A stretch of 64,000 nt of DNA. It comes from Natronohydrobacter sp. Lineage in GTDB: Bacteria; Pseudomonadota; Alphaproteobacteria; Rhodobacterales; Rhodobacteraceae. A model generated the notes under the pieces. It searched no databases, was not told the DNA's origin, and saw nothing but the letters and a program-made list of their open reading frames with translations. The translations under genes and the position numbers were made by a program. This document shows, one piece after another, positions 1-64,000 of this stretch. The stretch lies in contig JAFIEL010000002.1 of assembly GCA_020832585.1 (NCBI GenBank), forward strand, positions 26,568-90,567. The letters run 5' to 3'. Every line of letters begins with the position of its first letter. Position 1 is the first letter of the stretch.

Positions 1-1772
1 ACGGCGAACCCCTTGACCAGCGGGAATTGTGCGGCCGTGGCAAAGCTTGCCGCCAGCGCATCCTCTGGCGCGTCCAGCCCCAGAACCACAATCCCGCGCG
101 TGTAGCGGTCATGCGTTTCAATCGCGGCAATGGCATTGGCCCAGGCGGCCTGCGTGGTCAGCGGCTCCAGCTTCCACCAGTCGGGGTAGATGCCCGCGTC
201 GTAGAACCGCGCGATCACCTGCGCCGTGGTCTGGTCACTGACCGCGCCGACCTTGGACGGGATCACTTCCAGCAGGAATTCCAGCCCGTTGCGGCGCGAG
301 GATGTGAAAAGCCGCCTGACCGTTGCGATCTGATCGGCCCACAGACTTTCCGCGTCATCGGGATGGCAGAAGCACAGTACCTTGACCACATTGCCGCGCG
401 CCCAAGTCTCAAGCCCGCCGCAGTCAGGGCCAAGGGCCGGTTCCAGCGTCAGCGGGCGCGATCCCGGCCATTCCGCAGGCCGCCCGACCCATAGCCCCGT
501 GCCAGAGGCCGCATGCAGCGCCCGCCGCCCGATCCGGTCATCACACAGGATGCCATAACCCGCGCGCCCGCCCTGCACCGCCAGTGCTGCTTCAAGGCAC
601 AACTCCTTGAACGCCGCGCCGCGTTCGGGCGTGTAACCCGCCATTTCCTCCAGTTGCATGCGGTGGTCGAAGGCAAAGATGCGGTAGTCGTTCCAATCCG
701 GCCCGTGATTGCGCGCTCGGTTGGTGGACCAGTGTATCTGCTCCAGTGCCGCGTCATTGCGCAGATCAGGCCGCACCACGCCGCGCTTCAGAAAGAATTC
801 CAGTTCCGCGAGCGAGGGATAGGCCGGTGTGCAGCCATGGCGCGACACCGCAAAGGCCCCGCAGGCATTCGCGTATTCCAGCGCGGTCGGCCAATCCGCC
901 CCATCGAGCCAGCCCTTCATCAGCCCCGAGAAGAACCCGTCCCCCGCGCCCAGCACATTGAACACCTCGATAGGAAAGCCCGGACCGCTTTCGCCGTCAT
1001 CCAGCCTGTCAGGGATCGCGCCACCGAAGGCCACCGCGCCTGCGGCACCGCGCTTGCACACCAGCGTGGCGTCCGACACCGCACGGACGGCGCGCAGCGC
1101 CGCAATCGTGTCGGTACTTCCACCTGCAATGTGGAATTCTTCCTCCGTGCCCACGATCAGGTCGAAGAAATGCAGATGCGATTGCAGCTTGGCGGTCACT
1201 GCCACCGATTCCACAAACCGGCTTTCGCCATCGCCATGCCCTGCCACCCCCCACAGGTTGGGGCGGTAGTCGATGTCGAGCGCGGTCTTGACCCCGTGCT
1301 GCCGCGCCAGCCGCAGCGCTTTGAGCACTGCCGCCTCTGTCCGCGGGTGGGACAAATGCGTACCCGTGGGCAATAGCGCACGGGCCGAGGCGATGAAATC
1401 CTCGTCAATGTCGTCTTCACTCAGCGCCATATCCGCGCAATTCTCGCGGTAGAAAATCAGCGGAAACTGATCCTCGTCGCGTATGCCCAGCAACACCAAC
1501 GCGGTCAGGCGGTCAGGGTCCGTCACCACACCATCAGTGCACACCCCTTCCCGCGCCAGTTGCTCGCGTATGAAGCGCCCCATATGCTCATCGCCGACCC
1601 GCGTGATCACTGCAGAGCGCAAACCAAGCCGCGCAGTCCCACAGGCGATATTCGTGGGACTGCCGCCGATATATTTGGCGAAAGACCCCATATCCTCCAA
1701 CCGCCCGCCGACTTGCGTGCCGTAAAGATCAACCGACGAGCGGCCAATGGTGATCAGATCAAGTTTCTTCAA
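1..1772 (-). CDS. iolC: 5-dehydro-2-deoxygluconokinase IolC, C-terminus cut by window edge
   Basis: This gene is absent from the ORF track because it runs off the window, but the minus strand is open from a TTG at 1772 to base 1. The product begins LKKLDLITIGRSSVDLYG. An N-terminal PfkB sugar-kinase domain (about residues 1-330) shows GGSPTNIACG and the catalytic GAGDGFFSGL. A DUF2090 aldolase-like domain follows, as in the fused IolC of alphaproteobacteria, and about 590 residues are visible. The family phosphorylates 5-dehydro-2-deoxygluconate in cytoplasmic myo-inositol catabolism. The TTG start is chosen because a GAGGAG ribosome-binding site lies about 8 bases upstream and the residues match the usual IolC N-terminus. 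It is the last visible gene of the minus-strand inositol operon. Confidence 0.93.
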   Translation of the reverse strand, partial: MKKLDLITIGRSSVDLYGTQVGGRLEDMGSFAKYIGGSPTNIACGTARLGLRSAVITRVGDEHMGRFIREQLAREGVCTDGVVTDPDRLTALVLLGIRDEDQFPLIFYRENCADMALSEDDIDEDFIASARALLPTGTHLSHPRTEAAVLKALRLARQHGVKTALDIDYRPNLWGVAGHGDGESRFVESVAVTAKLQSHLHFFDLIVGTEEEFHIAGGSTDTIAALRAVRAVSDATLVCKRGAAGAVAFGGAIPDRLDDGESGPGFPIEVFNVLGAGDGFFSGLMKGWLDGADWPTALEYANACGAFAVSRHGCTPAYPSLAELEFFLKRGVVRPDLRNDAALEQIHWSTNRARNHGPDWNDYRIFAFDHRMQLEEMAGYTPERGAAFKELCLEAALAVQGGRAGYGILCDDRIGRRALHAASGTGLWVGRPAEWPGSRPLTLEPALGPDCGGLETWARGNVVKVLCFCHPDDAESLWADQIATVRRLFTSSRRNGLEFLLEVIPSKVGAVSDQTTAQVIARFYDAGIYPDWWKLEPLTTQAAWANAIAAIETHDRYTRGIVVLGLDAPEDALAASFATAAQFPLVKGFA

Positions 1773-1846
1773 GGTTCAGCTCCTCATGCCGGACTGAATC
1801 GCCACAGATGTCGAGATCGCATCAATGGTCATCAATCGAGCCTGGA

Positions 1847-2842
1847 TTAAGCATCCTGCACGCGCACAGCAGCGCCGATTTGCGCAGATTTCAGCGCGGC
1901 GTCCGCAAGTTCCAACGCGCGCAACCCGTCAAGCGTCGTAGTAGGCATTGGGGTGTTGTCCCGCAGCGCCGCGACAAAAGCCGCGATTTCGGCAGCATAA
2001 GCTGCGGTATAGCGCGTCATGAAGAAATTCAGCAAAGGCGCGTCATGAAAACCCTGCGCATCGGCAATCTGGATATTCCCTTCATGCTGGTTCTTGGCCG
2101 ACAGCATCCCGGCCTCGCCAAGCACCTCGATGCGCTGGTCATAGCCATAGGTCGCCCGGCGAGAGTTGGTGATGATCGCCTGTTTGCCACTGGCGGTGCG
2201 CAGGATCACGTTCACGCTGTCATAATCGCCCAGCTTGCCGATTTCAGGATCGGTCAGGACAGAGGCCTGTGCCATCACGGTTTCGACCTCTTCGCCAAGC
2301 AGCCAGCGCGCCATGTCGAAATCATGGATGGTCATATCACGGAAAATTCCGCCCGAGCGTGTGATATAGTCTGCCGGCGGGGCACCAGGGTCGCGGCTGG
2401 TGATCGTGATCATCTCCACCTTGCCAATACGGCCCGCATCCAGGGCGGCCTTTAGGGCGGCGAAATCAGGATCAAACCGGCGGTTGAACCCCAGCATGAC
2501 GCGGCCATGTGTGTCTTCGACCACTTTCAGGCATGCGCGCACCCGCGCGGAATCCAGATCGACCGGTTTTTCGCAGAAGACCGCCTTACCCACACGGCAG
2601 AAACGCTCGATCAGATCTGCATGCGTGTCAGTGGGTGTGCAGATCACCACCGCATCCACATCCACCGAAGCTTCGATCGCTTCAATCGTGCGGATGTCGC
2701 AGCCATATTTCGTGGCCACACTTTCTGCGGCAGCCGCGACGGGGTCCGCAATCGCCACAAGACCTGCGCCATCGACAGAAGCAATCGCGCGGGCATGGAC
2801 CTGGCCGATACGGCCTGCGCCCAGAACGGCAAAACGTGTCAT
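1847..2842 (-). CDS. iolG: inositol 2-dehydrogenase (IolG / MocA-like)
   Basis: Gfo/Idh/MocA-family NAD-dependent dehydrogenase that oxidises myo-inositol (or a close cyclitol) to 2-keto-myo-inositol in the cytoplasm. The N-terminal Rossmann motif is AVLGAGRIGQVHA, the family signature is CEKPVDLD, and the catalytic-region motif is GIFRDMTIHDFDMA with the D-x-x-x-H pattern. The ORF track begins 24 codons too early. The ATG at 2842 follows AGAAGAAGGA and starts with the typical MTRFAVLGAG. At 331 residues it has the usual family length. It lies between an SDR and iolC in the same operon. MocA of rhizopine catabolism belongs to the same family, so the exact cyclitol cannot be fixed from sequence. 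Confidence 0.9.
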   Translation of the reverse strand: MTRFAVLGAGRIGQVHARAIASVDGAGLVAIADPVAAAAESVATKYGCDIRTIEAIEASVDVDAVVICTPTDTHADLIERFCRVGKAVFCEKPVDLDSARVRACLKVVEDTHGRVMLGFNRRFDPDFAALKAALDAGRIGKVEMITITSRDPGAPPADYITRSGGIFRDMTIHDFDMARWLLGEEVETVMAQASVLTDPEIGKLGDYDSVNVILRTASGKQAIITNSRRATYGYDQRIEVLGEAGMLSAKNQHEGNIQIADAQGFHDAPLLNFFMTRYTAAYAAEIAAFVAALRDNTPMPTTTLDGLRALELADAALKSAQIGAAVRVQDA

Positions 2843-2879
2843 GTTTGGTATCCTTCTTCTGTCCATATTCAGGGCTTTG

Positions 2880-3647
2880 TCACTCAGGATAGGCGCCTGC
2901 AACATTCTGATCAAAATCGACCAGAGCGCCTGTCATCACGCCAGAGTCGGCACTTAGCATATAGCTTGCCAGACCCGCTACATGCGTAGGTTTGACGAGC
3001 GTACCAAAAGGTTGCGCAGCCTCTGCGCGCGCAAGCCAGTCGTCACCCGCCCCATGATACCTGCGCTGGGTTGCGTCTTCGCCCGGCGTATCCATCCAGC
3101 CGCAATTGATGCCATTCACGCGGATATGCTGACTGCGCAAAGCTTGCGCGGCATTGCGCGTCACATTGGCCAGCGCGGCCTTCGAGGCCGAATAGGGCGC
3201 AAGGAAGGACTGCCCGCAATGCACCACCATCGACAGGATATTGACAACACTGGCACCGTGCCCCGCGGCGATCGCGCGCTGCGCGACACGCTGCAAGACG
3301 AAAAAGGGCGTTCTGGCATTTGCGGTCATCATCCGGTCCCACAGTTCGGGCGTTGTGTCGAGCACAGAGCCACGATCCGTCAACGCGCCTGCCACGACAA
3401 GGGCATCAATTCGGCCCAGATGGTCGGCTGCCTGATCGACAGCCGCGACAGTTGCCGCCGTGTCACACAGATCGGTCACGGCAAAACGCGCGCCAAGCTC
3501 TGCCGCAATGGACGTGCCTTTCGCACTGTCGCGCCCCGTGATCACCAGCTTTGTGCAGCCTTGCGCGACAAGCTTTCGCGCAATGGCAAGCCCCAAGCCC
3601 TGCGTGCCGCCAAGGATAAGCGCATGTGTCTGGCTGTGCTGCATCAT
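2880..3647 (-). CDS. short-chain dehydrogenase/reductase in inositol operon
   Basis: Classical SDR of about 255 residues. It has a GGTQGLGLAIA nucleotide-binding glycine motif near residue 10, and the catalytic Ser and YSASKAALA (Y-x-x-x-K) follow. The start at 3647 gives an ATGA overlap with the stop of the upstream ABC ATPase, implying translational coupling; a second ATG sits immediately after it. SDRs in inositol clusters commonly interconvert inositol isomers and inososes or oxidise modified cyclitols, and the position between transporter and iolG supports such a role. The substrate is not determinable from sequence. Confidence 0.85.
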   Translation of the reverse strand: MMQHSQTHALILGGTQGLGLAIARKLVAQGCTKLVITGRDSAKGTSIAAELGARFAVTDLCDTAATVAAVDQAADHLGRIDALVVAGALTDRGSVLDTTPELWDRMMTANARTPFFVLQRVAQRAIAAGHGASVVNILSMVVHCGQSFLAPYSASKAALANVTRNAAQALRSQHIRVNGINCGWMDTPGEDATQRRYHGAGDDWLARAEAAQPFGTLVKPTHVAGLASYMLSADSGVMTGALVDFDQNVAGAYPE

Positions 3648-4423
3648 GTAGCGCCTTCGGTGGAATAGTCGGGTTGCGTCTTGGCACCTGTGATATAGGC
3701 AACGACCTCTTCGCCTGTGACATCGCGGGCGATCAGGTTCGCGCAGATCCGCCCCCGGCGAAACACCACAATCCGGTCGCACAGATCCATCACCTGTCGC
3801 ATGTTGTGACTGATCAGGATCAGCGGCTCGCCCTGTTCCTTCAACGTGCGCACGATGTTTTCGACCTGCGCAGTTTCCTGCACGCCAAGGGCGGCAGTCG
3901 GTTCATCCATGATCGTCAGTTTGGAATGAAATGTCGCCGTGCGCGCAATTGCGACGCATTGCCGCTGTCCGCCTGACATAAACTGGATCGTGTTGCGAAT
4001 GGACGGGATCTTGACGCCGGTTTTTTCCAGTGCCGCCAGTGTTTCGGCGTGCATCGCCTTGTAATCCAGCCGCCGGAACGGGCCCAGCCAGTTCCATTTT
4101 GTCTTTTCGCGCCCCAGAAACAGATTGTCCGGCACATCCAGATGATCGGCCAGTGCCAATGTCTGAAACACGGCTTCGATCCCGGCTTCGCGAGCGGCAA
4201 GCGGACCGGAGAACTCGACCTTCGTGCCGTCAAAATGGATCTCGCCGCGTGTCGGCTGTTCAACCCCCGTAATCTGGCGCACGAAGGTCGACTTGCCCGC
4301 GCCATTGTCGCCCATGATCGCGACATGCTCGCCCTTGCGCAGGGCGAAACTGGCGTCTTCCAGCGCGTGCACACCGCCGTAATGCTTGGTCAGACTGCGG
4401 GTTTCGAGAATGTACTCGCTCAT
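3644..4423 (-). CDS. sugar ABC transporter ATP-binding protein (single-domain, FrcA type)
   Basis: Cytoplasmic ATPase of a CUT2-type importer, about 259 residues with a single nucleotide-binding domain rather than the usual tandem pair. Walker A is GDNGAGKS, the signature is MSGGQRQ, and Walker B is LTIMDEPTAALG. The ATG at 4423 is preceded by AAGGGGA, so the 35 extra residues in the ORF track are not coding. It follows the permease and binding-protein genes, so the three form one transporter, probably for inositol or a derivative. The single-domain form resembles the fructose importer FrcA; substrate assignment rests on context only. Confidence 0.9.
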   Translation of the reverse strand: MSEYILETRSLTKHYGGVHALEDASFALRKGEHVAIMGDNGAGKSTFVRQITGVEQPTRGEIHFDGTKVEFSGPLAAREAGIEAVFQTLALADHLDVPDNLFLGREKTKWNWLGPFRRLDYKAMHAETLAALEKTGVKIPSIRNTIQFMSGGQRQCVAIARTATFHSKLTIMDEPTAALGVQETAQVENIVRTLKEQGEPLILISHNMRQVMDLCDRIVVFRRGRICANLIARDVTGEEVVAYITGAKTQPDYSTEGAT

Positions 4424-4433
4424 TTCTGTCCCC

Positions 4434-5519
4434 TTACATCCGATGGGCCGCGCGGCGCTGGCGCCACTGGTCCAGGACAACCGCGCCAACGATAATCGCG
4501 CCCTTGGCCATTTCCTGGTAATAGGCATCCAGCCGCAGGAACGTGAAACCAGAAATGATCACACCGAAGATCAACGCCCCAAGACAAGTGCCGATGATGG
4601 AGCCGCGCCCGCCCTGCAAGGAAATGCCGCCGATCACCGCCATTGCGATGGCATCGAGTTCATACATCACGCCCATCCCGGCCTGTGCAGTCAGGTTCTT
4701 GGAACTCAAGACGATGGCGGCAATTGCTGCCAACCCCCCGGCAATGGTGTAGACCAGCGTCAGATGGCGCTGCACATTGATCCCCGACATGCGCGCGGCA
4801 TCCATGTTCGAGCCGATGGCATAGGTGTGCTTGCCATAAACCGTATGACGCATGATCAGGTAAAACAGCACAGCCAGACCGATGAAGATATAGACCGGCA
4901 TCATGCCTGCACCGATGGCAGCATAGCTTTCCGTCGGGAACGACACGGGTTGGCCCTTGGTCCACCATTTTGCCACGCCGCGCGCAGCCACCATCATGCC
5001 CAAAGTCGCGATAAAGGGCGGGATGCGCGTATAGGCGATCAGAAGTCCATTGATCAAACCCGCCAGCAACCCGCAACCAAGACCCACCAGGACCGGCACG
5101 ATGATTGGCAGATCCAGCCAACCCTGCTCGAAGAAAACCGCGCGTGTGTGGGGGTTTCCATTGACTTCTGCCACTTGCGCAAAACTCATGGCGATCATTG
5201 CCGTGGCCCCGACGATAGAGCCGGAGGACAGATCGATCCCGCCTGTGATGATCACCTGCGTCACACCAAGTGCAATGATGCCGATGATCGCCACCTGCAG
5301 GATGATGATCTGCAGACGCGCTTCATTGAAGATCGAGTTGAAGCGGCCCTGCGTGTCGAACAGGAAGCTTTGGCCGTTCATATAGGGCATTGTCTGCCCC
5401 AGTAGCTCGAAGACGCCGACAATCAGGACAAGCGCCAGAAACACGTTCAGTTCCGGCGGTCGGTAGCGCTTTCTGTGGTCGTATTTCAGACCACCAATTC
5501 CCACTGTTGCCTCTGCCAT
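4434..5519 (-). CDS. sugar ABC transporter permease (RbsC/FrcC type)
   Basis: Inner-membrane permease of about 361 residues with many hydrophobic segments. It carries the family motif GGIDLSSGSIVG in the first third and a conserved ELDAIAMAVIGG block near the C-terminus, typical of BPD_transp_2 proteins. The start at ATG 5519 follows GGGAG. It is transcribed after the periplasmic binding-protein gene, from which it is separated by a strong hairpin, and just before the ATPase. It likely forms the pore for inositol-like sugar import. Confidence 0.9.
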   Translation of the reverse strand: MAEATVGIGGLKYDHRKRYRPPELNVFLALVLIVGVFELLGQTMPYMNGQSFLFDTQGRFNSIFNEARLQIIILQVAIIGIIALGVTQVIITGGIDLSSGSIVGATAMIAMSFAQVAEVNGNPHTRAVFFEQGWLDLPIIVPVLVGLGCGLLAGLINGLLIAYTRIPPFIATLGMMVAARGVAKWWTKGQPVSFPTESYAAIGAGMMPVYIFIGLAVLFYLIMRHTVYGKHTYAIGSNMDAARMSGINVQRHLTLVYTIAGGLAAIAAIVLSSKNLTAQAGMGVMYELDAIAMAVIGGISLQGGRGSIIGTCLGALIFGVIISGFTFLRLDAYYQEMAKGAIIVGAVVLDQWRQRRAAHRM

Positions 5520-5554
5520 GCTCTCACTCCCGCGCATCGTCGCTCTCCGAGGGT

Positions 5555-5578
5555 GGGGCGACGAAACAGCGTCGCCCC
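5555..5578 (-). terminator. intercistronic hairpin after binding-protein gene
   Basis: Perfect 9-bp inverted repeat GGGGCGACG / CGTCGCCCC with a 6-base loop lies between the binding-protein stop and the permease start. No long T tract follows on the minus strand, so it is more likely an mRNA-stabilising or partial-termination element than a full terminator. Confidence 0.6.
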
Positions 5579-5607
5579 TTCGTCAGCCAGTCCGATCTTG
5601 TGTCCGA

Positions 5608-6555
5608 TCAGTTGGCACTCAGGAAGTCACCAAGGTTTGCCGGGGTGACAAGTTCAAAGGGAACATAGACTTTGGACGCGACTGTCTCGCCAGCAGCAAG
5701 CGCAATCGCGGCGTCCAATGCCCCCGACCCTTGCCCGGCGGCGTTCTGGAACACCGTGACATTCAAATCACCGGCCTGCATGGAGGCCAGCGCATCCTGT
5801 GTGGCATCGATCCCGGTGACAATCACATCATCCATCGAAATTCCCGCCGATTTCATGGCTTGGATCGCCCCCAGAGCCATTTCATCATTATTGGCCAGCA
5901 CTGCATCGAACTGATCGCCCGATGAGAGCCAGTTCGTCATGAGATTGCGCGCCTCGTCGCGCGACCAGTTGGCAGTCTGGCGGTCGATGACGTTCATGAA
6001 GTTGCACATGTCCATGCCGATGACATCATCGAAATCCTTGGTGCGCTGGATCGCCGCCTGGTTCGACAATTCGCCCATCATGATATAGATATTTGCCCCG
6101 TCGCTCTTGCCTGCCGCGCGCAGCAGCTTGCAGGCCTCGAAAGCGGCCAGGGTGCCGGATTCGATCTCGTTCGATGCAACGAAAGCCTGGTTTTCGGGCA
6201 GTTCATCCACATTGATCGGCTGACGGTTCACATAGACCAGCGGCACACCGGCGCTGGCAGCGGCATTGCTCATGGCGACAGTAGCCGAGGTGTCCACCGG
6301 GTTCACGATGATCGCGTCCACCCCGGAGGCCACGAAATTGTTGATCTGGTCAAGCTGGCGCGCGACGTCATTTTGCGCATCCTCGACCTGCAGGGTGACG
6401 CCGTCCATGCCCGCAGCCATGTCGATCATACCATTGCGCAGCACAGTCAGGAAGTTGTCGTCAAACAGCGCCATGCTGACGCCAATGTTCTGCGCATGAG
6501 CTGCAGAGGCCATGAGAGCAGTAGCCGCTGTCGCGGCGAGAAGGGTCTTCTTCAT
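5608..6555 (-). CDS. periplasmic sugar-binding protein of ABC importer (inositol-like)
   Basis: Type I periplasmic binding protein of about 315 residues. The N-terminus MKKTLLAATAATALMASAAHA is a clear Sec signal peptide with an AHA cleavage site. The body has the Peripla_BP_4 pattern, including ILVNPVDTS-like and LANNDEMALGAIQAM segments typical of ribose/inositol/fructose binders. The start at ATG 6555 follows GGAGGAACC; the ORF track adds 55 spurious residues. It is the first transporter gene downstream of the IolI/MocC-like gene. By context it binds a cyclitol, and it is the counterpart of MocB if the cluster is for rhizopine-like compounds. Confidence 0.9.
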   Translation of the reverse strand: MKKTLLAATAATALMASAAHAQNIGVSMALFDDNFLTVLRNGMIDMAAGMDGVTLQVEDAQNDVARQLDQINNFVASGVDAIIVNPVDTSATVAMSNAAASAGVPLVYVNRQPINVDELPENQAFVASNEIESGTLAAFEACKLLRAAGKSDGANIYIMMGELSNQAAIQRTKDFDDVIGMDMCNFMNVIDRQTANWSRDEARNLMTNWLSSGDQFDAVLANNDEMALGAIQAMKSAGISMDDVIVTGIDATQDALASMQAGDLNVTVFQNAAGQGSGALDAAIALAAGETVASKVYVPFELVTPANLGDFLSAN

Positions 6556-6620
6556 TTGTCTGGTTCCTCCCAGTGATGGTGTCCGGCGCACCTTGCTCCT
6601 CTGCCGGAATTTCTTTCCGC

Positions 6621-7445
6621 TCAGGCAGCCTTGGCCCGAAGTTGCGCGGAAATGAAATCGAATGACTGGCGCAGCGCGGTCGCTGGATCGTCCAGTGACT
6701 GGGTCTCTGGCGAGAAACACTCATAGCTGAATGCCCCTGTGTACCCCCCCGCGATCAAGGCCGCGATCTGGTCAATATTTCCCAGCCGGTCGTCAGCATC
6801 AATCAAGACCCGATGTTCGTCTTCCATCTGATCCACACTCAGACCCGGTTCGACAACAGCCGAAATATGGACAATTCCTGTTTGTGCGGCGAAGATCGGG
6901 CCACCATCCGCAAGCGTGTGGTGGAAGGTGTCATGCACGATCAGGAAACGGTCGGCCATATCCAGCGCAGTGATCATCTCGACCAGTTCCTGCTTGGATC
7001 GAAGTGACGAGCGCCCGAAGCCCAGGGGCTCGACCAGAGCGACCATATCAGCCGCGACAAGCATCGGATAGCACGCCTTGAGCGCAACGCGCAGATTGGC
7101 CTGGCGTTCGCCCTCTGCCCCCCCGGTGCCGTCATTGCGCGGGATCAGGCTGATTGTCTCTGCCCCCGCGCGTCTGGCGATCTCGATCAGCGAGGCCACT
7201 TCTGCTGCGCGCATGTCATCCCAACTGTTGAACGGATAGACCTGGCTCAGCCCGAGAAACCGAAGCCCGCGTTCCCGCACCATTTCCCCGACCTGCTCAG
7301 CCGACAGGCCATCGAATATCGGGCGGCCAATACCGTCCATATCATTGCGCAATTCGACCCCGATGCACCCCAGATCGCGCGCCAGATCAAGAAACGCCAC
7401 AAGGCTCATGCGAGGCGCGGTCATCTGGTTCAGGGCGAAGTGCAT
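6621..7445 (-). CDS. inosose isomerase-like TIM-barrel protein (IolI/MocC-like)
   Basis: Xylose isomerase-like TIM barrel (AP_endonuc_2 fold) of about 274 residues beginning MHFALNQMTAPRMS. Conserved acidic and His residues occur in VALVEPLGFG, FLIVHDTFHH and ISAVVE, consistent with a metal site. Family members convert 2-keto-myo-inositol to another inosose (IolI) or act in rhizopine use (MocC). The start at 7445 has AAGGA eight bases upstream; an ATG three codons earlier (7454) is the alternative but leaves the ribosome-binding site too close. It heads the operon running through the transporter to iolC, behind an operator-like palindrome. Confidence 0.8.
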   Translation of the reverse strand: MHFALNQMTAPRMSLVAFLDLARDLGCIGVELRNDMDGIGRPIFDGLSAEQVGEMVRERGLRFLGLSQVYPFNSWDDMRAAEVASLIEIARRAGAETISLIPRNDGTGGAEGERQANLRVALKACYPMLVAADMVALVEPLGFGRSSLRSKQELVEMITALDMADRFLIVHDTFHHTLADGGPIFAAQTGIVHISAVVEPGLSVDQMEDEHRVLIDADDRLGNIDQIAALIAGGYTGAFSYECFSPETQSLDDPATALRQSFDFISAQLRAKAA

Positions 7446-7525
7446 CTGCGTCATCCTTGGTGGCTTGATCTGGATGAACGGTGCTTGCTATCGCGGATTC
7501 GGTCAATCCGGGACTCATGTTTTTG

Positions 7526-7575
7526 CGTCACAAATGACGTTTTTCTGCAGGTGCATTATGACGTTATTACGTCAT
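7526..7575. promoter_or_regulatory. LacI-type operator pair upstream of the iol transport operon
   Basis: ATGACGTTATTACGTCAT (7558-7575) has 7-bp perfect arms and differs from the core of the palindrome in front of the neighbouring lacI gene at one centre base. A second element, CGTCA-CAAA-TGACG, lies at 7526-7539. The first overlaps the lacI stop codon. Both sit upstream of the IolI/MocC-like gene, so they are probable binding sites of that LacI protein. Confidence 0.6.
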
Positions 7576-8598
7576 TTCCGGAAGGATGATCCTTGGCTCC
7601 AGAAAGTGCTGGCCCGTGATCTTGTCGGACCCGTCTTGCAAGGCATGCAACATCAGATCGACCAGATCCGTGCACAGTTCGGCAAGGGGTGTACAAATGG
7701 CCATGGTCGCATACCCATCCGCCAGCGCTGCACGACTATCGGCAGTCAATTCATTGACCACCAGTGCCACGCGTGGACTGGCATGTACCTCGCGAAGCGC
7801 GGCAATCGCGCCCTCCATGCCACCACCTGCACAATATATGCCAACAAGGTCGGGATGCCGACGCAAGAGATCCAGTGTCGCCTCATAGGTCAACTGGCGC
7901 GTCTCCAGATTCACCAGTGTTTCAAGCACAGTGCACCCTGGCACATTCTCTCGCACATAGGACCGGAAACCGACCTCGCGCAGATCATGGCCATGCCAGC
8001 GATTGCCCCCTACAAAGACCGCAAGTTTGCCCGGACGCCTGATGCGGCCGGTGATCATCCATGCTGCAACACGGCCTACTTTCATGTTGTTAAGGCCAAT
8101 ATAGTTGCGCCGAACACCTTGGGCAAAATCGTTGAGAAGCGAAAAGACCGGGACACCCTTGTCCTGCAGATCCTGAACGGCCTGAGTCAGTCTTTGATGA
8201 TTGACCGCCGCTGCGGCGACAGCGTCGCATCGTGCGCCCAGACCACGCAACGCATCGGCAAAATCGTCCGGGGACTGGGACGAGGCATATCGAATGATCG
8301 CCCGTCCCCGCACATCCCTGCGCGCAGTGACCGCCACTTCCAGCTCACGGGCAAAGTTCTGATAGAACTCCTGCGATTTCTTGATCAGGACAAACCCGAA
8401 CGTGACCTCTGGCTTGGCCGCATCCACATTCTGCGCAAGCAACCCGCGCGCATGATAGCCCACACGATGCGCAGCATCCGCAATCTTGCGCAACGTTTCT
8501 TCGCGAACTGTCGCGCGGCCATTCAGCGCTCGGTCTACAGTCGTTACACTTACCCCCGCTGCACGGGCAACATCCTGTGTTGTCGGGCGCTTAACCAT
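7567..8598 (-). CDS. LacI-family transcriptional regulator 1 of the cyclitol cluster
   Basis: LacI-type repressor of about 343 residues. The N-terminal helix-turn-helix is TTQDVARAAGVSVTTVDRAL with the hinge following, and the periplasmic-binding-protein-like sensor domain follows that. The start at ATG 8598 gives the canonical MVKRPTTQDV; the ORF track start lies inside the operator palindrome. It is highly similar to the second LacI protein at 11075 (shared VFVGGNRWHGH and AGGGMEGAIAALREV), so the two are recent paralogs. Perfect palindromes before and after the gene suggest autoregulation and control of the downstream inositol operon, with an inositol-derived inducer presumed. Confidence 0.88.
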   Translation of the reverse strand: MVKRPTTQDVARAAGVSVTTVDRALNGRATVREETLRKIADAAHRVGYHARGLLAQNVDAAKPEVTFGFVLIKKSQEFYQNFARELEVAVTARRDVRGRAIIRYASSQSPDDFADALRGLGARCDAVAAAAVNHQRLTQAVQDLQDKGVPVFSLLNDFAQGVRRNYIGLNNMKVGRVAAWMITGRIRRPGKLAVFVGGNRWHGHDLREVGFRSYVRENVPGCTVLETLVNLETRQLTYEATLDLLRRHPDLVGIYCAGGGMEGAIAALREVHASPRVALVVNELTADSRAALADGYATMAICTPLAELCTDLVDLMLHALQDGSDKITGQHFLEPRIILPEMT

Positions 8599-8611
8599 GT
8601 TGTTTTCCGAA

Positions 8612-8637
8612 CATGATGACGTAATTACGTCATCATG
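8612..8637. promoter_or_regulatory. 26-bp perfect palindromic operator upstream of lacI-1
   Basis: A perfect 26-bp palindrome with core ATGATGACGTAATTACGT continues symmetrically to its end. It lies 13 bases upstream of the lacI-1 ATG, between it and the PanB-like gene. The core recurs with one centre change at 7558-7575, supporting a LacI operator and autoregulation. Confidence 0.75.
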
Positions 8638-8663
8638 ACAGAATCTCACTCCGCGTTCAACTC

Positions 8664-9467
8664 TCAGGTGGTGGCAAGCTCGCCCAGAAACCGCTCATAC
8701 TCGCAATCGGCAATCGGTACGGCGTGTTCCGGTCCGGGATACGTCCCGCGCTCCACATCCTGGCGAAAAGCCTCGAAAGCGCTGATCCGTTTTTGCTGCA
8801 ACCGCTCATACTCCGTCGCGAAATCGGCATATGTCCTGGCGTGACGGGGCTTGTGACCGCGCGTACACCCCAGCACGTCCTCCGCAAACAGATATTGCGC
8901 ATCCGCGCCGGACCCGGCCCCCATACCAAGCATGACAAGCGATGTGCGCCGAGAAATCTCTGCGGCCACCCGGTCCGGCACCACTTCGAGTTCGGCCCCG
9001 AATGCGCCGACGGCTTCAAGCGCCCGCACATGGCGCCAGACCGCGAGGGCCGACTCTGCTGTCTTGCCCACGGCCTTGAACCCACCGGTCCAGGTTGCTT
9101 TCGAGGGGATGAGCCCCACATGGCCGACCACAGGTATGCCATCATCGGCCAGCGCCTTGATCGTGCCGAGCGCTGACGCACAATAAACGCAATCGCCGCC
9201 AGCCTGCATCGCTGCATGTGCTGCGCGCTGATAGTCTTCCATCGTGACCAACTGGCCGTAGAGAAGACCGACCTGCACGAAGCAATCACCCGCTGCATCG
9301 CGCATCTCGGGCGTCCAGAGCGGGCCAATGATCGACAACATGTCGATCCCCGCCTCTGCTGCTGCCGCAGCTTCTTCGACGCTCTCGACATACAGCATCG
9401 TCAGTTGGCGCTTTCCTTTCAGCGCGCGAATATCTGCCACCGTAGGCCGTGTAGATCTGAGGCTCAT
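8664..9467 (-). CDS. PanB-like (ketopantoate hydroxymethyltransferase family) protein, metal ligands altered
   Basis: A 267-residue protein with clear PanB similarity in its second half: GIPVVGHVGLIPS, GGFKAVGKT, GAELEVVP and MGAGSGADAQYLF. Compared with E. coli PanB, the Mg-binding Asp45 (GDS motif) aligns to IGP, Asp84 aligns to a non-acidic residue in VQVGLL, and Glu114 (IEGG) aligns to CASA. The catalytic Glu181 is kept in ELEVVP. It therefore may not make ketopantoate. It sits between lacI-1 and mocE-like genes in a cyclitol cluster, not with panC. Methyl- or hydroxymethyl-group handling after O-demethylation is a possible but unproven role. ATG 9467 follows AAGGAC. Confidence 0.75.
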   Translation of the reverse strand: MSLRSTRPTVADIRALKGKRQLTMLYVESVEEAAAAAEAGIDMLSIIGPLWTPEMRDAAGDCFVQVGLLYGQLVTMEDYQRAAHAAMQAGGDCVYCASALGTIKALADDGIPVVGHVGLIPSKATWTGGFKAVGKTAESALAVWRHVRALEAVGAFGAELEVVPDRVAAEISRRTSLVMLGMGAGSGADAQYLFAEDVLGCTRGHKPRHARTYADFATEYERLQQKRISAFEAFRQDVERGTYPGPEHAVPIADCEYERFLGELATT

Positions 9468-9538
9468 GAATTGTCCTTCGTGTTCAGACGGGCTTTATGT
9501 GCCGCAACAGCGCCGATACGCACAATGCACGCCAGTGT

Positions 9539-9847
9539 TCAGACCTCGATCAGGACACGCCCGGCTTCGGTTTTCACAGGGTAGGTGTTCAGGTTGACGC
9601 AGGCGGGCGCGCGCTTGGCCTCGCCCGTGCGGTAATCAAAGGTCGCGTTATGCTTGGGACATTCGATTTCATAATCCATCACCAGCCCGTCTGCGAGATG
9701 CACCTGTTCATGCGTGCAAAGTCCATCAGTGCAGAAAAACTCGTCATCAGGGCTGCGATAGATCGCGAAGGTTCGACCGTCATGGTCAAAACGGATCAGG
9801 TCTTCACTCTCGATATCATTGGTGGCGCAGGCATCAATCCAGGGCAT
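9539..9847 (-). CDS. Rieske [2Fe-2S] ferredoxin, MocE-like
   Basis: Small 102-residue Rieske protein. The cluster ligands are visible as CTH near residue 43 and CPKH near residue 62, giving the C-x-H and C-x-x-H pair. It would carry electrons to an oxygenase in the cytoplasm. The gene lies 24 bases after a membrane di-iron oxygenase gene (MocD-like), the same pairing as mocD-mocE of rhizobial rhizopine catabolism, where the pair demethylates 3-O-methyl-scyllo-inosamine. No ferredoxin reductase (MocF) gene is visible in the window, so the reductase must come from elsewhere. ATG 9847 is preceded by GAGGAAAG. Confidence 0.85.
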   Translation of the reverse strand: MPWIDACATNDIESEDLIRFDHDGRTFAIYRSPDDEFFCTDGLCTHEQVHLADGLVMDYEIECPKHNATFDYRTGEAKRAPACVNLNTYPVKTEAGRVLIEV

Positions 9848-9871
9848 TTGTCTTTCCTCGCAAATCAGGTG

Positions 9872-10951
9872 TCATTCAGCCGCTGTCCCAAGCGCGGCAT
9901 GGTGGAAATCTTCGCGATAGGGCTTTGCCGTCGCAGGTAGGGCGCGCTTGAGAAAGAAATCCTCGTTCTTCAACTGACGCCGCAAGGCAGGCCACATCTC
10001 TGCGAAAGCTTGCGGAATCGACCGATTGGGTGCCGGCAGATCGTGCTTGATCGCTTCATGCAACTCCGGAAGTCGATGATAGGGCACCATGGGGAACATG
10101 TGGTGTTCGACATGGTAGTTCATGTTCCAGTAGATGAAGCGGCTGATCGGGTTCATATAGACGGTACGCGAATTCAGCCGGTGATCGATCACATTGTCGG
10201 CCAACCCGCCATGCTGCAACAGTCCGGTCATCACATGGTGCCAGGCCCCGTAAAGCCGCGGAAAACCGATCACCATCAACGGCAGGATTGACCCCAGTCC
10301 AATGGCAAGCGCGATAACCGTCGCATAGATCAGAACCCAGATGCGCGCCACCCGAACGACCTTGTATTGCTCAGCGTCAGGGATGTAGGTGGCTTCCTCT
10401 GGATGGATCTTGCCCCCCGCATTGTAAAGCATCCGACCCAACCCATTCCAGGCATCGACCAGCCCGAAGAAATTGGCGATCAGGCGTGCAAATTCCGGCG
10501 GGCGCATGATCGCGATTTCCGGGTCGCGGCCCACAATGATGGTATCGGTATGGTGGCGCGCATGGCTCCAGCGCCAGGTATGGGGATTGCGGATCATGCA
10601 GAAACTGGCAACCTGATAGATGAAATCATTCATCCAGCGCGTCTTGAAAGCTGTGCCGTGGCTGCATTCGTGCCAGCGCGAATCCATCGCCGAGCCGTAA
10701 AGCACCCCATAAGCCAGCCAGAAAGGCAGCGACCAAAGGGATGGCCAAAGCGCGATGCCGACACCCGCAAGACCCAACATCGACCCGAATAGAAGGATCG
10801 TATCGCGAATGGCGGGCCCATCTTCACGACGCATGAGGTCTTTCATCTGCTTGCGGGAAATTTCCGTGTGATACCATTGAGCAGCGGCAAGACCTGTCTC
10901 GACCGCGCATTTCGCATCCGGTCCCAACATCGAGTAATCTCTTCGTGCCAT
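9872..10951 (-). CDS. membrane di-iron oxygenase/desaturase, MocD-like
   Basis: Fatty-acid desaturase/alkane hydroxylase superfamily protein of 359 residues. Three histidine boxes are present: HECSH near residue 94, HARHH near residue 130 and HVEHH near residue 282. Hydrophobic segments around residues 55-90 and 205-235 would anchor it in the inner membrane. Next to a Rieske ferredoxin and inositol genes it best matches MocD, which with MocE (and MocF) removes the O-methyl group from methylated scyllo-inosamine. Fatty acid desaturation is the main alternative. It is the first gene of the minus-strand block, divergent from lacI-2; ATG 10951 follows TTTGGAGGA. Confidence 0.8.
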   Translation of the reverse strand: MARRDYSMLGPDAKCAVETGLAAAQWYHTEISRKQMKDLMRREDGPAIRDTILLFGSMLGLAGVGIALWPSLWSLPFWLAYGVLYGSAMDSRWHECSHGTAFKTRWMNDFIYQVASFCMIRNPHTWRWSHARHHTDTIIVGRDPEIAIMRPPEFARLIANFFGLVDAWNGLGRMLYNAGGKIHPEEATYIPDAEQYKVVRVARIWVLIYATVIALAIGLGSILPLMVIGFPRLYGAWHHVMTGLLQHGGLADNVIDHRLNSRTVYMNPISRFIYWNMNYHVEHHMFPMVPYHRLPELHEAIKHDLPAPNRSIPQAFAEMWPALRRQLKNEDFFLKRALPATAKPYREDFHHAALGTAAE

Positions 10952-11074
10952 TAGATTCCTCCAAACCCGAATCTTGAAATCAGATTATGCGCTTCTTGCT
11001 CATGCACCAGATTTCTCGCTTGAAGAAACCTCAAAACACGTCAAAATCACTGACAGAATTGAGGTGTTTTCATC
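10952..11074. promoter_or_regulatory. divergent promoter region mocD-like / lacI-2
   Basis: This 123-bp intergenic region separates the divergent oxygenase and LacI-2 genes. An inverted pair ACCTCAA (11028-11034) and TTGAGGT (11059-11065), spaced by 24 bases, is the clearest symmetric element and lies just before the lacI-2 start. It may be the LacI-2 operator. No strong -35/-10 pair was identified. Confidence 0.4.
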
Positions 11075-12100
11075 ATGGCGCGCAAACCGACGTTGACGGA
11101 TCTGGCGCAGGCCGCAGGGGTCAGTCTGGCCACAGTCGACCGTGCACTTCATGGGCGGGGTCATGTCTCGGCCCGCACCTTGGCACGGATTCAGGCCGCA
11201 GCTTCACAGACAGGCTTTCATGCGCCTGGGTTCCTGCCTGCAGCCGCGTCACCTGCCCCGGTTCGGCTGGGGTTCGTTCTGCACAAGGGCAATCAGGAAT
11301 TCTATCGCAATCTGACCCTTGCCCTTGAGCGCGCGTGTCATGCGCGCAGCGATTTCGACATCACACCTGAATTCCGCTATGCGGCTTCGCAGGCACCAGA
11401 TGATTTCTGCGCTGAACTGGCTGTCGTCAGCGAGACCTGTGCAGCCTTGGCGACTTCGGCGATCACGCATGCAAAAGTGGCAAAGTTCGGCGCGCGGCTG
11501 ATGCAATGTGACCTGCCGATCTTTGCTCTGCTGAACGACTTTGGCCGCGATGCTCATTTCGGATACTTCGGACTGGACAATTTGCGTGTCGGTCGGATCG
11601 CAGGCTGGATGATGGCGCAACGACTGCAAGCGGGCGGGCGCGCGGCTGTCTTTGTCGGCGGCAACCGCTGGCATGGTCACGCCCTGCGCGAAACCGGATT
11701 TCGGAGCGCATTGCGCGAATATGCACCACAAATGGATGTGCTGGACACATTGGTCAATCTGGAGACCCGGCAAGTGACCTATGAGGCGACACTCAATCTG
11801 CTCGACCGACATCCGGACCTGCGCGGTATCTATGTCGCCGGGGGCGGAATGGAGGGGGCGATTGCCGCCCTCAGAGAAGTGCGCCCGGCGGACAAGGTGG
11901 CGTTGATCGTCAATGAACTGACTTCGGAAAGTCGCGCGGCGCTTGCGGATCGCTATGCAATGTTGGCCATCGCGACCCCTGTCGATACGCTGGCCACGTC
12001 ACTGGTCGAGGCCATGCTGCGCGCAACACAAGACCCGAAGACAGCACCACGCCGCGCCATCGTGTTCGAGCCCGCACTTTGGGTGCCGGAGTCATTTTGA
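11075..12100 (+). CDS. LacI-family transcriptional regulator 2 (paralog)
   Basis: A 341-residue LacI repressor with N-terminal helix-turn-helix TLTDLAQAAGVSLATVDRAL and a sugar-sensing domain. Whole-length similarity to LacI-1 at 7567-8598 is obvious by eye, for example LFALLND/VFSLLND and RQVTYEATLNLLDRHPDL. The duplication probably separated control of the MocD/MocE block from the inositol block. The gene is divergent from the oxygenase operon, the usual place for a local repressor. ATG 11075 follows GAGGTG. Its ligand is presumably a cyclitol. Confidence 0.88.
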   Translation: MARKPTLTDLAQAAGVSLATVDRALHGRGHVSARTLARIQAAASQTGFHAPGFLPAAASPAPVRLGFVLHKGNQEFYRNLTLALERACHARSDFDITPEFRYAASQAPDDFCAELAVVSETCAALATSAITHAKVAKFGARLMQCDLPIFALLNDFGRDAHFGYFGLDNLRVGRIAGWMMAQRLQAGGRAAVFVGGNRWHGHALRETGFRSALREYAPQMDVLDTLVNLETRQVTYEATLNLLDRHPDLRGIYVAGGGMEGAIAALREVRPADKVALIVNELTSESRAALADRYAMLAIATPVDTLATSLVEAMLRATQDPKTAPRRAIVFEPALWVPESF

Positions 12101-12263
12101 CCGGTGCGGACGATACGGCCGCGTCGCTTTGTGGGCTATCCAAGCGGGGGCGAGGCAGATCCGTTATGACATCGATGCCCTGACAACTGGCCTGCAATCC
12201 CGATTCCTTGCCCATGGGATTGGTGATATTGCGGCAAGGCTGGCAGAATGTGCGTATTCGGGT

Positions 12264-13298
12264 TCAGTAGCGGAGCGCCATCTCGGCCAATGACCGCACC
12301 CGGATGTGTTCTGCCTGCCCTGCCGTGCCGAATGCTTCGAATTTCAGGACGCATTGCGCCTGCATCGCCGCCATTGCGGGCTTGAGATATTTGCGTGGAT
12401 CAAATTCCGATGGCGACCCGGCAAAGACCTGACGGATTGCCGCTGTCGCGGCCAGACGCAGATCGGTGTCGATATTCACCTTGCGCACACCGTGTCGGAT
12501 CCCGCGCTGGATCTCCTCGATCGGCACGCCCCAGGTTGGTTTGATGTCGCCGCCGAACTGGTTGATTTTCAAGCAAAGCTCTTCCGGCACACTCGACGAG
12601 CCATGCATCACAAGATGCGTATCCGGCAGGCGCTTGTGAATGGCTTCGATAACATCCATCGCCAGCACATCGCCGTCGGGTTTTCGGGTAAACTTGTAGG
12701 CCCCGTGACTGGTGCCCATCGCGACGGCCAGGGCATCGACACATGTTTGCGCGACGAAACGCTCGGCTTCGTCCGGGTCGGTCAGAAGCTGTTCGTGGCT
12801 CAGCTTTCCGGTCGCGCCATGCCCGTCTTCCTGATCGCCCATTCCGGTTTCCAGCGACCCCAGAACGCCCAGTTCCCCCTCGACCGAAACCCCGGCGGCA
12901 TGGGCCATCCTGACCACCTCGCGTGTGACCGCAACATTATAGGCATAGTCCGCAGGCGTCGTGCCATCTTCGCGCAACGAGCCATCCATCATCACCGAAG
13001 TGAAACCATGCTGGATGGCGGTGGCGCAGGTGCCCAGATTATTGCCGTGATCAAGATGCATGCACAGGGGGATATGCGGATACAGTTCGGTCAGCGCATC
13101 GATGAGCTTTGCCAGAACGATATCATTGGCATAGGCGCGCGCACCCCGGCTGGCCTGCAAGATGACAGGCGATCCGGTGGCATCGGCAGCGGCCATGATG
13201 GCAAGCCCCTGTTCCATGTTCGACATGTTGAAAGCCGGAACCGCATAGCCGTTTTCGGCGGCATGGTCGAGCAATTGGCGCAGGGTGATGCGGGGCAT
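12264..13298 (-). CDS. fba: class II fructose-1,6-bisphosphate aldolase (CbbA/Fba type)
   Basis: Zn-dependent aldolase of 344 residues. The metal and active-site regions are visible as CMHLDHGN near residue 80, [18 protein letters not shown] and [10 protein letters not shown], and the C-terminal part has [13 protein letters not shown]. It condenses glyceraldehyde 3-phosphate with DHAP; class II enzymes of this Calvin-cycle type also make sedoheptulose 1,7-bisphosphate from erythrose 4-phosphate and DHAP. ATG 13298 follows GGAGCCC; the ORF track adds 64 false residues. It lies directly behind FBPase in a two-gene operon divergent from deoR-tpi-rpiB, which points to assimilation of erythrose 4-phosphate rather than housekeeping glycolysis. 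Confidence 0.93.
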
Positions 13299-13300
13299 GA

Positions 13301-14323
13301 TCAGGGCTCCTGATGTCCGGTTTGAGAAAGATAGTCGCCAAGGGTCGCAACTTCCGCGCGTGCCCCGAAATACAGCGGAACGCGCTGATGCGGATGGTCG
13401 GGAATCATATCGAGGATGGGTATCGCCCCGTCCGTTGCGGCACCCCCGGCCTGTTCGATCAGAAACGCGATCGGGCTGGCTTCGTAGCACAGCCGAAGAA
13501 CGCCGTTTTCATATCCGGGACGGCGATCTGCGGGGTAGAAGAAAACCCCGCCTTTGTGCAGGATGCGGTTCAGATCCCCAACCGCTGCCGCAATCCAGCG
13601 CATGTTGAAATCACGCGCCCGAGGCCCCTCGGCCCCATGCAGGAGATCAGCAACATAGCGTTGCAGGCCAACTGGCCAATGACGCTGGTTGGACGCGTTG
13701 AAAGCAATGGTCGCAGAGTCTGGTGCAAGCACCGCACGCGGTATTCCGACATGGAACTGACCCGAGACCGGATCGAGTGTCGCAATGCTGACCCCATCCC
13801 CCAGGCTGAAGCCGAAATCGACCGAATGCCCGAAGGACAGATAGGCGGCGGCGATGGCCTGACGACCGGGCCGCAGGAAGGACTCGCCGCGTGGGAAGAT
13901 GCAGAACAAGGCCCCGAGCGGGGCTCCGATCCCGATACTGCCCGATCCGTCGATGGGGTCCATCGCAATATCAAACAGCCCATCGGGATCCAGCTCGACC
14001 ACGGCATCGGCCTCTTCTGACAGAACCTTGGCGACAGGCAAATCCCGGAACAACGCAAGAAAATGTTGATGTGCGCCAAGATCGAGGGCCTTTTGTGCAT
14101 CGCCAGAGCTGTTTTCCCCGATCCGCGCCGCAGGATCACCGGGCAACCGCCCTTGCGCCAGCCGCCGGGAAAGCGGAATACCTGCCTGTGCGATCCGCAA
14201 AACAAGTTCTGCAAGCGCCAGGGACTGTTGATCCGTGCCTGCGGCTGCTTTCAGAAACTCCTGAAGCGACGGGTCGGTGATCTTCGCGTCCGACCCAAGC
14301 ACAAGACTTGCAACTGCCATCAT
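13301..14323 (-). CDS. fbp: class 1 fructose-1,6-bisphosphatase
   Basis: A 340-residue phosphatase. The metal-binding signature is seen in [27 protein letters not shown], split between a Glu-Glu pair and DPIDGSG, and the substrate-binding [24 protein letters not shown] region is also present. It hydrolyses fructose 1,6-bisphosphate, and homologs paired with CbbA-type aldolase can act on sedoheptulose 1,7-bisphosphate. The start at 14323 is followed by a second ATG. It heads the fbp-fba operon; the divergent deoR gene and its repeats suggest shared control. Confidence 0.92.
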
Positions 14324-14437
14324 GACACCCAGCTTCGCAAGCGGCGGGCGGGCTGCACCATGTCAATCATCGTCCGACTCCTGCGCTGGGTAAGGCATTG
14401 GCCAAAGTTCCGCAGCAATTACTGCACCGCTTTTCAA

Positions 14438-14499
14438 ATCACAATATATAATCTCATTTTAACATTGATAGCGTTATTTTTGTGATATAGGGTGTGATA
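14438..14499. promoter_or_regulatory. DeoR-type operator repeats in the fbp/deoR divergent region
   Basis: TGTGATA occurs twice in direct orientation (14481-14487 and 14493-14499, 12-bp period) and once inverted as ATCACA (14438-14443). The sequence between is AT-rich. The cluster lies just upstream of the deoR ATG and within the divergent promoter of fbp-fba, as expected for binding sites of the local DeoR protein. Confidence 0.5.
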
Positions 14500-14514
14500 G
14501 TGGGGAGGCGCAGC

Positions 14515-15294
14515 ATGAAACGCGAAGAACGGCACCAAGAGATCATGGATCTGCTGGTTGCAGAGGGAGAGGTCGAGCTGGACGCCCTCGCCGTTCATTT
14601 TGCCGTATCGCGCATGACCATTCACCGTGATCTTGACGAGCTGGAAGCGGCGGGGCTGTTGCGCAAGATCAGGGGCGGGGCGACCATTCGTTCCGGAACC
14701 CGGTTCGAAAGCGACTTCCGCTTCCGCGAAAGGCGCGACGCACAGGCCAAGGCCCTGATGGCCCAGACCGCTGCCGACCTGGTGGAGCCGGGGATGACCG
14801 TCATCATCAATGACGGCTCCATGGCGGCGGTCCTTGGTCAGCACCTGGTCAGGAAGCGCCCGCTGACCGTGATCACGAATAACGCAGCGGTCATCGACAT
14901 GCTCCGCAGTGAAGCCGGGATCACCCTGATCGCGCTGGGGGGCGTGTATTCGGTGAAATTCAATGCCTTCTTCGGCAAGGTGACGGAAGACGCCTTGACG
15001 CAATTGCGGGCCGACATTGCCTTCATTTCCTCGCCTGCCGTTTCGGGGCTTGACGTTTTTCACATGGATGACAGCGTGGTCAGATCAAAGCGGGCGATGA
15101 TGATGGCCGCTGCGCATTCTGTGCTGCTGGTCAATCACACGCGCTTTGGTCAGATCGCGCTGCATCGTCTGGCCAGCCTGTCGGAATTTTCCCGGATCAT
15201 CACGGACCGCTGTCCGGGCCCTGATTTTGTCGCGGAATTGTCAGGCAAGGGTCTGGCGTTGACCGTTGCGACAGCCACAGAGGATGACACATGA
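14515..15294 (+). CDS. DeoR/GlpR-family transcriptional regulator
   Basis: A 259-residue repressor. The N-terminal winged helix contains MDLLVAEGEVELDALAVHF and the DeoR signature VSRMTIHRDLDELEAAGLL. The C-terminal DeoRC sensor domain includes INDGSM and NNAAVIDML and binds a sugar phosphate. ATG 14515 follows GGGGAGG; the longer ORF-track start is unlikely. The gene overlaps the next (tpi-like) gene by ATGA, forming deoR-tpi-rpiB. In rhizobial and Brucella erythritol loci a DeoR regulator also precedes the tpi and rpiB paralogs, so a tetrose phosphate is a likely effector. Confidence 0.88.
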   Translation: MKREERHQEIMDLLVAEGEVELDALAVHFAVSRMTIHRDLDELEAAGLLRKIRGGATIRSGTRFESDFRFRERRDAQAKALMAQTAADLVEPGMTVIINDGSMAAVLGQHLVRKRPLTVITNNAAVIDMLRSEAGITLIALGGVYSVKFNAFFGKVTEDALTQLRADIAFISSPAVSGLDVFHMDDSVVRSKRAMMMAAAHSVLLVNHTRFGQIALHRLASLSEFSRIITDRCPGPDFVAELSGKGLALTVATATEDDT

Positions 15295-16064
15295 CGCAAC
15301 CGCATGTCTGGATCGGCACAAGCTGGAAGATGAACAAGACGCTGGCAGAAGCGGAAGAATTCGCACAGCGGCTGGCACAGGCCGATGGCGCGCGTGACAG
15401 GCGCATCCAGCGCTTTGTCATTCCGCCCTTTACCATGCTGCGCGAAGTGCGGAAGAGTCTGGACGCAACCTCGGTGAAGGTCGGCGCGCAGAACATGCAC
15501 TGGGCCGATCACGGCGCCTGGACGGGCGAGGTGTCCCCGGTGATGCTGACCGACTGCGCGCTGCACATGGTCGAACTGGGTCACTCCGAAAGGCGCAGGC
15601 ATTTTGGCGAAACCGACGAAACCGTAGGTCTGAAAACAGCCGCTGCCCTGCGCCATGGGCTGATACCGCTCATCTGCATCGGGGAAACGCTAGCCGAACG
15701 TGAAAGCGGTCGGGCTGCTGACGTGCTGGCACAGCAGGTTCGCGCGGCGCTGTCGTCCATTCCTGAAGTGCTACGATCAGCGCAGATCCTGCTCGCATAT
15801 GAACCTGTTTGGGCTATTGGCGAGGGCGGAATCCCTGCAACATCAGACTATGCGGACGCGCGTCACGCAGAGATCATCGACATCGCCTGTCAGGTTCTGG
15901 GACGACGCATTCCTTGCCTCTATGGGGGCTCGGTCAATGCCCAGAACTGCGCCGAGTTGATCACCTGTCCACATATCGACGGGTTGTTCATCGGGCGCGC
16001 CGCCTGGGCTGTGGAAGGCTATCTTGACATTCTGGACCGCTGTTCGGCGGCACTACAAACCTGA
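15291..16064 (+). CDS. eryH: triosephosphate isomerase paralog, EryH-like
   Basis: TIM-fold isomerase of 257 residues. The catalytic Lys is in GTSWKMNKT, the catalytic His in ELGHSERR, and the catalytic Glu in AYEPVWAIG. The Asn of the housekeeping GNWKMN motif is replaced by Ser, and I recall GTSWKMNKT as characteristic of the erythritol-linked TPI paralogs (EryH / TpiA2 / TpiB). In Brucella EryH is one of three isomerases (EryC, EryH, EryI) that bring tetrulose phosphates to D-erythrose 4-phosphate. It overlaps deoR by ATGA and precedes rpiB. Plain triosephosphate isomerase activity remains an alternative. Confidence 0.85.
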
Positions 16065-16077
16065 AAGGACCAACCTG

Positions 16078-16536
16078 ATGAAGATTGCAGTTGCAGGCGA
16101 CAGCGCTGGCGAGGGATTGGCGAAGATGCTCGCCGACCATCTGAAAGCCACCCATGAAGTGGCCGAGATCTCGCGCCAAGCCGATCTGCCCGATGATTTC
16201 TACGCCAACCTGTCCGAGCGCGTGGCCCTTGCGGTCCTGCAGGGGCAGTATGACCGCGCAATACTGGTTTGCGGGACGGGGATCGGGGTGTGCATGTCCG
16301 CGAACAAGGTGCCGGGCATCCGTGCGGCCCAGTGCCATGACACCTATTCCGCCGAACGCGCGGCCCTGTCAAACAATGCGCAAATCATCACCATGGGCGC
16401 GCGAGTGATCGGGGTGGAACTGGCCAAGGCGATTGCCGACGCCTATCTCGCGCAATCCTTCGACCCAGAGGGCCGATCAGCCAGCAATGTCCGCGCCATT
16501 GACGATGTCGACGCAAAATACCGCAATGCGGGATGA
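16078..16536 (+). CDS. eryI: RpiB-family isomerase, EryI-like
   Basis: A 152-residue RpiB/LacAB sugar-phosphate isomerase. It has the N-terminal [11 protein letters not shown], the active-site loop [26 protein letters not shown] with its Cys and nearby His, and [14 protein letters not shown]. The ATG at 16078 is 13 bases after the tpi-like stop and follows AAAGGACCAACCTG; the ORF track adds 18 residues. In erythritol catabolism EryI interconverts D-3-tetrulose 4-phosphate and D-erythrose 4-phosphate. Adjacency to the EryH-like gene supports this over ribose 5-phosphate isomerase. Confidence 0.86.
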
Positions 16537-16540
16537 AAGC

Positions 16541-18619
16541 TCACGACCGGGTCCAGGAAAACCCGTCGCAGGGCGCGTCCAGCAAGCTGGCGAGTTCCTC
16601 GTCCAGCGACATCAGTGTGATCGAGGCCCCAACCATATCGAGCGATGTGCAGTAATGCCCGACAAGGGTCATATGTGTGCTGGCCCCGCGCGCGGCCAGA
16701 CGTTGCTGCAACCGTCTGTTCAGGACCATCAACTCGATCATCGGCGTTCCGCCCAATGAGTTGACGAGCACCGCCACTCGATGACCAGACTGCAAATCCA
16801 TCGCAGCGAAAAGCTGGTCGCAGATCTGATCGACGATGCGATCTGCTGTCAAAAGCTTCTGGCGCTGCACGCCGGGTTCTCCATGCACGCCAACGCCGAA
16901 TTCCAGATCATCCTCGGCCAGTGTGAAACTCGGGCGGCGCGTCTCTGGCATCGAACACGGTTCCAGCGCGACACCGATGGTGTGACAGGCAGCGTTGGCC
17001 TTGCGCGCAAGCCGCTCACATTCGTCCAGACTGTCCATGCGTGCGCTGGCAGCCCCTGCGACCTTGAACACAAACACATTTCCGGCAGTGCCGCGGCGCG
17101 CATCGCGGTCTTCGAACCCGCTCGAGGCAATGTCATCGGTTGTGCGGATTGTCCGCACCCGTATCCCTTCGGCGGCGGCCAGTTCAGAGGCCATGTCGAA
17201 ATTCATCACATCGCCGGTATAATTTCCGTAGATATAGAGCACCCCCTGCCCCTGATCTGCAAACCGCGTGCAGGTCAGGATCCGATCCGGCGGCGGGCTG
17301 GAAAACACGTTTCCGATGGCCACGGCATCTGCAAGCCCCTGTCCGACAAAGCCCAGAAAGGCAGGCTCGTGCCCCGCACCGCCGCCGATGACGATACCGA
17401 CCTTGCCCGCTTTGCGTGGCGCACTGGCCCCAATGGCGCGTGCTGATCCGTCGATTGACCGGATATGCCCCGGATAGGCAGCGCATGCGCCTTCCATTGC
17501 CTCATTGACCACATCACGCGGATCGTTGAGGAACTTCTTGATCTGCGTGCGCCCCGGTGCCGGGGTTGTGCCATCGGTCAGGGGCGCGTCCTTGGTGCGC
17601 GTGGTGCTGACATATCGGCCCAGCCGGATATCTAGCGTGCGCAGGATACCTTCTGCCGTGTCCGAATCGATGACCAGCGTGGTGACATAGCCGCCGCGCA
17701 AACCGGCAAGGATGGGCTGCACCTTGTCGAACCCTGCCGCGACCAGCAAGCGTGTCGGCACTTTGCGCAAATCCTCCAGCGACAGGCCGATGAAACGCTC
17801 GGACAATGGTCCCGCAACAGGCGCACCGTGCGCGTCTATGAATTGCCCTGCCAGCGATCCAACGGCCTGATCGTAGAAATCGTGCTGTTGCAGCGCATTG
17901 TCGAAGAAGCCGCTGCTATGGATTGTCGACTTGGGGCGCAGCGAGGACACACCGAACAACACCCGATCAAGTCGCGAGAGATATTGCAACTGCTCTGCCA
18001 CCACCGTCTCGCCCAACAGCAGATCGCGTGCCTGCGCCGACGAGACGATGGCGGGTGCCGAAATCGGAACGCAGCGCGCACCAATATTGTCGGCAAGCCG
18101 GGTCGCACAGGATTCGGGCGAATACGGGATCTTGGCAGTGGTGCCGCCAGTTGCCTGAACCACCGTCACATCGCGCAATCCGTCCAGCCTTGCGGCCTGT
18201 GCAAGGGCCAGCATCGTGCGCCCCCAAGTGATCGCAAGTGTATCGCCAGCATGCACAAGGGTTGGCAAGATGCCTGCAGCAGCGTGGCCCACGCGCTCGA
18301 TCAGCGATCGCCCTTCGCCTTGCGAGGGCACCACAAGGCAGTTTTCCAGTCCAAACTGATCTTCCAGCGCGCGCGCCAGCGTGACCGAGCGCATATGTTC
18401 ATGCGAGATCGAGATATTGACGATCCCGCGCGCCCGCGCGTCGGCCAGATAGGCATTGACCGTCGGACGAGACGCCCCCATTGCATCCGCGATTTCGCTC
18501 TGGGTCAGCCCTTCCTGATAATACAGCCAGCTTGCCCAGAGCAGAGGATCATCTCCGAAGCGCATCGGCGGACGGATGGTTCCGGCCTCGCGCAAGGGGC
18601 GCCCGCGCGTGCCCGCCAT
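16541..18619 (-). CDS. SorC-family regulator fused to dihydroxyacetone kinase subunit DhaK
   Basis: A 692-residue two-domain protein. Residues about 15-65 form a helix-turn-helix (GLTQSEIADAMGASRPTVNAYL), and about 70-335 form a SorC sugar-phosphate-binding domain. After a short linker rich in Thr and Pro, about 355-692 form a DhaK domain with GGGAGHEPAF, GNYTGDVMNF and the substrate-binding His in GVGVHGEPG. All expected DhaK residues look intact, so it may be both kinase subunit and regulator. The start at 18619 overlaps the DhaL stop (TGATG). Its partner is the adjacent DhaL. Automated annotations name such fusions, but I know of no detailed functional study. The substrate is probably erythrulose or DHA. 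Confidence 0.88.
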   Translation of the reverse strand: MAGTRGRPLREAGTIRPPMRFGDDPLLWASWLYYQEGLTQSEIADAMGASRPTVNAYLADARARGIVNISISHEHMRSVTLARALEDQFGLENCLVVPSQGEGRSLIERVGHAAAGILPTLVHAGDTLAITWGRTMLALAQAARLDGLRDVTVVQATGGTTAKIPYSPESCATRLADNIGARCVPISAPAIVSSAQARDLLLGETVVAEQLQYLSRLDRVLFGVSSLRPKSTIHSSGFFDNALQQHDFYDQAVGSLAGQFIDAHGAPVAGPLSERFIGLSLEDLRKVPTRLLVAAGFDKVQPILAGLRGGYVTTLVIDSDTAEGILRTLDIRLGRYVSTTRTKDAPLTDGTTPAPGRTQIKKFLNDPRDVVNEAMEGACAAYPGHIRSIDGSARAIGASAPRKAGKVGIVIGGGAGHEPAFLGFVGQGLADAVAIGNVFSSPPPDRILTCTRFADQGQGVLYIYGNYTGDVMNFDMASELAAAEGIRVRTIRTTDDIASSGFEDRDARRGTAGNVFVFKVAGAASARMDSLDECERLARKANAACHTIGVALEPCSMPETRRPSFTLAEDDLEFGVGVHGEPGVQRQKLLTADRIVDQICDQLFAAMDLQSGHRVAVLVNSLGGTPMIELMVLNRRLQQRLAARGASTHMTLVGHYCTSLDMVGASITLMSLDEELASLLDAPCDGFSWTRS

Positions 18620-19263
18620 CAGCTTGCACGCTCGAGCACAGTGTCGCAAATCGCGCAGATGACTTCGACACTCGACACTGCGCCGGGGTCCAGATGCCCG
18701 ATGCTGCGCTCTTGCAGACGGGCCGCGCGCCCCCTTGCCGACATGAGTGCTGCAGTTTCCGCGCAGGCATTGCGCGCGGCGTCACAGGTCTGACGGGCGA
18801 TGTCAGAAGCCGGTAGCCCTGCACGCGCTGCACGCTGCGCGGCCTGTGACGCGGGCAACCAGACATCGAGCATGGTCTTGTCGCCCGGCTGCGCCTGACC
18901 GCGTTTGCGGATACCCTCGGCACAGGCCGACAGCATCAACCCCAACTGGTCCAGTGTCAGGGGGGCGTTCTTTTCCAGACAGGTCGCGGCTTCAAGAAAG
19001 GCAGAGGCATAAAGCGGGCCGACCGTCGCGCCGACCTCGCCCAGAAAGGCTTGCGCGGCGAGGCGCATCAACTCGGGCGGCGCTGCCGGGCCGCGTTTGC
19101 GCAGCATCCGGTCAATCGCGGCAAAACCATTCGCCATGGAGATGCCGTGGTCGCCGTCGCCGATTTCGCCATCAAGCTGGCACAGCGCCTGCCGCTTGCC
19201 TTCCAGCCGCACGGTGGCGAGCCGGAACATATCCGCGATGAATGGCGCATCGATCCCTGTCAT
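18619..19263 (-). CDS. dhaL: dihydroxyacetone kinase subunit DhaL, copy 1
   Basis: ATP-binding (or ADP-carrying) subunit of a two-component ketose kinase, about 214 residues. It shows LDGEIGDGDHG near residue 31 with the metal-binding aspartates, then EVGATVGPLYASAF, PGDKTMLDVWLPA and GHLDPGAVSS. Its stop overlaps the start of the SorC-DhaK fusion, so these two are probable partners. ATG 19263 is used here. A TTG at 19299 that overlaps the preceding stop as TTGA would add 12 residues and may be the coupled start. No DhaM phosphotransferase is visible, so ATP-dependence is plausible. Confidence 0.87.
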   Translation of the reverse strand: MTGIDAPFIADMFRLATVRLEGKRQALCQLDGEIGDGDHGISMANGFAAIDRMLRKRGPAAPPELMRLAAQAFLGEVGATVGPLYASAFLEAATCLEKNAPLTLDQLGLMLSACAEGIRKRGQAQPGDKTMLDVWLPASQAAQRAARAGLPASDIARQTCDAARNACAETAALMSARGRAARLQERSIGHLDPGAVSSVEVICAICDTVLERAS

Positions 19264-19295
19264 GGCGCTATGGTTGGCGCTTTCGACAGGGGTTT

Positions 19296-19943
19296 TCAAG
19301 CGCTTTCCAGCCTGCGGCTCAACCCCTCTGCGAAACCGGCCAGGATCAGGGCGCAGGAACTTGCACCCGCGTCCAGCACCCCGCGCGAGCGTTCGCCCAG
19401 CCGGGCCGATCGCCCGATCTTCGCCACCATGTCCACTGTGCTGTCGCGCCCGTTTTCGGCGGCGGCGCGCATCGCGGCAAGCGCGGTGCCAAACGCCGCG
19501 CCGCGCGCCTGTTCAAGCTCGAACGCCTCTACCGCCGGAACCAGCGCATCCAGCAGCGTCTTGTCGCCGACCTTGGCCGCGCCAATATCCTGCACCCCGT
19601 CCAAGCCTGCCCGGATCATCCGGCCAAAAGCGGCGCTGTCTATCGCATCAGCCCCGGACAGCGCATCGGCCATGTCGGAAAACATCATCCCGTAAAGCGG
19701 CCCCATCGACCCGCCGATTTCCGACATCAACACATCGGACAGGGTTTCCATCGCCTCGGTCAGCGTTGCTTCGGGGCTGATCCGTTCGGCAGCCCGGCCA
19801 AAGCCCTTGGCCATGTTGATCCCGTGATCACCATCACCGATCTTGCCGTCGATCTCGGACAGCCAGGCCTTGTTCGCGACGATCACAGACGCAATTTCAC
19901 GCAGGATTTCGCCCGCCCCGGCATTTGGAATGGCATCCATCAT
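19296..19943 (-). CDS. dhaL: dihydroxyacetone kinase subunit DhaL, copy 2
   Basis: A second DhaL of 215 residues. It has IDGKIGDGDHGINMAKG near residue 31, EIGGSMGPLYGMMF, VGDKTLLDALVPA and a C-terminal LDAGASS in place of LDPGA. It follows the stand-alone DhaK gene by 9 bases and so is probably its partner. Copies 1 and 2 differ widely, which argues for two kinases of distinct substrate range rather than a recent duplication. ATG 19943 lies directly after AAAGGACAGG, with a second ATG next to it. Confidence 0.87.
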   Translation of the reverse strand: MMDAIPNAGAGEILREIASVIVANKAWLSEIDGKIGDGDHGINMAKGFGRAAERISPEATLTEAMETLSDVLMSEIGGSMGPLYGMMFSDMADALSGADAIDSAAFGRMIRAGLDGVQDIGAAKVGDKTLLDALVPAVEAFELEQARGAAFGTALAAMRAAAENGRDSTVDMVAKIGRSARLGERSRGVLDAGASSCALILAGFAEGLSRRLESA

Positions 19944-19952
19944 CCTGTCCTT

Positions 19953-20945
19953 TCAGAAGCCAGGGCAAGCGCAATCGAGATCGAGAAGCGCCTTCAACTC
20001 ATCATCCAGCGCCATCACGGTCAGTGTGGCCCCCACCATGTCCAGCGAGGTGAAGTAATTTCCGACATAGGGCCGCCAGACCTTCAGCCCCCGCGCTTCA
20101 ATCTGCTGCGCCATTCGGTCATACAGGACATAGAGTTCATTGACCGGCGTCGCCCCGAGGCCCGAGACCAGCACCGCGACCTCGGCACCTGCAGGCAGGT
20201 CGTGATCGTCAAGCACGATCCGCACCATGTCATCGGCCACATCATTGGCCCGGCCAAGCGCCTCGACCCGCACACCGGGTTCGCCGTGATGGCCGATGCC
20301 GACCTCCATCTTTCCGGGCTCGATCTGGAAATTCGGATGCCCGACTGCAGGCAGCGTGCATGGCCCCAAACCCACACCCACCGAACGGCAATTATCGATG
20401 GCCTTCTGTGCGGCCGCAATCACGCCCGCCAGATCGGCACCCTCTGCCGCCTTGGCCGCGCCTATTTTCCACATGAATATCTCACCAGCGACACCGCGTC
20501 GTTTTTCGCGTTCGTCCGGCGGGGCCGAGCAGACATCATCATTGGCAACCACGGTTTCCACTGTGATGTTGTCCTTGGTGGCCATCTTGCGGGCCATTTT
20601 CACATTCATGTTGTCGCCAGCATAATTGCCATACAACACCGCGACGCCCGCCCCGCCATCCGCCGCCCGGATCGCATCGTGAAAGGTCTTGGCCGTGGGC
20701 GAGGAAAACAGCTCGCCAACCGCGACCGCATCGAGCATGTTGCGCCCGGCATAGCCAATGAAGGCAGGTTCATGCCCGGACCCGCCGCCTGTGATGACGC
20801 CAACCCGACCCGGCGTCGCCGCCCAGTTCGACACGACCACGCGCGGATTATCCGGCGACAAATGCACCATGTCACGATGGGCGCGCACGAAACCGGCAAC
20901 GGTTTCATCGACGATATCATCGGGATTGTTGAAAAAACGTTGCAT
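19953..20945 (-). CDS. dhaK: dihydroxyacetone kinase subunit DhaK, stand-alone
   Basis: A 330-residue DhaK. It has MQRFFNNPDDIVDE at the N-terminus, the loop GGGSGHEPAFIGYAG, GNYAGDNMNVKMA, the substrate-binding His in IGHHGEPGVR, and NYFTSLDMVGATLTVM at the end. DhaK binds the ketose through a hemiaminal at this His, and DhaL provides the phosphoryl group. ATG 20945 follows AAGGACA. The gene lies between an SDR and dhaL copy 2, behind a ribose-type transporter. By analogy with DAK-type tetrulose kinases of mycobacterial tetritol pathways, D- or L-erythrulose is a likely substrate. Confidence 0.88.
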   Translation of the reverse strand: MQRFFNNPDDIVDETVAGFVRAHRDMVHLSPDNPRVVVSNWAATPGRVGVITGGGSGHEPAFIGYAGRNMLDAVAVGELFSSPTAKTFHDAIRAADGGAGVAVLYGNYAGDNMNVKMARKMATKDNITVETVVANDDVCSAPPDEREKRRGVAGEIFMWKIGAAKAAEGADLAGVIAAAQKAIDNCRSVGVGLGPCTLPAVGHPNFQIEPGKMEVGIGHHGEPGVRVEALGRANDVADDMVRIVLDDHDLPAGAEVAVLVSGLGATPVNELYVLYDRMAQQIEARGLKVWRPYVGNYFTSLDMVGATLTVMALDDELKALLDLDCACPGF

Positions 20946-20955
20946 GTTTCTGTCC

Positions 20956-21723
20956 TTATTTGACTGTAAAGCCGCCATCGACGATCAGATCAGCCCCATT
21001 GATCATACCCGCCGCATCAGAGGCCAGAAACACCGCAGCCGCAGCGATTTCACAAGGTTCGGCGAAACGGCCGGTCGGGATCTGTGCCTTCATGGCCTCT
21101 CCTTTTGGACCGGCCCAGGCGGATTTGCCCAATTCGGTCAGAACCACAGTGGGCGAAACCGAATTGACCGTGATCCCATACTGTCCCCATTCCAGCGCAA
21201 GCGTCTTGGTCAGCCCGATTACACCGAATTTCGAGGCACAATAGGCAACATGCTGGTCAATCGCCACGCTACCTGCCTGCGAGGCAAGATTGATGATCCG
21301 CCCGGACCGCTGAGCGATCATCACACGGCCCACTTCCTGTGCGACCAGAAAGCTGCCGGTCAGATTGACATCCAGCGTGCGCTGCCATGCCTCAAACGAA
21401 ATATCCTCGGCTGGTGCCAGATCGACGATGCCCGCGCTGTTGACAAGAATATCGATGCGCCCAAACCCGGCGCGCACCTGTGCCACAGCCTTCGCGACCG
21501 AAGCCGGATCGGCGACGTTGCAGGCGCAGGCGATAGCATCCTGAAGTGCGGCAGCGCGCGCGGTCGCGGCCTCTGCATTCAGATCGACAACCGCAACGCG
21601 CACGCCCTTGGCCGCCAGCGCCCCGGCGATTGCCGCACCGATGCCCGAAGCCGCGCCCGTCACAAGCGCCGTCTTGCCCCGCAACGGAAAATCATAATCG
21701 AGAGTGTCTGGACCTGCTGTCAT
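20956..21723 (-). CDS. SDR-family polyol dehydrogenase (probable tetritol/erythrulose type)
   Basis: Classical SDR of 255 residues. It has TGAASGIGAAIAGAL near residue 20, NSAGIVD, the catalytic Ser in INLASQAGS, YCASKFGVIGL (Y-x-x-x-K), and a C-terminal INGADLIVDGGFTVK. ATG 21723 follows GGAGGCCC. It stands between the periplasmic binding-protein gene and dhaK, so it most likely oxidises the imported polyol (for instance threitol or erythritol) to a ketose that DhaK/DhaL then phosphorylates. The exact polyol is an inference from order. Confidence 0.85.
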   Translation of the reverse strand: MTAGPDTLDYDFPLRGKTALVTGAASGIGAAIAGALAAKGVRVAVVDLNAEAATARAAALQDAIACACNVADPASVAKAVAQVRAGFGRIDILVNSAGIVDLAPAEDISFEAWQRTLDVNLTGSFLVAQEVGRVMIAQRSGRIINLASQAGSVAIDQHVAYCASKFGVIGLTKTLALEWGQYGITVNSVSPTVVLTELGKSAWAGPKGEAMKAQIPTGRFAEPCEIAAAAVFLASDAAGMINGADLIVDGGFTVK

Positions 21724-21752
21724 ACCGGGCCTCCTGTCATTGTCTGGTACAG

Positions 21753-21783
21753 CCCGCCCGGCTGGCGATGCCAGCCGGGCGGG
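21753..21783 (-). terminator. strong intercistronic hairpin after binding-protein gene
   Basis: Perfect 14-bp stem CCCGCCCGGCTGGC with a 3-base loop lies between the binding-protein stop and the SDR start. No U-run follows on the minus strand, which suggests an mRNA-stabilising or attenuating element between highly and less expressed genes. Confidence 0.7.
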
Positions 21784-21796
21784 TTGGCGCAGTGCA

Positions 21797-22783
21797 TTAC
21801 TGACGCATCTCCAGCAATGCGTCCACGTTTTCAAGCGTTACCGGCGTCCATGGCACGTTATATTGGGCATCCGCGCCACCGTTCCACGGCATGTCAGGAT
21901 ACTGTTCCCAGATGCTTGACATCGGCTCATACCCATCGATCACTGCGGCAAGCGCGACATCGAGCGCACCTTGCGCCTGCGCCGCACCATCTTGCAGGAT
22001 CGACGCCATGTCCCCGGCCTTCACCGCCAGCAGCGCATCCGTCACACCGTCAATCCCGGCAATGGCGAAATCTGCAACATCCAGACCGGCAGCACGGATC
22101 GCTTCAATCGCACCAAGCGCCATCTCGTCATTCTGGCCAATCACGCCTTTGATATTGTCGCCATGCCGCGTCAGCCAGTTTTCCATCAGCGTCTGCGCCT
22201 CGGCGCGCGACCAGTTGGCGGTCTGCTGCTCCAGCACTGTCACATTCGGACATTCGGCCAAAGCTTTCTGGTTGCCTTCCAGACGCTCGATCTGCGCCGA
22301 CTGGCCGATCGGGCCTTCGATGATCACGACGCCACCTTCGCAGCCGATCTGGTCAAGCACATAGCGCGCTTCCATATAACCCGATTCGACATCGTTCGAT
22401 CCGACATAGGACAACAACAGATCGCTGTTGACGCGTGTGTTCGACCCGACGACCGGAATGCCCGCGTCATGCGCAGCCTGAACAGCAGTGGCCCCGGCCT
22501 CGATGTCGATGGGAACAAAGATGATCGCATCGAAACCCTGCGTGATCATTGTCTCGAACTGTTCCTGCTGGACCAGCGCATCATAGCGCCCGTCGAAGAC
22601 AGTCACATTCACCTTGCCCTCGACAACGGCAGGATGCTGTGCCAGCGCGGCCGCCCAGAGCTGCATGAACTCTGCATTCAGGCCGTAGACCGCGGCACCG
22701 ACGCGCGGCACGTCCTGCGCCATTGCGGATGTGCTGCCCAGCAGTGCAGCGGCGATAGTCATGGTTCTCAGAAGTTTCGTCAT
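21797..22783 (-). CDS. periplasmic sugar/polyol-binding protein of ribose-type ABC importer
   Basis: Type I periplasmic binding protein of 328 residues. A Sec signal peptide (MTKLLRTMTIAAALLGSTSAMA) is followed by a Peripla_BP_4 fold with GFDAIIFVPID, VVGSNTRVNSD and GVIGQNDEMALGAIEAI. It is exported and delivers the substrate to the permease and the two-domain ATPase encoded just upstream. In the ATPase-permease-binding-protein order it is last, and hairpins lie on both sides of it. By context the ligand is a tetritol such as erythritol or threitol. Confidence 0.9.
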   Translation of the reverse strand: MTKLLRTMTIAAALLGSTSAMAQDVPRVGAAVYGLNAEFMQLWAAALAQHPAVVEGKVNVTVFDGRYDALVQQEQFETMITQGFDAIIFVPIDIEAGATAVQAAHDAGIPVVGSNTRVNSDLLLSYVGSNDVESGYMEARYVLDQIGCEGGVVIIEGPIGQSAQIERLEGNQKALAECPNVTVLEQQTANWSRAEAQTLMENWLTRHGDNIKGVIGQNDEMALGAIEAIRAAGLDVADFAIAGIDGVTDALLAVKAGDMASILQDGAAQAQGALDVALAAVIDGYEPMSSIWEQYPDMPWNGGADAQYNVPWTPVTLENVDALLEMRQ

Positions 22784-22823
22784 CGTGCGTGTCCTCCCTT
22801 GGATTTGGCACAGTTTCTCTGTC

Positions 22824-22843
22824 CACCCACATGCAAGTGGGTG
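22824..22843 (-). terminator. hairpin between permease and binding-protein genes
   Basis: Stem CACCCAC / GTGGGTG with a 6-base loop lies about 40 bases upstream of the binding-protein start. It is short and lacks a U-run, so it is probably a processing or stability element. Confidence 0.4.
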
Positions 22844-22868
22844 CCAGAACTCTTGAAGGGCTCAGATG

Positions 22869-23861
22869 TCAGGCGTGCTTGTGACGCGCCTGATCCAGCA
22901 TCACGGCTGCCACGATCAGCATCCCCTTGATGACCTGCTGGTAGTAGGATTCCACCCCCATCAGATCGAGCCCGTTATTCACAACCGAAATCAGCAATGC
23001 CCCGATCAATGTCCCGGTGACGCGCCCTACCCCGCCCGAAAGCGACGTGCCGCCGATCACCACTGCCGCGATGGCATCAAGCTCATAGGCGACCCCGGCC
23101 TGCGGCAGCGCCGAGCCCGTCCGCGCAGCCAGCACCATTCCCGCGAGGCCGGCCAGCGCACCTGATATGACATAGACCACCATGCGGACGCGTTTGACAT
23201 TGATCCCCGACACCCGCGCTGCATGCGGGTTGCCCCCGGCCGCATAGACATGACGGCCAAAACGGGAGGATGACAGGACGAAATAGGCCAGCACGAAGAC
23301 CAGTGCGAATAGGGCGATGGGCATGGGAACCCCGAACAGGTCGCCCGTGCCGATGAAGCGGTATTCCGGCGTCAGTGACGGAACCGGACGCCCCCCGGAA
23401 TAGAGCAGGGTCAGACCGCGGGCCGCCGACAACATGCCAAGTGTCGTCACGAATGCCGGAACGTTGAAATAGGCCACCAGAATCCCGTTGATCCAGCCCG
23501 CGGCCATGCCCACAAGGATGCCGACAGCGAAAGCGATATAGAACGCATATGGTGCCCCCGCGACGGCCGCAGTACTGGAGGTGGTGGCCATTGACGCTGA
23601 CACAACCCCGGCCAAGGCCACGACCGATCCAACTGACAGGTCAATGCCGCGCGTCAGGATCACGAAGGTCATGCCAATGGCAAGGATCCCGTTGATCGAG
23701 GCCTGGCGCAGCACATTGATGATGTTGCGCTGGGTCAGGAAAAACTCATTGACCACCGACAACGCGACACAGACCAGCAAAAGCGCGATCAGGATGCCGT
23801 ATTTCTGGCCATATTGCACGGCCATGGTCTTGATGTCGCGATCCGCTGCAGTGGTGTTCAT
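22869..23861 (-). CDS. ribose-type ABC transporter permease
   Basis: Inner-membrane permease of 330 residues with BPD_transp_2 features. It has TRGIDLSVGSVVALAG about one quarter in, ISGALAGLAGMVLAAR, and YELDAIAAVVIGGTSLSGG near the end, with roughly ten hydrophobic segments. ATG 23861 follows AAGGAGACTTGGGGA. It is transcribed between the two-domain ATPase and the binding protein, completing the importer that feeds the DhaK/DhaL and SDR genes. Confidence 0.91.
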   Translation of the reverse strand: MNTTAADRDIKTMAVQYGQKYGILIALLLVCVALSVVNEFFLTQRNIINVLRQASINGILAIGMTFVILTRGIDLSVGSVVALAGVVSASMATTSSTAAVAGAPYAFYIAFAVGILVGMAAGWINGILVAYFNVPAFVTTLGMLSAARGLTLLYSGGRPVPSLTPEYRFIGTGDLFGVPMPIALFALVFVLAYFVLSSSRFGRHVYAAGGNPHAARVSGINVKRVRMVVYVISGALAGLAGMVLAARTGSALPQAGVAYELDAIAAVVIGGTSLSGGVGRVTGTLIGALLISVVNNGLDLMGVESYYQQVIKGMLIVAAVMLDQARHKHA

Positions 23862-23888
23862 TCCCCAAGTCTCCTTTCGCGGCGCGGG

Positions 23889-25370
23889 TTACGCGGCCAG
23901 ATTCAGCAAAGCGGCGGCAGACAGTTCCGAACGCCCGACTTCGCCACTGATGCGCCCGTCGCGCAGCACGATCACGCGGTCGGCCATGCCCAGCACCTCG
24001 TCCGTTTCCGAACTGATCATGATCACGGCCCCACCGCCTTGGGCGAATTCCGACATCACCCGGTAGATTTCACGCTTGGCGCCCACATCCACCCCGCGTG
24101 TCGGTTCATCCAGCAACAGGATATGCGGACGGGTCAGAAACCATTTGCCAAGCACCACTTTCTGCTGATTGCCCCCGGACAGCCCCGAGACATCCAGCCG
24201 GTCGGTCGGTGTCTTGATCCCGAAAGCTTCGATCATCTGGCGCGCGGCGCTGGCTTCGCGCTTGCGGCTCATCAACCCGGCGCGCGACAGGTCTTCCAGT
24301 CGCGCCATGCAGATATTGTCGCGTACATCGGCCATCAGGTTCAGACCCGAGCCCTTGCGATCCTCGGTCACGAAGGCCAGTCCTGCGTCAATCGCCTGTT
24401 TTGGCGCAGCAAGGGAAACACGCTTGCCCATCAAGGTGATCTCGCCACCTTCGTCAGGTAGCAGACCGAAAAGGCGCTCGAAAATCTCGCTACGCCCCGA
24501 GCCCATCAACCCGTAGAAAGCCAGGATTTCGCCACGCCTCAGATCGAAACTCACATCACGCACGAAACCGGCGGAATTCAGCCCTGTGACTGTCATCACC
24601 GTCTCGTCGGTCGGGGTATTGGTCTTGGCGAATTCCTCGGTCAGCGGGCGGCCCACGATCATCTCGATCAGGCGCTCGCGCGAGACATCTGCCATCGCGC
24701 CGCTTTGAACGAAGCGCCCATCGCGAAACACTGTGTATCTGTCAGCAATTCCGAAAATCTCGGACAGGCGGTGGGTGACATAGATGATGCCCTTGCCCTG
24801 CGCCTTCAGTCGCGCAATCGCCGCAAAAAGCTCATCAGCCTGCGCTTCGCCCAAGGCGCTTGTCGGCTCATCCATGATGATGATCTCGGCGTTGTAGGAC
24901 AGCGCCTTTGCGATCTCGACAAGCTGCAATTCCGCGACGGTCAGATCCATCATCAGGCTGCGGGCAGAAATGCGGAAATGCAGATCGTCAAGTAATGCCT
25001 GGGCGTCACGGTTCATCTTGCGGAAATCAACCCGCCCGAAGCGCCCGACAGGTTCCCGGCCCAGATAGATATTCTCGGCAACGCTCATCGCCGGAACCGG
25101 GCTCAGCTCTTGCTCGATAATCGAGATGCCCGCCGTCAACGCATCGGAGGGACGTGAGAAAACAGCGGCCTTCCCCATCACATTGACCGTGCCATTGTCG
25201 CGCTGCTCAATCCCCATGACGATTTTCAGAAATGTCGATTTACCCGCGCCATTGCCCCCGCAAAGCGCATGGACCGAGCCGGGCATCAGCGTGAACTGAC
25301 CGTCCGACAGCGCTGCAACGCCCCCGAAACTCTTGGTCAGACCACGCACCTCCAGTAGCGGCTGGGTCAT
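23889..25370 (-). CDS. ribose-type ABC transporter ATP-binding protein (two NBDs)
   Basis: A 493-residue RbsA-type ATPase. The first domain has Walker A GGNGAGKST and Walker B IIIMDEPTSALG. The second has the usual degenerate P-loop GLMGSGRSE, the signature LSGGNQQK and Walker B ILLLDEPTRGVD. The start at ATG 25370 is preceded by GAGGAGACG; the ORF track adds 20 residues. It is the first gene of the minus-strand operon that runs to the SorC-DhaK fusion, behind a promoter with an overlapping palindrome. Confidence 0.93.
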   Translation of the reverse strand: MTQPLLEVRGLTKSFGGVAALSDGQFTLMPGSVHALCGGNGAGKSTFLKIVMGIEQRDNGTVNVMGKAAVFSRPSDALTAGISIIEQELSPVPAMSVAENIYLGREPVGRFGRVDFRKMNRDAQALLDDLHFRISARSLMMDLTVAELQLVEIAKALSYNAEIIIMDEPTSALGEAQADELFAAIARLKAQGKGIIYVTHRLSEIFGIADRYTVFRDGRFVQSGAMADVSRERLIEMIVGRPLTEEFAKTNTPTDETVMTVTGLNSAGFVRDVSFDLRRGEILAFYGLMGSGRSEIFERLFGLLPDEGGEITLMGKRVSLAAPKQAIDAGLAFVTEDRKGSGLNLMADVRDNICMARLEDLSRAGLMSRKREASAARQMIEAFGIKTPTDRLDVSGLSGGNQQKVVLGKWFLTRPHILLLDEPTRGVDVGAKREIYRVMSEFAQGGGAVIMISSETDEVLGMADRVIVLRDGRISGEVGRSELSAAALLNLAA

Positions 25371-25718
25371 CGTCTCCTCCTCGATCCTCCGTCCCGCTAC
25401 AGGATGTATCAATCTGCCTTCATATGTCAAATATTATTTGAATAATGTTATTTTATCTATTTTTATTATTATATTTCATTGGTTTGCATATTATACAATT
25501 TCCGATTTCAATCGCAATCACAACATTGCCCGGTCACAGGCATGTATCGTGGGGAAGACTCGGAAGTGGTTGGGAAGCAGGAAACCCGGCACCCCTGCAT
25601 GCTGATCGCGCCAGCCTTGCGGATCGCTTGTCGGTCAGCGGCGCTGCCGGTCCAGCCCGCATCGGCCCAGGCGACACAGCGCCTGCCGCGATCAGTCAAG
25701 ATCGCGCCGATATGCTGG
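25371..25718. other. 348-bp intergenic region upstream of the tetritol transport operon
   Basis: No gene is supported here. The part next to the ATPase gene is markedly AT-rich and contains the promoter and palindromes listed separately. Upstream of these there is also a minus-strand TATAAT (25490-25495) with TTGCGA (25512-25517) at 16-bp spacing, a possible second promoter. The remaining 200 bases toward eryC are GC-rich, and no structured element or credible ORF was seen. Confidence 0.6.
25403..25446 (-). promoter_or_regulatory. promoter with overlapping palindromic operator for the tetritol transport operon
   Basis: On the minus strand a TTGACA -35 (25425-25430) and a TACATC -10 (25403-25408) are 16 bases apart, about 35 bases before the ATPase start. 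TCAAATATTATTTGA (25427-25441) and ATTATTTGAATAAT (25433-25446) are overlapping palindromes covering the -35. A repressor here, for instance the SorC-DhaK product, would block the promoter. Confidence 0.55.
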
Positions 25719-26648
25719 CTATTTCAGATCCTGTGCGCCCGTATCGATGAAAGGGGCCCAGAATGCCACGCTCTCGGCGATCTGTGCAATCACTGCACGG
25801 TCATCAGGTTCGCGTTCCTTGAAGCTCAGCTCAAGGCAGATTTCGTTGTCCAGCGCACCACCTTCGGCAAGCGCCGCCATCAACGGTTCGGGCTGGACGC
25901 GCCCGCGTGCATTGTGTTGCGCCGTGAAGGGGCGATGCCCGCCCTTGTCCATCATCGACTGCTTGATGTGAATGATCGGGCTGACCGCAGGCACAGCACG
26001 GGCCCAGGCATAAGGGTCCGTATCCGCAGGATCAGGGCTGGTGACATCCCCGTGGTCGATATCTGCCATCATCCACATCGGCAAGGCCATCGCGGTTGCT
26101 GACAGCCGATCCTGCAAGGCCAGGCTCGAGGCGATCGTTTCGCCGAATTCGCGGCCAATGCTCATCGGCTCCCAGAACAGAAAGGACAGGCCCGCCGAGT
26201 TTGCGTGTTCCGCAACTTCAGCCCAGCACGCGATCGCCACATCGATCAAGGCCTCGCGTCGCGCCAGATCGTCGAAATCGCGATAAGTGAAGATCGCAAA
26301 CTGCGTGCCGATGCTCTTGCCGCCCAACTCGGCAATGATATCGGCAAAGGTCTTGAACCATTCCACATGATATCGTCGCACATCGGCATCGGGATGGCCG
26401 AAGTGATTGAGCCTGCCATAAGGTCCGGTCATCCCCGAAGTGATCCGCACCCCGGTCTGGTTCAGGGCCTGGGCCATCTGCCGGGTCAGACGCCGCACAA
26501 CCGGAGCAGGCCAGGACGGATTGATGAACTCATGGGTCAGTTGCAGGTCACGGATGCGCAAATCGCGCGCCACGGTCTGGATCAGGTCATCGGGTTGCGC
26601 AAAGCGATTGACCAGAGGATTGGTGTTCAACGACAGCGTCAGTGCCAT
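25719..26648 (-). CDS. eryC: EryC-type TIM-barrel isomerase (tetrulose phosphate)
   Basis: A 309-residue xylose isomerase-like TIM barrel starting MALTLSLNTNPLVNRF. Long conserved stretches such as RDLQLTHEFINPSWP and GPYGRLNHFGHPDADVRR match my memory of Brucella EryC. Metal-ligand candidates occur in FLFWEPM, MADIDHGD and ICLELSFKE. EryC acts on L-3-tetrulose 4-phosphate as an isomerase/racemase and was once thought to be a dehydrogenase. ATG 26648 is used; the 41 extra residues in the track are read-through of eryB. It lies directly behind eryB in a probable eryBC operon. Confidence 0.9.
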   Translation of the reverse strand: MALTLSLNTNPLVNRFAQPDDLIQTVARDLRIRDLQLTHEFINPSWPAPVVRRLTRQMAQALNQTGVRITSGMTGPYGRLNHFGHPDADVRRYHVEWFKTFADIIAELGGKSIGTQFAIFTYRDFDDLARREALIDVAIACWAEVAEHANSAGLSFLFWEPMSIGREFGETIASSLALQDRLSATAMALPMWMMADIDHGDVTSPDPADTDPYAWARAVPAVSPIIHIKQSMMDKGGHRPFTAQHNARGRVQPEPLMAALAEGGALDNEICLELSFKEREPDDRAVIAQIAESVAFWAPFIDTGAQDLK

Positions 26649-26650
26649 GG

Positions 26651-28162
26651 TCACGCCGCCTGTGCCAAAGTGCGCTCGAACCAGTCCGCAAAGGCGGCTT
26701 GCTCCTGCGCGCTCAGATGCAGCCGGTGCTTGGTGCGCCGCCACAGGATATCCTCGGCGCTGAGCGCCCATTCATGCGCGACCAGATAGCGCACTTCCGC
26801 CTCATAGAGCAGGCCGCCGAAATGGCGCCCAAGCCCGGCCGTATCCTGTGCGCCATTGACCAGCTTGCGAAGGCGGGTGCCATAAAGCCGCGCATAATGC
26901 TCGCGCAGGGGGCGGGGCATCCAAGGATATTCCGCTTTCAGCGCGGCATGAAACAGATCGAAATCAGCCTGCGGCATGTCTCCTCCCGGCAGCGGTGCGG
27001 CGCGTGTCCAGACCTTGCCCATGTCAGGAAAAAACCGCGAAATGCGGTTCAAACCGCGCTCGGCCAATTCGCGATAGGTCGTGATCTTGCCACCAAAGAT
27101 ATTCAGTATCGGCGCACCACCCGTCTCGTCGATGTCGAATACATAATCCCGCGTGACAGCCGAAGGGTTGCCCTGACCGTCATCGAACAGCGGCCGCACC
27201 CCGGCAAAGCTCTCGACAACATCTGCCCGCGTCAGTTGTTCCTTGAAATAGCGGTTCACGGCGGACAGCAGATAGTCGATTTCCGACTCGTCTGGCGCCA
27301 CATCCTCGGTGCGACCGTCATAGGCGATATCCGTTGTGCCGATCAGCGCCTTGTCGCCTTCGTAGGGATTTATGAAAATCACCCGCTTGTCATTGTTCTG
27401 CACCAGATAAGCATTCTGCCCGGTCCAGAATTTCGGCACGATGATGTGTGAACCCTTCACCAACCGCACATTGCGGGCCGAATTTGACCCTGCCACGCGC
27501 GTGATCACGTCACTGACCCAAGGCCCGGCGGCATTGACCAGCATCCGTGCCATGAATTCACGGGTCTCGCCGGTCACAGTGCTGCGTGTGGTTACGCGCC
27601 AGAATGCACCGTCACGTCGGGCAGACATGCAGGCTGTGCGGGTCAGAACCTGCGCCCCGCGTTCGGCTGCATCCAGTGCATTCAGGATCACAAGCCGCGC
27701 ATCGTCGACCCAGCAATCGGAATATTCGAAACCGCGCGCATACTTGTCCAGCAAGGCCGCGCCTTCTGGTGCCGTGCGCAGGTCAAGCACGCGCGTTCCA
27801 GGCAGTTTTCTGCGCCCACCCAGATGATCATACAGAAACAGCCCCAACCGCACCAACCACGCAGGCCGGTCTTCGGGGGAATGGGGCAAGACGAAGCGCA
27901 TCGGCCAGATGATATGCGGGGCCGCATTCATCAGCACCTCTCGCTCGATCAGCGCCTCGCGCACCAGCCGGAATTCGTAATATTCAAGATAGCGCAGCCC
28001 GCCATGCACCAGCTTTCCGGAACGCGACGATGTGCCTTCGGCCAGATCATCCTTCTCGCACAGCACAACACTAAGGCCACGGCCAGCCGCATCACGGGCA
28101 ATCCCTGCCCCGTTGATGCCGCCTCCGATCACAAACAGATCAACCATGTTCTGTTCTGGCAT
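26651..28162 (-). CDS. eryB: erythritol phosphate dehydrogenase EryB (GlpD family)
   Basis: A 503-residue FAD-dependent dehydrogenase of the glycerol-3-phosphate dehydrogenase family. It has the N-terminal dinucleotide motif LFVIGGGINGAGIARDAAGRG, TSSRSGKLVHGGLRYLE, and a C-terminal DAO_C domain from about residue 390. In the pathway it oxidises L-erythritol 4-phosphate to the tetrulose phosphate, passing electrons to the membrane quinone pool. Adjacency to eryC argues for EryB over glycerol metabolism. The start at 28162 follows GGGAAG; ATG 28147 is the alternative. It is preceded by two putative EryD sites. Confidence 0.9.
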   Translation of the reverse strand: MPEQNMVDLFVIGGGINGAGIARDAAGRGLSVVLCEKDDLAEGTSSRSGKLVHGGLRYLEYYEFRLVREALIEREVLMNAAPHIIWPMRFVLPHSPEDRPAWLVRLGLFLYDHLGGRRKLPGTRVLDLRTAPEGAALLDKYARGFEYSDCWVDDARLVILNALDAAERGAQVLTRTACMSARRDGAFWRVTTRSTVTGETREFMARMLVNAAGPWVSDVITRVAGSNSARNVRLVKGSHIIVPKFWTGQNAYLVQNNDKRVIFINPYEGDKALIGTTDIAYDGRTEDVAPDESEIDYLLSAVNRYFKEQLTRADVVESFAGVRPLFDDGQGNPSAVTRDYVFDIDETGGAPILNIFGGKITTYRELAERGLNRISRFFPDMGKVWTRAAPLPGGDMPQADFDLFHAALKAEYPWMPRPLREHYARLYGTRLRKLVNGAQDTAGLGRHFGGLLYEAEVRYLVAHEWALSAEDILWRRTKHRLHLSAQEQAAFADWFERTLAQAA

Positions 28163-28258
28163 GTGTTCACTTCCCATCAAGGGGCGACTGCGCTTTGTGC
28201 GCCATCGCCGCGCCCAGCGTTTTCTGCTCTGATTTTACCACAGTTTCAAGTTCTCAGT

Positions 28259-28291
28259 TGTATTTTATTACAGTAGCAGATATTTATTACA
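28259..28291. promoter_or_regulatory. putative EryD operator pair upstream of eryBC
   Basis: TGTATTTTATTACA (28259-28272) is followed 19 bases later by a second half-match ending TTATTACA (28284-28291), within AT-rich DNA about 97 bases upstream of eryB. The same TGTA-N6-TACA pattern with near-equal spacing occurs upstream of eryD, so both sets are probably bound by EryD. Confidence 0.5.
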
Positions 28292-29162
28292 CATCTAGAG
28301 CGGCATCAGACACCCCATCCGACCATTGAAATGCCGTCAGGTAATGGTCCGGCACTGCTCCTTGCTGCGCACATAGGTTTTCCAATGCGTCAGGCGCCAG
28401 CCCGGAATGCAGCCCTGTCCCTGTAACTAACGCAGTCGCCATGCCCGCATCACGCCCGCCGCGCACATCATGCGCCGGACTGTCTCCGATACATAGCACG
28501 CGCGCCGGATCGGCCTGTCCAAGATGCCGCAACGCGACCTGATAGATCAGCGGCCATGGCTTGCCGATATAGCGCACCGGACCGCCAAGTTCAGCGTAGA
28601 GGGCTGCAATCGCGCCCGCGCCGAAATATCGCGCACCGCCGGACAGCATTTCAAGATCAGGATTGGTGCAATAGGCCGGAACACCGCGCTGCGCCGGGGC
28701 CAGAAGTCGTTCACGATACCACTCTAGCGCCAGTTGGTCGCCCTGACTGCCCGCAATCACGATCACCGCCGCCTTGTCCGGTTGCGACACCTGCACCAGA
28801 TCAAGCCCATCGATTGCCGAGATATCGCCATCACGGGCATGCAGCCAGACCGGGCTTCCAGCCGCGATGCGACCAGAGGCCAGATCATCAGCAATCTGGC
28901 GAAACGCCACTTCACCTGAAGACAGGACGCCGCGCGTGCCTTCGACAGCGAAGCCAAATTGCCCGAGACGTGCCATATTGGGCGCGGAACGCTTGCCCGA
29001 ATTGGACAGCATCAGAACGGGCTTGCCCGTTGCCACGAGTGCAGCAAGAGCCGCAGGTGCAGCGGGATAGGCACCTTGGCCATCAAGCAACACACCGAAC
29101 TGATCCACAAGAAAGGCGTCGTAGCGTCCGGCAAGCGCCATCAATGTCGTCCAGTCACCCAT
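28287..29162 (-). CDS. HAD-IIA family sugar-phosphatase-like protein
   Basis: A 291-residue HAD hydrolase of the TIGR01459/NagD-like group. Motif I is LVDQFGVLLDG, motif II is in VLMLSNSGKR, and the C-terminal metal motif is VLCIGDSPAHDVRGG. These enzymes dephosphorylate sugar phosphates in the cytoplasm. The start at 29162 overlaps the preceding kinase gene by 8 bases. It is the last gene of the long operon beginning at eryD and may detoxify dead-end phosphates of the tetritol pathway; the substrate is unknown. Confidence 0.85.
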   Translation of the reverse strand: MGDWTTLMALAGRYDAFLVDQFGVLLDGQGAYPAAPAALAALVATGKPVLMLSNSGKRSAPNMARLGQFGFAVEGTRGVLSSGEVAFRQIADDLASGRIAAGSPVWLHARDGDISAIDGLDLVQVSQPDKAAVIVIAGSQGDQLALEWYRERLLAPAQRGVPAYCTNPDLEMLSGGARYFGAGAIAALYAELGGPVRYIGKPWPLIYQVALRHLGQADPARVLCIGDSPAHDVRGGRDAGMATALVTGTGLHSGLAPDALENLCAQQGAVPDHYLTAFQWSDGVSDAALDV

Positions 29163-30405
29163 CTGCGACACTCCCCGCGCGCGCCAGAAGTGCCGCCCCG
29201 AAAGCGGCCTCTGACGAAAGCGATGCAGGCATGGACACATTCAGACGCTGCGCGCGGATTGCGGCAAGCACAGGGTTTTCCGCCCCACCACCCACGGAAC
29301 GCACGGAACGCAGCACTGGCCCTCCCAGTTCCGCAAGTCGGCGATAGGCCAGATGCTCAACCGATGCGAGCCCTTCGAAAATCGCCTGCAGATGGCGATG
29401 ATCGGCCGCGGGGCGCGGGCCAAGTCGCGGCATCAGGCTGGCGTCATTGACCGGAAAACGCTCTCCCGGAGATGGCAGGGGATAGTAGTCAAGACCAGTG
29501 CTGACTGAGGGATCAATTCGCGCAGACAAGGCGGTCAGGTCGGCGCCGGGCAGTTCCCGCAGGATCACCGCGCCGCCAGTATTCGACGCCCCTCCTGCGA
29601 GCCATTTACCAAGAATCCGGTGGCTGTAGATCCCGTATTCGGGCGCAAAGATCGGCTGGTCGGACAGCAACTTGATCGTCATTGTCGTTCCAAGTGCCGT
29701 GACGCCCTCACCCGGTTCTTCGGCACCTGTCGCAAGGAATGAAGCGCAGCCATCTGTCGTGCCCGCAACGATCAGGCAGTCCGGCGGCAGACCGAACGGG
29801 GTCAGGCCGACAGGCCCCACAGGCGTTCCGGGGGCCACGACCGGGGGCAGGATATCGCCCGACGCCAAGGACAGCACCCAGTCGGGCCAGACTTCAGTCA
29901 CGGGATCATAGCCGGTTTTCAGCGCGTTATTGGCATCACTCACCCAAGGGGCACCAAGCTGCATGGCGATCCAGTCGGCCTGATGCACAACGCGGCACGC
30001 CCCGGCGCGCGCCAGCACGATCGCGCGGGCCAAGGCAGAACTCGGACCACGCGCCGCAGTCTGCGCCGGAGAGGCGGCTGTGATCGTGGCCAAAAGCTCT
30101 GTGTCTGCGCAAGGATCGTTATACATGATCCCATTGCCCATCGGTTGCCAATTCGCATCCAGCCCGAGCATGGTGCCAGAGGTTGCATCAACGGCCAGCG
30201 CCTTGACCTGACGGGCATCGATCTGCGCAAGGACTGCGTGCAACGCGGTCGTGACAGCGGCCCACCAGATCGCAGGGTCACGATGATCCGCGCCATGCTC
30301 TGCAAGCGCGGATTTCGCCTCGGCCAATCTGCGCGCATGGGCATCGATCACACTGGCGCGCGCGCCGGATGTTCCCAGATCTATGCCCAGATACAAATCA
30401 GCCAT
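29155..30405 (-). CDS. short FGGY-family carbohydrate kinase
   Basis: A 416-residue FGGY kinase, shorter than the usual 480-550. It has the N-terminal phosphate motif LGIDLGTSGARASVID, VDATSGTM, and a C-terminal ATPase part with GGASNTGGAVI and SVGGGAENPVLAAI. ATG 30405 is used and the gene overlaps the aldolase stop by 8 bases. It is distinct from EryA at 32441. Together with the aldolase, 2-hydroxyacid dehydrogenase and HAD genes it could phosphorylate a second polyol-derived substrate such as a pentulose or a tetronate. The substrate cannot be told from sequence. Confidence 0.86.
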   Translation of the reverse strand: MADLYLGIDLGTSGARASVIDAHARRLAEAKSALAEHGADHRDPAIWWAAVTTALHAVLAQIDARQVKALAVDATSGTMLGLDANWQPMGNGIMYNDPCADTELLATITAASPAQTAARGPSSALARAIVLARAGACRVVHQADWIAMQLGAPWVSDANNALKTGYDPVTEVWPDWVLSLASGDILPPVVAPGTPVGPVGLTPFGLPPDCLIVAGTTDGCASFLATGAEEPGEGVTALGTTMTIKLLSDQPIFAPEYGIYSHRILGKWLAGGASNTGGAVILRELPGADLTALSARIDPSVSTGLDYYPLPSPGERFPVNDASLMPRLGPRPAADHRHLQAIFEGLASVEHLAYRRLAELGGPVLRSVRSVGGGAENPVLAAIRAQRLNVSMPASLSSEAAFGAALLARAGSVADG

Positions 30406-31399
30406 TGAGCTTCTGGCGGTATTTCTCCGCGTCCCAATTCACCAAAGCATCGTTTTCTTCTGCAGTCAGGTAGGACAGTCGCGCATCCGCCGGAACCCGC
30501 GCAAGCACATCGCCCAGACATTGCGCCAGGGCCCATGTCCCGGCGCTGGCACTCTGCGCGACCAGCACGCCACGCCCTCTCAGCAAGATGACAGGCGGCA
30601 ATGTGCCTGCCTCAGCGGGGGGGGTATCGACTGCCACCATCCCGACACCGCAGAAAATCACATGATCCGGATAGAGGCTGCCGCCAAGTGCCAGTGACAG
30701 TCGCGCCGGATCGCATGCAATGCGCGACAGGCTGTCCGGACCTGGCCGCCATATCGGCGGCAAGTCATCCGGAAGATCAGGCGCTGGCAGATCGGCAGCC
30801 GCAATCGCCAGCGCGTCATGCACATCGGCCAGTAGTTGCGCTGTCTGCGCCAGATCATCGCCAGCAACGATCAGCCCGTGATTGCCCAGCAGGACGACAT
30901 TCACCTGACCAGAGGCGACATGCTGTGCCACCTGAACGGCAAGGCGCGCCCCTGGCTTGGCATAGGGAACAAGGCACCAGCGAAACCCGTCGAGCCGCGT
31001 CCCGATGGCTGCGACCGGATCGGCCTGCACCACATGCGCCAGAGTGTGAACACAGTGCACATGCACAACAACCCGTTGCGTGAAAACGGCATGCAGTGAT
31101 GTTTCGATGGAGGGGCGCAAACCTGCTTGCGACAGGCCGAAATCCTGCGCGCGGTCTGCCTGATCCACGTCCTGCGCAAGCGCCGCGCGCATCGCTTCCA
31201 GATCGCAAGGCACGAAAATGTCGCGCTGCTCTGCCTCTGCGAGCAATGTGCCAGACGCCTTGATCCACAACACGCCAGCCGATTTGATGGATGTATTGCC
31301 ACCTGCGGCCTGTATCAGCAGAGGGTCAGATCCGATCCGTGCCGATAACGCAGCCAGCGCTTGCAGATCCGGCGGTGGTGTCAGGTCAAGATCGCTCAT
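30398..31399 (-). CDS. class II aldolase/adducin family protein
   Basis: A 333-residue protein with an N-terminal class II aldolase domain. It shows AAGGNTSIKS, WIKASGT, the zinc-binding histidines in VVHVHCVHTLA, and a third His in LLGNHGLIVAG. A C-terminal extension of about 100 residues is less typical and may be an oligomer or extra domain. ATG 31399 begins MSDLDLTPPP; the ORF track adds 24 residues. It likely cleaves the phosphorylated product of the adjacent FGGY kinase, giving DHAP or a similar C3 unit. The function is inferred from position. Confidence 0.84.
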   Translation of the reverse strand: MSDLDLTPPPDLQALAALSARIGSDPLLIQAAGGNTSIKSAGVLWIKASGTLLAEAEQRDIFVPCDLEAMRAALAQDVDQADRAQDFGLSQAGLRPSIETSLHAVFTQRVVVHVHCVHTLAHVVQADPVAAIGTRLDGFRWCLVPYAKPGARLAVQVAQHVASGQVNVVLLGNHGLIVAGDDLAQTAQLLADVHDALAIAAADLPAPDLPDDLPPIWRPGPDSLSRIACDPARLSLALGGSLYPDHVIFCGVGMVAVDTPPAEAGTLPPVILLRGRGVLVAQSASAGTWALAQCLGDVLARVPADARLSYLTAEENDALVNWDAEKYRQKLNG

Positions 31400-31400
31400 C

Positions 31401-32444
31401 TCAGCACGGGTTCCTCGGACTTTCACCGGCGAGATAGCGCCGGACCTCTTCGGCGGCCTGTTCGGCAGCATAGGTCACTGTCCGCACAGAGGCTCCGGCA
31501 ATATGCGGGGTCAGCGTGACATTCGGGAGCTGCAAGAGCGGCCAGTCGGCGGGCGCAGGTTCCACGGAAAAGGTCTCCAGCATCGCGCCCGCAATCTGTC
31601 CAGACACAAGCGCCTCATAGAGCGCTTCATAGTCACATAGCGGCCCGCGCGCCGTATTGATGAAAATCGCATCCGGCTTCATGCGTGCGAACGCGTCGCT
31701 GTCCATCATGCCGCGCGTTTCTTCGGTGACGCGCGCATGCATCGAAACTATGTCAGACTCCGTCAGAACCGTCTCCAGATCAACATGCGAGATTTCCGGG
31801 TCACGCGCATCTGCCTCGCTGAGCTGAACATAAGGATCACAGACCAGCACCTTGGTCCCGAAGGCCCGAAGCAGCCGCACGACGCGCGATCCGATCGCGC
31901 CATAGCCGATGACGCCCACGGTCATTTCACTCAATTCGCGCCCTGTCACATCCGCCCGGTACAGATCGCCGCGCCATTCACCCGCGCGCAGGGCCTCGTG
32001 CCCGGCGCGGATGCGCCGTGTCTCGGACAGGATCGCGCCCAAGGTGAACTCGGCCACGGCGGTCGAATTGCGCCCCGGCGTGTTCACCACCCGCACACCA
32101 TGTGCACGCGCCGCAGCCATGTCGATATTGACCGGCCCGCCCCGCGACACTGCGATCATGCGCAGATCGGGCAATCGGGCGAACATCCCGCGCGACATTG
32201 GCGCGAGATGCGTCACAAGGATCTGTGCGTCGCCAATGAATTCCACCACATCATCGGCAGTGCCGAAATACTCTTTCAGCCCGTCCATGCCCTCGACCGC
32301 ATAGCCATGTTCCATCGGCAAATCAGGCCAGGCATCCTGTCGGCTGCGGATTTCCACACCGTTCGGGCATACGGCACGGATCGCCGTCTCGAAAGCCGAA
32401 GGCAGCATGAACAGATCGCCAATGATGGCAATTTTGACAGTCAT
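31401..32444 (-). CDS. D-isomer 2-hydroxyacid dehydrogenase
   Basis: A 347-residue NAD-dependent dehydrogenase. It has a split catalytic domain, a central Rossmann domain with VGVIGYGAIGSRVVRLL, the substrate-region SRGGPVN, FINTARGP, and the catalytic PHIAGAS His. It is related to D-3-phosphoglycerate dehydrogenase but lacks a C-terminal ACT domain. ATG 32444 overlaps the eryA stop (ATGA). In this operon it may oxidise or reduce an aldonate or keto acid derived from a sugar; no specific substrate can be named. Confidence 0.87.
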   Translation of the reverse strand: MTVKIAIIGDLFMLPSAFETAIRAVCPNGVEIRSRQDAWPDLPMEHGYAVEGMDGLKEYFGTADDVVEFIGDAQILVTHLAPMSRGMFARLPDLRMIAVSRGGPVNIDMAAARAHGVRVVNTPGRNSTAVAEFTLGAILSETRRIRAGHEALRAGEWRGDLYRADVTGRELSEMTVGVIGYGAIGSRVVRLLRAFGTKVLVCDPYVQLSEADARDPEISHVDLETVLTESDIVSMHARVTEETRGMMDSDAFARMKPDAIFINTARGPLCDYEALYEALVSGQIAGAMLETFSVEPAPADWPLLQLPNVTLTPHIAGASVRTVTYAAEQAAEEVRRYLAGESPRNPC

Positions 32445-34012
32445 TCCAGTCTCTCCAGTGGATTGCTTGCCAGCCGCCGCCAGACCGGCGGGGCCGCTTC
32501 GCGCAGGGCCAGATAGGCGGGGAACAGATGCGCATATCGCGCCTGCAATTCGGGACGCGGGGTTTCGGCAGGGCCAAGCTGGGGTTCGACCCAATCACGC
32601 AGGCAAGCGTCCATGTCATCATACACACCGATGGCGCAGGCTGCGATCATCGCGGCACCCGCAGCGCCCGCCTCTTCGCGGCCAGAGCTGCGCACAGGCG
32701 CACCGATTGCCGCGGCCATGATATCGCGCAGCCCCCGCGACCGCGCGGCACCGCCCGTCAGGCGGATCTCTGCCGGGATGGGGCTCATCGCCCGGTAACA
32801 GTCATGGGCCGAATATCCCAGACCCTCGATCACAGCGCGCACCAGATCGCCAAAACGATGCGCCGACGCCAGACCGGCAAACCCCGCGCGCGCGGATCCA
32901 TCGACAAAAGGACCGCGCTCGCCCGCTTCCGAGATATAGGGATGATAAAGGATCTGTCCCGGTTTGCTTGCCGAAAGCCAGCCATCGATGCGGCCGACCA
33001 AATCCGCCTGGCTGACCTCATGACCGAATTCCGCCATCATCTCGGCGGCCAGTTTCAAAAGCCAGTCAATATTCAGCGTTGCGGCCATATTCGACTGGAT
33101 CTGCGCCACAAGCCCCGGAACCGGCAGGATCATCACATAGCCCGTGCGCGCCTCGTTGAGTGTGACATCGGCAATCGCTGTCGCGCGCATATGCATCCCG
33201 GTCGATCCGACGATGGTGCACCCCGCCAGCGCGCCGGGCGTATAGATCCCCGCACCCATCGCCGTGCAGACCACATCGACATACCCCAGACAGACCGGCG
33301 TTCCGGCCAGCAGGCCAGAGTCGCGCGCTGCGGCCTCGGTCAGAGGATGACTGGTTGTCACCCCGTCCAGCACCGGCGGCAGGATGTGGCGTTGCGCCGA
33401 CAAGCCAAGCGCCTCGACCACGCTTTCGTCATAGGCGCGGTGACGGAAATTGCCGAAGGTAAACCCGACCTCGCTGGGATCGGTCGCGCGTATGCCGGTC
33501 AGGTTCAGATACAGCCAGTCCTTGCAATGCAACGCAACCTCGGTCTGCGCCAGCCAATCGGGATGATGGCGCTGCATATGGGCCAGTTGCGTACCCATCT
33601 GACAGGCATTCAGCCCCGACCCGGTCGCCGCGAAGCGGGCGGGATCAGCGGGATCGGCCCGCAGGCGTGTGACCTCGTCATGCGCGCGCCCGTCCAGCCA
33701 CAGCCAGGCTTCGGTCACAGGGCTGTTTTCCGCGCCGACAAGCCAGGTGCCATCCCCCTGCCCTGTCACCGAAATCGCCGCAACGCGCCCCGCCAGTCCG
33801 GGCAGTTTCCCAGCCAGCATGCGTAAGGTCTGGGCGCAGTCACGCCATGTCTGCGCCATATCCTGTACGGCCGCCCCATCGGGTCGCGTGGTGTAACTGT
33901 TGGGAACCGACGCCACGGCCAGTTGCGCGCCCGCCAGCGAGAAGGCCACGGATTTGATCACCGATGTTCCGGCATCGATCCCGATCAGGATATCACCGCC
34001 CGTAACACTCAT
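32441..34012 (-). CDS. eryA: erythritol kinase EryA
   Basis: A 523-residue FGGY kinase beginning MSVTGGDILIGIDAGTSVIKSVAF. It has VTGQGDGTWL, WLWLDGRAHDEVTRL, CIIVGSTGMHM-like nucleotide-binding segments, and RLTGGAARSRGLRDI near the C-terminus. The N-terminal two-thirds match my recollection of Brucella and Sinorhizobium EryA closely. It phosphorylates erythritol to L-erythritol 4-phosphate, the committed step. It follows the MalK-like ATPase gene by ATGA and precedes the hydroxyacid dehydrogenase, all in the operon headed by eryD. Confidence 0.9.
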   Translation of the reverse strand: MSVTGGDILIGIDAGTSVIKSVAFSLAGAQLAVASVPNSYTTRPDGAAVQDMAQTWRDCAQTLRMLAGKLPGLAGRVAAISVTGQGDGTWLVGAENSPVTEAWLWLDGRAHDEVTRLRADPADPARFAATGSGLNACQMGTQLAHMQRHHPDWLAQTEVALHCKDWLYLNLTGIRATDPSEVGFTFGNFRHRAYDESVVEALGLSAQRHILPPVLDGVTTSHPLTEAAARDSGLLAGTPVCLGYVDVVCTAMGAGIYTPGALAGCTIVGSTGMHMRATAIADVTLNEARTGYVMILPVPGLVAQIQSNMAATLNIDWLLKLAAEMMAEFGHEVSQADLVGRIDGWLSASKPGQILYHPYISEAGERGPFVDGSARAGFAGLASAHRFGDLVRAVIEGLGYSAHDCYRAMSPIPAEIRLTGGAARSRGLRDIMAAAIGAPVRSSGREEAGAAGAAMIAACAIGVYDDMDACLRDWVEPQLGPAETPRPELQARYAHLFPAYLALREAAPPVWRRLASNPLERLE

Positions 34013-35133
34013 GCCATTTCCGTCCCGTGACTGATGGCGCGGCCTGTTTCCGGGTCAAAAATATGCAGCGCATCCGCTGGCAGGGCGATCCCGATACTCT
34101 GGCCCACCTGAACATCCGCGCGGTCATGCTCGACCAGAACCAATGTGCCCCCTGCAAAGCTTGCCGCGATATGGGTCTGATCGCCCAGCCATTGATTGGC
34201 CAGAACCTGGGCCGGGCTGCCCCCTGTGCGGCTCATGCGCACGGAATACGGTCGCAGCCCAAGCATCACGTCACCGCGCGACAGGATCGCGGCGCGCACC
34301 TCGGGTGCAAAATCCGTTGCAGGGTATCGCAGCACCACGTTGTCCTCCAGACGCAGCACCAGCGCGTCGCCTTCAGTTACCGCTTTGGCCGCAAAGGTGT
34401 TCATCGGCGGCTCGCCAACAAAAGTGCCGGTGAACAGGTTTGCGGGCGCTGTCTTGATCTGCTCGGGGCTGGCGAATTGTTGCAGCACACCCGCCTCCAT
34501 GACCGCGATCTGGTCCGCCATCGCATTGGCTTCGGCCTGATCATGCGTCACAAGGATCGCGGTCAGGCCACGTTCCTTGATATAGAACTTGATCCGCCCG
34601 CGCAGCAGCGTGCGCAACTGCGGCTCTAGCTGCCCCATCGGTTCATCCAGCAGATAAAGATCCGCCTTGCGCACCAGTGCCCGCGCAAGCGAGGCGCGCT
34701 GCTGCTGTCCGCCCGAAATCGAGCTGGGGTAACGGTCCAGAATGCCCGCGATTTCCAGCATCTCGGCCACGTCCTGCACCTTGGCGCGCACATCCGCATC
34801 GCTTTCCCGCTGGGCCTTGAGAGCAAAGGCGATGTTCTCGCGAACGGTCACTGTCGGATAGAGCGAGTAGCCTTCAAACGCCATCGCGACATTGCGACGG
34901 ACCGGGGGAAGCGCCTGAATCTCGCGCCCGGCCAGAATGATCTTGCCTTGCGAGACTTCCTCGAAACCGGCGACCATGCGCAGGGTCGAGGTCTTGCCAC
35001 AGCCCGATGATCCCAGAAGGGCCACGATATCACCTTGCCGGATCTCCATGTCCAGATCCTTGACCGCGTGAACACCGCGAAGAACCGGGCCATAATACTT
35101 GTTCAGGCCCTGAAGGCTGAGTTGCACTGTCAT
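34009..35133 (-). CDS. MalK/UgpC-type ABC ATPase 2 of the erythritol importer
   Basis: A 374-residue ATPase with one N-terminal nucleotide-binding domain (Walker A GSSGCGKT, signature ISGGQQQRASLARAL, Walker B LYLLDEPMGQLE) and a C-terminal TOBE domain. It starts at ATG 35133, overlapping the preceding ATPase gene by ATGA, and itself overlaps eryA by ATGA. With ATPase 1 it probably forms a heterodimer in a CUT1-type importer. Importers with two distinct ATPases are a feature of this glycerol/polyol transporter subgroup. Confidence 0.9.
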   Translation of the reverse strand: MTVQLSLQGLNKYYGPVLRGVHAVKDLDMEIRQGDIVALLGSSGCGKTSTLRMVAGFEEVSQGKIILAGREIQALPPVRRNVAMAFEGYSLYPTVTVRENIAFALKAQRESDADVRAKVQDVAEMLEIAGILDRYPSSISGGQQQRASLARALVRKADLYLLDEPMGQLEPQLRTLLRGRIKFYIKERGLTAILVTHDQAEANAMADQIAVMEAGVLQQFASPEQIKTAPANLFTGTFVGEPPMNTFAAKAVTEGDALVLRLEDNVVLRYPATDFAPEVRAAILSRGDVMLGLRPYSVRMSRTGGSPAQVLANQWLGDQTHIAASFAGGTLVLVEHDRADVQVGQSIGIALPADALHIFDPETGRAISHGTEMA

Positions 35134-36245
35134 TGCAGGGCTCCTTGCGGCACGGTCGCCTTGGCAGCACCAACAATCCGGCGGCCTGTCGCACGCTCGA
35201 ACAGATGTAGCGATGAGGGATCAGGCAACACATGTGCGACTCCCATGCTCGGAGCCTCCTGGGTCGCAGGGCGCGAAATCATGACCTCGCGGCCGTTTCT
35301 GGTCAGGGCTAGCGTGATGGTCTTTTCATTCAGGGGCGCTTCGGTCTCGATCGTGACCGGGATAGCCCCGGCCGTATCTGCGGGTACGAATTTCAGCGCC
35401 TCGGCACGGATGCCAAGCGTGCAGTCGCGCCCCACGGCCTGTTCAAATGCCGCACCCAATGGCACCGCCACGCCGGAAAGCATCGCCTGCACCCGCCCGT
35501 CAACCATCTGGGGCGTGACATCCAGAAGATTGATCACCGGATCACCGAAAAGCCGCGCGATCTCGACTGTTGCCGGGCGCAGATAGATGTCTTCGGGTGT
35601 GCCGATCTGATGGATCTGGCCCGCATCCAGCACCGCGATCGTATCGCCAAGCGCCATCGCTTCCTTGTAGTCCTGCGTAACATAGATCACGGTCGCCCCC
35701 TGACTTTTCAGCAGGCGCGGTAATTCCAGTCGCATCTCGAAGCGCAGTTTTGCATCGACATTGCGCAATGGATCATCCAGCAACAGAACATCGGGTGCCG
35801 CGGCAAGCGCACGGGCAAGCGACGTGCGCTGCTTCTGGCCATTGGACAATTCCTTGGGCTTGTGATGCAGCACATGCTCGATCTTGAGCATCCGCGCGAC
35901 CCTGGACACGGTCTCGGCCATGCTGGCCTTGTCCATGCGCCGCGCAGTCAGGGGGGCGGCGATATTCTTGCGCGCGTCCATATGCGGAAACAACGCGAAG
36001 TTCTGAAACGCCATGCCCAGCCCGCGATCTTCCGGCTCGACCCCGGTCATGTCCTGCCCGCCAATCGCGATCCGGCCTTCATCCGGGTCGATCACACCCG
36101 CGATCAGCCGCAAGAGCACAGTCTTGCCCGCCCCGGACGGGCCGAACAGGACCAGCGTTTCCCCGCGCGCCACGTCCAGCGACACTCCGTCCAGAACAGT
36201 CTCGGACTTGTATCTTTTGACGATATTCTCAAGTGACAGGCTCAT
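35130..36245 (-). CDS. MalK/UgpC-type ABC ATPase 1 of the erythritol importer
   Basis: A 371-residue ATPase: Walker A GPSGAGKT, signature LSNGQKQRTSLARAL (the usual Gly-Gly is Asn-Gly), Walker B VLLLDDPLRNVD with Asp in place of the catalytic-type Glu after the Asp, and a C-terminal TOBE region. The altered Walker B (DDP rather than DEP) suggests one weak ATP site, which fits pairing with ATPase 2. ATG 36245 lies 4 bases after the permease stop. It is part of the operon SBP-permease-permease-ATPase-ATPase-eryA. Confidence 0.9.
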   Translation of the reverse strand: MSLSLENIVKRYKSETVLDGVSLDVARGETLVLFGPSGAGKTVLLRLIAGVIDPDEGRIAIGGQDMTGVEPEDRGLGMAFQNFALFPHMDARKNIAAPLTARRMDKASMAETVSRVARMLKIEHVLHHKPKELSNGQKQRTSLARALAAAPDVLLLDDPLRNVDAKLRFEMRLELPRLLKSQGATVIYVTQDYKEAMALGDTIAVLDAGQIHQIGTPEDIYLRPATVEIARLFGDPVINLLDVTPQMVDGRVQAMLSGVAVPLGAAFEQAVGRDCTLGIRAEALKFVPADTAGAIPVTIETEAPLNEKTITLALTRNGREVMISRPATQEAPSMGVAHVLPDPSSLHLFERATGRRIVGAAKATVPQGALQ

Positions 36246-36248
36246 GTC

Positions 36249-37106
36249 TTACCCTTTCACCGCGCCAAGGCTCAGGCCTTCGACCAGATAGCGCTGCGCC
36301 AGAATGGCCAGAAGGAAGGTCGGCGTGATCGACAGCACGATCCCTGCCGCGATCTGACCATATTGAATCCCGGATGCCGTGACGAAGGCGAGCGCGCCCA
36401 CAGTCACCGGCTGCTTGTCCGCCGAAGCCAGAACCAGCGCGAAGATGAAATTGTTCCACGCGAAGATGAAGGCCAGCAGTCCCGCCGCCGCAATACCGGG
36501 CATGGCAAGCGGCAGCGACACTTTCCAGAACGTCGCCCAGAAATCATGCCCGGCGATGCGATAGGCGTATTCGACATCCGCCGGGATATCCTCGAAATAA
36601 CCGCGCACGATCCACAGGATCAGCGGCAGCACAATCAACTGATACACCCAGATCAGGCCGCCATAGGTGTTGGACAGGCCAAGTTGCTGGAAATAGATCG
36701 TCAGCGGCAGCAACACCAGCAAAGGCGGGGCGAAACGGAACGACAGCAACGTGAAGGCGATATCCTCGGACCCGCGGAATTTCAGCCGGGCAAAGGCATA
36801 GGCCGCGGGCACCCCAAGCAACAGCCCCACCGCGACCGACGTCGCTGACAGGAAGAACGAGTTGTAGAGATTGCTCATGAAGCGGATCTCCAGCGTGCTG
36901 GTCTGGGTTTCCAGCCGCCCCGTGATCAGTGCCCGATAATTCTGCAAGGTTGGCTCGAACACCATAGAGGGCGGCACCCGCAGAATGGTTTCGTTCGTCT
37001 GGAAACTCATCAGAAGAATCCAGAAGATCGGGAACATGAAGAACAAGATCACAAGGCTGATCGCGATACCGCGCAGCACACGTTCCACGGGTCCGGTGGT
37101 ATCCAT
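36249..37106 (-). CDS. ABC sugar transporter permease (MalG-like)
   Basis: A 285-residue CUT1 permease. It has an N-terminal hydrophobic segment, a periplasmic loop, then a BPD_transp_1 core with the EAA loop around EYAYRIAGHDFWATFWKVSLPLAMPG. ATG 37106 gives MDTTGPVERVLRG; the ORF track adds 32 residues. It pairs with the MalF-like permease just upstream to form the inner-membrane channel of the erythritol/polyol importer. Confidence 0.9.
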   Translation of the reverse strand: MDTTGPVERVLRGIAISLVILFFMFPIFWILLMSFQTNETILRVPPSMVFEPTLQNYRALITGRLETQTSTLEIRFMSNLYNSFFLSATSVAVGLLLGVPAAYAFARLKFRGSEDIAFTLLSFRFAPPLLVLLPLTIYFQQLGLSNTYGGLIWVYQLIVLPLILWIVRGYFEDIPADVEYAYRIAGHDFWATFWKVSLPLAMPGIAAAGLLAFIFAWNNFIFALVLASADKQPVTVGALAFVTASGIQYGQIAAGIVLSITPTFLLAILAQRYLVEGLSLGAVKG

Positions 37107-37120
37107 GTCTCTCTCCTGGC

Positions 37121-38044
37121 TCAGGCTTCGCCGCGCTGCTTTTCGCGCAGTCGCAGCCAGTTCTTGATGAAAATGCTCGAAAGCACATAGGTGATGGCCC
37201 ACAGGATCAGCAGCAGTGCCGCCGACCGGCCCACATTGGTCGCCTGAAAGAAATTCAGATAGGCTTCGACCTGAAACACCATCAGCGTATTGCCCGGCCC
37301 GCCCTGGGTCATTGCATAGATGATGTCGAATTGCTGGATCGACTCGATCACCCGGAACAGGGTCGCGGTCAGCAGAAAGGGCATCAGCATCGGCAGGGTG
37401 ATGCGCCAGAACACGAACAGACGCGGCACACCGTCAAGGGCTGCGGCTTCAAAAGGTTGCTTGGGCAGCGATCGCAACCCGGCCAGCAACAGGATCATGA
37501 TGAAAGGCGTATAGACCCAGATATCGACGATCACGACCGTCAAAAGTGCCGTCTTCGGGTCCGAACCCCAGCGAAAATCCTGCAGCCCGATGAGACTTGC
37601 CATATGCGACAGGATGCCGAAACCGGGATTGGTCATCAGCTTCCACATCAGCGAGGCCAGCACCGGAGCCGTCATCAGCGGCATAAGCAGCATGATCGAC
37701 ACGAAATTGTTGAACATCGTCCGCTTCTGAAGCAGCAGCGCAATCCCAAGACCGAGCAGCAATTGCAGCGTCACGGCCGTAAAGGCATAGGTCATCGAGA
37801 CCTTGACCGTGTTCCAGAAATTGGGGTCATAGAAGAAATCGACGTAATTCTTGCCCCAGTTGAACTGGCGGTTCCACGGCTGCGACAGGCGGTAGCGCTG
37901 CAGCGAGTAGATGATCGCCGTCCCGAACGGGATCAGAATACCGATACAGGTCAACAAGGCCGGCAGGCTGAGCAGATAAGGCAAAAACCGCCTGCTGACC
38001 CGGAAACGACGCGGGCGCCGCGTGCTTCTGATGGTATCTGACAT
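37121..38044 (-). CDS. ABC sugar transporter permease (MalF-like)
   Basis: A 307-residue CUT1 permease. A basic N-terminus is followed by a hydrophobic helix (LPYLLSLPALLTCIGILIPFG), and the EAA loop EAAALDGVPRLFVFWRITLPML lies about two-thirds in. It follows the binding-protein gene after a 150-bp gap with a strong hairpin. It is one half of the heterodimeric channel; the other half is the next gene. Confidence 0.9.
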   Translation of the reverse strand: MSDTIRSTRRPRRFRVSRRFLPYLLSLPALLTCIGILIPFGTAIIYSLQRYRLSQPWNRQFNWGKNYVDFFYDPNFWNTVKVSMTYAFTAVTLQLLLGLGIALLLQKRTMFNNFVSIMLLMPLMTAPVLASLMWKLMTNPGFGILSHMASLIGLQDFRWGSDPKTALLTVVIVDIWVYTPFIMILLLAGLRSLPKQPFEAAALDGVPRLFVFWRITLPMLMPFLLTATLFRVIESIQQFDIIYAMTQGGPGNTLMVFQVEAYLNFFQATNVGRSAALLLILWAITYVLSSIFIKNWLRLREKQRGEA

Positions 38045-38152
38045 GGTTCATTCTCCATCATCCCGGCGCGTCGGGCACCAGGGCTGGTCATATGTCTCGG
38101 GCATGCCTGCACAACAGGGCCACGCCATTCTGACAGAAAAGATCAGTGCGCG

Positions 38153-38176
38153 CGGGGCCCGCCACAACGGGCCCCG
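38153..38176 (-). terminator. hairpin after polyol-binding-protein gene
   Basis: Perfect stem CGGGGCCCG / CGGGCCCCG with loop CCACAA lies 20 bases after the binding-protein stop and before the MalF-like permease start. It lacks a U-run and resembles the hairpins after the other transporter binding-protein genes here. Confidence 0.6.
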
Positions 38177-38195
38177 GCAGTGACAGATCAGCCGA

Positions 38196-39644
38196 TCAGC
38201 GCAGACCGGCTTCCGCCAACTGGCGGTTGACAGATTCGGCCAGCATGTCCAGCCCTTCGTCCACCGGCACCTGGCGTGCCACCATCTGCTGCAGGGTTGC
38301 CGCCCATTCGGTTGTCAGATCGAAGAACAGCGGCTGAGCGGTGAACTTGATCGACGCACCGGGCGCCGAGACATCATGCATCTCGACATAGCCCTGATAG
38401 GAACTGGACAGCTTGGCGCGGAAAATATCATCCGCCCAGATGCTGGCCCGCGACGGGTTCACGAGGTCCATTTCACGCGCGCCGAAAAGCGAATGCTCGG
38501 GACCAGTGACCCACTGCAGGAAGTACCACGCCGCGTCCTTCTTCGTCGAGAAGCTCGACATGGCCATGGCCCAGATCCAGATATTGGGCGTCGGCGCGGC
38601 TGCATCGGGGTTGGCCTTGAACGCAGAGAAGGCAAGGTTGCCTGCCTCGGCATTGCCGGGACCATTCATGAAATAGCCCAGAATGTCGGCGTCATACATC
38701 ATCGCCGACCGGCCCGCACCCACATCGGTTCCCACCTGATACCAGGTGTGGGTCGACCAGTCGGACGCGCCCGAATTCTGGATCATGTCCACCCACTTGG
38801 CGTGGAATGTCTTGGACACATCCGTGTTCATTGCCGCTGACAGCTTGCCATCCGCACCGACAGTCAGATCGACCTGACCGAAGTTGGAATAGCCCGACAG
38901 GAAACCCGGATGGATCGTCGCCCAGGACCGCGATCCGCGCACGCCAATCCCGTAATTGTTGCCACCCATCGCGGCCTTGGCAGCGGCTGCGGTTTCAACC
39001 AGACTGTCCAGATCCGTTGGCACCGACAGACCCGCCGCATCAAAGACCTTCTGATTGTAGGTCAGGTTGTTCTGCTCATAGGCCAACGGAATGCACCACT
39101 GCTTCGCATCGGCCGATCCCAGTTCCCCACCCGGCTGGCCATTCCATGCGCAGGACTTGCGCACGCCTTCCAGAACATCCTCCCAGTTGTAATCCGGGTT
39201 GGTCTTGGACGGGTCGTTGATATATTCATTCAGATCGTCGATCCAGCCTGCCGGACCATAGGTCCAGGTCATATAGGCGCCCGACATGAACGCATCATAT
39301 TCCGAGGACCGCGAGGCCAGCGCCGCAGTGACGCGCTCGAAATAGACATCTTCGGGGAAGACGTCATATTGCACATCCATGCCGGTCAATTCCTTGAAAT
39401 TCTCAAGATTGGCGATCATGGCATCCGTATAGGGGTGCTGGTTCAGAAGCAGCTTGATCGTCGTGCCTTCATGGGCCTTCCAGTCAAACCCGTTCTGGGC
39501 AAGCGCGCGTGTCGCCGAGGCATTCACAAGCACCGACGCCATGGCGGTCGTCACACCAAGCGCTGACATGCCCCGCAGCAACTCGCGCCTGTCGATCTTC
39601 TTTGCGACAAACGCATCGGCAAGTGTCTTTTCCTTATCGTACAT
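38196..39644 (-). CDS. extracellular polyol-binding protein with Tat-like signal
   Basis: A 482-residue family 1 (CUT1) solute-binding protein. The N-terminal DRRELLRG followed by a hydrophobic run and ATRALAQ is a plausible twin-arginine signal peptide, unlike the Sec signals of the other two sugar-binding proteins here. The mature part has EYDAFMSGAYMTWTYGPAGW and TGPEHSLFGAREMDLVNPSRAS typical of the group. ATG 39644 follows AAGGGAGGAAA. As the gene after eryD and before the permeases, it probably captures erythritol or related polyols, comparable in role to the rhizobial Mpt system. Confidence 0.9.
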   Translation of the reverse strand: MYDKEKTLADAFVAKKIDRRELLRGMSALGVTTAMASVLVNASATRALAQNGFDWKAHEGTTIKLLLNQHPYTDAMIANLENFKELTGMDVQYDVFPEDVYFERVTAALASRSSEYDAFMSGAYMTWTYGPAGWIDDLNEYINDPSKTNPDYNWEDVLEGVRKSCAWNGQPGGELGSADAKQWCIPLAYEQNNLTYNQKVFDAAGLSVPTDLDSLVETAAAAKAAMGGNNYGIGVRGSRSWATIHPGFLSGYSNFGQVDLTVGADGKLSAAMNTDVSKTFHAKWVDMIQNSGASDWSTHTWYQVGTDVGAGRSAMMYDADILGYFMNGPGNAEAGNLAFSAFKANPDAAAPTPNIWIWAMAMSSFSTKKDAAWYFLQWVTGPEHSLFGAREMDLVNPSRASIWADDIFRAKLSSSYQGYVEMHDVSAPGASIKFTAQPLFFDLTTEWAATLQQMVARQVPVDEGLDMLAESVNRQLAEAGLR

Positions 39645-39671
39645 CTGGGTTTCCTCCCTTGGAATCCTGTA

Positions 39672-40613
39672 TCAAGACGATTGCTTCATGAGCGCTAGTG
39701 CCGTGCGCTCGTCGGTGATGAGCCCGCTCAGCGCGCCACTCATCAGGACAGACCGGATCGCTCCGGTCTTTTCCTTGCCGCCGGCAATGGCGACAATTCT
39801 TGTCCGTCTGGGCTCCTCCAGACTGACGGACAGAGTGCGGGCGGTCAGCGGCGTCTCCACGCGCTGGCCGCCATCATCGAAGAAATGACCAAGGATTTCG
39901 CCGACCCCTCCGCGCGCGATAACCTCCTTGATCTCGTCGGGCTTGATCATGCCGGATGACACCAGCGAGGCATCCGCTTCGGTCGTGCCGATCCCCACAA
40001 GCTTCAGTTCCGCATCGGCGGCCATCCGAAAGACCGCATTCACCCCGCGCTGATTCAGAAGAACCTCGCGATCCTCAATCGTATTGGCGAAGAACGGCAC
40101 CGGCATCACATAGACCGTAGCCCCGGTTTTCTCGGCCAGGCGCAGCATCACATCATGTGGCGTCGCGGAATAATTGCGTGTCAGTCCGCCCAACAACGAG
40201 ACGAACTCGACCCCGCGAGAATCGATTCGCGGCATTGCGCGCACAGCGGCAGCAAGGGTGCGGCCATGCCCTATGCCGATGCAGTTATATCCACCATGTT
40301 CCACCATCCGGCGCAGGAAACTGGCACCGGCGATCGAAAGCGCCCGGACAAGACCCGACTCCTCGCCCAGATCCGGGGCGACTTCGCAGAAATCCAGCCC
40401 GAACTGCTGTTTCAGGGCGTTCTCCATGACAAGACATTCTGCAATCTCGCCATCAATCATGACCTTGACTGCGCCTTCCTGCACAGCGCGCGCGATCAGC
40501 CGATGGGCCTTGACCGACGGGACGCCAAGCTGCTTTGCGACGGCAGCCTGTGTCAGACCTCCGGCGAAATGCAGCCATGCGGCGCGGATCGCCAGACTGG
40601 CTTCATCTTCCAT
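39672..40613 (-). CDS. eryD: erythritol operon repressor EryD (SorC family)
   Basis: A 313-residue SorC/DeoR-type regulator. The N-terminal helix-turn-helix is GLTQAAVAKQLGVPSVKAHRLI, and the remaining 250 residues form the sugar-binding domain with IGIGHGRTLAAAV and MPVPFFANT. Similarity to Brucella/rhizobial EryD and position at the head of the ery operon give the name. Erythritol or its phosphate would relieve repression. TGTA-N5/6-TACA elements 93-124 bases upstream of the start are candidate operators, with a related pair before eryB. Confidence 0.9.
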   Translation of the reverse strand: MEDEASLAIRAAWLHFAGGLTQAAVAKQLGVPSVKAHRLIARAVQEGAVKVMIDGEIAECLVMENALKQQFGLDFCEVAPDLGEESGLVRALSIAGASFLRRMVEHGGYNCIGIGHGRTLAAAVRAMPRIDSRGVEFVSLLGGLTRNYSATPHDVMLRLAEKTGATVYVMPVPFFANTIEDREVLLNQRGVNAVFRMAADAELKLVGIGTTEADASLVSSGMIKPDEIKEVIARGGVGEILGHFFDDGGQRVETPLTARTLSVSLEEPRRTRIVAIAGGKEKTGAIRSVLMSGALSGLITDERTALALMKQSS

Positions 40614-40915
40614 GCGCGGCTCCCGTCACTTGGTCATCAGTCAACCCGAAGCTGGCAGTCCTTGGCGCGAAAGCCATGTCGCTCAGGGTCTCTCTGATGC
40701 GTGATTGTAAAAAATTACAGCGTATGTAATTTCTACACCAGCGATGAGATGCGTCAATACGGAATCGTCATTCCAGAAATTTTGTTTGTTGGAATGAACC
40801 CGCACACGAACCGTTGATGCAGTCTGAAAGTCTGGATCGACCATGTTGCAATGCAGCGCAGTCGCGCCACGCGCGTTCCGCGCGGGATACAAAATGACGT
40901 GGAGTACAGTCTTGG
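40614..40915. other. 302-bp intergenic region between eryD and the idonate dehydrogenase gene
   Basis: Besides the EryD-like sites there is an inverted repeat TCATTCCA (40768-40775) / TGGAATGA (40790-40797), with a further GGAAT at 40761 able to form an alternative hairpin with ATTCC. This could end transcription of the idonate dehydrogenase/TRAP operon arriving on the minus strand, or bind a regulator. No gene is supported. Confidence 0.45.
40706..40737. promoter_or_regulatory. tandem putative EryD operators upstream of eryD
   Basis: TGTAAAAAATTACA (40706-40719) and TGTAATTTCTACA (40725-40737) are two dyads whose centres are about 18-19 bases apart, roughly two helical turns. They lie upstream of eryD and match the element upstream of eryB, suggesting EryD autoregulation and control of both operons. 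Confidence 0.6.
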
Positions 40916-41947
40916 TCAGAACGAAATCTGCACCTTGACAGCGCGACGGCGGTCGCCTGCCAGCGTCATCGCCTGCACGGCTTCCGCGAGCGGCAGCGTT
41001 GCAGAGATCATTGGCGTAACATCAATCGCCCCACTCGCAATCAAGGTGACGGCCTGTGCAAATTCCGCATGGAACCTATGGGTTCCCAAAAGACGGATCT
41101 CCTTTCCCATCAGCATGTTGATGGGAATCGACAGATCTCCGGCGACACCAAGCTGAATGATCGTTCCTCGCGGACGCGTGCAGGCGATTGCCGTGCGCAA
41201 CGCCGGTGCGGCCGCAGAACATTCAAAAGTGACGTCGATACACCCCTTGTCGGCCTCATAGCGGGTCAGGGATTGCGGAGAAGTTGCCACGTTAATTCCA
41301 TCGGTTGCCCCCATCTGCCGCGCCACCTCAAGCGGCAGATCCTGCAGATCGGTCACAACGATCTCTGCGGCACCGGACCAGCGGGCCAGAGCGACGCACA
41401 GGGCACCTATCGGCCCTGCGCCTGTGACCATGACACGCCGTCCGGCAAGGTCAGGTGCCTGAGCAAGCGCATGCAGGCAGACCGCAAGCGGTTCTGCGCA
41501 GGCGGCGGCGGCAAGACTGGTTGTATCCGCCACGGGCACGCATTGCGCCGCATCAAGGACCATGCGCTCGCGAAAGAAACCCTGCTCATGCGGCATGCGC
41601 AAGGCAGAGCCATTGAAGCGCATGGCCAGACAATGCTGAAACAGCCCTTCATCACAATAGAGGCAGGCATGACAGGGACGCGACGGGTTCAACGCCACAC
41701 GCTGCCCGACAGCCTGTGCGACACCCGCCCCGACCGCCTCAATGGTCCCTGCCGCTTCATGGCCCAGAATGATCGGTTCACGCACCCGGATCGGCCCAAA
41801 GCCACCATCCTGAAAGTAATGCAGATCCGAGCCACAGATACCGCCCGCACCAAGGCGCACCATCACCTCGCCCGGACCGGGTTCGACAAGGGCCACAGTT
41901 TCAATGCGCAGGTCATTCTGGCCGTATAAACGGCAGGCTTTGGTCAT
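40916..41947 (-). CDS. zinc-type alcohol dehydrogenase, L-idonate 5-dehydrogenase-like
   Basis: A 343-residue medium-chain dehydrogenase. The catalytic-zinc region is GGICGSDLHYF and GHEAAG, and the structural-zinc Cys cluster is CHACLYCDEGLFQHC. The nucleotide fold has VMVTGAGPIGALCVALA. It most resembles L-idonate 5-dehydrogenases, which interconvert L-idonate and 5-ketogluconate. It is the last gene after a TRAP transporter and FCD-GntR regulator, and divergent genes encode mannonate dehydratase and a fructuronate reductase-like enzyme, so a hexonate is a sensible substrate. Confidence 0.85.
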   Translation of the reverse strand: MTKACRLYGQNDLRIETVALVEPGPGEVMVRLGAGGICGSDLHYFQDGGFGPIRVREPIILGHEAAGTIEAVGAGVAQAVGQRVALNPSRPCHACLYCDEGLFQHCLAMRFNGSALRMPHEQGFFRERMVLDAAQCVPVADTTSLAAAACAEPLAVCLHALAQAPDLAGRRVMVTGAGPIGALCVALARWSGAAEIVVTDLQDLPLEVARQMGATDGINVATSPQSLTRYEADKGCIDVTFECSAAAPALRTAIACTRPRGTIIQLGVAGDLSIPINMLMGKEIRLLGTHRFHAEFAQAVTLIASGAIDVTPMISATLPLAEAVQAMTLAGDRRRAVKVQISF

Positions 41948-41957
41948 GTTCTGTCCC

Positions 41958-43235
41958 CTATTTCGCGATCAGGTTTGGCAACCATGTCGAGATCGCCGGA
42001 ATATAGGAGACCAGCATCAGCACGATCAGGTTGCAGACCAGAAATGGCACGATCGCCCGCACGACCGGGGCCAGCGGCAAGCGCGCAATATTGGCACAGA
42101 CGAACAGGCACACCCCGACAGGGGGGGTGGTCAACCCGATCATCAGGTTCAGCACGGCAAACACGGCGAAATGCAGCGGATCGACCCCGACACTGGTCGC
42201 CAGTGTCAGCAAGGGGACGAACAGGATGATCAGCGCTGCAATGGTTTCCATGAACATGCCGACAAAAAGCAGGACCAGATTGATCAGCAGGATCACCACG
42301 ATCCGGTTGTCGGTGAATGACAGCACCCAGGCGGCAATCGCCTGCGGAATACGCTCGGACACAAGAATCCAGCCAAACACATTGGCAGTGCCGATCAGCA
42401 CCAGAATCGCCGCCGAGGAAATGGCGGAATCGATGACGATTCCGGGAACCTTTCGCAGCGGCAATTCACGATAGATGAACGCGCCGACGACAAAGGCATA
42501 GACCGAAGCGACAACAGCGGTTTCGGTCGGCGTGGCAATGCCCGACAGCAGCCCCACCACGATCAGCGCTGTCATGGCCAGCGCCCAGACAGCCCCGAGA
42601 AAGGACCGCCCCAACTCGCCCACGCCCTGCCATTCCTGACGCGGATAGCCGCGCCGAACAGCCAGAATATATGTGGTGATCATCATCGCAACGCCCAGCA
42701 GCACCCCGGGCACGGCCCCTGCAATGAACATCTTGCCGACGGAAATGCCCGATAGCGACCCCACGATGATCATGGGCACCGATGGCGGGATGATCGGGCC
42801 GACGGTTGAGGAGGCGGCAGTGACGGCGGCAGAGAAATCGGCCGGGTAGCCTGCCTTTTTCATGCCGGGAATCATCATGCCGCCGATGGAGGCAGCATCC
42901 GCCACTGCTGTTCCCGAAACGCCGCCGAACAGCATCGAGGACGCGACATTCGTCATCCCCAGGCCACCGCGCATCCAGCCGACCAGAGCCTGTGCAAAGC
43001 GGATGATCCGCCCGGTTATCCCGCCCGAATTCATCAGATTGCCCGCAAGGATGAAACCCGGAATGCACAGCAGCACAAAGACATCGATACTGGAATACAT
43101 TTTCTGCGGAATGACAACGAAAGGAATGCCCGCGAAATAGAGATAGGCCAGCGAGGCCACACCCAGTGTGATCGCCACAGGGACGCCTGCGGCCAACCCC
43201 AGCAGGAACACGCCCAGAAGGATCGCAAGGTTCAT
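41958..43235 (-). CDS. dctM: TRAP transporter large permease DctM
   Basis: A 425-residue inner-membrane protein with about 12-13 hydrophobic segments. DctM signatures are MFGGVSGTAVADAASIGGMMIPGM and TPPVGVCLFVCANIA near the C-terminus. It uses an ion gradient to import a carboxylate presented by DctP. It overlaps dctQ by ATGA. Within the hexuronate/hexonate module it likely imports a sugar acid such as glucuronate, fructuronate or mannonate. Confidence 0.94.
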   Translation of the reverse strand: MNLAILLGVFLLGLAAGVPVAITLGVASLAYLYFAGIPFVVIPQKMYSSIDVFVLLCIPGFILAGNLMNSGGITGRIIRFAQALVGWMRGGLGMTNVASSMLFGGVSGTAVADAASIGGMMIPGMKKAGYPADFSAAVTAASSTVGPIIPPSVPMIIVGSLSGISVGKMFIAGAVPGVLLGVAMMITTYILAVRRGYPRQEWQGVGELGRSFLGAVWALAMTALIVVGLLSGIATPTETAVVASVYAFVVGAFIYRELPLRKVPGIVIDSAISSAAILVLIGTANVFGWILVSERIPQAIAAWVLSFTDNRIVVILLINLVLLFVGMFMETIAALIILFVPLLTLATSVGVDPLHFAVFAVLNLMIGLTTPPVGVCLFVCANIARLPLAPVVRAIVPFLVCNLIVLMLVSYIPAISTWLPNLIAK

Positions 43236-43747
43236 GAATCGTGCTCCGGTCTGGCTTCGGCTCGTCCGTCGGACGTGCCCAGCATCATGCCGATGACCCG
43301 CAGGCCCGCAAAAAGCGCCAGGCTAAGCAGAAGCGCCAGGATCGAGAAGTGGATGTAATCCATCCGCACGCCCAATGCGGGGGATGTCTGGCGCACCCCG
43401 ATGGACACATAGCGCCAGGCCGGACCGATCAGGACCAGCGCAAAGGCGCAGGTCGTCCCTGCAGCCAGCAGACGCAGCACAAAGGGCACCGGGTCAGGCA
43501 GCGAGTCCGCAATCAGATCGACATTGACCAGATCCCCCGACAGAATGGCCAGACCCGCGCCGAACCCTGCCAGATAGAGCAGCGCGAACCGTGCAAGTTC
43601 CTCGGTCCAGACAGGCGATGCACCGATCACGCTGCGCCCCACGACCTGAACAAGCACCGCCGCCATCAACACGGCAAAGGCCAGCCCGGTTGCCGCGCGC
43701 AACGCTTGCACCATCCATCGGGTCAGCAGGGCAATGAAACGGGACAT
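43232..43747 (-). CDS. dctQ: TRAP transporter small permease DctQ
   Basis: A 171-residue membrane protein with four hydrophobic segments (about residues 20-40, 55-75, 90-110 and 130-155). It shows the DctQ motif WTEELARFALLYLAGFGAG. It partners DctM, whose gene overlaps its 3' end, and is separated from dctP by a 61-bp gap with a hairpin. Confidence 0.92.
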   Translation of the reverse strand: MSRFIALLTRWMVQALRAATGLAFAVLMAAVLVQVVGRSVIGASPVWTEELARFALLYLAGFGAGLAILSGDLVNVDLIADSLPDPVPFVLRLLAAGTTCAFALVLIGPAWRYVSIGVRQTSPALGVRMDYIHFSILALLLSLALFAGLRVIGMMLGTSDGRAEARPEHDS

Positions 43748-43770
43748 GGCTGCTCCGGCAAGAAGGCATC

Positions 43771-43793
43771 AGGGGCGCATGAAGCGCGCCCCT
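43771..43793 (-). terminator. hairpin after dctP
   Basis: Stem AGGGGCGC / GCGCCCCT with a 7-base loop lies between the dctP stop and dctQ start. Like the hairpins after the ABC binding-protein genes, it lacks a U-run and may stabilise the dctP message. Confidence 0.55.
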
Positions 43794-43808
43794 GTCTGCT
43801 GTCAGGCG

Positions 43809-44783
43809 CTATCGGTCGAAAAGCTGCTCGACGATGGCGCGAATGTCGTCACTGACACTGGACAGGACGGCATCCTGTGCTGCCGCCGCGAAAGCATCGC
43901 CATCGACTTCGTGAAAGATCATGCCTGCCGCAGCCAGATCGGCAGCAAGCGCCTGCTCATCGGCTGTGAACAATTCGCGCTCATAGGCTTGTGCGCGCGC
44001 AGCAGCTTCCATGACAGCGGCCTGATCCTCTGCCGACAGCCGGTCCCATGTCATTTCCGAGATCGTCAGATAGATCCAGGAGCGGACATGCTCGGTCAGG
44101 TTCACATGGGTCTGCACTTCGTTGAAGCTGGCCGATTTGATCAGAGCAAGCGGGTTTTCCTGCGCGTCAATCGTGCCGTTCTGCAGCGAGGTGAACACCT
44201 CGGAAAACGCCATGGGCGTCGGCGCGGCACCCAGCGCCTGCCAGACATTCACAAAGAGAGGCACATTCGGAACCCGCAGCTTCAGCCCGTTCAGATCATC
44301 CGGAGTGGTAATCGCTCGGTTGGCCGTCAGATTGCGTGGTCCGCGTGCGAAATAGGCAACCGGACGGATTTGCGCTTTCTCGATGATCTGCGCCTTGATC
44401 TGCTCGCCGATCTCTCCCGAAGCCACTTCATCCATATGCTCTAGCGAGGTATAGGCATAGGGAACAGCCAACAGGGCGGCCATGGGTGCCCAGTTCTGCA
44501 GACTCTCGCCCGTGATGGTCATGTCAGCGGTGCCGAGTTGCATACCGTTGATCAAATCCATCTCGCGGCCCAGCGACTCATTGGGAAAGACCTCGACCGC
44601 GATGCGTCCGTCAGTCAGCGCTGACAGCTCCTCGCCAAATTTCACCGCTGCCTTGTGCCAGGGGTTATCTTCATTCGCCAGATGCCCCAGCTTCAGCGTC
44701 ATGTCCTGCGACAGCGCCGGGAATGCTATGAATGGCGCGGCGATTCCGGCCAGAAGCAGTCTCTTGAGAGTGTGTGTCAGCAT
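43809..44783 (-). CDS. dctP: TRAP transporter solute-binding protein DctP
   Basis: A 324-residue periplasmic protein with Sec signal MLTHTLKRLLLAGIAAPFIAFPALSQ. It has the DctP carboxylate-binding region ARGPRNLTANRAITTPDDLNGLKLRVPNVP, containing the conserved Arg, and FSEVFTSLQNGTIDAQENPLALI. ATG 44783 is used; the track start adds 16 residues. It lies between the GntR regulator gene and dctQ in one operon and probably binds a hexuronate or hexonate. Confidence 0.93.
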   Translation of the reverse strand: MLTHTLKRLLLAGIAAPFIAFPALSQDMTLKLGHLANEDNPWHKAAVKFGEELSALTDGRIAVEVFPNESLGREMDLINGMQLGTADMTITGESLQNWAPMAALLAVPYAYTSLEHMDEVASGEIGEQIKAQIIEKAQIRPVAYFARGPRNLTANRAITTPDDLNGLKLRVPNVPLFVNVWQALGAAPTPMAFSEVFTSLQNGTIDAQENPLALIKSASFNEVQTHVNLTEHVRSWIYLTISEMTWDRLSAEDQAAVMEAAARAQAYERELFTADEQALAADLAAAGMIFHEVDGDAFAAAAQDAVLSSVSDDIRAIVEQLFDR

Positions 44784-44799
44784 AGTTTCCTCCTGTTGG

Positions 44800-45513
44800 T
44801 CATGGGGACGTTCTTCGGGTCGTCTGGTCAAAACATTCCGGCATCGCCTCGACGATGGCAGGAAGATCGTTCAGGATTTTCCGCAAATGCGTGCGCATCA
44901 CGGCGCTGGCCTGATCGGCGTCGCGGGCACTCAGGGCGTCCAGAATGGCCCTGTGTTGCTCGATCACTTCCTGACGTGAAAACTGCCGTGCGGTCAGATG
45001 GCGCACGCGGTTCAACTGGATTTTCAGCCCTTCCAGAATATCTGCCGCCGGGGCCTGACCAACTGCCTCGGCCATCGCGCGATGAAAAATCTCATCCAGC
45101 GCCACGAATTCCGTGGGGTCCGGGTCATCTGCCTTGGCCATCTGCTGTTGCAGCAGCATCTCCAGCCGCGCAATCAGTTCCGGCGTTGGTGCGGCTGCGA
45201 GGATACGCACTATATCGGCCTCGACTGCCTCTCGGACGAATTGAGCCGCCAGAACTGCGGGCAAGGAAATACGCCGGACAAACGTCCCGCGCTGGGGTCG
45301 GATTTCCAGCAGGTTCTCTTCCGCCAGCTTGATGAACGCCTCGCGCACAGGTTGGCGGCTGACCGAATATTCGGCTGCCAACTCCGTCTCGGAAATCCGC
45401 GCGCCGGGCATCAGATCGCCGCGCACGATACGGTCACGCAGCATCCGGTGCACCTGCGGGCCAACCGCAGCGCCCGGCACAAACTCGACAACCTGCCCGC
45501 TGATTTGTGTCAT
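44800..45513 (-). CDS. FCD-type GntR regulator of hexuronate genes
   Basis: A 237-residue GntR/FadR-family regulator. Its N-terminal winged helix contains MPGARISETELAAEYSVSRQPVREAFIKL. Its C-terminal all-helical FCD domain has metal-ligand histidines in LDEIFHRAMAEAVG and VIEQHRAILDAL. ATG 45513 follows GGGGGAGGG. It is divergent from the uxuA-like gene and heads the TRAP operon, so it likely represses both and is released by a hexuronate or its product, as UxuR/ExuR proteins are. Confidence 0.9.
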   Translation of the reverse strand: MTQISGQVVEFVPGAAVGPQVHRMLRDRIVRGDLMPGARISETELAAEYSVSRQPVREAFIKLAEENLLEIRPQRGTFVRRISLPAVLAAQFVREAVEADIVRILAAAPTPELIARLEMLLQQQMAKADDPDPTEFVALDEIFHRAMAEAVGQAPAADILEGLKIQLNRVRHLTARQFSRQEVIEQHRAILDALSARDADQASAVMRTHLRKILNDLPAIVEAMPECFDQTTRRTSP

Positions 45514-45534
45514 ATGCCCTCCCCCTACAGAATC

Positions 45535-45558
45535 TTCCATACAATCATACTTCCATAC
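45535..45558. promoter_or_regulatory. direct repeats in the gntR/uxuA divergent promoter
   Basis: TTCCATAC occurs at 45535-45542 and 45551-45558, a 16-base period, in the 110-bp region between the divergent GntR and uxuA genes. The location fits regulator binding sites; the elements are direct rather than palindromic. Confidence 0.4.
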
Positions 45559-45623
45559 TAGTCAACATCTTTCGTGAATGCTATTGATCGGCTATAAAGC
45601 GGCATCTGGCAGGGAGAATGCGT

Positions 45624-46841
45624 ATGCGTCAGACATGGCGATGGTTCGGGCCAAAGGATCTGGTGTCCGTTGACGACATGATGCAGGCAGGGGTCGAGGG
45701 TGTGGTGTCGGCGCTGCATCATGTGCCCACTGGAACAACCTGGTCGCCCGAAGAGATCGCGCGACGGCAACGCGACATCGCCGTCATGCGCGACGGCGCA
45801 CCATCCGGCCTGTCCTGGGAAGTGGTCGAAAGCCTGCCCGTGTCAGAAGACATCAAGAAGCAACGTGGCAACTGGCGCACACATATCGACGCCTACAAGC
45901 AGTCCCTGCGGAACCTGCATGCTGCCGGAATAGAGGTGATCTGTTACAACTTCATGCCGGTTCTGGACTGGACGCGCACCGATCTCGCCTGGCGGTTGCC
46001 AAATGGGGCAACCTGCATGCGGTTCGACCATACCGATTTCGCGGCTTTCGACATTCATATCCTCGACCGCCCCGGCGCCAGCGAGGACTATCCGCCGGAC
46101 GTCGTTGACGCCGCCCGCGACCGTGCCGGACGCATGAACGACGCGGACCGCGCCGCACTTGCGCGCAATGTCGTGTTCGGCCTGCCCGGCGCGGCAGAGC
46201 ACTTCACGCTGCAAGATGTCCGCGCGCATCTGGCCGAATACAGCCAGATCACCCGTGATCAGCTTCGGGGCCATCTGGTCGATTTCCTGTCCGAAGTGGC
46301 CCCCGTTGCGCAAGACCTTGGCCTGCGTCTGTGCTGCCACCCCGATGATCCGCCATTCGCCCTGATGGGCCTGCCACGCATCATGTCGACAGAGGCTGAT
46401 TATCGCGCGGTGATGGACGCGGTCGGTCTGCCCGCGAATGGAATTACATTATGCTCGGGCTCGCTGGGCGCGCGCCCCGACAATGATATTCCCGGCATGA
46501 TGGACCGGTTGGGCGACCGCGTTCATTTCCTGCATATGCGCAATGTGCTGCGCGAAAGCACAGCCATCGCAGGCAGCTTCCATGAGGCCGAGCATCTGGG
46601 CGGCGGCACCGATATGGTCGCCTTCATTGCCGCTGTGCTGCGCGAGGAAAGACGTCGCAAATCCGCAGGCCGCAGCGATTGCAACATTCCCATGCGCCCG
46701 GATCACGGGCAGGACATACTTGATGATCTGGGACGCAAGGCGCAGCCGGGCTACCCCTCTATCGGACGGCTGAAAGGGCTTGCTGAACTGCGCGGGATCA
46801 TGACGGCACTTGCGCATCCGGTCGAAGGGCTGCGCGCGTGA
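45624..46841 (+). CDS. uxuA: mannonate dehydratase UxuA
   Basis: A 405-residue TIM-barrel dehydratase. It begins MRQTWRWFGPKDLVSVDDMMQAGVEGVVSALHH, typical of UxuA, and has metal-site segments LCCHPDDPPFALMGLPRI, FLHMRNV and MRPDHGQDILDD. It converts D-mannonate to 2-keto-3-deoxygluconate. ATG 45624 is chosen because AGGGAG lies seven bases upstream; the ATG at 45618 is too near that site. Its stop overlaps the GTG of the next gene. No KDG kinase or aldolase is present in the window. Confidence 0.94.
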   Translation: MRQTWRWFGPKDLVSVDDMMQAGVEGVVSALHHVPTGTTWSPEEIARRQRDIAVMRDGAPSGLSWEVVESLPVSEDIKKQRGNWRTHIDAYKQSLRNLHAAGIEVICYNFMPVLDWTRTDLAWRLPNGATCMRFDHTDFAAFDIHILDRPGASEDYPPDVVDAARDRAGRMNDADRAALARNVVFGLPGAAEHFTLQDVRAHLAEYSQITRDQLRGHLVDFLSEVAPVAQDLGLRLCCHPDDPPFALMGLPRIMSTEADYRAVMDAVGLPANGITLCSGSLGARPDNDIPGMMDRLGDRVHFLHMRNVLRESTAIAGSFHEAEHLGGGTDMVAFIAAVLREERRRKSAGRSDCNIPMRPDHGQDILDDLGRKAQPGYPSIGRLKGLAELRGIMTALAHPVEGLRA

Positions 46842-48313
46842 CCTTGCCACGGCTTTGCGCAACCACCCAGCCCACAGGTGGGGCTGCACTGCCCGACTAC
46901 ACCCCGGATGCTCACGGCACAGGCATTGTGCATCTTGGCGCGGGGGCGTTCTTTCGCGCCCATCTTGCAGCCTACACAGATGCGGCTCTGGCAGCGTCAG
47001 GTGGCGACTGGCGCATCTGTGCCGTCGCCTTGCGCAGCCGCGATCTTGCGCAAACGCTTGGTGCGCAGGATGGCCGCTTCACGCTGATCGAACGTGCGGC
47101 AACTGGCCCGACCGCGCGCGTGATTGCTTCTGTCGCAAATGTCATCGCCGCCGATCCAAAGGCAGCATTGGCCGCGATGAGCGATCCTCGCACCAGAATC
47201 GTCAGTCTGACCGTCACCGAGCGCGGCTACGGGATCGACCGGATGTCGGGCGGCGCGGATGCCAGCCACCCCGCTGTCAGTGCTGATCTGGCCAATCCTC
47301 GGGAACCTGCCGGTGTGCTGGGATTGCTTGCCGCGGCCCTGGACAGGCGCAGGATGGCAGGCGTATCGCCTTTCACCGTCTTGTGCTGCGACAACCTGCC
47401 GGAGAATGGCAAACTGCTGCGCGGGGCCGTGATCGATTTTGCCAGACGCAACAGCCCTGATCTGGCGGAATGGATAGCAATGCAGGTCGCCTTTCCCTGC
47501 ACGATGGTCGACCGCATCACCCCTGCCCCGACTGCCGCGACACGCGCAGAGGCCACACGCCTGACCGGCTGCAGCGATCTTGCCGCGATCGAGACAGAGC
47601 CCTTTCATCAGTGGATCATCGAGGATCATTTCCCCACAGGGCGGCCGGACTGGGCTGCGATGGGCGCGCTGCTTGTCAAGGATGTCGCGCCCTATGAGAC
47701 GATGAAATTGACAATGCTGAACGGTGCACATTCCATGCTCGCCTATGCAGGCGTCATGGCCGGGCATCGATATGTGCGCGATGTCATGGCGGATCGCGAT
47801 CTCTCGCGCCTTGTCCGCAGACATCTGCACGCCGCATCGAACCTTTTGCCGCCGCTGCCCGATATCGATCTGAACACCTATGCCACCGACTTGGAGATGC
47901 GCTTTTCAAACCTCGAAATCGCCCATGAAACACGCCAGATCGCGAATGACGGCACAGAGAAACTGCCTCAGCGTCTGCTGGCACCTGCTCTTGCCTGTCT
48001 GGATTGCGGGCAGGAGATAAGGCCCTTCGCCTTCGCTGTTGCAGGCTGGATGAGATACGCGCTTGGCTATGACGACGGCGGTCGTCCTTATCCGCTCAAT
48101 GATCCCCGCGCCGATGAAATTCGCGCCGCAGTTGCCAATTACACGACCGACGCGCCCGGTACCGTGGCCGCACTTCAGGCATTGCCAGGGCTTTTCCCGC
48201 CACGTCTGGCGGCGTCGCATGCGTGGACAAAGCCTGTCACCGATGCACTTGCCGTGATGCTGTCGCACGGAATGCCCGTTGCGATCAGATCAGAGGCTGA
48301 AGCAATGAAATAG
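46838..48313 (+). CDS. mannitol dehydrogenase-family fructuronate reductase (UxuB-like)
   Basis: A 491-residue long-chain polyol dehydrogenase. It has an N-terminal Rossmann domain with IVHLGAGAFFRAHLAAYTD, the VTERGYGID region, and the C-terminal active-site segment KLTMLNGAHSMLAYAG with the conserved Lys-Asn-His pattern. It begins with GTG overlapping the uxuA stop (GTGA). Next to uxuA it most likely reduces D-fructuronate to D-mannonate; mannitol or tagaturonate activity is possible. Confidence 0.88.
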   Translation: MTLPRLCATTQPTGGAALPDYTPDAHGTGIVHLGAGAFFRAHLAAYTDAALAASGGDWRICAVALRSRDLAQTLGAQDGRFTLIERAATGPTARVIASVANVIAADPKAALAAMSDPRTRIVSLTVTERGYGIDRMSGGADASHPAVSADLANPREPAGVLGLLAAALDRRRMAGVSPFTVLCCDNLPENGKLLRGAVIDFARRNSPDLAEWIAMQVAFPCTMVDRITPAPTAATRAEATRLTGCSDLAAIETEPFHQWIIEDHFPTGRPDWAAMGALLVKDVAPYETMKLTMLNGAHSMLAYAGVMAGHRYVRDVMADRDLSRLVRRHLHAASNLLPPLPDIDLNTYATDLEMRFSNLEIAHETRQIANDGTEKLPQRLLAPALACLDCGQEIRPFAFAVAGWMRYALGYDDGGRPYPLNDPRADEIRAAVANYTTDAPGTVAALQALPGLFPPRLAASHAWTKPVTDALAVMLSHGMPVAIRSEAEAMK

Positions 48314-48387
48314 CGGCCTTGAACAGGTGAAAACGAACTGAACGCTCATCTCGCGCAAAGATTTCATGCGCGGCGTGATTGATTGAT

Positions 48388-48417
48388 GCCCTGGCGCACT
48401 CTGTTGCACGCCAGGGC
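48388..48417. terminator. bidirectional terminator-like hairpin between convergent genes
   Basis: Perfect 9-bp stem GCCCTGGCG / CGCCAGGGC with a 12-base loop sits in the 112-bp space between the UxuB-like gene (plus) and the monooxygenase gene (minus). No clear T-run follows on either strand. Confidence 0.55.
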
Positions 48418-48425
48418 GGGCCGGA

Positions 48426-50225
48426 TCAGCCCAGATGATATGTGTCGGGAACGCCATAAACGGGCGTCTCTATCCCCTCCATCCGCGCTTTCAGTTGCAG
48501 GGACAGGAATTGCGAATAGTGCCGCGACTGGTGCAGATTGCCCCCAGGAAACCACAGCGCCTCTTGCTGTGTGGGCTTCCACATGTTGCGCTGCTCGCCA
48601 ACCCAGGGGCCGGGATCTTTCGGGGTGTCAGACCCAAGCCCCCAGCATTTGCCAACCTTGTCGGCCACATCCTGCCCGATCAGATCGGCGGCCCAGCCAT
48701 TCATTGACCCATAGCCCGTGGCATAGATGATCACATCGGCTTCAAGCTTGGTCCCATCTTCCAGCACAACCCCGTCCTCGACGATCTCGCGGACATTGCC
48801 ATGCGCAAGCTTGATCTCGCCATCAATGATCAACTGGCTTGCACCGATGTCGATGTAATAGCCCGACCCGCGGCGCAGGTATTTCATGAACAACCCTGAC
48901 CCATCCGCGCCCCAGTCCAGCCAGAAACCGGCCTTTTCCAGCCCGGCATAGAACTCGGCATCCACCTCGCGCATCTTGTCATAAAGCGGGATCTGAAACT
49001 CGTGCAGGATGCGGTAAGGCAGCGAGGCGAAAATCAGATCGGCCTTTTCCGTGGTCATGCCATTGCGAACCGCCTGTTCGGAATAGAGCCCGCCAAGACC
49101 AATATCCATCAGCGTATCCGAGCGCACGATATGCGTGGAAGAGCGCTGCACCATGGTCACATCGACATCGTTTTCCCAAAGCGCCGCACAAATGTCATGC
49201 GCGGAGTTGTTCGAGCCGATAACGACAGCCTTCTTGCCACGATAGGCATCCGGGCCGGGATGGCGCGAGGAATGGTGCTGATCGCCCTTGAACCGCTCCA
49301 TACCCGGAAATGTCGGCATATTGGCTTTGCCAGACATGCCGGTTGCAAGCACCAGTTGCCGCGGCCTGAGCGTGACCTCTTCGCCATCGCGGTCAACCAC
49401 GACGGTCCATTCCTTGCTGGTCTCATCATAGGTGGCGGATTTGCAGGTTGTGCGCGTCCAGTAGTTCAGTTCCATCACCTTGGTATACATTTCCAGCCAG
49501 TCGCCAATCTTGTCCTTGGGCGAGAATACGGGCCAGTTTTCCGGAAACTTGATATAGGGCAGATGGTCATACCAGACCGGATCATGCAGGCAGAGCGACT
49601 TGTAACGCTTGCGCCAACTGTCGCCGGGACGGTCGTTCTTTTCCACAATGATCGTGGGCACCCCCAGTTGCCGCAGCCGCGCCCCCAGCGCGATACCGCC
49701 CTGCCCGCCGCCAATGATCAGCACATAGGGTTGGCGGCTATATCCCAACTCACGCGCTTCGGCCTCGCGCTCTTCCAGCCATGTTGTCCGGTTCTTGCCT
49801 GCGCCATGCTTGGCCCCGAGTGGACGCGCAAAACCTGCAGGCTCTTCATGGCCTTTCAGTTCGACCATAGAGGTCAGCAGCGTCCAGATCTTGCCGTCTT
49901 TCAGGCGGATCAGCCCGTAGCCGCGCGCAACCGCTGTCTCGAATTCGATCCAGGCCGTGGTCACACCGCCGTCTTCCGTCGCGGTCTCTCCCTCGGCGAT
50001 TGTCCAGCCGGTCGGTTTGACTGCGCCCAGTTGCGCGCGCAGCATGTCGGCAATTTCACCTTTGCCTTCGCTGGTGTGGATGTTCCATGTGAAGCTGACA
50101 AGATCCCGCCAGTAGCAATCGTCCTGAAAATGCGCCGTCACAGCGTCAATATCACCCTGTTCAAGTGCCGTGCCGAAGCTTTGCAGAAATGCGGTCACGT
50201 CGTCCTGTACTGTTGTGTCGAGCAT
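48426..50225 (-). CDS. FMO-type flavin monooxygenase with N-terminal SnoaL-like domain
   Basis: A 599-residue protein. Residues about 1-130 form a SnoaL/NTF2-like domain (FHAD-like pocket start with TAHFQDDCYWRDLVSF). From about 165 an FAD/NAD(P)H oxidoreductase follows, with the FAD motif IIGGGQGGIALGARL, an FMO-like FKGDQHHSSRHPG and a second nucleotide motif VIGSNNSAHDICAAL. The last has Asn where many FMOs have Gly. The ORF track start is TTG; ATG 50225 follows GGGAGGACTT. The neighbour upstream is an AcoR-like regulator. The substrate is unknown; Baeyer-Villiger or N/S-oxygenation are family possibilities. Confidence 0.85.
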   Translation of the reverse strand: MLDTTVQDDVTAFLQSFGTALEQGDIDAVTAHFQDDCYWRDLVSFTWNIHTSEGKGEIADMLRAQLGAVKPTGWTIAEGETATEDGGVTTAWIEFETAVARGYGLIRLKDGKIWTLLTSMVELKGHEEPAGFARPLGAKHGAGKNRTTWLEEREAEARELGYSRQPYVLIIGGGQGGIALGARLRQLGVPTIIVEKNDRPGDSWRKRYKSLCLHDPVWYDHLPYIKFPENWPVFSPKDKIGDWLEMYTKVMELNYWTRTTCKSATYDETSKEWTVVVDRDGEEVTLRPRQLVLATGMSGKANMPTFPGMERFKGDQHHSSRHPGPDAYRGKKAVVIGSNNSAHDICAALWENDVDVTMVQRSSTHIVRSDTLMDIGLGGLYSEQAVRNGMTTEKADLIFASLPYRILHEFQIPLYDKMREVDAEFYAGLEKAGFWLDWGADGSGLFMKYLRRGSGYYIDIGASQLIIDGEIKLAHGNVREIVEDGVVLEDGTKLEADVIIYATGYGSMNGWAADLIGQDVADKVGKCWGLGSDTPKDPGPWVGEQRNMWKPTQQEALWFPGGNLHQSRHYSQFLSLQLKARMEGIETPVYGVPDTYHLG

Positions 50226-50341
50226 CAAGTCCTCCCTTATGCCGATGTCTCCTCCGTGCGAGGAAGATTGCGATTCACGACAGTCTTGTCACCGGATGCC
50301 TGCCATCTGAGACAAGTTTCACCAAGAAACCCGGCCGGGGC

Positions 50342-50366
50342 GTTGCAGATGCAACAAGCTGCAACA
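50342..50366. promoter_or_regulatory. GTTGCA/TGCAAC repeats upstream of the monooxygenase gene
   Basis: GTTGCA-GA-TGCAAC (50342-50355) is a perfect dyad, followed by TGCAACA at 50360-50366 and a related CGCAACA at 50373-50379 inside the end of the regulator gene. The cluster lies about 120 bases upstream of the monooxygenase start, a usual activator distance for AcoR-type regulators. Confidence 0.5.
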
Positions 50367-50368
50367 AT

Positions 50369-52129
50369 CTACCGCAACAACCCTTCGCGACGGGCACGGC
50401 GCAACACGGTCGAACGGTTCACACCCAGCCTGCGGGCGGCGACAGACATGTTTCCATTGCAGGCCGCCAGCACTTGCGACAGGCTTTCGCTTGGCGTGTC
50501 TGGTTGCAAGGGTTCGGGCGGCAGGTCTGGCTGGTCGATCACACTGCCTTCGGCCATCAGTGCGGCAACTTCCAGTGTCTGGCTCAATTCGCGCAAATTC
50601 CCCGGCCAGTTGCGCGCCTTGAGCTCAGTGCGCGCGGCTGGCGAGAGTTTCAGCATACCCGGACGCCCATGCCCGACCCGACGCAGGATGCGGTCTATCA
50701 ACCAGTCAATATCCTGCCGGTGGCGCAAGGGCGGCAAGGCAAGGCGGACGGAAGCAAGACGGAAATAGAGATCCTTGCGCAGCCGTCCCTGCATGACGGC
50801 CTGTGTCAGATCTTCACTGGTGGCAGCGATCAATCTGGGGCGGGCCTTGACCGGCAGACCCTCGACCCGCAGCAGCCAGTCCAGCAAAGCGCCCTGCCCT
50901 GTTGCGTCAAGCGTATCCAGATTGTCGATCAGAAGCGTCCCGCCGTCGGGCCAACTGTCAATTTCAGGTAATGGCAACGGCATAGCCGAGCAGGCGAGAA
51001 CGTGAAATACCTTCGCCCCTCCGGCGCTGACATGGATCGCGCGCGCCAAGGCATCCTTCCCGGTGCCGGTTTCGCCATGAATCAACAATGGCACTTTCGC
51101 GGGTGCAAGCCGTGCGGCATGTGCAATCAACCCCAGCATCGCCGGATCCTCGCCGCACAGGTTGCGAAAGGCCGCAGGACGCAGGTCCGCTTCACGCGGA
51201 AGGAAAGCGCGTGCCTTTTGCGGCGCGATCGCGTGACCAAATAGCGCCTGCCCGTCATGCAGGCTGATCAAGCGGTCCTGTGTCGGACGATCGCGCATCA
51301 ACTCGGGCAGGTTATCGACACAGATATTCAGGAACTGATCAATCCTTTGGCCGATCACCGCCCCCCCTGCCCCGCCAAACAGCGCTTTCGCGCCATGCGT
51401 CATGCCGATGATCCGCCCTGATCCATCAAGTGCTACGGCAGCTTCGGGGTCTACGTCCAGAAACTCGGGGCTTCTGGAAAAGCGCAGCACCCATTCATCA
51501 CGGCTCTCTGCCATGAGATTGGCCATTTCCACACGGCGCACGCTGGCCTTGACCATGCTCAACGCAAGGCTTTGACTGATCTTGGGCTGCGGTGAACGCA
51601 AAAGAGAGATGTCCAAAACTGCAGTCAGTTTGCCCGCTGTGTCAAAAATCGGCGCGGCGGTGCAAGATAACGGTGTATGCGTCAGGTCGAAATGATCGCT
51701 TTGATGCACTGTCATCGCCTGTTCGGTCACAATGCAGGATCCCACGCCACAGGTGCCCGCTACATTTTCGGACCAATCCGAACCAAGATAAAGCCCGGCG
51801 CGGCGCAGATCATCTTCGAACTGTGGGTCGCCGAAATAATCCACCGTCACGCCCTTGGCATCGGCGAGCAGCAACACATAGTTGCGTCCCGCGATCTGAC
51901 GAAACAACGAGTCCAATCCACTGCGCGCGATCGTGATCAGACGTTCGGATTGTTCGACATGTTCACGCAACCGCGTTTCGGTGACGATATGCGCCGGGCT
52001 GGGTTTGGCCGGGTCCATGCCATATTGCTCGACACATCGCCGCCAGGATTGCGTGACAAATCCATCGCGTTCTATCTTACGTCCGGACAGGACTTTATCT
52101 ATTTCGCGTATGTGTTCCAGATCAGACAC
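50369..52129 (-). CDS. AcoR-like regulator lacking the GAFTGA loop
   Basis: A 586-residue regulator. The N-terminal region to about 190 contains a GAF sensor (GSDWSENVAGTCGVGSCIV). A central AAA+ domain has Walker A GETGTGKD and Walker B GGTLLIDNLD, and a C-terminal Fis-type helix-turn-helix ends NMSVAARRLGVNRSTVLRRA. Only about 30 residues separate Walker A from Walker B, so the ESELFGHxxGAFTGA stretch that contacts sigma-54 is missing. GTG 52129 is chosen because AAGGGGGA precedes it; the track start is a TTG eight codons earlier. It probably controls the downstream monooxygenase. Confidence 0.85.
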   Translation of the reverse strand: MSDLEHIREIDKVLSGRKIERDGFVTQSWRRCVEQYGMDPAKPSPAHIVTETRLREHVEQSERLITIARSGLDSLFRQIAGRNYVLLLADAKGVTVDYFGDPQFEDDLRRAGLYLGSDWSENVAGTCGVGSCIVTEQAMTVHQSDHFDLTHTPLSCTAAPIFDTAGKLTAVLDISLLRSPQPKISQSLALSMVKASVRRVEMANLMAESRDEWVLRFSRSPEFLDVDPEAAVALDGSGRIIGMTHGAKALFGGAGGAVIGQRIDQFLNICVDNLPELMRDRPTQDRLISLHDGQALFGHAIAPQKARAFLPREADLRPAAFRNLCGEDPAMLGLIAHAARLAPAKVPLLIHGETGTGKDALARAIHVSAGGAKVFHVLACSAMPLPLPEIDSWPDGGTLLIDNLDTLDATGQGALLDWLLRVEGLPVKARPRLIAATSEDLTQAVMQGRLRKDLYFRLASVRLALPPLRHRQDIDWLIDRILRRVGHGRPGMLKLSPAARTELKARNWPGNLRELSQTLEVAALMAEGSVIDQPDLPPEPLQPDTPSESLSQVLAACNGNMSVAARRLGVNRSTVLRRARREGLLR

Positions 52130-52382
52130 GGCGTCCCCCTTCTCGCCTGTCAAGCGTGCAGCTTGCGGTGAGAAACCTCATGTTGCAACTGTTCTATGGT
52201 CTGATATACCGCTTTGGCAGATTGCTTGTATTTCAGCTTTCTTGACCCCACGCATCAAAAGGTCAGCTTTACTGACTTTATCCGCACGTCTGCTCATCAG
52301 CGCCAGCACCATCGTTTCAGTCCTCATCACAGAGACAGACAGCTAATCGACAAGTGCCATATCGCCTGCAATACCGGGGCAT

Positions 52383-52398
52383 GTCCACCGCGGTGGAC
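52383..52398. promoter_or_regulatory. 16-bp palindrome just after repC, candidate parS
   Basis: GTCCACCGCGGTGGAC is a perfect palindrome one base beyond the repC stop codon. An identical copy lies within repC at 52832-52847. Repeated perfect palindromes inside a repABC operon are the usual form of the RepB-bound centromere. Confidence 0.6.
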
Positions 52399-52399
52399 G

Positions 52400-53455
52400 T
52401 CACGCTGAGACTGCGTCGGATCGTACAAGCCTCTCCAATACAAGTTTCGGGTTGAACTCTGACGCCCTGCGCCCAAGGGTCAAACTGTGGAAATATGCGC
52501 CAAAGTTTCTGATCCGGTTGCCGAACTGAAGCATGATGAAGATGGCACAAGACGCTTTTCGAGATCCGACTGTTCTCTGTGCTTCCTCAAAGCTGCTGGC
52601 GTGTATCCCCATCATCGGTGCCAACGTTCGGGCATGGTGTTCGATGTCAGGCCAGCTTCTTAGCGCAGCAGGGGCAAAAGCTGTGGCTTGATCACAGATC
52701 GCAGTCAACTCCTGCGGTTCAGGCGTTTCATGCTGTTCGGGCGTATCCAAATCTATGTGTTCTTTCTCAGACTTAGATTGGTGCCGGACATTTTGACCGT
52801 CATTGGCGGACAGTTTCACCACTTCAACAGGGTCCACCGCGGTGGACAAGTCCCGGCACTCCTCCTCTGCGGCGGCAAGCAGTGACTGATATTCAGTCAC
52901 TGACAGCTTTCGACGCAGCATCTTTCGGATGCTCTTCGGGAATGTGCTTGTGGGCTCAGCCTGTTCAAGCTGGGCAAGCTTCACCAGAATCTGCTTGCGC
53001 AAAAACGCTCCGTCCCGGCGCATATTCCCGACTTCCTGCGCAGCCGCGAGAACCTCCTCGGCGCGTTCCAGAAAAGACGCGATTGACAAGCCAAAGCTGA
53101 TGCAGTGTCCATCGGAAGATCTTACCCTGTATCTTTTACCATTGGGGCTGTCGTGCCGCTTCACGAAACCAAGATCAACAAACCGATCTATGTGTCTGCG
53201 AAGTGTCCGCTCATCGATGCCACCTATGCGACGGCAAATCTCGGCATTGGACGCGAATATGGTTTCGCCTTGTCCGGGCCTGAGAAAGCTCAACAGCGCT
53301 TGCAGGGTCTGGATGTGGCCAGAGCGCAGCCCATATGCGCATCGCGCGTCCCTGAGTGCCCGGAAAATCACCCAGATATCGGTTTGTGGCAAGCGCGAGT
53401 TGCCGCCACCCAGGTCAGCACTGGCGCGGTCGATTGAAAGCTTTGTGAATGTCAT
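52400..53455 (-). CDS. repC: replication initiator RepC
   Basis: A 351-residue RepC-type initiator. The N-terminal part contains winged-helix segments (TIFASNAEICRRIGGIDERTLRRHIDRFVDLGFVKR), a middle coiled region (FLERAEEVLAAAQEVGNMRR), and the C-terminal domain includes FGNRIRNFGAYFHSLTLGR. RepC drives replication of repABC plasmids, with the origin usually inside its own gene. The gene is separated from repB by 244 bp that contains an antisense RNA. The ATG at 53455 has only a weak ribosome-binding site, fitting antisense control. An identical palindrome to the one after the stop is embedded at about codons 203-208. Confidence 0.93.
   Translation of the reverse strand: MTFTKLSIDRASADLGGGNSRLPQTDIWVIFRALRDARCAYGLRSGHIQTLQALLSFLRPGQGETIFASNAEICRRIGGIDERTLRRHIDRFVDLGFVKRHDSPNGKRYRVRSSDGHCISFGLSIASFLERAEEVLAAAQEVGNMRRDGAFLRKQILVKLAQLEQAEPTSTFPKSIRKMLRRKLSVTEYQSLLAAAEEECRDLSTAVDPVEVVKLSANDGQNVRHQSKSEKEHIDLDTPEQHETPEPQELTAICDQATAFAPAALRSWPDIEHHARTLAPMMGIHASSFEEAQRTVGSRKASCAIFIMLQFGNRIRNFGAYFHSLTLGRRASEFNPKLVLERLVRSDAVSA
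52832..52847. promoter_or_regulatory. 16-bp palindrome inside repC, candidate parS
   Basis: This is a second exact copy of GTCCACCGCGGTGGAC, 449 bases from the first and encoded within repC codons for STAVDP. Conservation of a perfect palindrome inside coding sequence suggests selection on the DNA. Confidence 0.6.
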
Positions 53456-53537
53456 GGTTTCTGAACGATGACCGTTTCAGCCCATGATCTCCCGGCCCTT
53501 TCACGCGATTCACGCAATGAAAAGGCAATAAAATACC

Positions 53538-53555
53538 GTCCACCGAATCGGTGAC
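53538..53555. repeat. imperfect dyad upstream of the antisense RNA promoter
   Basis: CACCGA-A-TCGGTG with partial GTC/GAC extensions lies between repC and the antisense RNA promoter. It shares the GTCCACCG half with the two perfect palindromes, so it may be a weak related site or part of the repC leader structure. Confidence 0.35.
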
Positions 53556-53557
53556 TC

Positions 53558-53645
53558 TTGACCGTTGCTCAGGAGATTGCTACATCATAGGTGCTAATCA
53601 GATGACGAGAGCTCTCCAGGGGAAACCTTGGGGGGCTTTTCTTTT
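53558..53645 (+). ncRNA. counter-transcribed antisense RNA (ctRNA/incA) in the repB-repC gap
   Basis: On the plus strand, opposite to the rep genes, a -35 TTGACC (53558-53563) is 17 bases from a -10 TACATC (53581-53586). Transcription would start near 53593. It would end at a hairpin GCTCTCCAGGG-GAAA-CCTTGGGGGGC (53611-53636, with G-U pairs and a GNRA loop) followed by TTTTCTTTT. The RNA would be about 50-55 nt, as known for repABC ctRNAs, which repress repC translation and set copy number and incompatibility. Confidence 0.75.
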
Positions 53646-53699
53646 GGTCCTCGTTTCTCTCCTCTGCTCGTGTTTCTTGATATGGCCTTGGTTATGTCC

Positions 53700-54659
53700 T
53701 CAGCCGCTCTCATTCCGCCACTGCTCGAACAGGTGCTGTAACGCGGTTTCCGCGTGTTGTTCGAGCCACTGGCTGAATTCAGGGTTGTCCTTGCGCATGA
53801 TCTTGATGGCGACTGCCTTGCTGTCCACCGCAAGCTTGGCGAGGGGCGCACCATTCATATCACTGATCATGGTTGTCAAAACATCAGGGTTGCGGTTTGT
53901 CGCGGCGCGTGTCCGGGTTGTGCACGCCGTCTGGACCGCATGGAAACGATCTGCGCTCGATGAGGTGTCTGGCAGGTCTGCAAGGGCCTCTCTCGCGATC
54001 TCGACCAGAGGCAGTTTTTCCGAAAAGGCCGCCAGATCCGCCCATTGCCGTCGTCCGATCCCATGCGCCGGACCGATAAGCCGGACAAGTTCCTCAGGCA
54101 ATTGCTCGATGATCACACGGTGGTTCGATACGCCTTGGCGCGTCAGGCCCAAAGCGTCCTGAATCACTGCGGGCTTGTATCCTGCCGCCTGCATTTCCCT
54201 GATGAAAAGCGCTTTCTCGATGAAAGACGGGTCCAGACGCAGGTTGTTTTCCTGACCCTGTGCAATCAGAGATGCATCATCGTCCAGTGTACGGACGATC
54301 GCCTTGACCGTACCCCCGAGCTTTCGGATCGCTGCAAGCCTGCGGCGGCCATAGACGATACGGTACCGATCCGGCTGGTCCGAAGGGCGCACCATGATCG
54401 GGACATGTTGCCCATGCGCGCGGATGCTCTCGGAAAGTTCGTCAATGCTGCTGTCCTCCAGCACAAGACGATCCCGCAGGCCATCCATGTCGATCCGATC
54501 CGGATCGATGTCACGAATGGAATTGGCCGTGATTTCACGAAGCGACTCTCTCAATCCGCCAACAGAGCCCGCCAGCTTGGACGCGCGCAGCGGGGCAGGG
54601 GAGGGGGCCGAGGTTGTTTCCTCGTCTTTCGGAGGTTGGTTGAAGATGTTGCGCCCCAT
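53700..54659 (-). CDS. repB: partition protein RepB (ParB family)
   Basis: A 319-residue ParB-like DNA-binding protein. It contains a ParB/Srx NTPase-type region with DRYRIVYGRRRLAAIRKLGGTVKAIVR and a following helix-turn-helix (ALFIREMQAAGYKPAVIQDALGLTRQGVSNH). The start overlaps the repA stop by one base (TGATG). It binds the plasmid centromere, probably the GTCCACCGCGGTGGAC palindromes, and with RepA partitions the replicon and represses the operon. Confidence 0.94.
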   Translation of the reverse strand: MGRNIFNQPPKDEETTSAPSPAPLRASKLAGSVGGLRESLREITANSIRDIDPDRIDMDGLRDRLVLEDSSIDELSESIRAHGQHVPIMVRPSDQPDRYRIVYGRRRLAAIRKLGGTVKAIVRTLDDDASLIAQGQENNLRLDPSFIEKALFIREMQAAGYKPAVIQDALGLTRQGVSNHRVIIEQLPEELVRLIGPAHGIGRRQWADLAAFSEKLPLVEIAREALADLPDTSSSADRFHAVQTACTTRTRAATNRNPDVLTTMISDMNGAPLAKLAVDSKAVAIKIMRKDNPEFSQWLEQHAETALQHLFEQWRNESG

Positions 54660-55858
54660 CAGCGACGCCCCCAGGCCAGTTGCAGTGTCTGCTCCAGCTC
54701 ATCGGCCACACTGTTGACGCTGCTCAGCGCCCTGTCGATTGTCTTGCGAATAAGCTGGGCAGGGTCGACCTCGTAAATCGTCTGCTGCGTCATGCCTGCA
54801 TCAGAAATAGCGGTCGATTTCAGCATCGGCTCGGTCATCACCTGCCCCGCGAGAACAGATCTCAGATAGCCTGCCATCTGTGTTTGCGGCCCGTCCGATG
54901 GCTCATAGCGCGTGATCAGGAACTTGACGAAATCCCAGGTAACTTGCCGCCCGATCGCTTCTTCAACCGCCTTGACCGTTTCAGAGGCCAGTTTGAGAAA
55001 CTGGCTCATCGATGCGATGTCCAGCATGCCGGGCACGACTGTCACCAGCAGCCCCGTCGAAGCCGCCAAGGCGGTCAAGGTCAGAAATCCCAGTTGTGGC
55101 GGGCAGTCGATCAAGACAAGATCATAGGCGGAATCGACTTCTTCCAGAGCCAGCGCAAGGCGTTCGGCGAAAATCGGTTGCACGCGGCGCGCAAGCGCAT
55201 TTGCCGTCTCGGTTTCATACTCCGAAAGCATCAGGCCCGCAGGCACCATGTCCAGTTTGTGGAAATAGGTTTTCTGAATGACCTGCGACAAGGGAACCTG
55301 ATTGTCGTATCGCAATGCGTCATAGACAGTGCCACCATCCGCGAATTCCAACTCCGGCCTGAAGCCGAAGAAAGTCGTCAAACTGGCCTGTGGATCAAGA
55401 TCCAGCACAAGAACCCGGTAGCCTCTCAAAGCATATCTCTGGGCCAGATGGATCGTCGCAGTCGTTTTCGATGACCCGCCCTTGAAATTGACGACAGAAA
55501 CGACTTGCAGGCGGTCGCCGTCGCGCCGTCCGGGCCGATAGGTATCCGCGTTTTTTCCTGTGCGCGCCAGGATTTCGCGCAGCCCGTCGATCTCTTCGGC
55601 GGTGTAGAATCTGTGACCGCGCTTGTCTGCAAAAACTTCCGGAAAACTGCCGTCCTTGTGGCGGTTGCGCAGGTTTGACGTGCTTACACGCAGCAATTCT
55701 GCTACTTCGGTCGATGTGAAACGTCGAAGGAATTTGCGCTCTTCTGGCTCGAACGCAATCTTCATCTGCCGGTCAAGCGACTCGGCCAGATTATCTGCAA
55801 ATGCACCGATGTCAGACGAACCTACACCTTGCACATATCCAATGCTTCTATCATCCAT
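54659..55858 (-). CDS. repA: partition ATPase RepA (ParA family)
   Basis: A 399-residue ParA-type ATPase. It has an N-terminal MerR-like helix-turn-helix (FTSTEVAELLRVSTSNLRNRH), the deviant Walker A FKGGSSKTTATIHLAQ, Walker A' VLVLDLDPQASLT and Walker B YDLVLIDCPPQLG. It is the first gene of repABC, moves plasmid copies with RepB and represses its own promoter. Dyads and a DnaA-box-like site lie upstream. Confidence 0.95.
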   Translation of the reverse strand: MDDRSIGYVQGVGSSDIGAFADNLAESLDRQMKIAFEPEERKFLRRFTSTEVAELLRVSTSNLRNRHKDGSFPEVFADKRGHRFYTAEEIDGLREILARTGKNADTYRPGRRDGDRLQVVSVVNFKGGSSKTTATIHLAQRYALRGYRVLVLDLDPQASLTTFFGFRPELEFADGGTVYDALRYDNQVPLSQVIQKTYFHKLDMVPAGLMLSEYETETANALARRVQPIFAERLALALEEVDSAYDLVLIDCPPQLGFLTLTALAASTGLLVTVVPGMLDIASMSQFLKLASETVKAVEEAIGRQVTWDFVKFLITRYEPSDGPQTQMAGYLRSVLAGQVMTEPMLKSTAISDAGMTQQTIYEVDPAQLIRKTIDRALSSVNSVADELEQTLQLAWGRR

Positions 55859-56217
55859 GTCCTGCCGCCTCTGATGGCCTCTGCAAAGGCTCTTTGTAAT
55901 TCTGACGACATAAGGCTATCCTGACGCACTTTGCCGTCAGAATGGAAATGCCATGAAGTTCTCAATTCAGCAAGAAGATTCTATATGTAGTGGAAAAGTT
56001 ATCCACAGCGGCAATTCGCGCCAAGGGCAGAAAGCCCTCTAACTTATTGTAATTTATAGTAAAATATGCAAGCCGAGCACTCATGACGGGTGCGCCTGTC
56101 TTGACGCGGCACCATGGGGTCAGAACTGCCACTCTTCTGACTGCAGCGTGACATAGGTGTTGATTCCGCCTCGCGCCCGAATCCTGCCGGGGGTTCAGTT
56201 GATGCAGTAGTATCCTC
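55859..56217. other. 359-bp intergenic region with DnaA box and AT-rich stretch
   Basis: No gene is supported between repA and the recombinase gene. TTATCCACA at 55999-56007 equals the consensus DnaA box. An AT-rich run (56041-56070) follows. With the repA-upstream dyads this is the upstream control region of the replication operon and may contribute to origin function, although repABC origins normally lie in repC. Confidence 0.5.
55899..55943. promoter_or_regulatory. inverted repeats upstream of repA
   Basis: ATTCTGACG (55899-55907) and CGTCAGAAT (55935-55943) form a perfect 9-bp inverted repeat. A further CTGACG (55921-55926) pairs with the second arm at closer range. They lie 41-85 bases upstream of the repA start, a likely RepA/RepB operator. 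Confidence 0.5.
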
Positions 56218-57288
56218 TTACAAGCCCGCAGCCTTCGTCAGATTCACGCGAAACCTGTCGCGGCGGCGCTGGTAGCGGCGGGTCATTTCGGCGCTGGCAT
56301 GACCCAATTGTTTCTGGACATAGCGCTCATCCACTTCGGCACTGCTGGCCAGACCGGCGCGCAGGCTGTGCCCTGAATAGAGCTTCACGCGTTCCGCGTC
56401 CGGCAGTTCAGGGCGCAACCCGGCCTGCAGCACGCAAGCCTTGATCAATCGCGCAACATGGCGGTCATTGAGCCGTGTCTCCATTGCGCGCGTGCCATTG
56501 CGCGTCACGCCGGTGAAGATCGGACCAAAGCTGATGCGCCCGAAATGCAGCCATTGCTCCAGCGCATGAACAGGGCAGGTCTGATCAGATGACCCACGTC
56601 CGATCTCGACTTCACGCCAGCCAGTCTTTCCGCGCAGGGTGATCAGAACGCCCCCATCCAGTATCTCGATCCAGCCGCCGGAATCGAGCGTGTCATCCTT
56701 GTTGCGATCCAGGCTGACGATTTCCGAGCGCCGCAACCCACCCGCAAAACCCAACAACAGAATGGCACGGTCGCGCAGTCCGCGCAGATCATGGGGCAGG
56801 GTCTCGACCATCGCCCGAATATCGTCACTCAGGATGGCCTCTTTCTGCACGGGGGGGCGCGCATGTTGCCGACGGATGCCCGCCAGCACGCTGGCAATAT
56901 GCCGGTTCGTGCGATCCAAAGCGAAGCCGCGCTGTTGATAGCCCCAGCCCAGCCCCGAAAGCCTGCGCTCGATCGAGGCCACGGACAGGGCAGGGGTTTT
57001 GCCTTGCGGCGCAGCAAGATCGGCAATGTAGAGCCCGACCAGTTCGGCAGAGGGGGGCAGGGGATCGGTGCCGCGCATCCGGCACCAGCGCGCAAAATGC
57101 GCCCAGTCCTTGCCATAAGCCTTGAGCGTGTTCTCAGAGGCGGCGGCGCGGGCATAGGCGCGGGCAGTATCGACCAGCCGATCCAGCGTGCCGGAACCGG
57201 CAAGGTGAGAGGGCAGGGCGATGGCATCAAGTTTCGCGTCCTTGCTCTCGCCGGTCCGCGCATCTTCAGCGCGTGTTGTCTTGTCCAT
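56218..57288 (-). CDS. tyrosine recombinase/integrase (XerC/D-like)
   Basis: A site-specific recombinase of about 356 residues. The N-terminal SAM-like core-binding domain has SENTLKAYGKDWAHFARWC. The catalytic domain shows the Arg in GGLRRSEIVSL, HSLRAGLAS (H-x-x-R), a second His in QLGHASAEMTRRYQRR, and the nucleophile Tyr within RRYQR. ATG 57288 is chosen because AGGA lies ten bases upstream; ATGs at 57297 and 57324 are alternatives, and the ORF-track start 57504 reads through an inverted repeat. Next to repABC it may resolve replicon multimers or be a mobile-element remnant. Confidence 0.88.
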   Translation of the reverse strand: MDKTTRAEDARTGESKDAKLDAIALPSHLAGSGTLDRLVDTARAYARAAASENTLKAYGKDWAHFARWCRMRGTDPLPPSAELVGLYIADLAAPQGKTPALSVASIERRLSGLGWGYQQRGFALDRTNRHIASVLAGIRRQHARPPVQKEAILSDDIRAMVETLPHDLRGLRDRAILLLGFAGGLRRSEIVSLDRNKDDTLDSGGWIEILDGGVLITLRGKTGWREVEIGRGSSDQTCPVHALEQWLHFGRISFGPIFTGVTRNGTRAMETRLNDRHVARLIKACVLQAGLRPELPDAERVKLYSGHSLRAGLASSAEVDERYVQKQLGHASAEMTRRYQRRRDRFRVNLTKAAGL

Positions 57289-57350
57289 TGCGTCCATATC
57301 CTGTCGGAAAACCGCCTGTTTCATGATTTCGGGGAAGAATAGACCATATA

Positions 57351-57373
57351 TCCGATAATGCAAGATTACCGGA
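57351..57373. repeat. inverted repeat upstream of the recombinase, candidate core site
   Basis: TCCGATAAT-GCAAG-ATTACCGGA has 9-bp arms with one mismatch around a 5-bp spacer. Size and symmetry match tyrosine-recombinase core sites, and it is 63 bases upstream of the chosen recombinase start. An operator is the alternative. Confidence 0.45.
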
Positions 57374-57511
57374 CATGTTAGGGTGGGGCAGGGGGCGGCG
57401 GTTAGTTTCCATTCATAATAGAAAAGCGCCGCACGCGACCTGAAGCCTCGACTGGTGTCTTGGTCATTCCATCGCACCCGATCCGCTTCGAAGCGGTTGC
57501 TCAAATGGAAA

Positions 57512-57535
57512 GCGGCGGGACATTGTGCCCGCCGC
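57512..57535 (-). terminator. terminator hairpin after matB
   Basis: Stem GCGGCGGG / CCCGCCGC with an 8-base loop lies 36 bases after the matB stop, followed on the minus strand by TTTCCATTT. It should end matB transcription. Confidence 0.65.
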
Positions 57536-57570
57536 CTTTGTGTTGCCAGAAACCGATTGCCCGATAGCCT

Positions 57571-59106
57571 TCAGGCTGAACTCGAAACGCCGCGCGCGCT
57601 CATGTCCCTGAAATAATCGCGATAGGTTCGCCGCAACTCTGCTTTCTGCACCTTGCCCATCGTGTTGCGCGGCAATTCCGGCAGGATGATGAATGCCTTG
57701 GGTTGCTTGTAGCGCGCAAGCTTGGCACTCAGAACCTGAAGGATTTGTGCCTCCTCCGGGCCATCGTCCGTCGGGACAAGGACAGCAACGACAGCCTCTC
57801 CGAAATCTGGATGCGGCAGGCCGATCACGGCGCTCTCCAGAACACCGGGCATCTCGTCAAGCGCCAGTTCGACCTCTTTGGGATAGACGTTATAGCCCCC
57901 CGAGATGATCAGGTCTTTCGCGCGGCCTACGATGTTCACATATCCCTGATCGTCGATCATCCCCAGATCGCCAGTCATGAAATATCCATCAGACCGGAAT
58001 TCCTCCGCGGTTTTTTCGGGCATCTGCCAATAGCCCTGAAACACATTCGGTCCCTTGACGTCGATCATGCCGGTTTCGCCCTGTGGCAGCTCAACCCCTG
58101 TCACCGGATCGGCAATCCGCAGGCTGACACCTGGCAACGGATGTCCGACCGTGCCGGGGCGTCTTGCGCCATCATAGGGGTTGGAGGTCAGCATATTGGT
58201 CTCCGTCATCCCGTAGCGTTCGAGAATGGCATGGCCCGTGCGTTCGGACCATTGCACATGCGTCTCTGCCAGCAGAGGCGCCGATCCAGAGATGAACAGC
58301 CGGATATGGCCGACAGTTTCGCGGCTCAGGCGCGGATCGCCCAGCATGCGCGTGTAAAAAGTCGGCACGCCCATCATCGCTGTGGCGTTGCAAATGACGT
58401 CGAAAACCTGATCCAGATCGAACCTTGGCAGAAAGATCATCTGCGCGCCCGCCCGAAGGATCACATTTGACGCCACGAACAGACCATGAGTGTGAAAGAT
58501 CGGCAGTGCGTGCAGCAAGACATCCCTTTCGGTGAACTGCCAAAGCGTCACAAGGGTCTCGGCATTTGACAAAAGATTGCGCTGGCTCAGCATGGCCCCT
58601 TTAGAGCGCCCGGTCGTGCCCGAGGTATACAGCAGCGCGGCAAGATCATTCTCGTCGCGCGCTGTCGGGGTAATCCCGGCGGACTGTCCAGCGGCCATGG
58701 CATCAAAGCTGCCACCGGGGCCCAGGCTTTCCAGTGCGATCCCGAGGCGCCCGGTCAGGGGGGCCAGCGCATCAATCCGACCCGGATCGACCAGCAGCAG
58801 CCGCGCCCCGCAATCACTGACGAAATACTCCAGCTCATCGGGCGTATAGGCCGTGTTCAGTGGCAGGAACACGATGCCTGTGGTGACGGCAGCACCATAT
58901 AGCGCGAGCATTTGCGGCGATTTGGAGGCCTGAACCGCAACCCGATCGCCGGCTTGCAACCCACAGGCAAGCAGGGCATGGCTGAAACGCGCGACCTGAT
59001 CATGAAACGCCGCCGCACTGACCCCGGTGCCATCCGCAAGCGTCAGAAACGGCCTTGGATTGTCAGCCAGCGGCGCAAACAGCGCTTCATACATGGGATT
59101 GGTCAT
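57571..59106 (-). CDS. matB: malonyl-CoA synthetase MatB
   Basis: A 511-residue ANL-superfamily ligase. It has the P-loop YTSGTTGRSKGAMLSQ, the adenylate motif YGMTETNM, TGDLG, and the C-terminal catalytic Lys in MGKVQKAELRR. Overall sequence, including the N-terminal LFAPLADNPRPFLTLADG, is MatB-like; it makes malonyl-CoA from malonate, CoA and ATP. ATG 59106 follows AAGGAGGAT. The malonyl-CoA decarboxylase gene that normally pairs with it is present only as a deleted remnant immediately upstream. Confidence 0.9.
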   Translation of the reverse strand: MTNPMYEALFAPLADNPRPFLTLADGTGVSAAAFHDQVARFSHALLACGLQAGDRVAVQASKSPQMLALYGAAVTTGIVFLPLNTAYTPDELEYFVSDCGARLLLVDPGRIDALAPLTGRLGIALESLGPGGSFDAMAAGQSAGITPTARDENDLAALLYTSGTTGRSKGAMLSQRNLLSNAETLVTLWQFTERDVLLHALPIFHTHGLFVASNVILRAGAQMIFLPRFDLDQVFDVICNATAMMGVPTFYTRMLGDPRLSRETVGHIRLFISGSAPLLAETHVQWSERTGHAILERYGMTETNMLTSNPYDGARRPGTVGHPLPGVSLRIADPVTGVELPQGETGMIDVKGPNVFQGYWQMPEKTAEEFRSDGYFMTGDLGMIDDQGYVNIVGRAKDLIISGGYNVYPKEVELALDEMPGVLESAVIGLPHPDFGEAVVAVLVPTDDGPEEAQILQVLSAKLARYKQPKAFIILPELPRNTMGKVQKAELRRTYRDYFRDMSARGVSSSA

Positions 59107-59145
59107 GAAACGATCCTCCTTCCTGCCATCGCTTCGCGAAAGCGG

Positions 59146-59560
59146 TTATTCCTGTCCGGCACGCGCAAGTTGGCGCATGGCTCGGGTTGCGGCGATCTTG
59201 CCTTGGGTCGCATAGCTTTCGTGATGGGTCTCGACCTGATCAATGTTATTGAGATAGTTCACCATCGCCCCGCAAGACTGTTTCAGCTTTCTTGACGAAA
59301 TATCAGCATGTGCATGTACGTCATGGACAACTGCATCATTGCTCAAGGGAAAGCGCCTGACCGGATCCCGTGGAAGTTTGCGCTTGTCCTTGACATCCAA
59401 TTGGGAATGCGCCGCCTTGCGCATAGTTCAACGCAGCCTGTATCACGGCATCCGGGTGAATGTCGTAATCCTGCACCAGATACTGAAAGAACGCCCGCTT
59501 TGCAGGATCGTCCATGCGGGCATAGGCGGCACATATTGTGCAATTGCCGAAAACAGTGAA
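59146..59560 (-). pseudogene. matA: malonyl-CoA decarboxylase (matA) remnant with internal deletion
   Basis: Two pieces in different frames lie just upstream of matB. The 5' piece contains YARMDDPAKRAFFQYLVQDYD and AVIQAALNYAQ, matching the N-terminal helical domain of MatA. The 3' piece reads KLPRDPVRRFPLSND and LKQSCGAMVNYLNN and ends LARAGQE, matching the MatA C-terminus. They join near 59410-59424, so the catalytic core, roughly 250-300 residues, is gone and the frame is broken. The 5' boundary is uncertain; sequence above about 59560 no longer resembles MatA. Confidence 0.75.
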
Positions 59561-59663
59561 GCGGACGGGAAAATCCGGATGGACACCCCCATCAGCCGCT
59601 TCAAGATCCTCGGCGATCCGCGTCAATGGCACCCAACGCCCTGATGGCTTGTATATCAGCAGA

Positions 59664-59687
59664 AATAACACTATATTGCGTGATAAT
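59664..59687. promoter_or_regulatory. imperfect palindrome upstream of the toxin-antitoxin genes
   Basis: AATAACAC-TATATTGC-GTGATAAT has arms matching at six of eight positions in AT-rich DNA, 20 bases upstream of the antitoxin start. It is a candidate autorepression site for the antitoxin. Confidence 0.4.
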
Positions 59688-59706
59688 AACTGAATGGATC
59701 TGTGTC

Positions 59707-60057
59707 ATGCATATCATGAATTTTGCCGAAGGCGGGCAATTCGAACCGCGCAAGATTGCGGCCGTGCTGCGCACCTCTGCAGAAGAAGTCGCCATGACCG
59801 TCGGGCTGGGAAAGGACGCGTTGCAGCGTCGCACGCGGATCAATTCTGACAAGACACAGCGCCGCCTGCGCGAACTTGTGGAGATTCTGAACAAGGTCGA
59901 ACCGCGCTTTGGTTCGGACCTCATGGCCTATGCCTGGTATCGGTCAGAGCCTTTGCCCGGCTTTGACGGACGCACCGCGATGCAACTGGTCAAGGAAGGC
60001 AAGGCGCAACAGGTTCTGGACTATATCGACGCTGTGGATGCAGGCGTTTTCGCCTGA
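59707..60057 (+). CDS. Xre/MbcA/ParS-type antitoxin of RES toxin
   Basis: A 116-residue protein with the antitoxin Xre-like helix-turn-helix region (FEPRKIAAVLRTSAEEVAMTVGLGKDALQRR) and a C-terminal MbcA/ParS toxin-binding domain (AYAWYRSEPLPGFDGRTAMQLVKEGKAQQVLDYIDAVDAG). Such proteins neutralise RES toxins and repress their own operon. ATG 59707 is chosen, as the longer track start runs into the AT-rich promoter; ATG 59716 is possible. Its stop overlaps the toxin ATG (TGATG). Confidence 0.9.
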   Translation: MHIMNFAEGGQFEPRKIAAVLRTSAEEVAMTVGLGKDALQRRTRINSDKTQRRLRELVEILNKVEPRFGSDLMAYAWYRSEPLPGFDGRTAMQLVKEGKAQQVLDYIDAVDAGVFA

Positions 60058-60569
60058 TGCCTCTGTCTGACGGACGCTACGCGGGGCCGCTATATCGTGC
60101 GCTCAACCCGGTCTATGCGCGCGCGCCATTATCCGGGCGCGGGGCCGAACTGCATGGGGGCCGGTTCAATCCCAAAGGAACACCTGCGCTTTATACTGCG
60201 CTCGATCCCGCCACGGCATTGCGCGAAGCCAATCAGGTTGGAAGCCTGCAACCCACGGTTCTCGTATCCTACAAGGCAGATATCGGACCAATCTTCGACA
60301 CACGCGATCTGGCGGAACTTGAACGGTATCAACTCTCGCCTCAGACACTCGCCGATCCCGGCTGGCGTATCCCAATGCTCGACGGCAAAACATCGCCCAC
60401 GCAGGTTTTCGCCCGGACCCTTGTCGCCGACGGCTTCGCGGGTCTGCTCACCCGCAGTTTCGCGCAGGGCACATCCGCGTCCAACCTCAATATCGTTCTG
60501 TGGCGCTGGACGGGTGCGGGCTGTGTCTTGCAGGTTGTCGACGATGAAAACCGGTTGGGACGGATGTGA
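60057..60569 (+). CDS. RES-domain toxin (NAD+-degrading)
   Basis: A 170-residue RES-domain protein: LYRALNPVYARAPLSGRGAELHGGRFNPKGTPALYTALDPATALREA contains the conserved Arg, Glu and Ser region that names the family. Characterised members degrade NAD+ by phosphorolysis or hydrolysis and arrest growth. It overlaps its antitoxin by one base. The pair likely stabilises the replicon and stands between the matA remnant and cysG. Confidence 0.9.
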   Translation: MPLSDGRYAGPLYRALNPVYARAPLSGRGAELHGGRFNPKGTPALYTALDPATALREANQVGSLQPTVLVSYKADIGPIFDTRDLAELERYQLSPQTLADPGWRIPMLDGKTSPTQVFARTLVADGFAGLLTRSFAQGTSASNLNIVLWRWTGAGCVLQVVDDENRLGRM

Positions 60570-60655
60570 TAGAACCATGGATTGCGGTTCTGGCCAACGG
60601 TCCTGGGCTGCACATTCAGTGAAAACCCGCAGATCCCGAACAGCGAAACCTGATC

Positions 60656-62035
60656 CTATGCTGCAGCAGATTTCACAACAGTCCGAGCAGCCCCCTTTGG
60701 CCAGCGCAGGAAGATCACGGCCGGATTCGTGATTTGCGCCTGATCAAGCGCTTCAGGCAGACCCGAAAGCAGGCAGCGGATCACACGTTCTTGCGGGGTC
60801 GATGCGTTGGCGACGATCTCGGCTTCGATCTGACTGGGAATCCCTGCGGCCTGCAACCGGTCCACGATCAAGGCAGCCTTCTGAACCCCCATATAGACAG
60901 CCAGTGTTGTGCCGGGTTGCAGCATCTGTGCCCAATCCGGTTCAGGATCGCCCGGTTTGCAGGTCGCCGTCGCCAGCAATAGCCGGTCGGTCTGGCCCCG
61001 CTCGGTCAGACCGCGCCCAAGACTTGCAGCCGCGGCACTCGCGGCCGTGACGCCGGGCACGATCTCGACCGGCAGCCCGGCAGCGCGGGCGCTTTCCAGT
61101 TCCTCGGTCACGCGGCCAAAGATGCCGGGATCGCCCGATTTCAACCGCACAACCTTGCGACCCTGACGCGCGGCGGCAACGATCACGGCATTGATGCGGT
61201 CTTGCGGCCAAGAGCAGGCCCCCACCTCCTTGCCCACAAAGACACGCTCGGCATCCCGGCGGGCCAGTTCAAGCACCGCCGGGTCCACAAGCCGGTCGTA
61301 ATAGATCACATCGGCCTCTTGCAGCAGGCGCAAGGCGCGCAAGGTCAACAGATCCGCTGCACCCGGCCCGGCCCCCACCAGCGCGATGGCCCCTTGCACC
61401 GGGCCAGCGCCTGCCCCTTCCAGCCTGTCCTTGACCAGCTTCAAGGCCGCACGCCCGGCCCCACGCGCCATGGCCTGACGCGGCGGGCCACCAAACACCC
61501 AGTCCCAGAAAAACCGCCGTTCACGCTGTGGGATCTGGCGGTTGACCTGCGGACGAAGCCGCCCCGCCAACGCCGCCAGCTCGCCTAGCCCCGGTTCCAG
61601 CAGGGTTTCAATCTTGCTGCGAATCTGACGCGCCAGAACAGGGGCGGTGCCTTCGGTCGAGATCGCGACCACGACCGGGTCACGGTCAACGATGGATGGC
61701 GTCGTCGCATCGCATAGGGCAGGGCGGTCAACTACATTGACAAGAGCGCCCGCCTCCTTGGCCAAGGCATGCGCGGCATAGTCCAGCCCGACGCACCCCG
61801 TCGCGACAAAGACCAGCGCCGCGCCCCGGAAAACCTGGGCCGAAAGCGCCGTCACCAGCTCTGCACGCCCTTCGGCCACCAGCCCGGCAAGCTCTGCATC
61901 CAGCTCCTGCGCCACCAGCACAAGCCGCGCTTCGGTTTTCAGCATCAGCCGGGCCTTCTGCGCGGCTTGCTCGCCACCCCCGACAATCACGACATGGCGA
62001 CCGGCCATCTGCAGGAACATGGGAAAGGTTTTCAT
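60656..62035 (-). CDS. cysG: siroheme synthase CysG
   Basis: A 459-residue multifunctional enzyme. The N-terminal precorrin-2 dehydrogenase/ferrochelatase part starts MFLQMAGRHVVIVGGGEQAAQKARL, with a middle dimerisation domain. The C-terminal SAM-dependent uroporphyrinogen III methyltransferase starts near residue 215 with VGAGPGAADLLTLRALRLL and ADVIYYDRLVD and has VRLKSGDPGIFGR. It makes siroheme, the cofactor of assimilatory nitrite and sulfite reductases. ATG 62035 follows AGGAGAAC. It is the last gene of the nitrate operon. Confidence 0.95.
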   Translation of the reverse strand: MKTFPMFLQMAGRHVVIVGGGEQAAQKARLMLKTEARLVLVAQELDAELAGLVAEGRAELVTALSAQVFRGAALVFVATGCVGLDYAAHALAKEAGALVNVVDRPALCDATTPSIVDRDPVVVAISTEGTAPVLARQIRSKIETLLEPGLGELAALAGRLRPQVNRQIPQRERRFFWDWVFGGPPRQAMARGAGRAALKLVKDRLEGAGAGPVQGAIALVGAGPGAADLLTLRALRLLQEADVIYYDRLVDPAVLELARRDAERVFVGKEVGACSWPQDRINAVIVAAARQGRKVVRLKSGDPGIFGRVTEELESARAAGLPVEIVPGVTAASAAAASLGRGLTERGQTDRLLLATATCKPGDPEPDWAQMLQPGTTLAVYMGVQKAALIVDRLQAAGIPSQIEAEIVANASTPQERVIRCLLSGLPEALDQAQITNPAVIFLRWPKGAARTVVKSAAA

Positions 62036-62049
62036 GGGCGTTCTCCTGT

Positions 62050-63006
62050 TCAGGCCGCAAGCGACTCTGGGCGCATGGTCCAGAGCGTTTCGGCATCATC
62101 GCCTGACGCCAATGCCAGCAACGCGGCCTGTGCCGTGCCGGTCACGATGGCTTGCGCAAAAGGGTCATGCAGACGGCCTGACCACAGATCCGCCAGCGCC
62201 TGCGGTGGATATGGCAGATCCGACAAACGCTGCGCCTCGGGGATGATCGGCGCGAGCCGTGTCTCATCGGGCCGTCCATCCGTCAGACGATGCAGCGAGA
62301 CCGGTTTTGACGGATTGCGCTCGAACTCGCCCCCGCCCCCTTTCAGGATACACAGCCGGGGCTGGCCCAGCACCGCGCCTGACGCCTGTTGCAGCCCCAG
62401 ATAGGGCGGGTGAAAAACTCCCTGCACCGCTGCTTGCGCACCAGCAGGGTTCAGCATCCGGCAGACCGTGTTGATGCAGGACCGCAGCCCCAGAACCTTG
62501 CGCAGATGCAACAGATCCAGCAGGCGCGGCGCAAAACACTCCAGCGGCAGATAGGCGATCCCGTCCCGGTCCAGCGCGCGGCCCGCCGCGTCGATACTCT
62601 CCGCCCGCGCAATCCCCGCCAAGGCCAGCGCAGAGCGCACATCCGCCCTATCCGACTGATGCGAATTCCAACCGTGGATCAGCACGCGTGCACCCGATTG
62701 CGCAACCAGCCGCGCCGCCAGCAGGAACCAGGGCAGCCCGCGCGAGCGCCCGGCTGCATAGCTGGGCCAGTCCAGATCGACCTGCGGCAGCGCGGGCAAC
62801 GCAGCGCGCGCGGCACGGGTAAAGCCCGCAATTTCTTCTGGTGTCTCGCCCCGGTAGCGCATCAGCATCAGCAGCGCGCCAATGGCATGCGCATCCGCCG
62901 CGCCCGACAGGATCAGGCGCATCGCGGCCTCGGCTTCGGCGGCATCCAGATTGCGCGCCCGCCCCGGACCTCGCCCCATGGCATGGATATAAGGTGTCAG
63001 GCTCAT
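62050..63006 (-). CDS. TrpD2/YbiB-like glycosyltransferase-family-3 protein in nitrate operon
   Basis: A 318-residue protein related to anthranilate phosphoribosyltransferase. It has the N-terminal helical part (ARNLDAAEAEAAMRLILSGAADAHAIGALLMLMRYRGETPEEIAGFTRAAR) and the later LLHLRKVLGLRSCINTVCRMLNPAG and ILKGGGGEFERNPSKP segments. YbiB-type proteins bind nucleic acid rather than anthranilate, and this one sits between nasA and cysG, so tryptophan synthesis is unlikely. ATG 63006 overlaps the nasA stop (ATGA); the track start is 55 codons early, within nasA. Confidence 0.85.
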   Translation of the reverse strand: MSLTPYIHAMGRGPGRARNLDAAEAEAAMRLILSGAADAHAIGALLMLMRYRGETPEEIAGFTRAARAALPALPQVDLDWPSYAAGRSRGLPWFLLAARLVAQSGARVLIHGWNSHQSDRADVRSALALAGIARAESIDAAGRALDRDGIAYLPLECFAPRLLDLLHLRKVLGLRSCINTVCRMLNPAGAQAAVQGVFHPPYLGLQQASGAVLGQPRLCILKGGGGEFERNPSKPVSLHRLTDGRPDETRLAPIIPEAQRLSDLPYPPQALADLWSGRLHDPFAQAIVTGTAQAALLALASGDDAETLWTMRPESLAA

Positions 63007-64000
63007 TCCGCAGCCTCCAACCGGGTTGCCAGCAATGCCGCCAGTTCCGGCTTGCACGACCCGCAGCTTGTGCCCGCCTGCAAGGCCGCGCCGATCTGAT
63101 CGACCGTGCTCAGCCCCTGCGTCGCAATCGCGCTGCAGATCGTGTTGCGCCCGACATTCAGACAGGCGCAAACCGTGGGGCCGGGATCAGTGATGCCCTG
63201 TGCAGGGCGTCCGGCCAGCAGCCCCGCTCCCTCGGTGCCGATCTGTGCGGCCACATGCCCACGCGCCAGCGTCACCGGATCAGGTGCTGCAAACAGTGCC
63301 GCCAGCACCCGCCGCCCGTCCATGAAGGCCAGCCGATAGGTGCCCCGGATGCGATCCTCGACACTCAGGCAAGTGGCATCCGGCAGGTTGAACAGCGCGC
63401 GCGCGTAGGATTCCCACTGCGCGGGCGCCTCCATCCCTGCCAATTCGCAGCGCCAACCGCCCTCGGTCCGGGCACGCGCCCAATAGGCTGCCTTGGGCGA
63501 CAGCGTCTGCTCAGAGACCGCGAACCCATACCACGCCGGGCCTAATGGCGCGACGGCAACAACGCTGGCCTTGCTCTCGGGCTGCCCAGAAATCGGGTCT
63601 GTGACCGCAGCGACCAGCGCATCGACCCGGCCCATGGGCGCAGTCTGACCCGTCCAGTGTATCGGCGCAAAAACCTGTCCGCGCTGCACCCGATCCGTGA
63701 TTGCAACACGCAGGATCGCCTGTCCTTGAGGGCTGGTCACGCGCGCCAGCGTATCCGCTTCCAGACCCTGCGCCGCCGCATCGTCGGGGTGAATCTCGAT
63801 GAAGGGTTCGGCAATATGCTGGTTCAGCCGGGGCGCAAGGCTGGTGCGCGTCATCGTGTGCCACTGGTCACGGATGCGGCCCGTATTCAGAACGAAAGGA
63901 TAACGCGGCACGGTTTTCGCAACCGGCAGGCGTGGCAGGATCGGCAGCATCCGCGCGCGCGCATCCGGGGTGAAGAAACCACCCTCGGCGAAGAAGCGCC
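63003..64000 (-). CDS. nasA: assimilatory nitrate reductase catalytic subunit NasA, C-terminal part
   Basis: Only the last 332 residues lie in the window; the frame stays open to base 64000 with RFFAEGGFFTPDARARM, which continues a longer protein. The visible part includes the molybdopterin-dinucleotide-binding domain (NTGRIRDQWHTMTRT, HPDDAAAQGL) and, near the end, a BFD-like [2Fe-2S] domain with CACLNV and SCGSCKPEL. The enzyme reduces nitrate to nitrite in the cytoplasm for nitrogen supply. Its stop overlaps the TrpD2-like start by ATGA. Confidence 0.94.
   Translation of the reverse strand, partial: RFFAEGGFFTPDARARMLPILPRLPVAKTVPRYPFVLNTGRIRDQWHTMTRTSLAPRLNQHIAEPFIEIHPDDAAAQGLEADTLARVTSPQGQAILRVAITDRVQRGQVFAPIHWTGQTAPMGRVDALVAAVTDPISGQPESKASVVAVAPLGPAWYGFAVSEQTLSPKAAYWARARTEGGWRCELAGMEAPAQWESYARALFNLPDATCLSVEDRIRGTYRLAFMDGRRVLAALFAAPDPVTLARGHVAAQIGTEGAGLLAGRPAQGITDPGPTVCACLNVGRNTICSAIATQGLSTVDQIGAALQAGTSCGSCKPELAALLATRLEAAE

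Follow-up and report, generated by a model that had tools for sequence, protein, structure and literature searches.

The repABC operon in the 64,000-nt stretch of Natronohydrobacter sp. DNA analysed here (the window) raises the question of why a perfect 16-bp palindrome, GTCCACCGCGGTGGAC, occurs twice in it, once inside repC and once at the repC stop codon. According to our analysis, the two palindromes are very probably the parS (centromere-like, inc) sites of a RepABC-5-type replicon. The observations behind this assignment are the sequence and position of the sites, their near-constant number of two in related loci, their association with the RepB lineage, and the conservation of the internal copy at the DNA level.

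The repABC operon and the duplicated palindrome

The operon is a genuine, complete repABC: repA, repB, and repC follow in this order on one strand, and their matches to TIGR03453, TIGR03454, and NF040974 all exceed the curated cut-offs. In PDB, RepB has ParB, Noc, and KorB as sequence relatives. The features of the locus are as follows:

52383..52398, no strand assigned: putative parS copy 1, GTCCACCGCGGTGGAC (exact match), 1 nt past the repC stop
52400..53455, minus strand: repC, replication initiator, 351 aa (NCBIfam NF040974 RepABC_RepC, E=1.6e-70; Pfam RP-C and RP-C_C)
52747..52776, minus strand: start of the AT-richest repC stretch, probable unwinding element (by AT content)
52769..52810, minus strand: conserved DNA element in repC, probable oriV core, TCCGCCAATGACGGTCAAAATGTCCGGCACCAATCTAAGTCT (second independent 16-nt conservation peak)
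52832..52847, no strand assigned: putative parS copy 2, GTCCACCGCGGTGGAC in repC (exact match), codons 204-208
53506..53563, minus strand: S-element-like repC leader (RF00490, 25.9 bits, under the gathering score)
53608..53647, plus strand: candidate antisense ctRNA in the repB-repC gap (RF00489, ctRNA_p42d, 23.1 bits, under the gathering score)
53700..54659, minus strand: repB, ParB-type partition protein, presumed reader of the palindrome (TIGR03454, E=1.6e-78)
54659..55858, minus strand: repA, ParA-type partition ATPase (TIGR03453, E=1.2e-158)

Though sub-gathering in score, the ctRNA_p42d and S-element matches have the expected place and strand, and the candidate ctRNA is accompanied by a terminator-like stem (53607-53640). 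A perfect DnaA-box-like sequence, TTATCCACA, is located at 55999-56007, approximately 140 bp upstream of repA, and GANTC (CcrM) sites are numerous around the operon.

A search of the window found two exact, perfectly palindromic copies of GTCCACCGCGGTGGAC, as the sequence-only reading had proposed. As repC is encoded on the minus strand with its stop codon at 52400-52402, the copy at 52383-52398 begins 1 nt beyond the stop, while the copy at 52832-52847 is read in the repC frame as TCC ACC GCG GTG GAC (STAVD). Approximately 1.3 single 16-bp palindromes per window are expected by chance, so the signal lies in the exact duplication and the conservation, not in palindromy itself; two identical palindromes are surprising, and the shuffled window yielded a mean of 0.5 matches to GTCCACCGCGGTGGAC at three or fewer mismatches. 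The same reading was to be abandoned if the palindrome proved common across the genome, but no copies with up to one mismatch were found beyond these two in the 3.3-Mb draft genome (86.6% complete). Elsewhere in the window, a perfect 26-bp palindrome, CATGATGACGTAATTACGTCATCATG, unrelated to the repABC operon, was found at 8612-8637.

The position of one copy immediately past the repC stop might suggest a transcription terminator or an mRNA processing hairpin at the gene end. However, the second copy is found either within repC or as far as 2.8 kb downstream of it, and a loopless 16-bp palindrome makes a poor hairpin; as, moreover, neither copy is followed by a T-run or listed by the terminator scan, this explanation was rejected as having a negligible probability.

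If the palindromes are parS sites, RepB dimers would bind each of them, the RepA ATPase would move the RepB-parS complexes apart, leaving one plasmid copy in each daughter cell, and the palindrome sequence would set the cognate RepB and hence which plasmids are incompatible, as is typical of the family. In the case of Paracoccus aminophilus plasmid pAMI4, both RepB binding of parS and incompatibility were demonstrated (PMC9040568).

The RepB lineage and the compatibility group

The palindrome is present in 25 of 298 family genomes. It was expected to recur in replicons with a related RepB, and indeed it was found in all 22 genomes whose RepB shares 59% or more identity with that of the window vs 3 of the 276 others (Fisher p ~2e-30, the genomes being related and the draws not independent). 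The three others are G128, whose RepB is 45% identical; G248, in which repC and a copy after it lie at a contig end; and G112, with no rep genes near its GTCCACCGCGGTGGAC. Genomes that have the RepB relative contain 46 perfect copies, 45 of which lie no more than 4 kb from repB; the remaining one, at the far end of the same contig, may reflect a circular junction.

RepBs of 40-47% identity go with other palindromes (GTCATCCGCGGATGAC, GTTGTCCGCGGACAAC, ATTGTCCGCGGACAAT, TGTGCCCGCGGGCACA), each group having its own, and palindromes also differ between replicons residing in one cell. In the same genome, contig C7 bears a second RepABC replicon; its palindrome, GTTGGCCATGGCCAAC, occurs at 8664 and 10000, once perfect and once with one mismatch, after repB and further downstream, and these two sites are probably its own parS pair. 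Co-resident RepABC replicons of G273 and G128 likewise have different palindromes. The sequence of the palindrome is thus RepB group-specific, and co-resident replicons do not share it. In each of the 22 genomes, only one RepB of this group is present, which at these frequencies agrees, if only weakly, with the incompatibility prediction.

RepB and RepC mostly co-evolve here, and therefore the association alone poorly separates them. The main case that does is the RepABC module of G128, which has the same palindrome with a RepB ~45% and a RepC only 33% identical to those of the window. That module (contig C68) contains four copies, at 5163, 6726, 6837, and 7530, one of them within repB. RepB groups differ from one another in the expected region of the helix-turn-helix (HTH) (TRQGVSNHRV in the window vs DKPMLSRMTK in RepABC-10); this difference could be the source of the palindrome specificity, as a lead and not as proof.

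The palindrome was also found in 35 stretches from IMG/VR, in none of which rep genes could be recognised; hence, GTCCACCGCGGTGGAC alone is non-diagnostic outside this group. A 56-kb phage contig (IMGVR_UViG_3300009177_000011) contains five perfect copies as well as near-copies inside genes, most of them translated as STAVD(K), with no RepABC in the parts read; perhaps these represent an iterated palindrome of the phage's host.

Among published plasmids, RepABC-5 plasmid pDSM107133_e (L209; PMC9025767) carries GTCCACCGCGGTGGAC twice, as does L092, taken as pNanh_A236, which was published with RepC-5 (PMC4148953). RepA, RepB, and RepC of pDSM107133_e are 91, 74, and 62% identical to those of the window; in both plasmids, assigned by the Petersen scheme, RepB is 73-74% and RepC ~62% identical, and one copy lies 1 nt past the repC stop, but the second is 110-134 bp downstream and not inside repC as in the window. 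Its presence in a published RepABC-5 plasmid assigns the palindrome to a known compatibility group, and both the Rep protein relationship and the diagnostic palindrome place the window replicon in RepABC-5. This fixes its compatibility signature, which is of the RepABC-5 type.

Labelled plasmids from PMC9025767 showed one palindrome per group. As a method control, RepABC-1 plasmid pDSM107133_f yielded TTAACAG/CTGTTAA, as in PMC5613091, which validates the palindrome-finding approach. The RepC of Marinovum algicola pMaD2 (L186) is annotated as 'RepC-5a'; this plasmid has a different palindrome, GTTGTCCGCGGACAAC, and a RepB ~41% identical, so that group labels in databases are loose and inconsistent.

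The repABC parS consensus is GTTNNNNGCNNNNAAC (PMC9040568). GTCCACCGCGGTGGAC differs from it symmetrically at positions 3 and 14 (C and G) and otherwise agrees, being a perfect palindrome with a GC centre in the expected place; deviations at the consensus ends are seen in other groups as well. Strict searches for the GTT...AAC consensus would miss the parS sites of a widespread plasmid group.

Number, position, and DNA-level conservation of the sites

Among 91 related loci with repC, many of them near-identical, exactly two copies (up to one mismatch) were found in 88: two perfect copies in 83, and one perfect and one single-mismatch copy in five. Of the other three, one has three copies, and two have one copy each, in stretches ending 138 and 222 nt after repC. 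Together with the complete repABC and the association with the RepB lineage, this constancy argues for the probable centromere initially suggested for the palindromes.

A perfect copy lies exactly 1 nt past the repC stop in 84 of the 91 loci. In ~40 loci, the second copy lies within repC, 448 nt ahead of the stop; otherwise it is 40-2800 bp downstream of repC, commonly at +110 or +134 and at most at +2767. Thus, the second copy shifts its place while the total stays two. A further near-copy, GTCCACAGCGGTGAAC, with two mismatches, recurs ~1.3 kb after the repC stop in L003 and many relatives; this near-match (at +1309) was left out of the site counts. L016, with three copies, has a perfect site at 8895 with the same right-hand flank as this near-copy.

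A RepA+RepB tree built for 36 representatives places the window, with its internal copy, near the base and assigns the loss of the internal site to a single clade. One representative, L017, was mis-scored as 'downstream', an artefact of a shifted repC stop; its internal copy is present with one mismatch, and therefore the state changes on the tree are two, not three. Within the loss clade, L052 and L206 have an internal site with two mismatches plus a downstream copy, which looks like site replacement in progress.

The claim that the internal copy constrains repC codons was borne out. In 13 non-redundant repC genes, selected for having the internal copy, the longest invariant DNA run is exactly the 16-bp palindrome, the next longest being 8, and all four fourfold codons in the palindrome are invariant vs 3 of 57 other conserved fourfold codons. 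As these genes had been chosen for having the copy, the test was redone on 14 divergent repC genes picked according to their place in the tree, with no perfect copy required (two have a mismatch); the internal copy ranked first of 1023 16-nt windows (98.2% vs a mean of 73%, sd 10).

These comparisons bear on the possibility that the duplication arose by chance or that STAVD is conserved at the RepC protein level. A single 16-bp palindrome is indeed about what is expected per window, but the invariance of the fourfold codons and of precisely 16 bp, and the top rank even where a perfect copy was not required, are at odds with both variants. Moreover, RepCs without the palindrome read STPDD, HTPDD, or YTPDN; STAVD thus disappears together with the palindrome, and the conservation does not concern the amino acids. 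The fourfold-codon, window-rank, and STAVD comparisons led us to reject protein conservation, and chance or protein conservation together are left with a minimal probability. The internal copy is thus preserved as DNA.

The replication origin and comparison with known systems

The element at 52769-52810 contains the highest synonymous-conservation windows in both lineages, and in both it is separated from the internal palindrome by 21 bp. Within it, an imperfect dyad, TGACGGTCA-AAA-TGTCCGGCA, occupies 52782-52802, and the element runs into the AT-richest part of repC (codons 221-240, 56-65% AT across relatives, the repC maximum). Published work locates the repABC origin within repC, in an AT-rich region or close to one (PMC3155836), and the pTiR10 RepC binds an imperfect dyad adjoining an AT-rich stretch (PMC6090056). 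Therefore, the conserved dyad element with the AT-rich tract is likely the oriV.

The internal copy could itself be part of a RepC-bound origin, the downstream copy being a second RepC site, given that RepABC origins are inside repC, that the pTiR10 RepC acts on such a dyad by an AT-rich stretch (PMC6090056, PMC3155836), and that 21 bp separate the internal copy from a conserved element resembling the pTiR10 RepC-bound region. However, a whole clade (16 tree representatives) lost the internal palindrome while its element, AT tract, and repC remained intact; the origin can therefore do without the palindrome. RepCs 33-36% identical to that of the window are paired with at least four different palindromes, whereas in G128 the same palindrome goes with a RepC as distant, and what relatives preserve is two sites, not the internal place. 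The loss clade and the RepC/palindrome mismatches mostly rejected this explanation, and we consider it very improbable compared with parS sites read by RepB.

For parS sites, it is conceivable, though rather unlikely, that the internal one couples partition to replication initiation: RepB loaded 21 bp from the origin element would spread over oriV or pair with it, limiting re-initiation. In that event, the near-invariant two would reflect a need for a RepB-loaded pair around the 3' half of repC, maintained even as the internal site decays and a downstream site appears. Nature offers an experiment here, as the same two-site centromere has its second site either in repC beside the origin or outside, with decayed intermediates in L052 and L206; this makes the effect of a parS beside oriV, on copy number or only on segregation, testable.

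parS sites at the repC end are standard. The compatibility group of the palindrome had likewise been defined before; what seems unusual, as well as well conserved, is its location in repC. No description of parS inside repC was found in the accessible literature, which excludes the group description by Petersen et al. (2009), and a literal text search did not find the exact 16-mer, shorter forms matching primers and unrelated sequence. Plasmid pDSM14862_f (RepABC-7) has its own palindrome, GTTTCCGGCCGGAAAC, at 1880-1895 and 3043-3058, once in repB and once in repC. It represents a second RepABC group with a putative parS within repC, so that this arrangement is not unique.

Several known systems share parts of this organisation. 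The parS of pAMI4 is likewise a group-specific 16-bp palindrome with a GC centre near repABC (PMC9040568); its sequence is different (GTTGACAGCTGTCAAC), with one copy in the repB-repC gap and three others 11.5 kb downstream, and none described in repC. On Vibrio cholerae chromosome 2, parS2 by ori2 is a ParB site beside an origin, and ParB2 is known to influence replication control (PMC6090056); however, ori2 is an unrelated iteron origin. Finally, the repD parS of pTiR10 (PMC6090056) is also within operon coding sequence, but in repD, between repA and repB, and not next to the origin in repC.
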